Positions 1-64,000 of a stretch of 64,000 nucleotides of DNA are shown one piece after another. The position numbers and the translations under genes were made by a program. The DNA is taken from NCBI GenBank assembly GCA_916610825.1, contig OU744446.1, forward strand, positions 31,386,445 through 31,450,444, written 5' to 3'. The first letter of the stretch is position 1. Each line of letters opens with the position of its first letter. The stretch is from Haliclystus octoradiatus. Lineage: Eukaryota > Cnidaria > Staurozoa > Stauromedusae > Haliclystidae. The notes under the pieces were generated by a model. The model was not told the DNA's origin, ran no database searches, and saw nothing but the letters and a program-made list of their open reading frames with translations.

Positions 1-154
1 GCCAAATGCATAATCATATTGTTGCCATTAAGATTGTTATTGAATGTTGTCGCTGGTATAAATACTTCAGTATAAATATTTCAATGAATGATTAATTAAT
101 ATTATAATTATTCTGGTGTTTTTTTTTCCAATTTTTTTCCTGGTATATTTACAG

Positions 155-3100
155 GGATGTTTTCTAGTTGAATGTCATTCTCGAAGTTCTTGTCACACAG
201 AAAAGTCTACAGATCCAATTATCCAGACAAAGTTTTTATTTCTTAGAAGAATTAATAACTCAAGTCATCCTCAGGGTAAGAAAGGATTTTGAAACATTAT
301 TTTCCCACTGGTAACTCCACTATGACGGCTATACGGGGATGTGCCACTTTTTTGGGTCCATATTCCAGCTGAGAAAATACCTTTTGGGTATGAGATTCCA
401 AATTTTGGAGATGTTGGGTATCCTATTTTTGACTTTTTCAAGAATTTTGCAAAAAAATTTCATCATTTCTGTGTACTTACTTAAAATCAATCAACCTGCT
501 AGAACTTTTTGGGTAGCATCAACAGATTTTTTGGAACTTTTTGGGTACTTCACCTTTTTCCAAAGTGGCACCCCCCCCGTCCCTAAAGAGCTGGAGTTCC
601 CCCCCCCCCGGATTATTTTGCTTGTGATTTCATATGAGAATGTCGATGTAGGTATCGATGCGATATCTTTGATGTTGGTTATGTATATACTGTATCCGAC
701 TCTCAAAACTATCAATATTAAATAGTAGATTTAGTCTGGGTGCTTAGAAAATGAAAAAGATGAATTAAAAAGTAAATGAAATCACTTGAATATTAATTAT
801 ATAGAAACACAATAACTTTGGTTTCTTTATTACTATAGTTACCAATATTAAATAGTAGATTTAGTCTAGGTGCGTAGAAAATGAAAAAGGTGAATTAAAA
901 AGTAAATGAAATCACTTGAATATTAATTATATAGAAACACAATAACTTTGGTTTCTTTATTACTATAGTTACCAATATTAAATAGTAGATTTAGTCTGGG
1001 TGCGTAGAAAATGAAAAAGGTGAATTAAAAAGTAAATTAAATCACTTGAATATTAATTATAGAGGAACACAATGACTTTGGTTTCTTTATTTATTTTTGG
1101 ATTCATTTTGTCATTCAAGATCAACTATGAATGAAACTAGACAATTATGTTCGTGGCTGCGGGCTGGCATAGAATGGCCTGTACTGTCTATCATTGTAAC
1201 ATGTATTAATCTATTGCTATTTTCATTTTGTAGCCCTCCCAATGGGTTCGTGTTCCCAGCACAAGGCCCTTGGCATGATGTGGAGTGCTACCCAGGCTGG
1301 ATCTGCAACGCAGCGTGAATGTCCACGTGAAGCAAATGGTACATTAAATAGTTAATGTGAATAAATTATAATTCTAGATGTGATATCTTTATACTAGTAT
1401 TACTTAAGAATTTATTTTTTGATAAATAGAAGTTGGGTGATTATCTCTTTCTGCGATTTAAATCTTAACCGACAAAACATATGTATTCTTATGTTTCAAT
1501 TTTATTATTTTTTGTTTGCTTGAAGGCATGGCAAAAAGACAATGCAGTGAACGTGGTCATTGGTTCCCGCCAGATTTCAGTGCATGCGTATCAAATGATT
1601 ACAAGAATTTGAATGATAAGGTATAGAAATGCTTTTTTTCATTCATAATAACAAGATATCAACATATGAGTAAAGGCTATGATTAAGTATAAGTACATGC
1701 ATGGTATAGTGTAGTCGTTGAGGCGTTAGACGTCGACCGGCATCTGGCCCCCCTAAAAACATTAACCTGCTAACCAACCGCCCCGATAAGAACATTAACC
1801 AGCTAACCAACCGCCCCGATAAAAATAGCTATATACAGTACTAGCTTATCAGATGTGGGGATAAACGATAAATCTAAATCCAAAATACTATGAAATATCC
1901 GTCTCGTTTACTTCAAGAGAAGTAACGCTTACGAGAGCATGTGTACCTTGATAATCTTCAGCTGAAAAACTGAATATTAGTTGAATATATGTAAATTACC
2001 AAACTTTTATGACTGGCATCAGAAATCATGCATTCGAGCTCTAGGGATATTCAAGGTCCGATAAAAGTGTTCAAAATTTGTAATTTCAGGGAAAGATCTT
2101 CAAAGCAGCTCATGCTATAAGTTTGTTACATTGCACTAGTTGCTACAGCTTTCTGATTTTACAACAGTCTTCTTCAATCTTAAATTATTATAATATTATA
2201 ATCGTAAATATAAGTTATTTTGCTACAATTATGCGTTAAAGGAGCAAAAATGACCGGCAGGCGCTACGCACTTGGGATCACGTGCACGCTTATTGTTATA
2301 ACACAATGTTCATTGTTGACATGAATTTTATTACAAGTTAGTCCTGCGTATAACAATTGTTTCAAAGCGAGACGGTTGAATTACGCTAAGCATAAATTCA
2401 ACTTGTGCTCGCAGCGGTCGCCGGTCAATTTTGCCCCTTTAACGATAATTGTGAATGTAAATTGTGTTGTATATAGTTGAAGGAACTCGGTTATAGTACG
2501 AGTATCAAGGAGATGTCAAGTCGATTAGAAGATATTACAAGTCAAACAATTGATAATTCATTCTTATTCGGTGGTGATATTGCTAAATCAGTTCATATAA
2601 TGAGTGGAATTGCACGGTTTGCTGAAAGATCTGGAACAGAACAAATCGAATTCAAGGATTTTAAGGTAAACATAAAAACCTGTATAGAACGATCGATTTC
2701 AAATGATCTCAATTGTTAGGTGACCGTATTTGAAATAAAATAATTCCAATATTCCAACCATCGTATGTAATAGTTGGTTGATGATATACCTATTACCCTA
2801 TTTATTGGGAATCTTATGGTTTGACGATTGCGGACACATTATTGTGGTGGTCGCTCTCACAGGTTTAAATGTAATGTAACCGTAGTGATTATTTCTTACC
2901 TAAGGTCGATGTATTGCTTGAATTGAACTTACGAAACGACTTTCGAACAAAAGTATACATGTGAAGTTGTGAACAAACATTTTAGTTTTTTCATTTCTTT
3001 TTTTGTCAAATTTGAAAGGCAAAACAGAACAGAGATCTCGCTAAAATTCATCGAAGACATAATTAAATTAGTTTTTAATTATTAATTAAAACGTTTTCAT

Positions 3101-6100
3101 TTACTTTTACAATTAACGTCGTTTCAATTACTATTTCAACAGAATTATGTTCGGTCTGCCAGCAATCTTCTAGACGATACGAATCGTCTTGAATGGGAAA
3201 ATGTAAAACACGTAAGTAATGATATAGAACAACAATTTGGTTCATTTTTATAGAATTATCATAGAAAGATTCTTCCAGCCATATTTAGAAACATAGTTGC
3301 AGCTTGGAGCTATGATTAGCTCTATATTAATAGTAGTGTCTGTTTGTAAATAAATCATTGGACATACACGGCCTACGCGAATTGCTAGTATAAGAAGATA
3401 TAATCATATTAGTGGATGGATTCATCCTAGGCAAAGGCAATGATTGATTGTCGTAAAACGCACAAGGCCTTCGACTAATAGAAGTATTGTTCACTCAATA
3501 TAAAGCTATGAAAATAAGTTATTGAATTCATAAACAGTTTACGGACTTGAAATTGCTTAAAGTTTCATGAACATTCCATGAACTGTGAATTGTTCATGAA
3601 AAGTTTATGAAAAGGTGGGACTTCCTCTTCAAGAATAGTATAAAATGTATAGATTGAAAGGTAAGGAAAAGAGCGGTTTGTTTCGCATATAGAGGAGAAA
3701 TCATGATTCGTGAAAATTCCGTGGTAAAAATTAGAGGTAACTGCATTCCATATAGATAGTTCAATTCCGAATATATTATTTAATGATAACAAAACACGGA
3801 TTTGTTTCTTAGGTTACCAAAGGCCCTACTCAATTAATGAAGGCATTAGATGAATTTGGTGGTTACGCTGCATCTCAATTGAAACCGAAAGATCGTTGGC
3901 AGCCTCTCGTCACCAACAACCTAGGTAAGAGAACGTCTAATTGAATCCTGGTTTCAAATTTTAATCTGATACCATCATCATGGTATATACTTTGGATGGC
4001 CGACGATCGATTGCCCTCGTTGAAGACATTCTTCCTACACATAATTAATCCTGTAAATTACTTAAGAGTGAATTCCTAACACGAGGCAACGAGGGATGCA
4101 CTGTATAGCTTACGGAAACCATTCCGCCTCGTCCTCCCAAGGCTTAATGATATGAAAGGGAACCGATAGATAAATATGAAAATATAACGAATTTCCCTTT
4201 TACTTTTTTCTTTGATATTCAAATTTACACCTGCTCGCTTAAAGTTGAGATTAAGATTAAGTTTTTATATCCTCTTCAATACTATCAATGTGGTGTGATG
4301 TGATTATTAAAGAATCGCTCTTTTCTGTACCACGTAATAACAGTAAAATCTACATAATCAGGTCAGGGGACAGAACGAATCTGACAATCTGGAACTAGGA
4401 TACGACATCGATTGTCAGCAAAAACGCAGTTTATGCATTTGAGATTTTCGTGTAGTTCCGCATTTCTGTTATAGCCTCTATTTCAAATATTTTAACATTG
4501 ATGTGGTTTTATTCATTAGTAATGATGGTTCATAAGTTAGTTGGTGGTCCAAATTCTAAAAAATATACATTTCCTGATTATTCTCATCCTGGTCTGAAGA
4601 CTTGGACAACGAAACAAGACACCATCGTTCTACCTGCCACACTATTTCACAGAGGTAAGCCATATGCGCTATGATATCTACAATAGAATGCTAATTCTAT
4701 CATACATGTCATGTGAAGCTCTACTGATTGCCTAAGGCTAGTAGCAGTAGGCTATGCAGTAGACTATGCAGTGCAGTGTGTACACACTACACATCCTCGA
4801 AATGTTTCTAAGCAACCGATATATTCTGCCTCGGTAGATCTAGGTTAACTTGCACGCATACCCAAATCTGTTTTTAAGTCTAGTAGGATCTGCGTAATAT
4901 TGACAGAAAGCTTGATATCTGAACTGAATCGGGGGAGTGGGAGACCATTGTTTGCCTACTGTTCATCAGCCAATCGCTAGCGAATTCTGCCAAACTAGAA
5001 TCAGACCGTGATTGACTAATCTAGGCTAAACATAGGCTAGAATGATAGTATCTTGGTAGACAAACGTAAAATAAAATAAAGTAGATTTAAATTGTTTTAT
5101 TTCCACACTGTTTACATCATTTATTTCCTTTTTATTTTAGGAGTGGTCCGATTGTCGAGCATCCATTACAAAACATTGCCGCATCTATTGCCACACAGGT
5201 GGAACACGACAAAGTAATTTTAATCAACACTCACAAACGTTTACATGCATCAGTTATTTATAATGACTGAAGACAGACTGTGACTATACGGAGACAACAC
5301 TGACAAACTGAACTACAGTAGCTAAGTATATTGTAGCTGTTATCCGATATCGTGCATGAGTTAATAACCGATATCGTCATTTGTGTAGGCCTTATAGCTA
5401 AAAAAACTGATCCACTATTGGTTTGATGAACCGCTGATACTAGCGATATATGACTTATTAAGATAGAATACATGAGTCAGTAAACGTACAGCTCTCGCCA
5501 ACGCCACCTATGGTTAGAAATAGCAGACTACCTTAATGTTCCACGGCCAACGTGCCTATCAGTGGAAGAATTGAGAGAATATGAAAATGGATTTCTAATA
5601 ATTTGTTTTATTTCATGTCATCGTCCGATTCAGAAATAAATATCAAATTTAACAATTTGCCATTAAATTTAACTCTCTGCTTCTCCATTGTATAATTACT
5701 GTTAAGAAATTAGAAGTTAACGTGAAATCTTTTTTAAAAAATAATTTATTATATTATATTTGATTTGTTCTCTTTCAGTCACGTCACATTCACAGATGGT
5801 TTTAAAATAAATAGTAAAGTCATAGCAACATCATTGTACCCCAGACCCCTACAAAAGATCACCCCTCCAGTGACAATCATACTACATCATATAAAGGTAA
5901 TGCAGATGATATCGTTACCGTATGCTTGGACTTCATGTGCTCACAGACCATAATTATATGCACGTTTTAAATAACGTCACCCTTGACTGATGATCCGGCA
6001 ATAGCGAGGAAATATACTAGCAATTCCAATGCAAGTTATTCTTTCTTATTTGTGCTGTATTACATCGCTTATGCAACGTTGTGTACAACTAGCCATATTA

Positions 6101-9100
6101 TAAATGTGGTCCCCCAATGCGAGCCTGGCAGGTATACTCGAGTCCGACTCATTTCATTTATTAAGTTAGATCTGGTACTAACATTTTAAACGTGCAGAGT
6201 TTTGGCAATAGAGTTGGACTTCAGCCAGGTATTGTCCCCTTTGTTTTGTTTCCAAGGAAAAATATCTATAAAATTTTCGTATTTATTTTTCACTCTTTAT
6301 AACCATTGCGCTTGTCCAAATGTAACTTTCATAGAATAACGCTAAAAAGTTTCAAACTGTGAAAATCATGGGCAACAACAACAAAGAAAATGGGTAAAAT
6401 AAAAAAGTTGTGACTAAAGAATTTAAAAAAAGTATACCTCAAAAAATTGTTAATGGCAAAGAATATCTTAACATTTTTTTTATGAAGATGGAAAAAGGTA
6501 CCCTTCAATATTTGAACATCCCCCGTATATCGTAAGTATTGAGATAGCCCCATGGATGTTTCAATTACAAACATGCTGCTGGGTATAGAGGAGAATTGAT
6601 ACGAGACCTGAAATCTTAATTTGTCATGTAATCATGCCTTCAATAGAATGCTTATTTTATTCTGTGCTATTTCATACATAATTCTATATTTTCCCCCTAT
6701 AGACTGCTTTTTCCTCGAAGGCCAAATGCGTCTTTTGGGATTTCAGAAGCAAGTATGTATACAATAATTTTTCTATTTTAGATAAAACTTTTCTATAATA
6801 AAACGTTTTCTTGTATGCTATGATGGTGACTCATTTTGATTCGTTTTAGTCCTGAATCTGGTGGTAGTTGGTCAACTGAAGGATGTTGGGTAGTACTGAG
6901 TAATTCATCATTAACAATATGTCAATGTGAACATTTAACACATTTTGCTGTTTTAACACATCTCGTTGACGATAAGGTAGGTTGATGTTACTATATTTTA
7001 TACCAGAAAACTCAGTACTCAAATTCAGTGGGATATTATCTGAGGGGATGTAAAGCGACGTAAATTAGTTGATTTTGTATAGAGAATGGCAAGTGGTTTT
7101 CAACAAATGGGGGATATAAAGCAAGGTGGGATATTAACCGAGTTCGACTGTATAGTAGTTTAACCGTTTTTTCTCAATCTCCTCCACATTAAGCTTGCAT
7201 ACTCTCTGTGAATTGGAAACTCAGAAATTTTCAAATCATTTTATGAACAGTTCAACGGTTCTGAGTTTGTCATCGTAAGGTTTATAAACTCGTATTAATA
7301 ATGTAACAGAGAGTCTGCAAACAGGCTCAATATAATTACCTGGTTTCCATGCTCCATTCTTATACAATCTCTCTCTCTTATATTCCACTACGTCCCATTT
7401 TTCAATTGTAACACAAAGGGGATGGGGGATAAAGCAAATTACTGTATTTAAGACAGTAACTCTTAATATCGCCTTCTGGGTGATATCTGACAAGTAGATG
7501 TGTTCAGTCTAATGAAGAAACAATTCGTACCGTCAGATATAAACTGTTGTCTTTTGCATTCTCGTTACGCTTAGAGAATATAACAGATTTTTGAATTTTA
7601 TTAATTTTAGATATCAGCTAAAGAACAAACGCGTGAAAATACATTTGCTATTATGTGGTTAGGTATTCCTGTTACTATAGTGGTTGTACTTGGTGCGATG
7701 TATTCATGCTTTGCCTGGTGAGTATTTATAATGTATGTCATAATTGATAAGCGATAGTATCCATGATCATATAATGGCTATAGCTATACTGTCTGTAACG
7801 TAGCAATCAACTTTACCCTTGAGACGTCGTTACACTATGACTTAGCATCTGGAAATTAACACATACACGCATTATACGAGAAAGCGTCATTGCAATGAAA
7901 TCACATGAGCATAAATTATTCGTATTTGGGCATTAGGGGGAACTAAGATAATGCAAATAATTTCTTACTATGACAAATTACTTTGAACGAATCACTTCAT
8001 GATTTTTGACACGACAGTGGAAACTTGCAGGCTCAACTGTTTTGCTTAGAAGTAATTTTAATTTCTGCGCAGGTTGGCATATACCTAGGGTTTGTTAAAC
8101 AAATGTCTCATTTTTCTTTTTATACATTTTCTAGGTCGAAAGCACCGAGAAGAAAACATACTGGTATGCAATAAAACTTTGTGATGTAGGCCCGGCTGTC
8201 TTAAATTTAACAAATATTCTACGCTGGTGGCTATATGTTGAGAAAGTGCATGTTAAATTGCTTTAAAATACAATTTCCAATGGATAATCATTGTCCAACT
8301 CTGCAGGAAACTTCTTCGATTGTTATGCGCAGCTCTTGATAGCACAATTCCCGCTGGGCCGTTCTATCTGCCATTAGAGCCATTAGAAGATCATACTTGT
8401 TCATATTCAGATACAATCAAGGCTGATTTAACATTCTACAACTCTTCATTTTCCTAGTGCCTGTGCTCTTTTAATCTATCCACAGTATTCTGCTTCAAAA
8501 ACCTTTGATTTTTACACCCTTATTAACTCTATGTTTGCTCAATCAATATTTCAGTTTTTGTCGATAAAAAACCAAGACTTCCTGATGATGACGTCATCGT
8601 TACAAGAGTTGTCAAAGAACATTATACTGGATCACCAGCTAAAAATCTATTTGCTGCAAATCAAACACCTAGTCCATCAGACTTAGAATGGGAGCATGCG
8701 TGGGATTTCTTAACCAATTGTAATTTTGAGCCAATGAAAAAAGAAGCTGCTAAAAGGGTTATACGAGAGTTAGATGAGAAAAGACGTCTAGGAACAAATG
8801 ATTCGAGTAGTGAAGGCGACGCTAAAGATCCGATTCAGACTAGTGAATATTTCTCTGAAAGTGATAGTTCTTATTTAAAATGGAAGCATCAAGATGATTT
8901 CGAATGGTCACGTGAACGGATTAAATGTTTAAACAAAGGGATGATTACTGTTGATAGTTCAAGGCCACAACCTGCAGATTCACTTGTAAGTTTCAGCATG
9001 TTGATGTGAAATCAGATATCGGATATCCAACTCTGTCTTTTGACATTAAAGTCGCAACGATTGAACTATAAACACTATATGCCTATAACTCGATATGGAT

Positions 9101-12100
9101 TTAGCTTATGTAGAACCATGGTAGAACTAAGGATTACACCAACGAGAAATATAATACGTAGTATCATAACATAGTAAACCATAAAAAGCTGTTAGGTAAT
9201 GGAAATGATTATTTAGCTATAATAAAGGCATTCGGAAAAACTTCTACAAAGGAATGTCTATTTTCAGGACCTCAATGTCCGACGAAAGGAGGAATCCTGG
9301 AATCCTAGATTCCGGAGGAGCAAATTCAGAAGGAAATTGATATTTTTATGCTTTTCTGGTCAAACATCAACAAAAAATTTCAGATGAAAACAATGAATTG
9401 CTTCTAGGATTCCCGAAGGCTGAACCTGTTGTCGGATCCTACCTTCAGCTCCCCTTCAGCTATGGCTTACGCCCTTATCACAGATATTGCTTCCAAAATG
9501 ATGTGCTTCAAAGAAACCTCTGACTGGGAACGCAGGTGAATGACCCTGTAGGCGAGTGTCTGCATGCTACGACCTTCTTAAAGTGGTAAACGACTTGAGG
9601 AATACTGTATAGAGAAACAAAGCTACAGCTTCAACGTTATTACATTTTGTGTTTGTTTTTTCTTGACAGGAGGAATGCATCAACGCATCATTAGATGACG
9701 ATCAGGAGCATTCCGATCAATCATTCGATATGTTTTCACCCGATGCTATTAGTTCACCAAATGCTTGTAGTGAGAAGAATACTAATTTCCATATAATCAA
9801 ACATCCTGACGCGGAAACAATTAAACGGCAGTTGTTCTTGGTGGCATCTGATTCAGAAAACTCTTATCCAGATGATACTGCAAACAGTTCACTTGATCGT
9901 ATCCGAGAATTATTAGATCGGGACCAAGTTAGAAAAGCCATTGAGATATTACCATCGAATTTGCCTGTTAAAACACCGAACTGTAGCAGTCGCTCAAGCT
10001 CAACTGTTTCTAGCCGACAGTCTGTGAATCGTCGGCCGTTCAATTTATCGGAATCCGAACAAGCATGTTTAATAAAACCAAAATTCGAGAATCTCCATGG
10101 TGGGCACAACTATAATTTTGTAAAATCGTCATCAGAAATAAGAAATCGAAAAACTGTTTCCTCGTCAAAGAGGGCTGTTCCTGAACGGCGTATACCACAT
10201 AAACAAACTCAAAAACCAACATCGGTTGGACTTAAACGTAAACATTCACAAGAAGCTGACTTAGCTAAGAATCCTCAAAAAACACCATTACGTCATATTC
10301 GTCTGCGATCATCGGCTGCTGTTTCCAATAATATTAAGCATCCTGCTCATTCTCGTCTTAATCGCAATAAAGGTAAACAAACAGATAGGCATGATGGTGA
10401 AATTAAAGGCTGTAAGACATCAGCTACGAATTGTCGAAAGTCAATCGAAAGTATGAAATCGTCATGTTCAGAAAAGCAAGGTTCATCTACTGCGATTGCC
10501 CGACTATCGGCGGCATCAAATCTTTCGCCAAACATTCGGATGTCACCTTCACGTCATATGCATAGTTATATTGAACTTCGTCAACAATCACAGAAGCTTG
10601 AGCTCGATTGTTCGACCGATGTTAGTAGTGATAATAATACTGTAACATCACCGATTAAACGTGTTCGTTTCTCACAATGCACGATTATTTCTACTCCTAC
10701 AGCGTGTGGTAATAGAACTCGAACTGTGAAAAGACTCGCTAATAATAATTCAAGTAAAAAACAAATAAATCCATTACCAAAAGCTAAACTGGACTCTTTT
10801 AAAAATATTAAAAGTGCTATTGATCATAATACAAATTATCATAAACGAAGAAACGTATCTGCGAGAGAGAAGACCCATGGATCAACTACAAAGCGTTTAA
10901 CTACTGATATTAAACCTCACGTAGTGAAGAATTATAGACAAAACGTTGAAAGACGTTCTTCCGCTCAACAACAAATACCTCAGGTGAGTAAGTATTAACA
11001 GCAATTGGTTTTCTGTATATACAATGGTATATATACATACAAGATACCAGCCGGACCTCCAACCTTCTGATAGGTTATATATGAAAGCTATTAAATATAT
11101 TATGACTCTTTATACCCGTGTAAATATATGACTCTTATAACCTGGAGGGGGTTCGGGGAGTTCTTGAATAGGATGTGATATGTTTGATAAAATCATCACA
11201 ACATTTGACAGCGCAATTTTCAAATCACCTATTCAAAATGTGACGTTTTTCAACTGGCATATGACTGATCTAGAAATTGATTTGCATCCAAGCAAGAAGA
11301 GACTGTTCTTATGACTATGTTAGAGCCTATCCCATGCCAAAATTATTAAACAAATGCTCACCGAAACTAGTCCAGACTCTTTTGTCAAGATTTACTGGGT
11401 CATTTGAAACACAAACGTGTAAATTCTGGTTCAACCCATTTTGAAAATCTTTTTAATTGTGGTACCTTCGTACATTTACTATACATCTGCTGTAATCTTT
11501 CTAAACATGATAAATAATAAAGCAGTGGGATTCAACTTTGAAACTGCATTTGATGGTAAATGTTTTTGTCTGACTAACATTTGAATCAATAATTTTTTCA
11601 TTTCTTATTGTATCTAAAAGCTCGTGGTAGATTTGCAGTAAGTATACGGTTTCTGTGAAGTGCTGCTATGTAGGGCTATGTGTAGCCTGCTCGCAGACTC
11701 ACTGTCAAAATGTAAACTTGGTAAACAGTAGACCAAATTATGTCTACTACTGTTTATCAAATTTACATTTTGACGGTGAGTCTGCGAGCAATCTAGGCTT
11801 TGTGAGGACCTCATGATTATACTATTTCGCTTGCGTTAGTATTTCGGAAATGCTTGTCTATTGCCATATAATGGCAGATAATAAAACAACATGTAATAAT
11901 AAAGAGCTAGGCTACATCTAATTTCGGTATTTGTATAAGTTGTCTATCTCTCCTCTATAGACAAATACAGTATACCACTGTGACCTAGAGCTAGATCAAA
12001 TAATGATCTGCTTACCAACATATTTCATTCGGGTGCAGTTCATTGTTGTCAATAACAAATTATGTTAGTTTCTTACAACAAACAATAAATTATGTTGTAT

Positions 12101-13468
12101 GTTATTAAAAATAACAATTTATGTTAGTCTCTTACAACAAACAATAAATTATGCTAAACTATGTTGTTATCTTATAGCAAATAACAATTTATGTTAGTCT
12201 CGTACAACAAACAATAGATTATGCTAAATTATGCTGTTATCTTATAACAAATAACAAATGATGCTACTGTAGTCTCTCTCTTACAACAAACAATAAATTA
12301 TGTTAAATTATGGTGTTATCTTATAACAAATAACAAATAGTCTCTTACAACAAACAATAAATTATGTTAAATTATGTTGTTATCTTATAACAAATGACAA
12401 ATTATGTTAGTCTTTTATAACAAATAATAGATTATGCAAAATTATGTTAATATTTTTTAACAAATTATGTTAATATCTTGTAGTTACGACGCCCTATCCT
12501 CCGACTACATCAAAATGTTGCCGCATCAAAATTTAAACGAAAAATTAAAATGGATTCGAGATCAACAGCTGAATCAAGGTGAATAATATGAGGTTACATT
12601 ACATATACTAAGCAATAGGTATATATATATAATAATATATAATAATTGTATATGATATGCTAGCCCGTATAATACCCATCCAATATTTCTCTGGCAATGA
12701 AGGTATTGTATCACATTAATGTGTTAAAGGCGTGGTCGAGGTATATACACATGAAGTTGGTATAATTCTCTATGGTAACAGTAACATTGATATCATTGTT
12801 GTTCAATCAACCTGCTGTGAATTTAAGAATAAAATTTAGTTCATTTCAAGCTTTTATTTTCTATGTAAAGAAGGATGTAAACCTCCTTATCTTAAATATA
12901 CAGTATCAAAACAGGTTATAGTATCGATTCGATATACAGTATTAGCTTGGGCTAGCTAGTTTCATTTGATGAAGGACATCTAGGCTATAACAATTGGTCA
13001 AAGTTTTAAATGAAGTCTTCGATATCTTCCATTCCTTTCTTAGTTTTAGTTTTCCTTTCTTAGATTTTAGTAATTATTGTTACTTCTAAAAAAATTTTCC
13101 ACCAAATAAATATAGCTGACAAAAAATTACAAAGCCATGAAATATATACATTCGCAGCATGAAAACTTACTGCAGTTTTCCTATGATATACAAAGCAACA
13201 CGTTTATTCGTCTCTGTTGGGTTAAACAAATGTCGAAAAATTAAGAACTCCATTTTATTCTGCCTCGTATCTTCCTTAAACATTAAATTAATCCTTTATT
13301 AAATTCTTCATAATTTTCTAAATCAGGGTATTTGGTACCAGACTCCAACGTTGGAAAGCCAGTAATAAGCTCTCCTCACTAATTAATGTTGAACCTGAAG
13401 CAAAACGACGAGCTATATCGGATGTTTCATCGTCAAGTCCACGAAAATCGGTTAGATGGCGGTTTTAA
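155..13468 (+). CDS. HormR-GAIN-GPS single-pass membrane receptor-like protein (5' end outside window)
   Basis: I join 17 exons, all phase-consistent, 1104 codons including the stop: 155-275, 1234-1338, 1526-1620, 2477-2665, 3143-3211, 3813-3924, 4520-4654, 5141-5213, 5779-5896, 6703-6752, 6850-6976, 7611-7717, 8135-8163, 8555-8985, 9670-10983, 12484-12578, 13327-13468. Numbering residues from 155, a HormR domain ([10 protein letters not shown], then CP and GHWFPPD) lies at about 50-100, a GAIN domain at about 110-398, and the GPS has its paired W/C signature and the cleavage motif EHL/THFAVL between 385 and 386. One hydrophobic helix follows (about 409-433, [18 protein letters not shown]), then basic SKAPRRKH. 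No further helix is encoded; the remaining ~670 residues are hydrophilic, Ser/Lys/Arg-rich and end KSVRWRF. Adhesion GPCRs have seven helices here, so this is a GAIN protein with one. GAIN autoproteolysis is known for the family; signalling by the tail is inference. The signal peptide and any N-terminal domains lie before the window. Confidence 0.8.
713..1090. repeat. 130-bp tandem repeat, 3 copies
   Basis: Three near-identical copies start at about 713, 843 and 973 (CAATATTAAATAGTAG), spaced exactly 130 bp. They lie in the intron before the HormR exon. The third copy diverges near its end. Confidence 0.9.
1758..1824. repeat. 33-bp direct duplication
   Basis: Two tandem 33-bp units (AACATTAACC at 1758 and 1791, each with CAACCGCCCCGATAA) are embedded in an intron of the GAIN-protein gene. 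Confidence 0.8.
2225..2452. mobile_element. MITE-like element with ~33-bp terminal inverted repeats
   Basis: The left end ACAATTATGCGTTAAAGG... and right end ...CCTTTAACGATAATTGT are near-perfect inverted repeats, extending inward through TGACCGG / CCGGTCA. The element is about 228 bp, has no coding capacity, and sits in an intron just upstream of exon 2477-2665. No clear target duplication was seen. Confidence 0.7.
9262..9460. repeat. Dispersed repeat (GTCCGACGAAA...TTGTCGGATCC family)
   Basis: GTCCGACGAAA at the left and TTGTCGGATCCTACC at the right flank an internal AAATTCAGAAGGAAATTGAT block that is shared with 36660-36804. Degenerate pieces of the same family occur near 33750, 34770, 52790, 55140 and 61360. 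This copy lies in the intron between the 431-bp and 1314-bp tail exons of the GAIN-protein gene. Confidence 0.55.
11683..11799. repeat. Foldback element (imperfect palindrome)
   Basis: Arms of about 50 bp (TAGCCTGCTCGCAGACTCAC near 11683; GTGAGTCTGCGAGCA near 11776) are inverted copies separated by a ~12-nt loop. The element is intronic and non-coding. Confidence 0.75.
12045..12480. repeat. AT-rich minisatellite (irregular ~60-78 bp units)
   Basis: The phrase TTACAACAAACAATAAATTA recurs about every 60-78 bp (near 12074, 12134, 12204, 12282 and 12343), with alternating TTATGTTGTTATCTTAT phrases. The array ends directly at the acceptor of exon 12484-12578 of the GAIN-protein gene. Confidence 0.8.
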
Positions 13469-13641
13469 ATATATCTGATAAATCCGATTAAAAGTAAATA
13501 ATTGCAAAAGAATCATTAAATGATTATAGTACATTAGTTAGTAAGCCATTCAATTAAAACTTCAATTTTTTATTTTGTAAAAAATTAACCACATAGTAAT
13601 TTTTGTAAATAATAGATTTATAGATGATCTACTGAGAAATC

Positions 13642-13647
13642 AATAAA
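13642..13647 (+). terminator. Poly(A) signal of the GAIN-protein gene
   Basis: AATAAA lies 174 bp after the stop codon at 13466-13468. Confidence 0.6.
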
Positions 13648-14031
13648 ATCCTTTCAAAATAATTTGACTTTTTATGAATATTTTCTACGATCAATTTCTT
13701 GTGATCTCAAATAAAGTTTTGATATGAATTGCAACGTTTGTAAACATCTAGAAAAACATCATGATGCCATTTTCACTACATCGTTGCTTCTATCATAGTC
13801 ACTAGAAGACCGTGCTTCTATCTATCTTCTATCTGTGTGGTTATCATTCAGTACATAGTGAGGTTGTATAAATTAGATTGCGTTTGCTCTACGTACTTAA
13901 GAACAGTAGATTGAGAAACTTGACTGATTATTATAAAACTAAAATATAACAATCATTAAATTATATACATGGTAATGCCAGTTAATTTGATTAATTAGTT
14001 TAAAACAAAAATTAAGTGTCAATGCTTATGT

Positions 14032-14190
14032 TGGCGTTTAGATGTTCTCAAGGAGACTTTTGAAACTTGTCCGTACGGAAACCTCCTTCATTGTAGACGG
14101 TAAATCCACTTGTGCGCACCAGCAGTTTTTAAATGAATGGCGATGGCTTGACTTGATGTAAAGGTCATTGTGGGTATGAGATATCTAATG
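14032..14190 (-). pseudogene. Relic of LINE reverse-transcriptase C-terminus
   Basis: This segment is closely similar over about 150 bp, with indels, to 42966-43130, the 3' end of the LINE ORF at 42926-43468 (shared CTCAAGGAGACTTTTGAAAC and GGCGATGGCTTGACTTGATG). It is the same family on the same strand. Deletions destroy the frame, so it is a dead 5'-truncated copy. Confidence 0.75.
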
Positions 14191-16339
14191 CTATCAGAGG
14201 CAATCAATCAAGGGCGGTACGTAAATGGAGCCTTAAGGACTTCCCTGTATTCGCCCGTTAATTTTTAAAATTTACAGCAACAACAACTAGGCCTTATATT
14301 ATGCGCTAAGTTATGCACTCACTTTATGTGACATTCAACCTGTTTAAGATCCAATTAATATTTCAAGACCAAGAACCGGCCAAAATCTAACGATCCGACT
14401 GGTATCTAGGATTTGGATACATCTCTGCTATGTAATCCCTGTAATTTCGTGAATACGGACACGAAAACAATAATTCGTATGCCATGATTTGTGATACAGT
14501 ATGCGAATACTCGTGAGACATGAATTTGATTATTAGCTAGACGTAATGTGTAAATTCCAATTAGTCTTCACTCTCCTTTGAGTTTGTTTGACAAATTCAG
14601 TTTTGAGAGTCCCAAAAGTCTAGCACATGTTCAGAAGGATGTTTTCTGTGGAAGTTAAAAATGAAAAGGTGCTGTTTTTATCATATTATATGGCAGTAAA
14701 TGGAAAGTATAACCCTTCAAATAAATGATGTGGAAAACATTGACGTGATTTAATCACCTGAAATATTTGGGAAGCAAAAGTAGAGTCCCGGATGGAAAGA
14801 TGTTTTACGGGACCTGGGGAGAATAATAATGTGAATCATAGTGAAAATTTCAATAATACGATCCTGAGCCCCCTTAATCCGATTGTCAGTAACCATGATT
14901 TGGTTGATTAACTCGTAGCCAGTCATACACAGACAATTAAATGTCAATGATCCACAACCCTCTCATTTCTAGTGATTATCTGTAATTAAAAACATTAAAT
15001 CATTCTATATAAGGTCTTCTCCTGCTGGTTTTTAATCTCAGAATAGATATTTTGGCATGTGACCTATGTACAATATATATATATACTTTCGTTATTGAAT
15101 ATTTTTTATTCTATACAACATAATATATATATACATATATGAAGTCATGTCTGAGATTTATCTGTTTCTGCTTATTATTGGACAGAAATATTAATTCCTT
15201 CAAGATTGGAAGTTGTGACGTTTCGACTTTTCATTTGACATTTTCAAATAAAAAAGTAATTTATATTGTATACACATTTCTATTGTCAGCACATGGTCAG
15301 AAGTGTAATTTATTATCTCACCTTGAGAGTTTCTTAGAGTAAACCATTTGAATAAAATAAATTTGAAATTTGCATTACAGTGTACTTATAAAGGTTGTCT
15401 GAAAAGGACAGATGGTCTAATCCATAGAAACTTTTTGCAAGTCATTTATAGCGACGCACTGAATGGCATCATAAACATTGAATCTGAATTGGAGCGAGGC
15501 GTATTGCAAATATATTCCAACGGTCAAACTGAGTTGGTCCCCGCATGTGTTTTTGTATTGTATATATATATATATACAGTATAAACAAAAGTGTTTCAAT
15601 TTCAAAGGTGCCATATAGGAGGCTCGTGTTTTAAAGTTTGATTATTTCAGCCTCTCCCAACATTCCTCGTGAGATCATTCTCAGAATCCAGCCCTGCCAA
15701 AAAAGTTGGTTATAAGGCTTGATTATTGGACGTTTTTCTTGGTCAATCTCCCGTCAACACTCCTACTCCTAGCTTATAAATACATCCAAACACGACCCAA
15801 ACGTTGTTTCCAATAAAATGGTCAAAACTGTTTGTATAATACCCCCGTATTAAACTGCATTACTGATTTAGTCAGTATAGATTTAGTACGCTACGCTCAG
15901 TCGTGCATATTCATCATTATCGTCATTATCAGAACAATTAAACCTTACACGACATGCAATTTGAAGAGTTTTTTTCAAGGTGCCCGCATTATGCACCTCT
16001 CCCGCTGAAATCTTTTACGCAAAATTTGTTCTTCTCTGCGTGAAATATATTTGTTTCTGTCACAAGACTAAAATTGCCATAGGCAAATTATTACGGTATG
16101 AAGTCTCGTTAAATCGATGAGATTGTTAACCACGAATTTATCACCTTGATCAAGAGCGCATTAATCCAAATGAGTTTTTATTAAAGTAGTAAAACCACTT
16201 CACCACATATGTAAAGTGTAGATTCATTGAGGCTAAACACCACATTAACCATCGAAGGATGGACAACAGTATGCTACTGTAGCAAATAAATAATTTAATA
16301 TTTCACAAAGGAATTTTACTATTTACAAGGAAAAACTGA

Positions 16340-16345
<6 letters not shown>

Positions 16346-16370
<25 letters not shown>

Positions 16371-16371
16371 T
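16346..16371. repeat. (AT)n microsatellite
   Basis: A run of alternating A and T of about 26 bp lies just downstream of the 16.6-kb minus-strand ORF. Confidence 0.9.
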
Positions 16372-16635
16372 TGCACACTGTATTATCAGTAATATATAAA
16401 CTGATATGTTTAATATACACAATATGTTTATTGATATAATTATGCATGGGTGCTGTAAGGCAATTCAATAGGTAGCTATAGACAATTATTATTACCTCAG
16501 AAAAGCTCAACTAGCATTTACCGTTTGTTTACATTGTTAAGTTGTTTTTAGTTGTTTGTCTAAAGTTGTTGTTGTTGTAATTGAAATTGAAATTTATATA
16601 TTCTGCAAAATTGCATTGGTAATGCAATATTAAGT

Positions 16636-17619
16636 TTAAATATCACCAAAATAGATAAATTTGTCTGGCCTTCTCATTGCTCTTTGCATTCTTTGTTGCA
16701 GAATCCGTTTTTCTTCTTTACATAATTTCTTTGGATTTTCTTTATTTTGTATATCATATTCTTCTATATTATTATTTGCAATAGATAAATCTTGTGAACT
16801 TGTATGATTTATTATACCAGAACCACAAAATATTAATGAAGTAAATTTATTTTCATTCCTTTTTTTATTATTTTCTACAGTCCTATAATTATTTGTTGTA
16901 TTTTTGAATTTTTTTGTTGATGCTATGATTGGTTCATTTGCGATATTAGATAAGGATGATATTCCATTTCTTTTTAATTTGTGATGTTTTTTCTCTCTTC
17001 TTCTTGATATTGAAGTATCTCGTATATCTATCGTTTCTTTAGCTCGTATTATTGTTTCTGAAATTGAATTCCTCCATTGCAAAACTACAGTATTTTTATT
17101 ATTACAATTTCTCTTTTTTGATTTTGTATCTAAATCAGTTTCGCTTCTCCCTTGTTTGAAATTTCGTCTTATTGAATTTCTTTTACTTAAACGTCCACGA
17201 CGCAACTTTATGTTTTCACTTTCAAAACTTTCAATTCCACCATCAAAAGACATTATTTCAAAATCCCCTTGTAGATATATATGTTCTGTTTGCGTAGACC
17301 GACTTTCACTTGTGATATGATTTATGTTTTGTAAGCATTGACTCGTAGACTGAGTGTTTTCATTTTGGACAATACAGGCTGATAGGCTATCGAGATATGT
17401 CTGTGGTGAAATCACTATTGTGTTCCTCCTCTGTTTCTCATCAGCTTGTTTTTGCTCAGCTTCAGCATGAAAATAATCATTAAAATATGATCTTAATACT
17501 TCAGAATGATGTGAGCATGCTTCTTTAAGTTCTAAATCTTTATTTTCAGTTAATATCTCCTCATATAAGATATCATTTTCTTCGCTATTTTCATTATAAT
17601 CCTCCATGACATGAACCAT
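16636..17619 (-). CDS. Hypothetical basic, low-complexity protein, 327 aa
   Basis: An uninterrupted ORF runs from ATG at 17619 (MVHVMEDYNEN) to the stop at 16636-16638; a second in-frame ATG lies four codons later. I do not recognise the family. The N-terminal third is acidic and Glu/Asn-rich (ENSEENDILYEE), followed by Gln/Ser-rich sequence, then a basic core (SRRREKKHHKLKRN) and a basic end (RMQRAMRRPDKFIYFGDI). There is no signal peptide or membrane segment, and the protein is probably largely disordered. The frame stays open 11 codons upstream to a TTG, and a possible acceptor (TTTCTTTTGGGCAG) lies just beyond, so this may be the last exon of a longer gene with unseen 5' exons. No conserved catalytic motif is visible. 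Confidence 0.5.
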   Translation of the reverse strand: MVHVMEDYNENSEENDILYEEILTENKDLELKEACSHHSEVLRSYFNDYFHAEAEQKQADEKQRRNTIVISPQTYLDSLSACIVQNENTQSTSQCLQNINHITSESRSTQTEHIYLQGDFEIMSFDGGIESFESENIKLRRGRLSKRNSIRRNFKQGRSETDLDTKSKKRNCNNKNTVVLQWRNSISETIIRAKETIDIRDTSISRRREKKHHKLKRNGISSLSNIANEPIIASTKKFKNTTNNYRTVENNKKRNENKFTSLIFCGSGIINHTSSQDLSIANNNIEEYDIQNKENPKKLCKEEKRILQQRMQRAMRRPDKFIYFGDI

Positions 17620-18683
17620 GAACTCTTTCCTTTTTTCCCCCTCAAAAACCAATAATAATCCAAAAACTGCCCAAAAGAAATAATAAGAGATATATTATTA
17701 AATTGATACGAAAAAGAATTGTATATATAAAAAATGCCTTCAAATCTCACATAATAAATCTAATAGTTCTATAAGTATAATCTCAGTAGAATACAGTAAT
17801 TTAAGAAACCAACAATTCTTTGAAATATTTAGAAAGTACTCCAAGCAAGTCAAATACTTTTCGTTTGTCAACAACAAAAGCAAAGTTACATTTTAAATAG
17901 TTCTGAATTCTATCAATTTCTTATCATAAATGATACAGATTAATTCTTAATTCATTTTATAACGGGGCAAACTGTGATTTTAATCTGCATGAATTGGAGA
18001 TAAAACCCTCTTCCCCATGCTGAAAATCTGTCATTATGTTGTAGTGAAACCGTGGGAAGAAATACTTATCATTTTCTTCAAGAATATTCTATTAATGCTG
18101 TACATTAAGAAAAAAAAGACAATTTTAAAAGATTTTTCACTCAATTAGTAATAATTGATATTATGTATTTGCGAATATTCTCAAGAAAATTGCCTCAAAA
18201 TTTTGAAAGACGAACCATCCTCGTTTCTATACCATGTATAATTTTATTCATTTTTGTCTAGTTTTTATATCGATAACTTCTCTAAAAAAATCTTTAGATT
18301 CTGAATAAATGGGTAGGATGGTGATTTTCATTTACTAAATTAGTAATTTGTAAGTTATAGAATTGGATTTAATTCCTATCTAATATAATGATACATGGTA
18401 CATGATCTGTGCTGTAAATAAAGAGATCGAGAGAACGTACAGGAAGTATCTACTTACTTTTACCTGTGTGCAATGACAAACTTTTAAGCTACTCTCGTGC
18501 TAATTTAACAAACTTTGTGTTATCATTTATCTCAATTAAGCCGTTAATGATAGAGATTAAAGCATCATGTTTAGATGAAAGCCTATGCAATATTTCCTGA
18601 AAATAGTAATTTACTGTAATCAGACAAATCGCGATTTTATTAAGACTATGGCCTCCTGCACGATGTGAAGATAAGGGGATGAA

Positions 18684-18770
18684 ATAGCCTCATTCCATAG
18701 AGGCCCTCAACTCCACGCAGACGCTACGTCTGCGCGGAATTGAGGGCCATTATGGAATGATCGAGGCTAG
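18684..18770. repeat. GC-rich foldback element
   Basis: The left arm TAGCCTCATTCCATAGAGGC and the right arm ending TGGAATGATCGAGGCTA are inverted copies; the whole folds into a hairpin of about 40 bp per arm. It shares its outer arm and GGCCCTCA core with 62815-62907. Confidence 0.85.
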
Positions 18771-20511
18771 GGGTGAAATCATAGAACCAGTATTGGCCAG
18801 CCAATGAAATGACCAGCCTTTTCCGCATTTACAGAAATTATGTGTTGTGTATGTAAATGAGTAAACGGTCATTGAAAAATTTGTATCGGGACCTTTAAAA
18901 TTGAAGATATTAAATTTTGAATTACGTTTCGAAGAATATCATCATCATCATTTTATTTGAAAAACAACAAAATCAGAATTTCTTAATATCATTTCGCTTG
19001 ATTGATGTCCAAATTCCCATCTATTCCCCATACAAGATATTGTATTTTACCTCATTGCTCGACGTTTCATTTTTTATGAGGGTTTTGAACGAAATATTTA
19101 AATAAAGGTTTGGCTGTGCAGGCATTGAGATTGTAGTATAAAATAGACTTATAAATAGATGTTTATAATTGTTCGCAAAAGTTTCTAATTATGAGAAAGA
19201 AAGATTTGCGCAGTTTGGGACATCTCGAAACTTTGAAATTTGTTCTGAAAACTCCTTGTGCGAGCAGAAAACTGTCTGTTAAACCGACAAACAATTCTTT
19301 ATCCTAATTTCTATGTATTCATATCGAAATATCAGGATGTCCAGTATGTATTTCTCCTGAAAAATTCAATAGACGATGCAAAACACAAGCGATATATATA
19401 CGCCGCACGCGATTTTTATGATATAAATAGTTTCCAATGTTTGCCGACGGTAAAAATACACATCCGATACGCTATATGACATTCCTATCACAAATAATAG
19501 AAAATGTACAACAGGATTGCTTTTTGAATCGATCCTATAGCGATGTCAAGTGAAGTTAAACAATGTTAATAATAATAATAAGTTACATATCCTATCTTAT
19601 CCTATCCTATATATACTCTGTAATCAATATGTAAACATATAAAAGGTTTAATACTATCTCACACAATACTAGCCTGCGTGCAATGTAGTCTACGCTTGAC
19701 GAAGGAAAACAGTAGGTCTGCTAACACAATACTGACACATCTCAAGGAGAGGAAATATTTTCCTAATTTCTGGACCATGTTATAGTCTCAGTTTATTGTT
19801 AGGATTAGTTAGTATTATTATATGTTGCGTTGATTTTGGGTGCTTCCATGTAGGTACTGTTGCTATTAGTCTACGTATACATGGAAATGTTACCAGGCCA
19901 CAGATATATTTAGAACAATTCAATGTGTTGCAATGTAGATATATATCAAACCTATTTATATGCATAAAGTATATTTAGAGAACCTTGATTGCCAAGATAT
20001 TACGATCGTTAATTTAAAATATTCTTTCTCAGTTTATTAATTTCTTTATACGCTTTTGTAAATTGTAAAATTAGAATATAAGCATCTTAAGATTGAAATT
20101 CAAATACGCGAACCAAAGTTACAGAAATTACTTGCACTTTATCTTATACTCTATATTTCACTTGGTATTGAATTGCATTGAATTACATGTAGCTTCTATC
20201 AGAGGGCGCGTATCCTCATCAAAATATATTTCTATATAAAGAACTAAAAGTTCTCCGTCCTGGAGGTTAAAGAACCAACTAGAAATCTACTTCCCTTCTA
20301 TACATATAGCTGAGACCTAAAACATTACAATACAATTATACGACTTATTAATCATTAATGTCAACTCATATATCTCTATGATTGTCTTGAGAAAAGTAAT
20401 ACATTATAAAAAGTCTCAAACATATCTAATTACATAAGTAGATGGAATTGACATAAATCATTATTGTGATTGACACAATTATCAGTCCTTTGAAAAAAAG
20501 TTTGTATAACT

Positions 20512-20527
20512 TAAAGGTTCTGAATAA

Positions 20528-20577
<50 letters not shown>
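20512..20577 (+). repeat. Retroelement 3' tail: TCTGAATAAA(TGA)n
   Basis: GGTTCTGAATAAA is followed by about 16 TGA units. The same junction occurs inverted at 41827-41870 and, shorter, at 33277-33305, which suggests the 3' end of a LINE or SINE family with a TGA microsatellite tail. Confidence 0.65.
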
Positions 20578-20578
<1 letters not shown>

Positions 20579-23500
20579 AAATACATTTTTAAATTTTTAT
20601 AATTGATACTTGTAGACGCCTTATACAGTTTTCAAGCGAGATTTCAAGTAAAAGAGAAATCGATTAAAAAAATTCATGTACAAAGAAAGTATCAATCAAT
20701 TTATAAGAATCCTTTCATAAGATTTTATAAGAAGTTTATAAAATGTGTGTGTATGAATAATGTATACTCTTTTTATACATTATATAAGAACATGAAAATA
20801 AAGTTGAGTTTCAAATGTTCTAGAAATATGAAGTTCTTATAATTGTCCTTAATTTTTCGTTGAAAATGTTTAATGTATATAATATTCACAATAAATATTA
20901 TCTTATGAAAATTAATTTATTCAAAAAATGAGTCAGTAAGAATGTTCTTAGTTTGTTCTTAAATTTGATCATGCAATACGACTGTTCATTGGCTCTATAG
21001 TTGCTGTATGAAAATGGATATTTGAAGAGACAAGATAAAGAATGCTTCCTCTCTTTGAGTAAACTTTCTTATATCTTAATACGCTGTTAATCTTATATGT
21101 TGATTTAAAATACTTAGCAAGTATTATCCATTTTGAACCACATTTATTTACTAAAGTCTGCATACCTAGAAGCTCAATATAAAAATTGAATTATTACTTG
21201 ATTATCGTTTCAAGGACGCCTTTTATGTAATCAAATTCATCAAAGAATTTCTTAAATTGGTATAAGGCAATGGATTGTTCGTAAAAATTATTCAATAATT
21301 ACCAAATAATTTAGATTGTTTAAAGCTTGAATTGAATTCTACGAATATAATTTTGTAAACAAACTGCAAGCTATAACTTAAAGCGCGATTCAAATTTATT
21401 TCTGAGTTTTAAATGCCAATTAATGATGATGATGATGATAATGATGATGATGATGATCGTGGTGGAGTAACATTATTATTCAACATCATAATAATTATTG
21501 TTCTATAGACCCGGCCTTCAAGTGACGATCAGTAACGGTTTTCAGTCTTTTATTAAAACAATAGCGAAATCTGTACAGAATTCCTTCATATAGAATTCCA
21601 CAATTCCTACTCAATGAACGATAACTGCTCGTTCAATTGGAAAACCACAAATTGAATGAAATGTAATTTTTGAAACAAAAGTTGGCATAAAACATTACTG
21701 ATGAGAAAATATCTGTACGACAAAACTTATTGTGTCTTTATATGACCGACTTTGAAAAGTTGCTGTTACAGTTTACAGTAGTAAATGCCTAAATGAAGAT
21801 TGATAGCCTGATTATATCTATGGTCAAATTTGAAATACATCGATAAAGAAATATAATTTGTAGGCGATGTGGAAAGGATATATAAAATAATGCCATATGT
21901 TCGAATGTAGATTTCATAGCAACAGTGAAAATTTAAAGAAAACGAATCCAAGATCATATCGCACTGTTTGAAAGAGAAAACCTAAAGTTATTGAAAAGGT
22001 CAAGTTTTCAATACTTAAGCTATATAATAATCGGCAATATTTAAGCAATGTTTTGTATACATATAAATATATAGCCCTATAAAACACGTGGGTCTATAAA
22101 TTCTAACCTTGTGTAGGCTTAGGTTTGATTTCTCCTTTCGACAATAAAAAATATTTCTTTCCAATCAAACACAGCACGACGGTGAATTTTTGATCATGAC
22201 AAATTGGTTGAAATAGCAAATAAGGTTTAAACTCGTGTCACCTTGCCTGCGTTGCCTTCCGTCGTCTTGATGTTTATCAAATGCAACTGGTTTTGGTTCA
22301 CACGATGCGGGATGTTATTCTTTTTCAGCCCACATTGCAATTCTGTTGTCTTTTGGCAGACATTTGAATTATTCAAAACCGGTCTTTTCTCAACGCTTGT
22401 TGTTATAAAGCTGCGGGACTCGTGTATTAATACACACAAACAAGACTGTAAACCAACCTGGTACATTTACGTTCGCGTTTAGGAACATTCTTTTTTGTTA
22501 TTGTGAATAGGTAATCATTAATTTAACCCATGGTGCTGTGCTTAAATCCTTCAAATTATGATTTAAATCCTTTTTAACGCACTGAAAAATTCTTGCGGTC
22601 ACATTATAGAGCGGCAACTCTATCTGAAACAACGTTGCATTGAAAACGAGACTTGTATAGTTATTTCTTAATACACTTCTATATGTTCCGTCCATTCCGT
22701 CCTGCTGTTTTGCAGCTTGCTAAAATGTGAAATTTTTAATCAAACAATACTCGGAATTGACAATAAATCCCGACTATTTCCGAAAATCTATCGTCTTTCA
22801 TTTGACGCTTTCTTTGGCATTGTTGACTATTGAATATTTATAAGAACAGTTCACTCTAATGATGACGTCAATTGCCCCGCCCAACCTGTTTTGCAGGTGT
22901 GCCTTTTGCTTTGCTTCGTTACTTGAAGACCTTGAAATACACTATGTATGAATTAATTATTCTAATTATTTAACCAATGGTCTGCCATTCATTGATAGTA
23001 TGTAACAATCATTATCACACACAGTAAACTACTTATATCTTGCTGTGAGTTGCGGCGCTGAAAACTACAGGGACCACAGAAAAGGGGGAAATGATGTGTT
23101 ACTGTTCTTCAATGCTTAAACACTATCAGGGATTTCCCTTATTTCAAAACAGAGCAGGAAACCCACGTTGATTTGATAGCTCTTAAAGTCTCCGAATTCT
23201 GTCATAGTTCCGATTCCGATTTCTAACATATTGTAATAACTTCAGCGCCGATTTCTACGAATATGAAATAATGTCGCTATGTGTATAGAGTTATTGATCA
23301 CGCAACGCTGGTTTGAACAATGCTTAGTACTACAGTATTCTAGACTCCTAACAGAAATGCCTGCCTCCTTAAACTCTTCGATTGACGCAGCGACGGTTCA
23401 AGTTGGCATTGCTTGAGCCAAAGATGTCGGGATTGCGCACTGCAACTTGATTTAAAGAAACTGTTTTGTAATCAACATCAAAAAGATTTCTAGCATATAG

Positions 23501-23587
23501 TTGCATGCTAGCAACATATTATAAAATGGTATGTTGATTGATGTTTGAGGCAGTGGAAAGGGAGTGTCATAATATGTTATACTATAT

Positions 23588-23625
23588 TTAAGGCGATGAC
23601 GTTAGCGAAACATCAGTAGCTTTGG
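23588..23625 (+). other. Degenerate hammerhead-ribozyme-like relic
   Basis: GATGA, a short hairpin GTTAGC, GAAAC, loop ATCA, GTA and GCTTTG fall in hammerhead order, and TAAGGC before the core can pair with GCTTTG after the would-be cut. The first two core bases (CU of CUGANGA) are missing, so it should be inactive. Confidence 0.35.
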
Positions 23626-23997
23626 TGACACCAGGACGGAGATAGGCAATCTAGGCCATTTATTGTTCTGTGCATAAAGCGACAACTAGCGTTGTTCAAA
23701 ACAGTTATGCTGTAGTGACTTCTATCATAGTTGATTTAGTAATTCATCATAGTCCATAACAAATTATTGGAAACTAAGCGGGTACTGAATCTTCCAGCCG
23801 TTGCAGGCTGTTGGTGCAGTGTCAGGAAGCACATGTATATAAGAGATGTCAAAAGCTTTGAATTATAATGATGTCCAAAAACGTATTTTTAGACAAAAAT
23901 GTTTGGGATGTACTTCGTTTCCTAGTTTGAACATTTGAATTCAGCATATAGTACATCCAGCCTGATTCAGATCACATCCTCGACGTTACATGGGACA

Positions 23998-24122
23998 GGT
24001 AGTCAATTATATATGTTACACGGAACAGTTAGTCGGTTACACGGGACAGTTAGTCAGTTATATATGTTACACGGAACAGTTAGTCGGTTACACTGGACAG
24101 TTAGTCAGTTACATGGGACATG
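23998..24122. repeat. 51-bp minisatellite with ~17-bp subrepeats
   Basis: ATATGTTACACGGAACAGTT begins at 24011 and again at 24062 (period 51), each followed by variants of GTTACACGGGACAGTTAGTC. A small open frame through it is a by-product, since 51 is divisible by 3. Confidence 0.8.
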
Positions 24123-26934
24123 TCCTCTTCCGAACTTCATGTTTATATAACTTGGATGGGGCCGTGTGAAGGGCTGTTACTTTTCTAATCACTGATCTCC
24201 ATCGTGACTCAGGTTTCACGGCAAAACGGTCTTGATTATCCCACATAGCATTATTTTGTAGTTAGCATATGCATATCTTAACCATTCAAATTGATATACA
24301 ACACTTGGTGATCATTAATAGTAAGATTTCTCTTATATAGTGTAAACCTTATTTATTGCAATTCGGGTGAGTGAAATTCTCGCTAATATATGAAGTTTCC
24401 AAATGTAGTTAGAAAGTTGCGTGCTTGTTGAATATTTGCAGCGTCTGAAAGTCATCATAGTGCTTGTTACATTATTGTTGTGATTAGTAATAATTGTTTT
24501 CATGTTGGATGTGCAGTTATAGCTGACTTTAAGTGTGATTTTGTTGAAAATTTTGCTGAGTATATTGACTTGGGGAAATGTTTCGTTACAAGTGTAAGAA
24601 AAGTTCTGCCGATATTTGTTTGGACACTTTTATTGTAAGGTGGGTTAAATCATGAAATGACCCGCCTTTTTCGGTTTATTTGGTTGTTGCCTGTTCTTGT
24701 ATGTTTTGATTGATATGAAAATTTTGGATCATGGCCGCTTTAAGTGCGTCTTCATAAATTGATTAATTTTTTTCGAAAATTTTGTTGCCAGAAGTCGGAA
24801 ATCGTTTGGTTGATTGTTGTGGGGATATGCTTCAGTATAGTAGGCGGATGATTGGATTTAGTATTGATGTGTAATGATTTTGTTTTTATGTATAGACTAT
24901 TATAATATTACCCAGAGCAATGTTAACTACTTTATTGGGCATTCTGCATTTGAAATTGTCGTTTTTTATATATCATAAACTATAAGCAAAGGCTGTATTT
25001 AGTACTATATAAAAGTTTCTCAAATTTATAGGGTTTTGGTAGGAAGAGTTTCCAAAAATTTTCTTAATATTTAAAGTTGTGTAAAAGGTAAGAAAAAACT
25101 CTAATCAGGAAAATTGTTTTGTTTTTCGAAGAAGTTCGAAGAAGTACTATGGGTATAGTCCTATTATAAGTTTTTTAAAACGATGTTCTTATAAAAATCG
25201 TGTATTGATTAATAGTGGTTATAATTATAATTATTAAGTGTAAAATGTATAATTATTATTCACAGTAGACTCAAGACTGTATTATAAACGTTATAATTGT
25301 GCACGTAAAAATCGTGTATTTAATAATCGTTCAATCCTACAATTAATCTTCTTCTACTTTTGAAATGATTCATGGAATCGGATGCTTACCTCATTCGTTT
25401 GATCGTCGTAAATGTGTATCTATGATATTTAAATACATTGCATGATGTATTCGTTAATATTAATTTTAACCATGTCAGTTCAATCTATGTGGTCTCGATC
25501 ACATGATTAACCTAGATGTATCGTCTTTTCTTCTTAAGGACCCATCCCATGTAAACATGCAATTAATCAGAAATGACGAACCTTGCTCCATATAGTGCTA
25601 CTTTGTATGATCTAGGTTAATTAAACGTGAGGCAATACAAAATTAATTGGATATCACTCTAATTAGTTCGACTCCAATTAGATTCTTATCTTAATTGCGC
25701 GGCTGACTGATTATTTTCATGGTTGAAACAAACGACGATCAGATATGATATTAAAAATTCTGCGTCTTTATAAACTACACACGCGAGATAATAATAGTAG
25801 AATTTCTCATTTGATCAGTTTGAATAATTATTTTAGCCAAATTGATCATACCGCGATCCAGTTAGTCTAGTTGCTGCGTTTTATTATGAAAATGCTGATG
25901 AAATATATCCAATTTGAAATTTCACTTTTTCTGATACTATAGTTTTGCTGAATGTCTGTTCGAAGTATATCATCGCTTTCTTGGCGATACAATATACGTC
26001 GAAAAATATATGTTTAAGTTTTCTTCCAAATCCTGACTTCATGTTGCACTACTTAGTACAGCTAATAATTCTTCATGAGTATATGTGGTTAATGTAAATA
26101 GTAAGACTTACCCGTATGCAAGAGATGACATTGATAGTTCTACACTTGTTTTCATGAAAACGAATCAATTACAATTTGAGACAGTGTATACAACACTGTT
26201 CTTTAAACCGTCGTTATAAGGCGGAGCAACCATTGACATTTATTGTAGTTTTGTTGTTTTTCATGAATTGTAAGAGTGCAGGTTATAGTCGGTGCTTATA
26301 AACCAACTCTAGAGCCCACTACTGGTGCCATGTTGGTTACTATGACAACTATTGAATAAACCACGCCTTTCCACATTTAGGATTTTTATTTCTTCGCATA
26401 GCGGTACCGTTTCTGTGGCATGAGGTCAACCAGCGCAAGATGGCAACTCTTTTCTAATCGCTAACTTTGATGTAGGTTAACTTATGACTTGTACTGATAA
26501 GCATTCAATTGCTTTTGTTAGACGAATGAATTATAAAACAGTGTCCAATACACTGCTTGATAGGTTCTTCATTTATTGTTCCTGATCATTATTCATTTGT
26601 TACTAGATTTTTGATCATGTTTTTTCTTTCTTTATAAGACTATGCAACATTAATAGTCGGTAAAAGTCTGCTATCAAAAGCCTGGTTGAAACGTGAAAGC
26701 TAATTAACCGATAACTATGTGATGGTAACTATTTTCAAACCGTTACTGTTTTCTGATGAAAGAAATTAACACCCTCGTAGACTCATGTATGGCGCCACGT
26801 CATGTGAAAGATGGCTAGATGTGTATCAAATCTCAATTAAGGCATGATTAAAGCTTACATCACATCTTCATATTGGGTCTTCTCTATGTTGCACCCGATG
26901 TTGCATTCTCATATTGTATATCATTATTCTTCAG

Positions 26935-27067
26935 AGTCGCCGCCGAATGGTCTAAATTATATCACGATTCACAAGGCATTCTTTTACCGTACATTGTTAT
27001 CTCTATCCTAGTCAATTTAAAATTGTTTCATCTCGTTCAAAGAGCAATCGCTGAACCCAAAAAATAA
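26935..27067 (+). CDS. Candidate last exon of an unrecognised membrane protein
   Basis: A good acceptor (TTATTCTTCAG) precedes a frame of 43 residues ending in a stop: VAAEWSKLYHDSQG, a hydrophobic helix ILLPYIVISILVN, then LKLFHLVQRAIAEPKK. Two AATAAA-like signals follow, the better at 27279. The helix plus the basic end looks like the last membrane span of a multi-pass protein, possibly TLC-like, but that is a guess. I could not find upstream exons, so this is either the remains of a gene or an exon whose partners are too short to spot. Confidence 0.3.
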
Positions 27068-28867
27068 TAAGAAGGTGAAAAGTTTGAGCAAAAAAGCAAA
27101 ATTATATGATATCTACTCTTAATTACAGTAGTTACAAATACTTCTTGAATTGAAAATTGGGATTCGTTCTACGTATAGTTAATCATTTATCATAATAAAC
27201 TAAATTGATAATTGAAATATACCGTTGTATATACTGTATTATTTAGCGGACATTACTGAGGATATCCTGTCGAAAATTAATAAAGATTTTATCTAGATTG
27301 TGAGATAGGATTCTGTTGCGATAATAGAATTTATTCAAATTAAAATATGAAACGATTTTGACGCAACTTTGGGGTCAATGGAAACATGGAAACGACTATA
27401 GTGGCTAATAATAGATCCTATAGTGCTATAGTGCGGTAACAAATATCATGCTATAGAATTTGCCTTCAGCATATGCTTTTGAAAGCCTCTGTAGGATAAT
27501 TATAAACGTTACAAATTTCACCGTAACTACGCAATGAAATTGAAATATACATGCATGATGATTACAACAGCATTGAACTCTAGCTGATGACGGATAAGAG
27601 GTTCAAACACACATGACTTTCAATTACTTACATGTTTCTTGTTCAATTAAGTTCTACAAATGAATGTTTACTTTCTTGTCCTTGTCAATACACGTTGAGT
27701 TTGAAATACTTTCATCGATTGCGGTGGCTTGCGAAGAAAGAATTCCAAGTGCTATATACTGTATATAGCTACAGGTAGAGCAGTCAGCAGAGCATGTCTG
27801 TGTGAGTGATATAATTATGAGCAGTTAATTATATGATATGACCTGTTAAACATATGGTATTATTAACACTTAATTATAGATGCTATATTTATCAGATATT
27901 TATGAGATCCGCTAATCTTTCAATGGTTTACTTTTAGTTAGCCAACATATAGGCCTTTGAAGCTGAAAATCTCCAAGATTAGCATTAATTATAAAAAGTA
28001 GAGAAAATTTGTCAAATCATTTATTGCGAAAATAATGGATTATTCTGCTTGAAAATATGATGCGTAATTTTAGATATTGTTATGAAGCATTTTGAGTTCT
28101 GATAAATGGAGTACAAACAAAAATATAACTAAACCTACCATGCCCTTATAGTTTTTAATTTACGTTTCAGCATCGGCCCATCGTGACTTGCTTAAATATC
28201 CGGACTGTCAATTTCATCACGTTGCTTCATATACTGCGGCGGATAATTTTGCTTAACAAGAATGAATATTAAGTGATCTTAAATATGATTAATACTTATC
28301 CCTCTTGAGATTCGTCATAATTTATTCTCAGTTTTAGATATACAGAAATGGTGTTACACGGCTTTACAATAATTCTACAAGACTAATGTAAAAATATGAA
28401 TAAACATACCCATGTCCCATGATGTCCGTACAGGCACATCTGGTACGTCGTTGTGTCCGGCCCAAGGATAACATAATACAGCCTGATCAGGATCAGGCCT
28501 GATTATATAGTGATTATGTAGTGAATACCGAATGGAAAAAAAAACGAAATGGGGTACAATTATTACTAACATTTCGGCCAAATACAGCTTGGATTTATGC
28601 AAGCAGGCTAATCCTGCAATATAGGCTACACAATGGGACATCCACATGGCGCTTTCCAGAGGAATGTTTTTCGAAGTTAGGTATTAAGGTAGCCCCTGCT
28701 TGCACTGCATACACAATTACGCATCAAATAACAGGTTATACAACCTATGATCATAATCTTGCAGACATAATTCTAGAACAGGTTTAATTAGATAAATGTT
28801 GAAAATGATTATTACAGATAATTGACATTCATATTATACAAAACTACAATTCATCTATGAAAATATT

Positions 28868-40288
<11,421 letters not shown>

Positions 40289-41820
40289 TGCGTATTTTTC
40301 CGGTGTGTTCAATCCAATCTTATGCAAGTTGGTGCCATGCCGTTATATTGTCGAAAGCCAACCGTATGATAATGACGTCCCAATTTTTGGTTTGTATCAT
40401 TGGTAAATTTGATGCAGATTACAAATTCAATTACTCCAATCCAATTATATTATAAAGTCACATCACATATTCACACTCACAGAAGACACAGATCACTGAT
40501 CACAGAAATAGAAAGACAGACTGCGAAAAACATGAAAAAGCTGCCATTATACTTTCGATTTAGAGGCTACCACAGCAGGACAGATTTTGTTGTGAAAATG
40601 CTGAGAATCACCTCTGCTACAGTCTTTGAGATGAGCCAGTGAGCCGAGCCCTGAGTGAGCCTGGAGTGGAGAGATGCGAATGTTTTGAACTTCTGGAACA
40701 AAGTTATGCTAAGCTACGCTACGACAAAGAAATGAAAGAAAAATACTCGTAAATGGATGAATAGCACGAGTGAAGAAGAAATGTAATAAACTAACATAAG
40801 TAAGATTCTGAATTCTGATTCATCAAAATTGTCAATATAATTATATTCTAGCCCTAACATAACATCTATCTTGGACTTGGATTTGCCATTTGGAAAAAGC
40901 CATAGAAAAGAAAAGCATGTAAGCATGTTGTGTTTGGATGCCAGGTTGAAAAGAATGGTCCGCGCGGGGAATGCATTCCCCGCGCAATCTTTAGGAGTTG
41001 GTTTTAAACTCTATTAAAAGATAAATGCATTCCCCGCGCAAAACCAAGTTTTCTGAATTCTTTGCAACTATGTTTGGATGCTGGTCTAGTAGAACAACGC
41101 ATCCGTTTCTAACGAAATATTTCAAGTGAGTTATCAATCCAAAGTTAAAGATATCACAATAAAGTTAGTTTAAGAGACCCAATTAGCTAAGAAAGTAACC
41201 TGCTGCTGCAGAGCTAAGGATTTTACCCTACAAATTAAAAATGTGAGCAGACAGGTAGAGCCAAGCCAACGGTCTGCAAATAATGGCAATCTCAACGAAA
41301 TGTCGGGGCCCAAAAACAGTTAAGGGCAGGGGTGGCAACTGATCAAATTTGACTTCAGGGGCGCCAAAATCCATCATTTCAGCAAAATTATATGAAGAAA
41401 ATTACAAAAATTCATTTTTAACTGCCGATTTCCGATGAAAACTGCAACTTCAGGGACAGCAATCACAAGAAAATTTCAATCTCGGGGGCGCTGCTTTGCA
41501 AATCGGAGGTAGAGGACATTCAGGAATTTCAATTCAAGGTGACAATTTGTCAAAATATGATTTATTCAGTTGAGGTTGACCATGGCAGACTTACAAGAGC
41601 CATATTGAGCCTCAACTTTAGTGTTCATGAAAACGGCGCAAAGTCAAAAATGTTGTGTGGCCAGTGCCCAGTGGCACTATTGCTCAAACGATTAGTCTGT
41701 CAATCCCAGGCTGCGTTTAAAATAGGTAAGCTCAAAAGTCTGATTGAATAATTAGATAGGCCTAGTAGAGGAAATATTGATTCCATGTGATCGGATCATT
41801 TCTCCCACATTTGTTTTTCC
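40289..41820. other. MOCS1 upstream and intergenic region
   Basis: Upstream of the MOCS1 ATG I see no other supported gene. At 40972-41043 the phrase ATGCATTCCCCGCG occurs twice with a local palindrome GGGGAATGCATTCCCC. The frame at 41539-41751 ends at a good donor (AATAG/GTAAGC) but no partner exon was found. Confidence 0.5.
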
Positions 41821-41826
41821 CTTAAT

Positions 41827-41870
41827 CATCATCATCATCATCATCATTTATTCAGAACCTGATAAGTTTT
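41827..41870 (-). repeat. TCTGAATAAA(TGA)n retroelement tail
   Basis: The minus strand reads GGTTCTGAATAAATGATGAT with about eight TGA units, as at 20512. It lies just before the inverted-repeat nest. Confidence 0.65.
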
Positions 41871-42001
41871 ACAATAGCTTTTTTTCACAGGACTGATTTA
41901 CGTAATAAACTAGAGAATAAACATAAATTAATTGATTACAATAATAAATATATATATAATAATAATATATGGCGAAAGAGTCAAAGAATACACATTCTTT
42001 A

Positions 42002-42044
42002 CTGTTACTCAAGTTTCACGCTTTTCACAGCGATCTTCAGACAG
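42002..42044 (-). ncRNA. Hammerhead ribozyme motif (palindrome left arm)
   Basis: This is the exact reverse complement of 42074-42116: stem I CTGT/ACAG, core CTGAAGA, stem II CGCT/AGCG, GAAAC, loop TTGA, cut site GTA. The closing position of stem II is a U-U mismatch, so activity is uncertain. Confidence 0.5.
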
Positions 42045-42073
42045 ATTTTTTACTCAAAGATTGAGTAAAAAAT

Positions 42074-42116
42074 CTGTCTGAAGATCGCTGTGAAAAGCGT
42101 GAAACTTGAGTAACAG
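42074..42116 (+). ncRNA. Hammerhead ribozyme motif (palindrome right arm)
   Basis: Type I layout: stem I CTGT (42074-42077) pairs with ACAG (42113-42116); core CTGAAGA (42078-42084) matches CUGANGA; stem II is CGCT/AGCG around GTGAAA; GAAAC is at 42101-42105; stem III is a 2-bp AC/GT with loop TTGA; the predicted cut follows GTA at 42112. The first pair of stem II is U-U rather than G-C. Confidence 0.55.
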
Positions 42117-42154
42117 TAAAGAATGTGTATTCTTTGACTCTTTCGCCATATATT

Positions 42155-42329
42155 ATTATTATTTACCGCTCTGTCAAATGAAGACATAGAGCCCTATATT
42201 ATCTGCTATTAGATAAACATAAATTTTATTAAATATATATATATATATATATATAATAAGTATAGGTTTATCTAATAGCAGACAAAATAGTGCTCAATGT
42301 CAACATTTGGCAGAGCGGTAAATAATAAT
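42155..42329. repeat. Inverted repeat 2 of the nest
   Basis: ATTATTTACCGCTCTGTCAA (left) is inverted as TTGGCAGAGCGGTAAATAAT (right); the inner arms CTGCTATTAGATAAAC and GTTTATCTAATAGCAG flank a (TA)n centre. Confidence 0.85.
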
Positions 42330-42456
42330 AATGGTGATAGATCAAAGAAAACACATTCTATATAGAATAAAAAACTGTCTGATGATCGCAGTAGCGTGAA
42401 ACTTGGAGTTACAGTAAAGAATGTGTTTTCTTTGATCTATCACCATTATTATTATA
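42323..42456. repeat. Inverted repeat 3 of the nest
   Basis: AATAATGGTGATAGATCAAA (left) is inverted as TTTGATCTATCACCATTATT (right), abutting the previous inverted repeat. The right half holds the hammerhead motif at 42375-42414. Confidence 0.85.
42375..42414 (+). ncRNA. Hammerhead ribozyme motif in inverted repeat 3
   Basis: Stem I is CTGT/ACAG (42375-42378 with 42411-42414), core CTGATGA (42379-42385), stem II CGC/GCG with loop AGTA, GAAAC at 42398-42402, loop TTGGA, predicted cut after GTT at 42410. The stem II closing pair is U-U, as in the 42074 motif, which it resembles. Confidence 0.55.
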
Positions 42457-42551
42457 TATATATTTTTATTTTATTTATATTTTTTTTCACCACATTGATA
42501 ACTCATCTTGACTTAGGTTATATACTGAAGTCAGTTCCTTGTTCGCTCACT

Positions 42552-42603
42552 GAGCAGTACTGATGAAGGCTAATGGCCAGAAACATGTACTTGTCTGCTG
42601 CTA
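42552..42603 (+). ncRNA. Hammerhead ribozyme motif, direct-repeat copy 1
   Basis: A 7-bp stem I (AGCAGTA at 42553-42559 with TGCTGCT at 42596-42602, one G-U), core CTGATGA (42560-42566), stem II GGC/GCC with loop TAATG, GAAAC at 42580-42584, stem III ACA/TGT with loop TGTACT, cut after GTC at 42595. The stem II closing position is A-A; non-canonical closing pairs are known among Penelope-type hammerheads, from memory. Confidence 0.65.
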
Positions 42604-42811
42604 TGTATGTCTCAATTGCGCATGCGCAATTTTGAGCACTATCGACTTGGGATGTGTCTATACTATTTGCGATATGCATTGCCCACTACTTCGGTAGTTT
42701 GAGCACTCTGGTATGGCACAGATGTTTTTTTCATGTGATGAATTTTTTCACCACATTGATAACTCATCTTGACTTAGGTTATATACTGAAGTCAGTTCCT
42801 TGTTCGCTCAC

Positions 42812-42867
42812 TGAGCAGTAGGCCTACTGATGAAGGCTAATGGCCAGAAACATGTACTTGTCTGCTG

Positions 42868-42870
<3 letters not shown>
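42812..42870 (+). ncRNA. Hammerhead ribozyme motif, direct-repeat copy 2 (stem I interrupted)
   Basis: The core CTGATGA (42827-42833), stem II, GAAAC, stem III and GTC (cut after 42862) are identical to copy 1, but GGCCTA (42821-42826) is inserted between the stem I strand GAGCAGTA and the core. Stem I must bulge or be shorter. Confidence 0.4.
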
Positions 42871-42901
<31 letters not shown>

Positions 42902-42925
42902 CTACAAGGTTAATTAAATACGAAC

Positions 42926-43468
42926 TTAAATGTTATTAGATGCTGTAATTTTATTGGTATTTAAATGCTTCTCAAGGAGACTTTTGAAACTTTTCCTTTT
43001 GGAAACCTCCTTCATTGTAGACGGTAGATCATTCCACTTGTGAGCACCAGCATATTGAAATGATGGCTTGATGAATGCGTGGCGATGGCTTGACTTGATG
43101 TATATGTCATTATGGGTGTGAGATCTTGTCTTGGTCGTATTTGGTTGTTGAAATATATGGGAGAGCAGAGGAGGAGCTAGATTGAATTTTAGTTTGTGAG
43201 TGAGCATTAGTTGGTGTGAGGTTATTCTGTCTCTGACAGAAAGCCAGCCATGTCGGCTTTGCATATCAGAGATTCGAGTGCGGTAATTACAACGGCGTAC
43301 TGCCCTCATTCCTCTGTTTTGTAATCTCCGGAGGCGGTCAAGATGTTGGACTTTGCAATTCTCCCATGCAACAGCGCAGTAATCAAAGTGTGGCAAAACA
43401 ATAGAGTTATAAATTAATTGAACTGATTCTTGCGGAATGAAACGTCTTATGAATTTGAAGACACCCAT
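42926..43468 (-). pseudogene. 5'-truncated LINE: reverse-transcriptase C-terminal fragment
   Basis: This frame of about 180 residues starts inside a reverse transcriptase: RRFIPQESVQLIYNSIVLPH, FDYCAVAWENC, LRRLQNRGMRAVRR, and an end rich in Lys/Asn. The pattern LYNSLVLPHFDYC...W.NC...L.RLQNR is typical of the thumb and C-terminal region of CR1/Jockey-like non-LTR retrotransposon ORF2 proteins. Endonuclease and palm domains are absent, so it is a truncated copy and not a gene. A second, more decayed copy lies at 14032-14190. An 11-bp inverted motif (AAATACGAACT / AGTTCGTATTT) lies just outside both ends. Confidence 0.85.
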
Positions 43469-43489
43469 TTGAGGACATCAATATGAGTT

Positions 43490-44850
43490 CGTATTTAAGT
43501 TGTGCCAAACAGTGATGATTTCCTGGAGGGACACAGGGAAGAGAACGACGCTCCCCTAATTTTCACTTGTGTAAATCTAATGTCACAGACAATAAAGTTA
43601 TGCATATTGACACCAATACAATTTAAAACAGATTCGGACTGCTGAAGCTAAATAATGAAGAAGGATGATAAGGATTTTAATTTAGACGCGTATGCCTAAG
43701 TGGACATATTTGATACTGAAAATAGGCTATTTTCAATCATTTACTTTTTTCCAAACTTCCTCTGCTTGTAATAAATAGAATTAATTAAAAATTTCATGAA
43801 ATAAAACTGCTTTTAGTTGTTGGATATACTTTTTTCTGTCAAAATGTGTCAATCATCATCTACGGTGTACTTTTTAGACTATGCACCCGCTGTTTTACAT
43901 TTATGAATTTATGACAGGCGTTTGTCAAGTGTTTGAGAGCCTGGTTTGAGCCTTTTTCAAAATAGAAACGCTATTTCAATTACTACATATCCTTTTATCT
44001 AAATATCCTCGGTAAAATGGACTGTTTCCAAAGTGGAAAAGGATCAGCCTACAGTAAGCCCTCTCTTGTCATTCTGACGATCGTTTCAAGTTTGGAAAAA
44101 GTTGCTGATTAAAAATAAGGTATATTAAACATTAAATATCATTGCTTATACGTGTCCAAATTGAAAAATCCTTTTCACCATTATTCATCATTTAGCTTTG
44201 AACAGCTACCCGGGTCTGTACTAAAAAAAATATATTTTGTAATTTTGAGCATTTATAGGACAAAGTCCAATTTGGATTTCAGTTACGCTGGATACTCTAT
44301 TGTGATAGGTTAAGGCTGGGGGTAAATCAGCTGCTAATATTGATACTATTATCACTATGAGATTTGGAAGTACTGAAATACTACTGAAAAACTACTGAAA
44401 ATTCAGTAGTTTTTCAGTAGTATTTCAGTAGACTACTTTTAAATCTCATAGTGTCATAAGGAGTGGTGTAGACATGTCAAACAAAGTACAACAATCCATA
44501 CCATACCTTAAATCCAATGTAACCTTTCTGTGAGGAGAATTATATCTAGATTTTTGTTCGAATCGTTGTCAATGATTTTGGTGTTTGTTCGTTTTTGAGA
44601 ACTGAAATGCTGGTCAAATTGTCTCAGTAATTAAATGAATGGCAGTTATAGGATGTAACAGTTTATTTAAATTGCGTTAAGCTGGCCATTAGTCGAGTGC
44701 TGTGAAATAGTCTTATGGCCTAAAATGACTGGCAGTTATGGAAGTAAACAAAGGCAGACATAATCTTTGAACTTTAAAACAATGGTATTAACCAATAATT
44801 AAGTTCTTGTCAAATAATTTGAAATGTAACCTGTGATTGTTAACAGGCTG
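43490..44850. other. Intergenic stretch without a supported gene
   Basis: Apart from the foldback element at 44353-44453 I see no gene, RNA motif or clear repeat here. Confidence 0.55.
44353..44453. repeat. 101-bp foldback element
   Basis: CACTATGAGATTT at the left is inverted as AAATCTCATAGTG at the right; the interior consists of repeated ACTACTGAAA and its inverse TTTCAGTAGT, giving a long hairpin. Confidence 0.85.
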
Positions 44851-44860
44851 GGTTCAGGTT

Positions 44861-45342
44861 ATTGATTTTGATGGAATGCTGCAGCTATGGCTGATATGTG
44901 AAGATAAACTAAGATTGATTTTATTAATTATTGATTTTGATGGAATGCTGCAGCTATGGCTGATATGTGAAGATAAACTAAGATTGATTTTATTAATTAT
45001 TGATTTTGATGGAATGCTGCAACTATGGCTGATATGTGAAGATAAACTAAGATTGATTTTATTAATTATTGATTTTGATGGAATGCTGCAGCTATGGCTG
45101 ATATGTGAAGATAAACTAAGATTGATTTTATTAATTATTGTTTTGATGGAATGCTGCAACTATGGCTGATATGTGAAGATAAACTAAGATTGATTTTATT
45201 AATTATTGATTTTGATGGAATGCTGCAGCTATGGCTGATATGTGAAGATAAACTAAGATTGATTTTATTAATTATTGATTTTGATGGAATGCTGCAGCTA
45301 TGGCTGATATGTGAAGATAAACTAAGATTGATTTTATTAATT
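44861..45342. repeat. 69-bp minisatellite, 7 copies
   Basis: The unit ATTGATTTTGATGGAATGCT... recurs at 44861, 44930, 44999, 45068, 45137, 45205 and 45274. Copy 5 lacks one base (68 bp). Copies are nearly identical, so the array is young. Because 69 is a multiple of 3 and the unit has no stop in several frames, spurious frames stay open on both strands. Confidence 0.95.
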
Positions 45343-45506
45343 ATTCCCATTAAAATTATATTGGAGCTCTGTAGGAATAATAACCAATACAAAAAAATGA
45401 TTCCAGAATTTTAATAAGGCAATATTTTAATATTTACAAATTAATTCAATGTATTATATGTAGGCCTACAAATACAGTTTTCAATTTTATGCATAAGTTA
45501 AATAAT

Positions 45507-48500
45507 TTAAAATTTAGGCAAATTTTTTAATGGAGGTAGCCCATTTCCTCTGGTGCAAGCACGGCTAGATAAAGGTGGTAAATTGCCTAGCAAACTCTTG
45601 CTCACGTTTGGTGAAACACCTATGTTGTTACTAATATTACTGTTTGACACTAGTTCAGAATTTACATTAACTATATCTTTCGTAGGTGGTGGCATAGTCA
45701 AGGAGGAGCTTCCATAAGTCTGTGTTGTATCTCCTTTGGTGTCTCCTTTTGCAACTGACAGCCAAGAAAACGTATCATCATTGTTTTGATTTTGATCTTT
45801 GTTTAGATTTGATGAATCTTCTATTTCATCTTCTAAATCACCAAATAACTTATCAATGTCATCCATTCCTTTACTTGATTTCTTTGTTTTGCGTTTCTTC
45901 TGCTTAGTTTTATGAGTTTTTTGTTTCTTTTTCAATTCTGGTAGATTTGCTAATGATGTTAAGCTGTTGGTTACTGAGTTTTGTTCCATGTTTCTGATGT
46001 GTGTATCTGGTTGAGAATTTGTGTTTGTATTCAAATGTAAGTTATCTTTGGCTGATTGTTCTGCCTTAGGGATAACATCTTTGTTCATATTAAATTTCTC
46101 TAAAGAGAATACTCCACTTTCTGCATTTGTTATGTGTTCGCTTGATTTTGTCTGAATTTCATTACTTTCTCATTCATCATCTGAAATATCTTCAAACTCA
46201 TCATTTAAATACTCTTCTTCGCTTGTTGTGTTTGATGAATTGATAGAATTGTTTGACACTTCATTGGTTGTTGAATAGTTCATATTGTTGTTGTTAACAG
46301 TAGCATTACTCATTTTGTCGGCAACAGTTTCAATACAGTTGATTGTCTTATTGATGTTTTTGTTTGCACTATCTGGAATCATATCTAATACATCATCAAT
46401 ATCACCAAACAGATCATCATCACTATTGACCTGCTTTTCTACTTCCAACTCTGAATATGATAGGCTAACCAAAGATTTAGTAGTAACAGTAGCTGACATG
46501 TTTGGCTCTTCGTTATCAGTTTGTAGAAATGATGGTGTTACAATTTTTTTGAATTCTGTTCCTTGATTTGGTTCAAGGCTGTTGCTGACGTTGTCACCTT
46601 TTTTCTCAACTTTTTCAAAGAACGATGGAATATTACCGCTACCAATATCACCATCAAGTATCCCATCTGAATCAGTATCATCATCATTTTCATCACTGGC
46701 AGGCGTAATGTTAGTTAGATCATATTTATCAGAAGCAATGATGATATCTTTAGCAGCCACTGTCACTTGATCTATGTTTTTAGTAGGTTGATCAACAGTT
46801 GAATGCATGACTTTCTTCGTTGATGGACTAATTATGTTTTTGTTATTGATATCATTTTTGTTGTTGTTTTTGTTGATATCATTTGCAGCTTTGGTTTTTG
46901 TTTGTGGTGTTTCGATTTGTTTTAGAACAGTAGCAATTGGTACAACTTCATCGTTGGATTTAGTTAACCATTTATTTGCTCGTTCCTCTTCATGAGCTAA
47001 TCGCTCTGTACGAAGTCTTTGGCTTAATTCTTCCATTTGTTTTGCTTTTTCTTCTGGATTTTCCCCTCGTTTGCAACGCCATTGATGAACTTGTGGTTTT
47101 CTGATATCATGTTTTTCTTGTAACTTGTAATCATTGAAGGTTTTATTGTAAATTTTATTGTTGTTTTTATTTGTTTCTTGTTTGCTGTCATCCTCTTGTT
47201 CCTCTTCAATGTTGAGTAACTGCATGTTTTCCATTTTATTGCGTTTGAATTTTTCATTATTATCATCATCTAGACAGTTTGGGATTGAAAATATTTGATT
47301 GTTTTGTTCCTGTATCTTGATATTTCTTTTTGGTTTCCTATTTCTGAAAAAAGTAATAAAATAATCAATAAAAAATACTGAAAAAGTACTAGAAGTCAGC
47401 CCTAAGTGTATATTTGTCCCCCTTGTCATACTATTGGTTATCCTAATGTAGCAATCAATGATAGTCCTCGAGAACGCTTAATGAGGTATTCAACTTCTTA
47501 TCGGTGTCACGGCAGCCTAATCAAATCCCGAACTCATCCCTCACAGTTATAATAGAACGGTAATTTTGAAGATGCTACTTTTAATAATGTATACCGAAAT
47601 GTGCAAATCTACTTACATTTTATAATCATAAGTTGGAGAGACATGGATGTCATTACATGCCTGAAGCACAGCTTCAATCCCTGCTGATTGCTTGATAGCA
47701 TTTGAAACTTGTTTCTTGATTTTGTTTTTTGTATCCCAAATGAGTTGAGTGTCGTCTGTTATGGCATCCATTTGCACTTCATTTGTCCCTTGGCTAATTT
47801 TCATGCGTTTGATTTCCTTTGCCATTTGTTCAATTTCTTCTCTAATAGAGATCAGCTCATTATTGTGCTGCTTAAAAAGTGGAAGATGTTTTTGAAACTC
47901 TTCAATGCTTTCTTGCATCTCATCAATCGTAATCTCAAGTGGTCGAATATCTTCATTTTTTACATATTCATCATTTGTTTCTTTATTTTGCAGAATATTG
48001 TTTTTAGTTTGAGACATTTCTTGCTGTTCCTTCTTCATGTTGATTATGTCATCTTTAAGCTCATTGAATAGTTGTTTGAATTTTTCATTTTCTTCAGTTT
48101 GAGAGTTTGACTTTGACACCATTACTTTCATTTGTTGTCTCAATTTGGTTAATTCTGTTCTTGTTATTGTATCAGCAGTGCGATCATGATTTGCAACTTT
48201 TTTGTTAAGAGTGTTAATTTCTTTTTGTAAAGCTTTGATTTCAGATTGGCTTTCATCATTGCTTTTGACTAAAGATTGCTCTTTGATGACTTGCACTTCA
48301 TTGCTTAGATCTTTGATAGTAGCCTCCAATGTATCTGTTTTCTCAATTAGCAGATTGTAAGTTGAGGTGTTTTCTTGTTGAATGAGTTTGTTTGAATTTC
48401 GAAGAGTATTGTTTTCACTCTCTTTAATTTTAGAACAGTTTTGTTGTAGAACTTTAAAATCAAGCTCTATTACCTCAATCTTTGCTGTGATATCTTTTAT

Positions 48501-51500
48501 TTCATGAATTGAATTTTTTGTGGTATTATGTTTTGCTAATTGTTCCAGCTCCTCGATATCTTTTTTACAATTGCTGATTTTATCCGCTAAAGATGTATTG
48601 TGTTTCATTTGATAAATGGCTTGTGTCTCACTTTCAGTAACGAGTTTGCTTAAATTTTCTTGCATAAATGCTTGATTCTGTTTAAGTTCAATCAAATCTT
48701 TAGATAATTTTATCAAATCATTAGAAAGATTTGATGTATGTTCAGATTCAGATGTCAATGAAAGCTGCTTCTCAATCTCTGCTGCATGTTGTGAGACATT
48801 AGATACTTTTCTGTCCATTATTTCAATTTCTGCAAATATTGTTTTAATAGAGCTTTCAGTTTTAGTAGTATTGTTTTCTTTAAGTGTTCTTAACATATCA
48901 TTATTCTTTTCTATCATTTCATTGTTTATATCTTCCATTGCTTGTTTTTTGTGTGTTCATTACTTCTTTCATGTCTGTGAAATTTTTCATAGCTTCTTGA
49001 CTCTGTTTGATAGCAATAATACTTTTTAGTTGCATGTCTTTAAGATGTGATATATCCTCTTGGTGTTTTTGAAGAAATGATATCAAACTGAGTCTTTGCT
49101 GGTTTTTCTAGATTGTTTAACTTAGCATTCAAATCATGTGTTTTCCCTGTGGAAATTTGATATCCTCCATTGCATTTTCTACTTGTTTCTGAATATCGAT
49201 TGGTGATTGTTTTTTGGATACAAGTTGCTTGATGTCTTTGCATTCCTGTTTTAGGTTGTTAAGATTGTCAACTAGTTGGTTGAAGCTATTAATGCCAGTT
49301 TTGTAATTGTTCTTGGTTTCTGTCATATCTTCCTTCAGTTCTTTGAGGTCGTCATCATGATTTTCAGTTGTCTTTTCTATGGATTTGATTTGGTCAGTGA
49401 GTGATTGGTGATGCTTCCTAACTTCTACAAGTTCATATTTCAATGAATTGATATCATCAGCAACACAAACGTCTTTCTTTTGCAATTTACCAAGTTTACC
49501 AAATATATCATTCAATTCTGTCTTATATTGTCCCATTTCTTTATTGAAACGTCCTTCTAGGTCTCCGCATAAAGCGTTTGATTCTTCATTGGAACTTTTT
49601 AATATCTGCCATTTTCGGTTGTTAAATCTTGACATGCGAAATACTCTCATGTGCAAACGCTCAATCTCACTTTTCATGTGAACAACATCTTTTGCATAGT
49701 TGTGTGCATTCTTTGCTCTTCTGTAGCGTTCTATTATTCCATGGTCGGCCACCAGCTTGCTTTTCAATTATATTGCATCTTATTTCAAGCTTGTCGCTGA
49801 CAGTTTTCAGTTCTCCAATCTTTCCAGTAAGTTCTCTGTTAGATTGATTAGCTTTTGTACTCTTCTGCAAAAGAAGATCAAGCTTCTGTCCAAGATTGTT
49901 CTGCTGTGCAAATATCATTTTCTTTCCATCTGCAACACTTTTTTCGATTGTCAATTGTTTGCTGGAAAGCATTTCTTGCTCATTCTTAATATGTTGGACT
50001 TGATCAAAGATTTCAATTTCTTCATCAACTTTTCCTTTCAATTCCTGTAAATCATTTTGAGTTTTCATGTTTGCTCTCTTGTTTTCTTGTTTTCTTCGGT
50101 TCTTTTGAGAAATTCTTTATTTTTTAGGGCTACTTTTTCTTGAAATTTTGCCAGATTATCAGAAAGCATATCAAGCCTATTAAGAGTTTGATTGAATTTG
50201 AGTTCATTTTGCAATTTGCCTTATTTGCTAGTAGCAACATATGCTTCAAGTCGCGCCATGAGATCTTTTTCATGTTTCTCAGCCACTCCGTTATTAACAG
50301 TGATGGCATGCTCAAATGTACGCAATTTATCTTGGAAATTGCCTCTTACATTATCAATGGTCTCTTTGTTGACAGATGTTTCTTTTTTCAATGCAAAAAC
50401 ATCATCATTGATTTGATTTAGAAGGTGTTTTCATGACTCAATCCATCATTAGATGTAGCCATTTTATATTCAATTGATTTACCATAAGGAGAACGATTGA
50501 CTGGCAGGGAATTGGCATCGCCTGTAACAAAATATTAATTGACCATTAGGCATTAGCTTTGTAATTTATACAAGAAAAAAGTTTGGTAGCTAACTTGTGA
50601 ATGAAAACATGTAACATATCAAGTTTTATGATAAATAATGATGACTGATATCTAAATAAACTGGAAAGCTTTGTGTAGTATGAATGAAATGATAGGTTTC
50701 CTTCCATGCAAGACATTAAAAATTTCTAATATAGATAATAATTTACCGCTGTCGTCATCCCCTGCAAAAAAATCATTGCGTTCATGAACTTTATGAATCT
50801 TACACACAGTCATAAACTGTTCATGAACATCTAATAAGCAATTCATAAAACCTTCTATAAACAGTTCATAAATAGTTTATGAATGGTTCATGAACTGTTT
50901 TCATGATGATCCACTTTTTCACATCTACAATGAGCTACTACATTTATGTATTAGGAGACCTGGGCTACAGATCTGCCATCTGCACTATAACGAATGTGTT
51001 CAATGCATCAAAGAACTTCAACTTTGAAACGGTTTCTCAAACATCAATGAATAGTATTGTTTTGATAATGCATAGGATTGGTCAGAGAGAGTTGTATCAG
51101 ACAAATAAGTAGGACTCTCCTGTGAAAACAGTTCATGAAAGAATCCATTAAAAAGCATTCAGCATTCAAGAGCCTCCTGAACTTTTCATGAACAGTTTTT
51201 GAAAAAGTCCATTAAAAAACGTTCAACGTTCATGAACCTCCTGAACTTTTCATGAACAATTATTGAAAAAATCCATTAAAAAACGTTCAACGTTCATGAA
51301 ACTCCTGAACTTTTCATGAACAGTTATTGAAAAAGTCCATTAAAAAACGTTCAACGTTCATGAAACTCCTGAACTTTTCATGAACAGTTATTGAAATCAC
51401 CACCGGCAAAGACTGGCTTTGTAAACTGTGCATGGACTGAATACATGCAAATTATTGGACAATTTACCAACAATTCAAGAAAGGGCCATAAATGTTAAAT

Positions 51501-52046
51501 GATCCATTTTAATGAAAAGGCCATAAAATTTGGGCTACATCACTCAACAACTATATTTGCTTAGCAAAAAAAAGGCACAATGAAAAATAAGGGCACACTC
51601 TGTGCTCCGTGGTGCTCATTACTTCCGTACTTTTGAAATACGTGTACATTCAACTATTGAATATTCCCTTTTTCAAATTTTAGGAGAAAAATTTTAAGTA
51701 TTCTTTGTCATGCAAAGTTTCTTGAGTTTTTTTCAAACATATTTTCTCGCTTTTTTTTTTAGGGTAATATATCCTTTGTAAAAATTTATTTGGGGTATCT
51801 TTTTAATCATCTAAAGCTATCAAATTTCTATTTGGACAACGCCATCGAAGCAGAATGGAAGTTACTCACCGGGTCTGTTATAATAGGGTGACAATACTGT
51901 TTAAATAATTCCCTTCAATTCCAAAGTAATAAATTGAATTGACTTGATTTTAAATTAAGTATCAAAGTAAATAAATTAGACATAGACTACTATTTACTTA
52001 CGATCGTGGATGTATTTATCCCAGTGTCTTCTTTTCTGCTCGCCAT
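45507..52046 (-). pseudogene. Large coiled-coil gene with frameshifts and in-frame stops
   Basis: Probable exons: 52046-51998 (ATG, MASRKEDTGINTSTI), a 15-nt microexon 50761-50747, a long exon 50521-47617, and 47343-45507. The long exon encodes heptad-rich coiled coil (e.g. LKQNQAFMQENLSKLV); the last exon is acidic, Asn/Asp/Lys-rich and low-complexity, with two LFGD-type acidic motifs. The family is not recognised. Lesions, all needing explanation: a frameshift near 50428, in-frame TAA at 50223-50221, frameshifts near 50070, 49740, 49140, 49080 and 48945 (the last beside an A6 run), and in-frame TGA at 46172-46170 with the same frame open for ~220 more codons. Between lesions the frames are long (441 and about 390 codons). 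Neighbouring genes show no such damage, which favours a decaying gene or divergent allele over general sequencing error. Function cannot be inferred. Confidence 0.6.
51121..51395. repeat. 64-bp tandem repeat built on TTCATGAAC
   Basis: GAACTTTTCATGAACAGTTA-type units start at 51179, 51243, 51307 and 51371 (period 64). Each contains several TTCATGAAC-like palindromes. Related sequence occurs at 50775-50910, 37150-37190 and 3560-3615. The array lies in the first intron of the coiled-coil gene. Confidence 0.85.
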
Positions 52047-52049
52047 CTT

Positions 52050-53670
52050 CTACTCTTTGCGTCTCGCGTCGGACAAAATCGTATTTTCTTGTCCGGTAAT
52101 AAACGCTTCCAAAAATCGGTCGTCTTCTATTAACCTCCGACTCGGTAAACGATATCTTGTGGAAGTCATATCCGATCGAGTCAAATTAAATTATTTTAGC
52201 AAAATCGTTAGTGAATATTCACGTCTTATCAGTATCTGAATCAGTCGTAAAATGAGTCAAAGTTACTAGCTTTTCCTTTTATAGTTTATCAATCATGACG
52301 TTTAAATTAATTGATTTTTACCAAATTTGGGACAAATTCAACTCTCAATCCGATTAATATGACGTCACGATTAATCGCGTCAAGGAAACCCACTAAAATG
52401 ATACTTTTCATAATGGCGGAATTTAATATTATATGGGGCCACCACTATATGAAGTGTTTTCAAAACTTGAAACTGACCTTTTAAATTTTAATAATTGATT
52501 TATTGATCGACCCTTCGCCATGTTATCGCCTCACTGAGGCTATGAAAATGGGCGATATTCTTAATCAATTGTAAAAGATTCAATTTAGATATTATCTCAA
52601 ATGCAATAGAAATCAACAAATCTAGAAACCACTTTAATTTGGATTAAATATTTTTTTAGAAAACAGGGAAAACTCAGGGAATTATTTTTTGGGATACTAA
52701 CATACTGACAACATTTAACTGGAATGTGATTTGGCATGTTTGACATAATTTGCAATTTATATATAAAATATTCAATCTAACACGTGAGCTGGGATCCTAT
52801 ATAGCTAGATCCCGGATCGAAAGACAAAAAGTAAATCCAGAAGAAATTTAATGTGTATCTGATTTATTTGCTAATTAGATCATGGGGTTATCATATACAA
52901 CTTGAACTTGTTGATTCAATAATATTTTGGAAACATTTCGAGCAGATCCAAATTATTTGAGTCCTATTCATCGATATTCTCGTATTTTAAGTAACCATTA
53001 ATTGTAATAATTTTACTTGTTATCTTCTATATAATAAAACAATTTACAGGACACTCCATGAACGTTTACTGTATGCTTTTAAAATGTCTTTTTGGTATAT
53101 TTGCTAGGATGTTTCAACCATATAACACTACGAATTTTGAAAGCCTAAAACGTACTGAAACATGATGAAAAGCTACTTAATTAATAGGCTACTGAATTGG
53201 GCATTTATTAGGAGGTGTGTGTGTGTGTGTATGTGTAGCCATTCAAGTTTTTATTCCACTGTGGGTCAAATTGAACATTATAAAAACGCATTCTGCTATT
53301 CAAAGTACTATATAGATAGATTATTAAATCCGTCTATGAATGCAATATTTTTCACTATTTGTATGTACAAGTTATAATGTTTTAAAAAATATATTTTTTA
53401 TTTGAAATCCTCCCTCTGTTCAAATATCTTCTTCAAATCATAATATGTTATTCATTGTGACTTTGCACTCATGGTTTTCGTTTAGTTAATCAACTTTGAT
53501 TGAAGTGTTCCTTTTCTTTTGAACTAAACAGTTCAACGAGTTCAATTGTCTTTCATTGAGTGTTAGATCTAATATCCCATGATTTCATGCATCAATGTAC
53601 AAGGCCTCGGTCAGATTTTACCATGGATTTTACACAAGTAGGAACGTTCGATTATTCGTAATGAATTTCT
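52050..53670. other. Intergenic region upstream of the coiled-coil gene
   Basis: It holds the putative promoter of the coiled-coil gene, with a TGACGTCA (CRE-like) octamer near 52360, and a decayed copy of the GGATCC/GATCCCGG repeat family near 52790. No exon series is visible. Confidence 0.45.
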
Positions 53671-53672
53671 TC

Positions 53673-56600
53673 TTATGCGAAACAATTGAAGTTCCATTTG
53701 GATTTTTTCGAAGATTTGCTAGTAATAATATTATTATCGCAGTCTTCCCAACAATCAAATGCATATGTAGAATCCTTATTTTGATTGTAAATTATATTCT
53801 GTTGGTAATTCTCCACTTGCAGTGTATGGAGACATGAATCAGAGCATACGGTTCCACGGAATGGAATTGCTGTACAACCAAGATAGGAATCACGTAACAT
53901 CAAGACGCTGTAACCTGAAGCATACAAATAAAGTTGATCAATTTCATATCCATTCATCATAAAAGCTACGAATTCGCTATACCTGGACGAATGGCTGTCT
54001 CAATTAGGATATGTCCTCACATTGCCCCGTTCCCTTGAAGTCGCTAATAGACAATTCTTCTCTATCCATTAAGAACCAGGTAATTTATTTCAAGAATGAA
54101 TATTTTTTCCTCTCTTGAAATTGCTCGTTAAGAGGGGCTCTTATAAAACGGGAATCGAGAATCGTACCCTTTTGATAGTGTGAAACGCCAGGAACTTGTC
54201 AAAAATAGTCCCGTAAAACGAGAATTCGACTTCATTAAAATTGTTGTCTCATCTCTCATCTATAAATTTTGGAAAATTATAAACCAGTGATTTCTACGAA
54301 GGCGGGATGGGTGAATTTAACATGCGTCACTGTCCTGTATATTTGGGGGTTAAGAACAATGGCTGCAGCAGTTGATATTTAAGATAATTATTTTGCCCTT
54401 TTGGTAATTATTGAGTTACCTTTCTCTTGATTATGCGGCCTATTGCAATTTCCACACACTGAACCATGACTTTGTGCCAACTTTGTCATGTAATTCCTTA
54501 GCTCCAATGGAACAAAACCATTCTTCGTTGTCATAATCAGTTTAGCAATATCTGGTGTGACATTCAACGCTGATAAGTTCAATAAACTCAATGCATCTTT
54601 CTTATTAGATGTATTATCAGCATTTGTTAATTCTAATTGTTGACTTTTAAACCCAGTCATCCCACAATCACCTATCGTTGGACCTATGTTGTGATTCCTC
54701 AAACGTTCAATTTCTCTCAGTGATGTCATTTTTACGATAAATAGTGGAAAGCAATCAAAATTATTATCTCTGATGATTAGTTTTTCAATATTTTTACATA
54801 GTGATAATCCCCATGGTAGATCTTTTAATTCGTTACAGCTAAGATCAAGTATCAAGAGATGGTTGAAATAACAGATTTGTGATGGAAGAGTCTTCAAACA
54901 ATGGGAAATTTGTAAACTAACAACATTGGGTAAGAGCCATAGACCTGCCTGAAAGGAGATATCAAATCAATCATCAGACATTCATGGTATTATGTTTCAA
55001 ATTATTCAAACCATACTGGATTATTATTATTGCAACTGGTGTGTACACAAGTGAGGGAACATGAATTGTAAATGTTTGACATGATTTGTAATTGGCATAA
55101 AGTACTAAGTCAAATTACTTTCGATAACACATGAGCAGGGTTCGACAAATATAAGTGTCCTGGGATCCTGGAGATCCCGGAAAGCTAAAGTAAATGCAGA
55201 AGAAAATGGATATTTATCTAATTTATAGGTCAATTAAATCATAGGGGCTATCAGAGGTTATTATTTTTATTGTTGAAAAATGAAACTCTGGTTTTGGTAG
55301 TTTTTCTCATAATCACATGCGCATCACTTACCTGTTCCAAGATAGCATTAATGTCATTAGTTTTCGCAAGCTGTAATTTTACGTCCACTTTCCAATTCAA
55401 TGGCCATTGACAGCAATTACAACATTTGTAGACATCTAAGTAAATAAAGAAAATGATATAAAAATGTGCAATATACTGTGTAGGATATTATATATATTGT
55501 GTATAGAATCACGTATGGATACGTATTCATTTTATCTAGTGTTCGATGTCGACGTTTAATATTTCACATCTATAAATTAAAAGAAAAACATGCTACATAA
55601 TTATATTCTAGTTCAGCAATCGCCCTGTGTAGAACAATAATCTCTAAACCATGCAGCAAATGATCAAGAAATGTATTCTAAAAAAGGTCATGGGAACAAT
55701 AATAATCAAAGCAGATATACTTACCAGGTTGATCATGTCTTGTTCTCTTAAATTCACTGACTGCTAACAGTAAAAGATGCACTTGAGCCAATGTAACAAT
55801 TTCCAATATAACCTAGATAAATAATTATGATAATCGATACATTATTTTATAAAAAAAGTGCTTTATAGAAAAGTACATGGTATACTCACTATCCAAAATT
55901 GCTAAGAAACTTCTAAGAAAATTGTAGGCCTAAGAAAGTACATTTTTGCGTTTGTCAAACTTTAATTAGTTTCCGACTTTTTTAAGTATTTTATCTTGGA
56001 TTCCTAGATGTTAGATCATTCCTAGTTTCTTTGCCTATTTCATACGTTAATTATAAGAAAGTATGAAGAAAGTTTGAATACTAAACTTACGAAATTCTTA
56101 GGAAAGTTTAAATTTCTGGCTCAGTTCTAAACTTTCTTATATAAAACGTGTATCGTTATCGGAATGCGTGATACTTTATCAATTATGCTACCGGTAGCAA
56201 TTCTGTATCGTATCCAATGAAAGCTACCACTCTATGTATTAGTGATGCCCGATATTACAGAAATTACTCGGGTATCTAGCTATCAATACATTAGAACCTA
56301 CAGTAAAACTTTATATTTTCAATCGCAAACAAGTCTATTCGGTAGACTAGATAGTAAGTTGCTATAGTTACTGTGCCTTACTTTGAGTTAGCTTCACCTG
56401 TGTATATTATGCGTTTCTTTTGAAATTGGCTGAGCTAAAATGTATGAGCTATTTGTATAGATTTGAACTACAGTAAAACTTGTATGTGCCGATATAGTTC
56501 AAATTTGCAAAACATTTGCAGAGAATAAATTGAATAAGACACGTTTGAAAATTAATATGCTTTGTACATTGGGTACATTATGGAAGTATTTTAACGGAAT

Positions 56601-56757
56601 CGCATAATTCAAATAACTTTACCTCATTTGTGCAATATTGTTCCGCCTTCAAATGTAACAAAAGTTCTTCTATTGCGTAAAATGATTTCTCATCATCGTT
56701 ACCGACATAAGCCTGTAATGAAATTCTTTCCAAATCTTTTAGCTTTTCGAAATCCAT
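53673..56757 (-). CDS. Leucine-rich-repeat protein, 365 aa (LRRC58-like C-terminus)
   Basis: There are five phase-consistent exons, 366 codons including the stop: 56757-56623, 55812-55725, 55435-55332, 54948-54420, 53914-53673. The ATG (MDFEKLKDLE) follows no upstream frame. The N-terminal ~75 residues are helical and acidic/leucine-rich; CCNCC then appears near residue 78. Residues ~110-185 hold about three leucine-rich repeats (LLILDLSCNELKDLP; IEKLIIRDNNFDCFP). The C-terminus has a Cys-paired module, VCGNCNRPH joined across the last intron to GYSVLM and then IPFRGTVCSDSC. LRR proteins of the LRRC58 type (about 370 aa) end with a comparable Cys-containing segment including LCSPxC, so I compare it with that group; orthology is not established. 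It is probably cytosolic, as there is no signal peptide or membrane helix. It is divergent with RPS29. Confidence 0.8.
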
Positions 56758-57431
56758 TATTCCAAATTCAATTCAGCGCACATGCCCTCTCTTAGCAGAT
56801 TATTTAAGCAACTGAGAGCACAGGATTCAAGATCTGTTTTATGCAGCTATAGATTTATTTTTAGAAACAAAACTGATGTCATATTCGGCCCAGACCTTTC
56901 ATGGCTCGCTTGTTCTGTGTGTCAACACATTAATCAACACGAAGACGCTCGCTATTCCCCTGTTGCAAATATCCTCGAACAATAATTTAATGCGATGCCT
57001 TATCTTGATGGTCAAGTTTCTTGTAAATCTGTTTACTGTGCTATTCAAATACAAATCACCGAAAACATCAGATTTAGATATTATTTAAAATTTGTTATAA
57101 GTTTCAAAATCCAAACTCAGAGAGCCAGAAGGCGATAGTAGTACTGGACTTATAGCGTTGTGTTTTAGAATATTTTGATGCTTGCGTTACGTCAACAGTC
57201 AATAAGTATGTCGAAACATGGTCGAAATCAAACGCAAAACCTCATAGTTTACAAAATTAAATCTGTATATCGACAGTTTTCGAAACTGCAAAAACTCACA
57301 TGTTTGTTTGGATCCGCCAAACCTCGCTATAAAGCTGCGGAATTGTCGTGACATAAGCGAGGTTTTAGCTCCCATCATACAATGCGGCCGTTCTCCATGC
57401 CGTTCTCTTTCGATGTAAGACACTCGCCAAA
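56758..57431. promoter_or_regulatory. Divergent promoter region between the LRR gene and RPS29
   Basis: Only 674 bp separate the two start codons, on opposite strands. The region must hold both core promoters unless unseen 5' UTR introns exist. A pyrimidine-rich stretch (CGTTCTCTTTCG) lies about 30 bp before the RPS29 ATG, as expected for a TOP-type ribosomal protein 5' end. Confidence 0.5.
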
Positions 57432-59826
57432 ATGGTGCATTCAAACGTTTGGTTTAGCCATCCCAGAACTTACGGTCCAGGATCAAGATCATGGTAAGAA
57501 TACTTATTATGATGACCCAAGGGTTTACCACTAAAAGTTTTATTCCCATTATCGTGTCGATAAACACCAAAAAGAACATTTGAAATATCAAAATACTACC
57601 CTATATTGTTTTTGAAATTTTTTACATATATGCCAATCCTTGTAAAATTTTGAGCTCAGCTATTGTAGCACTTTTAGGACTAGATTTCATTCATGATGTC
57701 ATGTTTAACGAAGAGTCAAAATATGTGATATGAATGTATGTAAAATTATCCGAAAATGTGTTGTTTACAAGCCTGTATTAAGCTGTGTAATTTAATTTCT
57801 AAATCGCTAATATATCTCTAGACTAGAACCTAGGCAGTGTAAGATACAGCCATCTGAGGTCAGGGATTGCATGTGGAATATATTCATTGAGCAGTAAATT
57901 GTCGTCAGTTTAACTGCTGTTGAGCCATAGGAAGAGAATAATGTTTATGTATAAACTAAGGTGACGCCTGTGCGTAAGAAACTGGATTGAATTTGTTGAG
58001 AAGATTCAAGATCATGGAAATTCCCATTACTGCATTGAAGTATCAAGATTGATTGGATTAATTCAGGACATTTGAAAATAAATTTGTTAGAGGATTTTGG
58101 TCATACAGTATGACTGATCACGCAAGTTCTTAGTTCAGAGTATCTGGTCGATTGTGGCTAGAGGTGCACCGATCAGTAAATTTGCCGATCATCTACACCT
58201 ATCAATATTTATTGATAAAGTTTTCAATAATCGGTTGGTTAATCGGCAAACTGATTATTTGCCGATTCGAATATAAAATAGATTCTATTTAATGGTATTA
58301 GATGACAAGCCTAGCATGCAATTTGCAGACAAGAATTTTCAGACTTGAAGCGGATTTCAGACTATTTTTACCTTTGTGAAACTCTATTTATCACTTTTTC
58401 CCATTAAAATTTATCAAGATATCATAGATTTCAGACTATTTTCAAATTTTGAATTATCATGTCTGAGTTTGGATGCGGTTATTTAAAGATTATAAAATTA
58501 AAGCACAGGCAAGTTACTCTGACAATAAATTTAAAAGTATTAAAGTTAACAAACTGTAACAAATATTTCTACTATATAAACGTCGATGTATGTCTGTTTG
58601 TATCTACTGTATTCGAGATTCACGCTTCACATGGTAAACGTATCAAGTCCATACTTTCCGTGGGGTATCTTATAATTTTTTGCTGCAACATAGGCCATGT
58701 TTTATGTTCATATCTTGATATTCCTTTAATTGACGACCTGAGGCGTATCTTTTCCGTATGATTCTCTTGCGGCTCCATAGAAAGAACGAATTACATTCTC
58801 ATGTTCGTCACGCAATCTCTTTCACACTGACTGACCTTCAGTTCTATTGTTTATTTATCGTTTAGGCTAACTTCTAGCAATTAATTTTTTTTTTCAAATT
58901 CCACCCAGCAGAGCAGATCCACTTCACTAGTATCCCATATATTTGTAATAGATGAAGTTATTGTGGTTATTAAGATTAACCGACACTTCCAATTATTTTC
59001 CGATTAATCGATGCTCCTCCAACTGTGGCTCAAATCTTACAATAAAGGAGCCTTTTGTCTAGAAATGGAAGAATGGTATGGGGGTCTTTGGTACTGTAAG
59101 GCGATGCTGTCTCAATTACTAATTACTATTTGGTCATTTTCAAATCACAATTTTCATTTGATAGAAAACTATTCCAAATTGAAATAAATAAAAACTAGTT
59201 GTATGAATAAATGAAACATCATTGCAATTGCTCACACAGTCTTAGAATTAGATTCTAAATGTTGAGCAAATCTTCAACTCCTTTTGTGTATTACTAAGTT
59301 TATTGCAAGTTTCCAGCAAAGACTTGATTGACATATTTAGTCTTTTCCAAAATACTTGCTAAATCAATTTCAGGGTTTTTGAAATGGTTGTTTCTCATAT
59401 TGACAGCTGTTATAGGTCCCTGTCTACATTCCACTTGCAAGTCTTCTATTGGACAAGCGTTTGTCTACCATGTATGTGTGGTTCAGATCCTGCCTCTTGT
59501 TTAAGTTAATTATCAGCAGAATCGCTGTTTTGCAGTCGTGGTCATATATATATATCATATATATATAATAAAGTAATTGTGTGGGCAAAACATCAATTTG
59601 AGTGCTCAATGCTAAAAGCAGAGCAATATAAATAGTAGATCAAAGATCACGAGTTTATTCCGTTACTCTGAGTTTCGCGTAAAGACGCTCTTCAGACGGT
59701 TTTATTAAATGAAAAATCATTACGGTGTGCTCAAGTATATACATAAATTAATGAAGCTCAGAGTATATACATGAATAAACGAAACTCAGAGTAACGGAAT
59801 AAACTCGTGATCTTTGATCTACTATT

Positions 59827-59862
<36 letters not shown>

Positions 59863-61763
59863 ATATATAATGAATTAACTATTAATTTTATGACTTTTTA
59901 CTTTTGATATCAAACTTCACCAGTGTCACATCATTCAATCATACATCAACGTAATTGAAACATTTTTTGATATTTATTTACAAAGTTTTTCTTGAACTCA
60001 AATCTATTGGCTGTTTTGCTTTGATTCAATGTTTCGGTTTTAGCAGCTAGAAATACATTTTCTCAATAGTTAAGTTCATAAGAAATGTAAACATAATACT
60101 GGAACTTCTCCATTGTGTCTCCAAGAATGTGCATTGCTAGTCAAGTGCCTAACTTCAACAACCACGCAATAACTTTGTAGATACCTATTTATTCAGATAC
60201 TTCAATGCTGGTTATATACAATTGTTCTATGAAAGGTAGAATAGTTTTTTGATAAGTGCTATTTCCATTTTTTCACAGCCGTGTATGCTCTAATCGTCAT
60301 GGTTTGATCAGAAAATACGGGCTCAATATGTGCCGTCAGTGCTTCAGAGAATACGCTCCTGCTATTGGCTTCAAAAAGGTAATAACTTTGTTAATATATT
60401 TTAAGATCTTATATGTTAAGATAGATAATGTCTGCTATCTAACTTTCAAGGTACCTGTCAAGTTTAACAGATGTACTGCAGTAATGTACTTATTTATGAA
60501 ACACAACCAAGGATGTAGTAATGATGAATTAATATTAAGAAATTTTATAAAAAAAGGACAATGAAAACTTGAAATATACATGTTATTGAACTACATGAAT
60601 ATAAGATACATCATTTTCGCTAGAGCATGGTTTCTAAATAGCTGCAAGCAAGCTTGTCCGGACAACATAAATTTACTATTAAAAAATGTCAATATTCTGC
60701 CAAATTCCGGTAAACTTTGCCGGATCATTGGTTCGGTCCATCCCTACAGTTAGACTAGAAAAACTTATTACAAAGGCGTTTACTATAAATTTCTTTCTTG
60801 TGAAAAGTCTTTTCAACCTTCCAATCCTTTTTTCAAGTTCTTGCAAGTTTCCAGCAAAGGCTTAATTTGCATATTTTGTCTTTTCCAAAATACTTGCCAA
60901 ATCAATGTCAGGGTTTTTGAAATGGTTGTTTCTCATATTGACAGCTGTTATAGGTCCCTGTCTACATTCCACTTGTTACTGTAGTCTCCAGATTCATGTT
61001 ATACAGCATGATCATCCTCTCTTCTACAAACTGTTTTTTATAATCACAAATCTATTTTTATTGTCAAACCTTTCAATCAATCTCTGATTAGTTCAGAGTT
61101 GGATACATGCCTGGAAAATCACTTTGCCGACATGAGAATTTTCAGACTTTTTGCGGATTTCAGACTATTTTGGACCTTGTGAAACTCTAGTTATTGCTTT
61201 TTTCCATTCAATTCCATTGAAAAATATATCAAGATATTGTAGATTTCAGACTATTTTTGAAATGTCAATTCTCATGTCTGACTTTGGCAGCTTGACTTCT
61301 ACTGTACTCAAGTTTGTTACACCATACTTCTGTTTCTCTATTACCTTATGCACATGGTCCGACAAAGTCAGGAAACTTACACAGGAAACAAGGTTGCGGA
61401 AGGCTAGCAAAATTCATAGGGAAAAGCTAAAATGATGGATATAAAGCTAAAATAATTATAACACTATAAAATATAAACTTTTTGATTTATGTTTTCATGT
61501 CAGTAAAATTACTCAAGCGTTTATCTAAAAAATTGAGATTTGCGGAAGTTAAAACATTTTGTCGGCCCCTGCTTATGTGTCGGGTTAGTATAATCAATCC
61601 GCATGAGTTTTAAATATTTGCCAGGTGATGTGATGTCCTTGTAGTGTAGGTGACTTTTCGATCATCAAAATAAGATAATTCTGTTGACAAACATACACAT
61701 CGTATATTTATTTTTGGATATTTATTCTAATCGCATCTTTATTTTGTTTTTTAGTACAAGTGA
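57432..61763 (+). CDS. RPS29: 40S ribosomal protein S29 (uS14)
   Basis: Three exons, 57432-57493, 60279-60378 and 61755-61763, encode 56 residues, exactly the usual animal length. The protein begins [20 protein letters not shown] and contains [19 protein letters not shown] with the four zinc-binding cysteines C21, C24, C39 and C42; the last exon encodes only Tyr-Lys-stop (GFKKYK). S29 binds 18S rRNA in the head of the small ribosomal subunit. Phases match at both junctions (2 and 0). An AATAAA lies at 61871-61876. Both introns are long for so small a gene (2.8 and 1.4 kb); each hosts a candidate H/ACA snoRNA in the sense orientation, a common arrangement in ribosomal protein genes. Intron 1 also holds a hAT-like element and a hammerhead-bearing foldback. 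Confidence 0.96.
58160..59022. mobile_element. Non-autonomous hAT-like element
   Basis: The ends AGAGGTGCACCGATC and ATCGATGCTCCTCC are imperfect inverted repeats, flanked by TTGTGGCT (58152-58159) and CTGTGGCT (59023-59030), a 7/8 matched 8-bp duplication. The interior has TAATCGGTTGGTTAATCGG-type repeats. Similar CCGATTAATCGG sequence occurs near 38130 and 32290. No transposase is present. Confidence 0.6.
59303..59431 (+). ncRNA. Candidate H/ACA snoRNA, copy 1 (RPS29 intron 1)
   Basis: Two hairpins are joined by a hinge and end in ACA. Hairpin 1: GCAAGT/ACTTGC outer stem and AAAGACT/AGTCTTT inner stem around a pocket (TTCCAGC / TCCAAAAT). The hinge contains AAATCA, matching box H (ANANNA). 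Hairpin 2: CAGGG/CCCTG outer stem and ATGGTTGT/ACAGCTGT inner stem. ACA is at 59426-59428, three bases before the presumed 3' end. The family guides pseudouridylation; the target was not determined. It lies sense in the intron. Confidence 0.65.
59626..59832. repeat. Foldback element with hammerhead motif
   Basis: The left arm (AAATAGTAGATCAAAGATCA... to about 59678) is exactly inverted at about 59779-59830 (...TGATCTTTGATCTACTATTT), about 50 bp each, with (TA)n on both sides. The left arm's end overlaps the hammerhead at 59660-59699. Confidence 0.9.
59660..59699 (-). ncRNA. Canonical type I hammerhead ribozyme motif
   Basis: Read on the minus strand from 59699: CCGT, core CTGAAGA (CUGANGA), stem II GCGT-CTTT-ACGC with the canonical G-C closing pair, GAAAC, loop TCAGA, GTA, then ACGG, which pairs perfectly with CCGT (stem I). 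The predicted cut falls after GTA, between 59664 and 59663. Every conserved hammerhead base is present. Self-cleavage is inferred from structure only. Confidence 0.75.
60841..60969 (+). ncRNA. Candidate H/ACA snoRNA, copy 2 (RPS29 intron 2)
   Basis: It has the same length and layout as 59303-59431, without indels. The 3' ~70 nt are nearly identical; differences cluster in hairpin 1, where the inner stem becomes AAAGGC/GTCTTT (an A-U changed to a G-U), so pairing is kept. Box H AAATCA is near 60899; ACA is at 60964-60966. Confidence 0.65.
61125..61285. repeat. Short TIR element related to sequence at 58318-58470
   Basis: GACATGAGAATTTTCAGACT at the left and AATTCTCATGTCTGAC at the right are inverted. 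The interior (GCGGATTTCAGACTATTTT, GTGAAACTCTA) matches part of the hAT-like element in intron 1. It lies in RPS29 intron 2. Confidence 0.6.
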
Positions 61764-61870
61764 AGAAGCAAACAGTGGGATTGTTTATTTGGTTGAATTG
61801 AAGCAGAATCTAAATGGAATATTGCTTGTAAAATATATAAAAGATACCATGATGTTGATCTGTGGACAGG

Positions 61871-61876
61871 AATAAA
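61871..61876 (+). terminator. RPS29: Poly(A) signal of RPS29
   Basis: AATAAA lies 108 bp after the RPS29 stop codon. Confidence 0.7.
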
Positions 61877-61899
61877 AATCCATTTAAACAATTACTGTC

Positions 61900-63160
61900 C
61901 TATGTTGTATTATATTTTCCTCATTCCAATTTTGTTTTCTTTCTAACCCATGGCTTTTTAGATTCAAACTCTATAATATATCAGCCCATCCAGTTAGGGT
62001 AATAATGCAGTGTACGCCTGCAGCACAAGTCAAAACTGCCAATGGATTTCATTGCATTTATTGAATTAAATTTACGAAGTGGATAATGTTCCGGAATCCT
62101 GAGTGCTAGAGATAATGTTCCGTGCGTCTTCTGCGCATGCTTAATGTGCTGTTTGCGTTTCTCTCACATTCATTCAAGATGCAATGGCGATGGACGGTCC
62201 CTCGACCACGTTAATAACAATTTTGTTCATAACAAGTTTTATAATAGAATATAAAATAATTCAAAGTGCTAGAGGTTGAAAACACTTTATATGAGGGATT
62301 CACGACGCTGGATGCCACCGTTCTTCCAAACTTATAGAAAAAGCGAGCGAACACGGCTTTGGTTTTGAGTTTCGGGGTTTTGACTATTGGTGTACGACAA
62401 AATCAGAATTGGTAGATTAAACTAAATTTACAGTTACCGGTATCCGAAATTAAATTTACAGTTACCGGTATCCGAAATTTTGAACCAACCAGGAAGCAGT
62501 TTATAGGGTTTGACCTTAAAAATCTTGGTTGCAGATAAGCGGGGATTTCACTTATCCGGATTACGGTTACACTCTATAATGCAAAACAGCAGTGCACTGT
62601 GAGTGAGAAGTAATCAAAAGATGTATCAATTGATTCTGCAGTAGTGTTACGTAATAGGATGAGGCATCAATTCTGTCGCAACTTACCATTTGGGTGGAGC
62701 GTGGAGTTTGAACTTTTGATTTCTATCGTTACAGAAACTGAAGCATGTTACCACGAAAATATAAGACTGAAAACGCTCCTTCGGGGGACGGGATCAAGGC
62801 TAGAATGGGTACAGGCTAGCCTCACTCCATCACGGCCCTCATTTCCGCGCGGCGCTCCAGCACTGGAGCCCCGTGCGGAAATGAGGGCCGTGATGGAGTG
62901 AGGCTAGGTACAGGCTATACTTTAACTGACCAACTCTACGTCTACTCTTTCAGGAGAGGGAAATAGATTAGCATACATAAATAGAATTTCTTGAACTGTG
63001 GATCTAAGTTATTTTCTAGGTCGTAATCACTCAAGTGTTACGACGAAGTGTTGTCAATTACTTTACCGATAATAATAATACAATTGATTTATGAATTGGT
63101 CTTTTCATCCTGTTTGGGGAATAGCCTTCTACGTTTTAGTTCTCTCTGTGATGAATTTTT
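61900..63160. other. Intergenic region between RPS29 and the kinase gene
   Basis: It holds a 28-bp direct duplication at 62423-62478 (TAAATTTACAGTTACCGGTA twice) and the foldback element at 62815-62907. The open frame across 62644-62901 is a by-product of the foldback. No gene was seen. Confidence 0.6.
62815..62907. repeat. GC-rich foldback element
   Basis: CTAGCCTCACTCCATCACGG at the left is inverted at the right (CCGTGATGGAGTGAGGCTAG), with a GGCCCTCATTTCCGC / GCGGAAATGAGGGCC inner arm and a centre of about 20 nt. It belongs to the same family as 18684-18770. Confidence 0.9.
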
Positions 63161-63163
63161 AAA

Positions 63164-63868
63164 ATGGAGAAATATAATAAAATTCGAGTGATAGGAACTG
63201 GGACATTTGGTTCTGCATGGCTAGTAGAATCTATTTCTAGCAAACAAAAATATGTCATCAAAGAAATTATTATTAAATCATTGTCAGAACAAGATACAAA
63301 GAATGCGTTAAATGAAGTGAAAATCTTATCTAGTATGAGGCATAAAAATATTATTCGATATAAGGAAACGTTTACACAAGATGATAAACTTTGTATTGCA
63401 ATGGAATATGCCTCTGAAGGTAGGTCAATAACTTTGGATGTACAAAGAAAATCTGCTCAAGTATACATGCAGTCAGTATTAGAATGTTCTTCGAGAAGGA
63501 TGTGAGTAAGAAATTTCAGCGTATATGTAACTCGTGGACAAGTTATTCTGATTGTACAATATGATAGATTCCGCTTGATTGATTGACCGCTAAAACAGGT
63601 AGATAAAGTCACCGCTAGATATACACTGAATTAGCCTACTTGCAGACGCTCTGTAAATTGGTTACATATTCACTTAGTAATAAAGATAAATAATTATTAA
63701 TTACTTATTGGTTACTGTACAATGTTGAATATTGCTAGGGTCTTACAATATACTTTTTAGCATCCTAACAACTGTGTTTTCTCGTATGTTATGCTTTCTA
63801 TCTTGTTTTCAAAAGGTGATTTGCACGTGAAAATCAAAACACAAAGTGGTTCTTTACTGAGTGAAAAG
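63164..63868 (+). CDS. NEK-family protein kinase, N-terminal exons (runs off window)
   Basis: Exon 1 (63164-63419) starts at ATG (MEKYNKIRVIGTGTFGSAWL) and exon 2 is 63816-63868; phases match (1, then 0). The glycine-rich loop IGTGTFGSAW, the ATP-binding lysine in YVIKEI (K33), NEVKILSSMRHKNIIRYKE and the hinge AMEYASEGDLHVKI are typical of NIMA-related (NEK) serine/threonine kinases, closest in feel to the NEK1/3/5 group. These kinases act in cilia, centrosomes and the cell cycle. The catalytic loop and everything after it lie beyond position 64000, so activity and subfamily cannot be judged. Confidence 0.88.
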
Positions 63869-64000
63869 GTAATGTCGTCACTATAAAGATGATAGTCCAT
63901 ATAGCTACGTTAAAATTCGATCGTTCAATGTCAATCCCTGTATTTTAAATTTTTTATTTACCGTTTCTAACAAACTCAAATCATATGAAACCATAGCGTC

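Follow-up and report, generated by a model that had tools for sequence, protein, structure and literature searches.

Five hammerhead motifs of two classes

Five hammerhead-like ribozyme motifs crowd into about 0.9 kb of the window (the whole stretch of 64,000 nucleotides analysed here). The sequence bore out all five layouts noted in a first-pass annotation, at the same positions within a few bases, as well as its two sequence classes, one with a U-U and the other with an A-A mismatch at the base of stem II. We scanned the window strictly for the invariant core with at least three stem II pairs, at least two stem III pairs, at least four stem I pairs and an H17 other than G. Four of the five cluster motifs passed; in the fifth, the 5′ strand of stem I carries a 6-nt insert, which made it fail. 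The scan also found a hammerhead at 59658-59701 on the minus strand. In first-order Markov shuffles, passing sites numbered on average 0.0005 per 910 bp (2000 shuffles, maximum 1) and 0.05 per 64 kb (40 shuffles, maximum 1). The cluster motifs are listed here, with covariance-model scores for class 1.

42000..42046, minus strand: class-1 hammerhead, passing the strict scan; A at position N7; H17 at 42006; predicted cleavage between 42006 and 42005; 58.1 bits
42072..42118, plus strand: class-1 hammerhead, passing the strict scan; predicted cleavage after 42112; 58.1 bits
42373..42416, plus strand: class-1 hammerhead of subfamily a, passing the strict scan; predicted cleavage after 42410; 63.3 bits
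42554..42601, plus strand: class-2 hammerhead, passing the strict scan; predicted cleavage after 42595
42812..42870, plus strand: second class-2 hammerhead, with the 6-nt insert in stem I

We aligned 18 distinct class-1 variants from the window and from fetched loci (alignment A1). Seven of the 11 pairs of the fold change on both sides, and the covariation score was 0.287, compared with 0.167 when shuffled and 0.036-0.082 when slid. Four stem I pairs and three stem II pairs (columns 3-6 and 15-17) are never broken in the 18 variants. The count of further pair types was below that of the shuffles (9 versus 11.4), and 498 of 500 shuffles equalled or exceeded it. At the base of stem II, 14 variants are unpaired, two have G-C and two have U-A, and the outermost stem I pair is unpaired in 13. 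Stem III has 2 bp and is invariant, so that it is uninformative on covariation, and H17 is A or T in every row. Because stems I and II covary around the hammerhead core, we conclude on these comparative grounds that class 1 is a type I hammerhead, for which self-cleavage is predicted.

A covariance model of the 18 variants gave 56-63 bits at 42373, 42000, 42072 and 59658, scores that are not independent since the model already contains each of these four window sites or a sequence identical to it. The model did not detect class 2 at E values up to 10. Rfam searches returned no hammerhead across the window at gathering score, and in 41900-42950 none of the 52 matches with E values up to 10 was a hammerhead. 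Searching the genome with only RF00008 gave no matches and is uninformative, as control genomes also gave none. Single-strand folding returned the exact three-stem hammerhead for none of the five motifs (z from -0.27 to -2.56).

Layout of the cluster

The first-pass annotation had described three abutting inverted repeats and a direct-repeat pair. These repeats are real: the inverted ones have arms of 105 nt at 99%, 75 nt at 87% and 44 nt at 95%, and the direct-repeat copies measure 78 and 51 nt. The inverted repeats are not three separate units, however, but two head-to-head insertions, and the middle one consists of the tails of insertions 1 and 2 placed face to face. The suggestion that ribozyme-bearing retroelements had repeatedly inserted into TA-rich DNA is supported by other copies in the genome, with the correction that two element types are present: pairs of terminal repeats (pLTRs) of a probable Penelope-like element (PLE), and a retrozyme array. 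We consider it probable that the cluster consists of three retroelement insertions, of these two types, in TA-rich DNA, as follows.

41953..42057, minus strand: left arm of insertion 1, a PLE pLTR with class-1 hammerhead; short 3′ end, without tail
42061..42231, plus strand: right arm of insertion 1, a PLE pLTR with class-1 hammerhead; long 3′ end
42232..42252, no strand: (TA)n between the two facing tails, the presumed target of insertion 2
42253..42359, minus strand: left arm of insertion 2, a PLE pLTR of subfamily a; tail to about 42322
42362..42458, plus strand: right arm of insertion 2, a PLE pLTR of subfamily a; without tail, ends in a TA-rich repeat
42482..42595, plus strand: retrozyme array, 5′-truncated unit starting at unit position 148
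42596..42870, plus strand: retrozyme array, full unit (267 nt), then the common 3′ end TGCTGCTA
42871..42897, no strand: (TA)n, the 3′ junction of the retrozyme array

Two further PLE features lie elsewhere in the window.

59564..59835, no strand: further PLE head-to-head insertion
24393..24874, minus strand: decayed fragments of a PLE reverse transcriptase ORF (tblastn, best E 1.8e-32)

In both PLE insertions of the cluster the 3′ ends face outward into TA-rich repeats. The 3′ end of the left arm of insertion 1 lies in an AT-rich repeat, and the tail of the right arm spans about 42162-42231. In insertion 2, the 5′ end of the left arm falls 7 nt beyond the predicted cleavage site, on its downstream side, so that this arm lacks the ribozyme core. 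In the insertion at 59564..59835, the antisense left arm carries a tail and the hammerhead at 59658-59701, which is of class 1 with a G-C stem II base, and the right arm (from about 59780) has a truncated ribozyme and no tail.

Beyond the array, an ORF at 42926-43477 on the minus strand, which we take to be the C-terminal part of a LINE-like protein, had no Pfam match. An exact pattern from the 3′ end of this fragment, a search that diverged copies would escape, matched only at this locus and points to no role for the fragment in the cluster; by that one pattern a LINE source of the TA repeats is unsupported. The window also contains a MoaC-domain coding sequence at 28868-29518 on the minus strand (Pfam E 6.7e-52) and a tRNA match at 36193-36263 on the plus strand (Rfam RF00005, 44.2 bits).

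Class 1 in a probable Penelope-like element

We searched 261.9 Mb of genome and counted copies as exact-pattern matches. The class-1 pattern matched 390 times and a class-2 36-mer 378 times, and the reversed-pattern control of each had no match. Neighbour counts rest on the first 100 listed places for each exact pattern. Among the matches listed, class-1 neighbours within 5 kb were head-to-head in 25 of 28 cases, and in 13 of 13 when they lay within 200 bp.

Some copies encode a reverse transcriptase (RT). At L067, two inverted 266-bp pLTRs that are 99.6% identical and both contain the ribozyme adjoin the two halves of an RT ORF. Four larger head-to-head insertions (L068-L071) have arms that run into RT coding sequence. 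The arms are equal in 5′ extent in L068 (98.9% over 3.4 kb) and unequal in L069, L070 and L071, reaching 476 bp and about 2.1 kb in L069. A search with the PLE protein gave 71 genomic matches that were scored, 62 of them without an internal stop. Among 20 neighbouring RT matches within 6 kb, 11 were head-to-head, nine were on the same strand and none were tail-to-tail, so that RT neighbours are tandem or head-to-head. The pLTRs flank the ORF in direct or inverted orientation. The protein matched the PADLOC RT_X profile with E = 1.5e-5 (L069) and 9.7e-4 (L115). Searches of Pfam (its RT models included), the PDB, PHROGs and NCBIfam gave it no match with E below 0.01. A candidate GIY-YIG motif (GIIY..CYIG) near the C-terminal end is conserved by eye in a second alignment (A2), and no profile for the GIY-YIG endonuclease domain matched. 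The targets at PLE ends are AT-rich simple sequence, as judged by reading the listed sites, unscored against background.

Because the pLTRs of RT-encoding copies carry class-1 hammerheads, class 1 belongs to an RT-encoding, probably Penelope-like element. Viral contigs yielded no relative. In a separate region (G000:C2:37437581-37466523), five class-1 sites with a CTCG loop variant lie on one strand within 29 kb, suggesting local amplification.

The retrozyme array and its possible mobilisation

Class 2 in the cluster forms an array of 1.4 retrozyme units of about 261 nt, with a GUC-type hammerhead. The unit (261 nt, 267 in the window) has a GC content of 0.42, and the longest stop-to-stop frame in a tripled unit is 61 codons. 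Class-2 neighbours within 5 kb, among the matches listed, lay on the same strand in 27 of 30 cases and head-to-head in two, and 23 of the 30 were spaced by 260 or 261 bp. Such units, short, non-coding, arranged in tandem and bearing a type I hammerhead, are of the kind called non-LTR retrozymes. They resemble the metazoan retrozymes of PMC7229834 in their tandem units with type I hammerheads (about 150-450 bp, dimers upward), in a GC content below 45% and in the co-existence of PLEs. They differ from the retrozymes described there in their A-A stem II base and in the common 3′ end, which at the listed sites is mostly joined to AT-rich repeats; one axolotl motif in that study has a U-U mismatch as its stem II base.

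The pattern GTACTTGTCTGCTGCTA occurs at 572 genome sites. Of the first 100, 30 continue into another unit and 70 are 3′ ends, 57 of which run into AT-rich DNA and 13 of which do not. The AT-rich flanks of these listed sites comprise 27 with (TA)4 or more, eight with TTA or ATA repeats and 22 that are otherwise AT-rich. The 5′ ends are variable. Common 3′ and variable 5′ ends fit repeated copying of a putative circular RNA from one start, and copying of circular RNA has been proposed for metazoan retrozymes (PMC7229834). In the cluster, hammerhead-bounded RNA units, presumably circularised, would have been copied for 1.4 turns into (TA)n, starting at a common point that lies 6-8 nt past the cleavage site in the downstream direction.

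PLEs have been put forward as the movers of retrozymes (PMC7229834 and PMC7761336), and PLE mobilisation is plausible but unproven here. That a LINE or some other element moved the arrays is a serious possibility, although well short of an even chance. Retrozyme neighbours mostly share a strand, unlike PLE pairs, a LINE-like fragment adjoins the array, and the tail of insertion 1 has no word of at least 8 nt in common with the retrozyme. Against a different mover, clusters of retrozyme and of class-1 sites lie within 1 kb of each other at 4 of 57 places compared with 0.15 expected, a proximity that could come from a common target preference alone. The tail of PLE subfamily a also has TTGAGCACTAT and TTGTCTGCT (11 and 9 nt) in common with the retrozyme; in a post hoc comparison, a word of at least 11 nt was shared in 63 of 5000 shuffles and a further one of at least 9 nt in 5 of 5000. 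For a longer PLE stretch, a common 11-mer arose in 58 of 2000 shuffles, and three other tails have words of 8-12 nt in common with the retrozyme. For 8 of 16 retrozyme arrays, the locus fetched also contained PLE RT or class-1 motifs, a count without a background rate. At L024 (G000:C8, about 4352000-4353900), two retrozyme arrays meet tail-to-tail with a short TA repeat between them, opposite to the arrangement of the PLE pairs.

One tail per head-to-head pair

The near-identical PLE copies in this one genome are a natural record of PLE insertion products. Copies of the pLTR commonly stop at one of two 3′ ends: a short end, which reads ..CACCATTATTATTATA in subfamily a, and a long end that extends about 70 nt further and so includes the tail. 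We determined tail states for the first 100 listed ends of each subfamily, out of 200 for subfamily a and 239 for subfamily b. Among these listed ends there were 53 head-to-head neighbour pairs, 29 of subfamily a and 24 of subfamily b, three of the latter (C2:34370167-34371454) resembling local duplicates that may not be independent. Exactly one tail was found in 49 of the 53 pairs, two tails in two and none in two. Shuffling the tail states gave a mean of 26.8 one-tail pairs and a maximum of 43 in 20000 shuffles. In one two-tail pair (L067) the right pLTR continues into the ORF; in the second (C2:21175238-21177134) the right site is followed by an RT match, and the site beyond it, going outward, is short. 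The 53 pairs include insertion 2 and leave out insertion 1 and the insertion at 59564-59835, both of which are also one-tailed.

Much of this architecture is known. The hammerhead PLEs of PMC3846280 and PMC11167929 likewise have direct or inverted pLTRs, most commonly head-to-head, a minimal hammerhead in the pLTR, AT-rich targets and an optional tail on one of the inverted pLTRs. Unlike those elements, the present ones have a 2-bp stem III with a small loop, carry the tail on exactly one arm in nearly all listed pairs, and in many cases consist of a pair of pLTRs only. Head-to-head pLTRs with or without a tail, hammerheads in PLEs and retrozymes all have precedents, and the elements are of known kinds. 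The possibly unpublished part is the tail count per pair, which we did not find in print in the literature surveyed, where subscription papers are thinly covered.

Sources and 5′ ends of the arms

The loop-II variant was identical in both arms in 24 of 25 listed pairs, compared with 42% expected by chance. Private variants were common to both arms in 2 of 44 sequenced pairs (L099 and L113), and private letters were shared three times and unshared 21 times; as evidence on the source of the arms, such sharing is only suggestive.

We located 5′ ends in the 88 arms of 44 pairs, picked mainly for short spacing. Since the rule halts at paired mismatches, the counts are lower bounds: at least 26 of 48 arms of subfamily a stop at -49..-45, and at least 21 of 40 of subfamily b at -55..-49, in both cases past the ribozyme. 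We infer that this pile-up just upstream of the ribozyme marks the 5′ end of the RNA.

PLE templates that start at the ribozyme cleavage site were also considered and not adopted. Eight of the 88 arms, from 5 of the 44 pairs, start within 3 nt of the cleavage site, and two further arms, of L099, read as such starts only through private mismatches. We rejected this template because the site is itself a small palindrome (TTACAGTAA) and because more arms pass through the ribozyme to the upstream stop.

A two-sided priming model

On our reading, insertions 1 and 2 are head-to-head pairs of pLTR copies from two PLE subfamilies, and the 5′ region of the PLE RNA holds a minimal type I hammerhead. We propose a mechanism in which the PLE protein would cleave both strands of an AT-rich target, and each target 3′ end would prime reverse transcription inside the element RNA, one strand at an outer start site, so that the tail remains, and the other at an inner one. 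Both cDNAs would extend toward the RNA 5′ end, stopping at the same or at different points, and their 5′-end sides would become joined. Should the RNA begin just upstream of the ribozyme, a short way from the start sites, only a pair of pLTRs would result. The one-tail count favours such priming from two sides, in which the choice of start site on one strand is coupled to that on the other. In its most general form, which we advance tentatively and put a little below an even chance, PLE insertion would be obligately paired, both strands of a single AT-rich target being primed together, with one outer and one inner start on RNA from one source and exactly one tail per completed insertion, and retrozymes may use the same enzyme one-sidedly.

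Biochemical work provides some of these steps. Acting on AT-rich DNA, purified PLE protein cleaves both strands and extends them, with two RT start sites that coincide with the limits of the genomic tail (PMC11167929). In the same study, ribozyme mutants left insertion unaffected, the cleavage site yielded no reads, and no difference of RT start site between the strands was seen in vitro. Since it reports no such strand difference, that work does not explain the one-tail pattern; with no difference seen and mutants that insert normally, it shows neither the coupling proposed here nor a need for the ribozyme.

A different origin of the pairs is self-priming: the 3′ end of an antisense PLE transcript, or of the first cDNA, would turn back on its own strand and be extended along it, and the resulting hairpin would integrate. 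Head-to-head rotifer Penelope pLTRs with an optional tail on one have been read in this way, on an antisense template (PMC3846280). The centres of some pairs here are near-perfect palindromes (L077 and L104), and the private variants common to both arms in L099 and L113 also agree with a copied hairpin. A copied hairpin, however, should give arms with equal 3′ ends, which is not what the one-arm tails show; moreover, arms as unequal as those of L069 and the filler in some centres (L083) are against it. Because of the one-tail count, the unequal arms and the filler, target-primed reverse transcription on two sides, from two RNA start sites, fits better, and we regard self-priming as unlikely.

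Two-sided priming has a counterpart in LINE-1 twin priming, where a second event primes inside the RNA and produces a 5′ inversion. Both involve two priming events on two sides of one target and an inverted piece. Unlike in twin priming, both sides here mostly end at the two alternative 3′ ends of the element.

The annotation had also offered recombination between ribozyme-bearing elements, rather than separate insertions, as the source of the cluster. Related tails do face each other at (TA)n, with arms that are 87% complementary. The head-to-head structure, however, recurs at many unlinked places, so that no local recombination is needed, and we consider this explanation very improbable. That the short palindromes are MITE-like or fold-back DNA transposons mobilised by a transposase, as short inverted-repeat units in high copy number at AT-rich targets might suggest, is less credible still, given arms that are the ends of RT-encoding copies (L068-L071), vary in 5′ extent and have two alternative 3′ ends. 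By their form, pLTR pairs could nevertheless pass for MITEs or for microRNA precursors, and sub-threshold Rfam microRNA matches do occur in 41900-42950.
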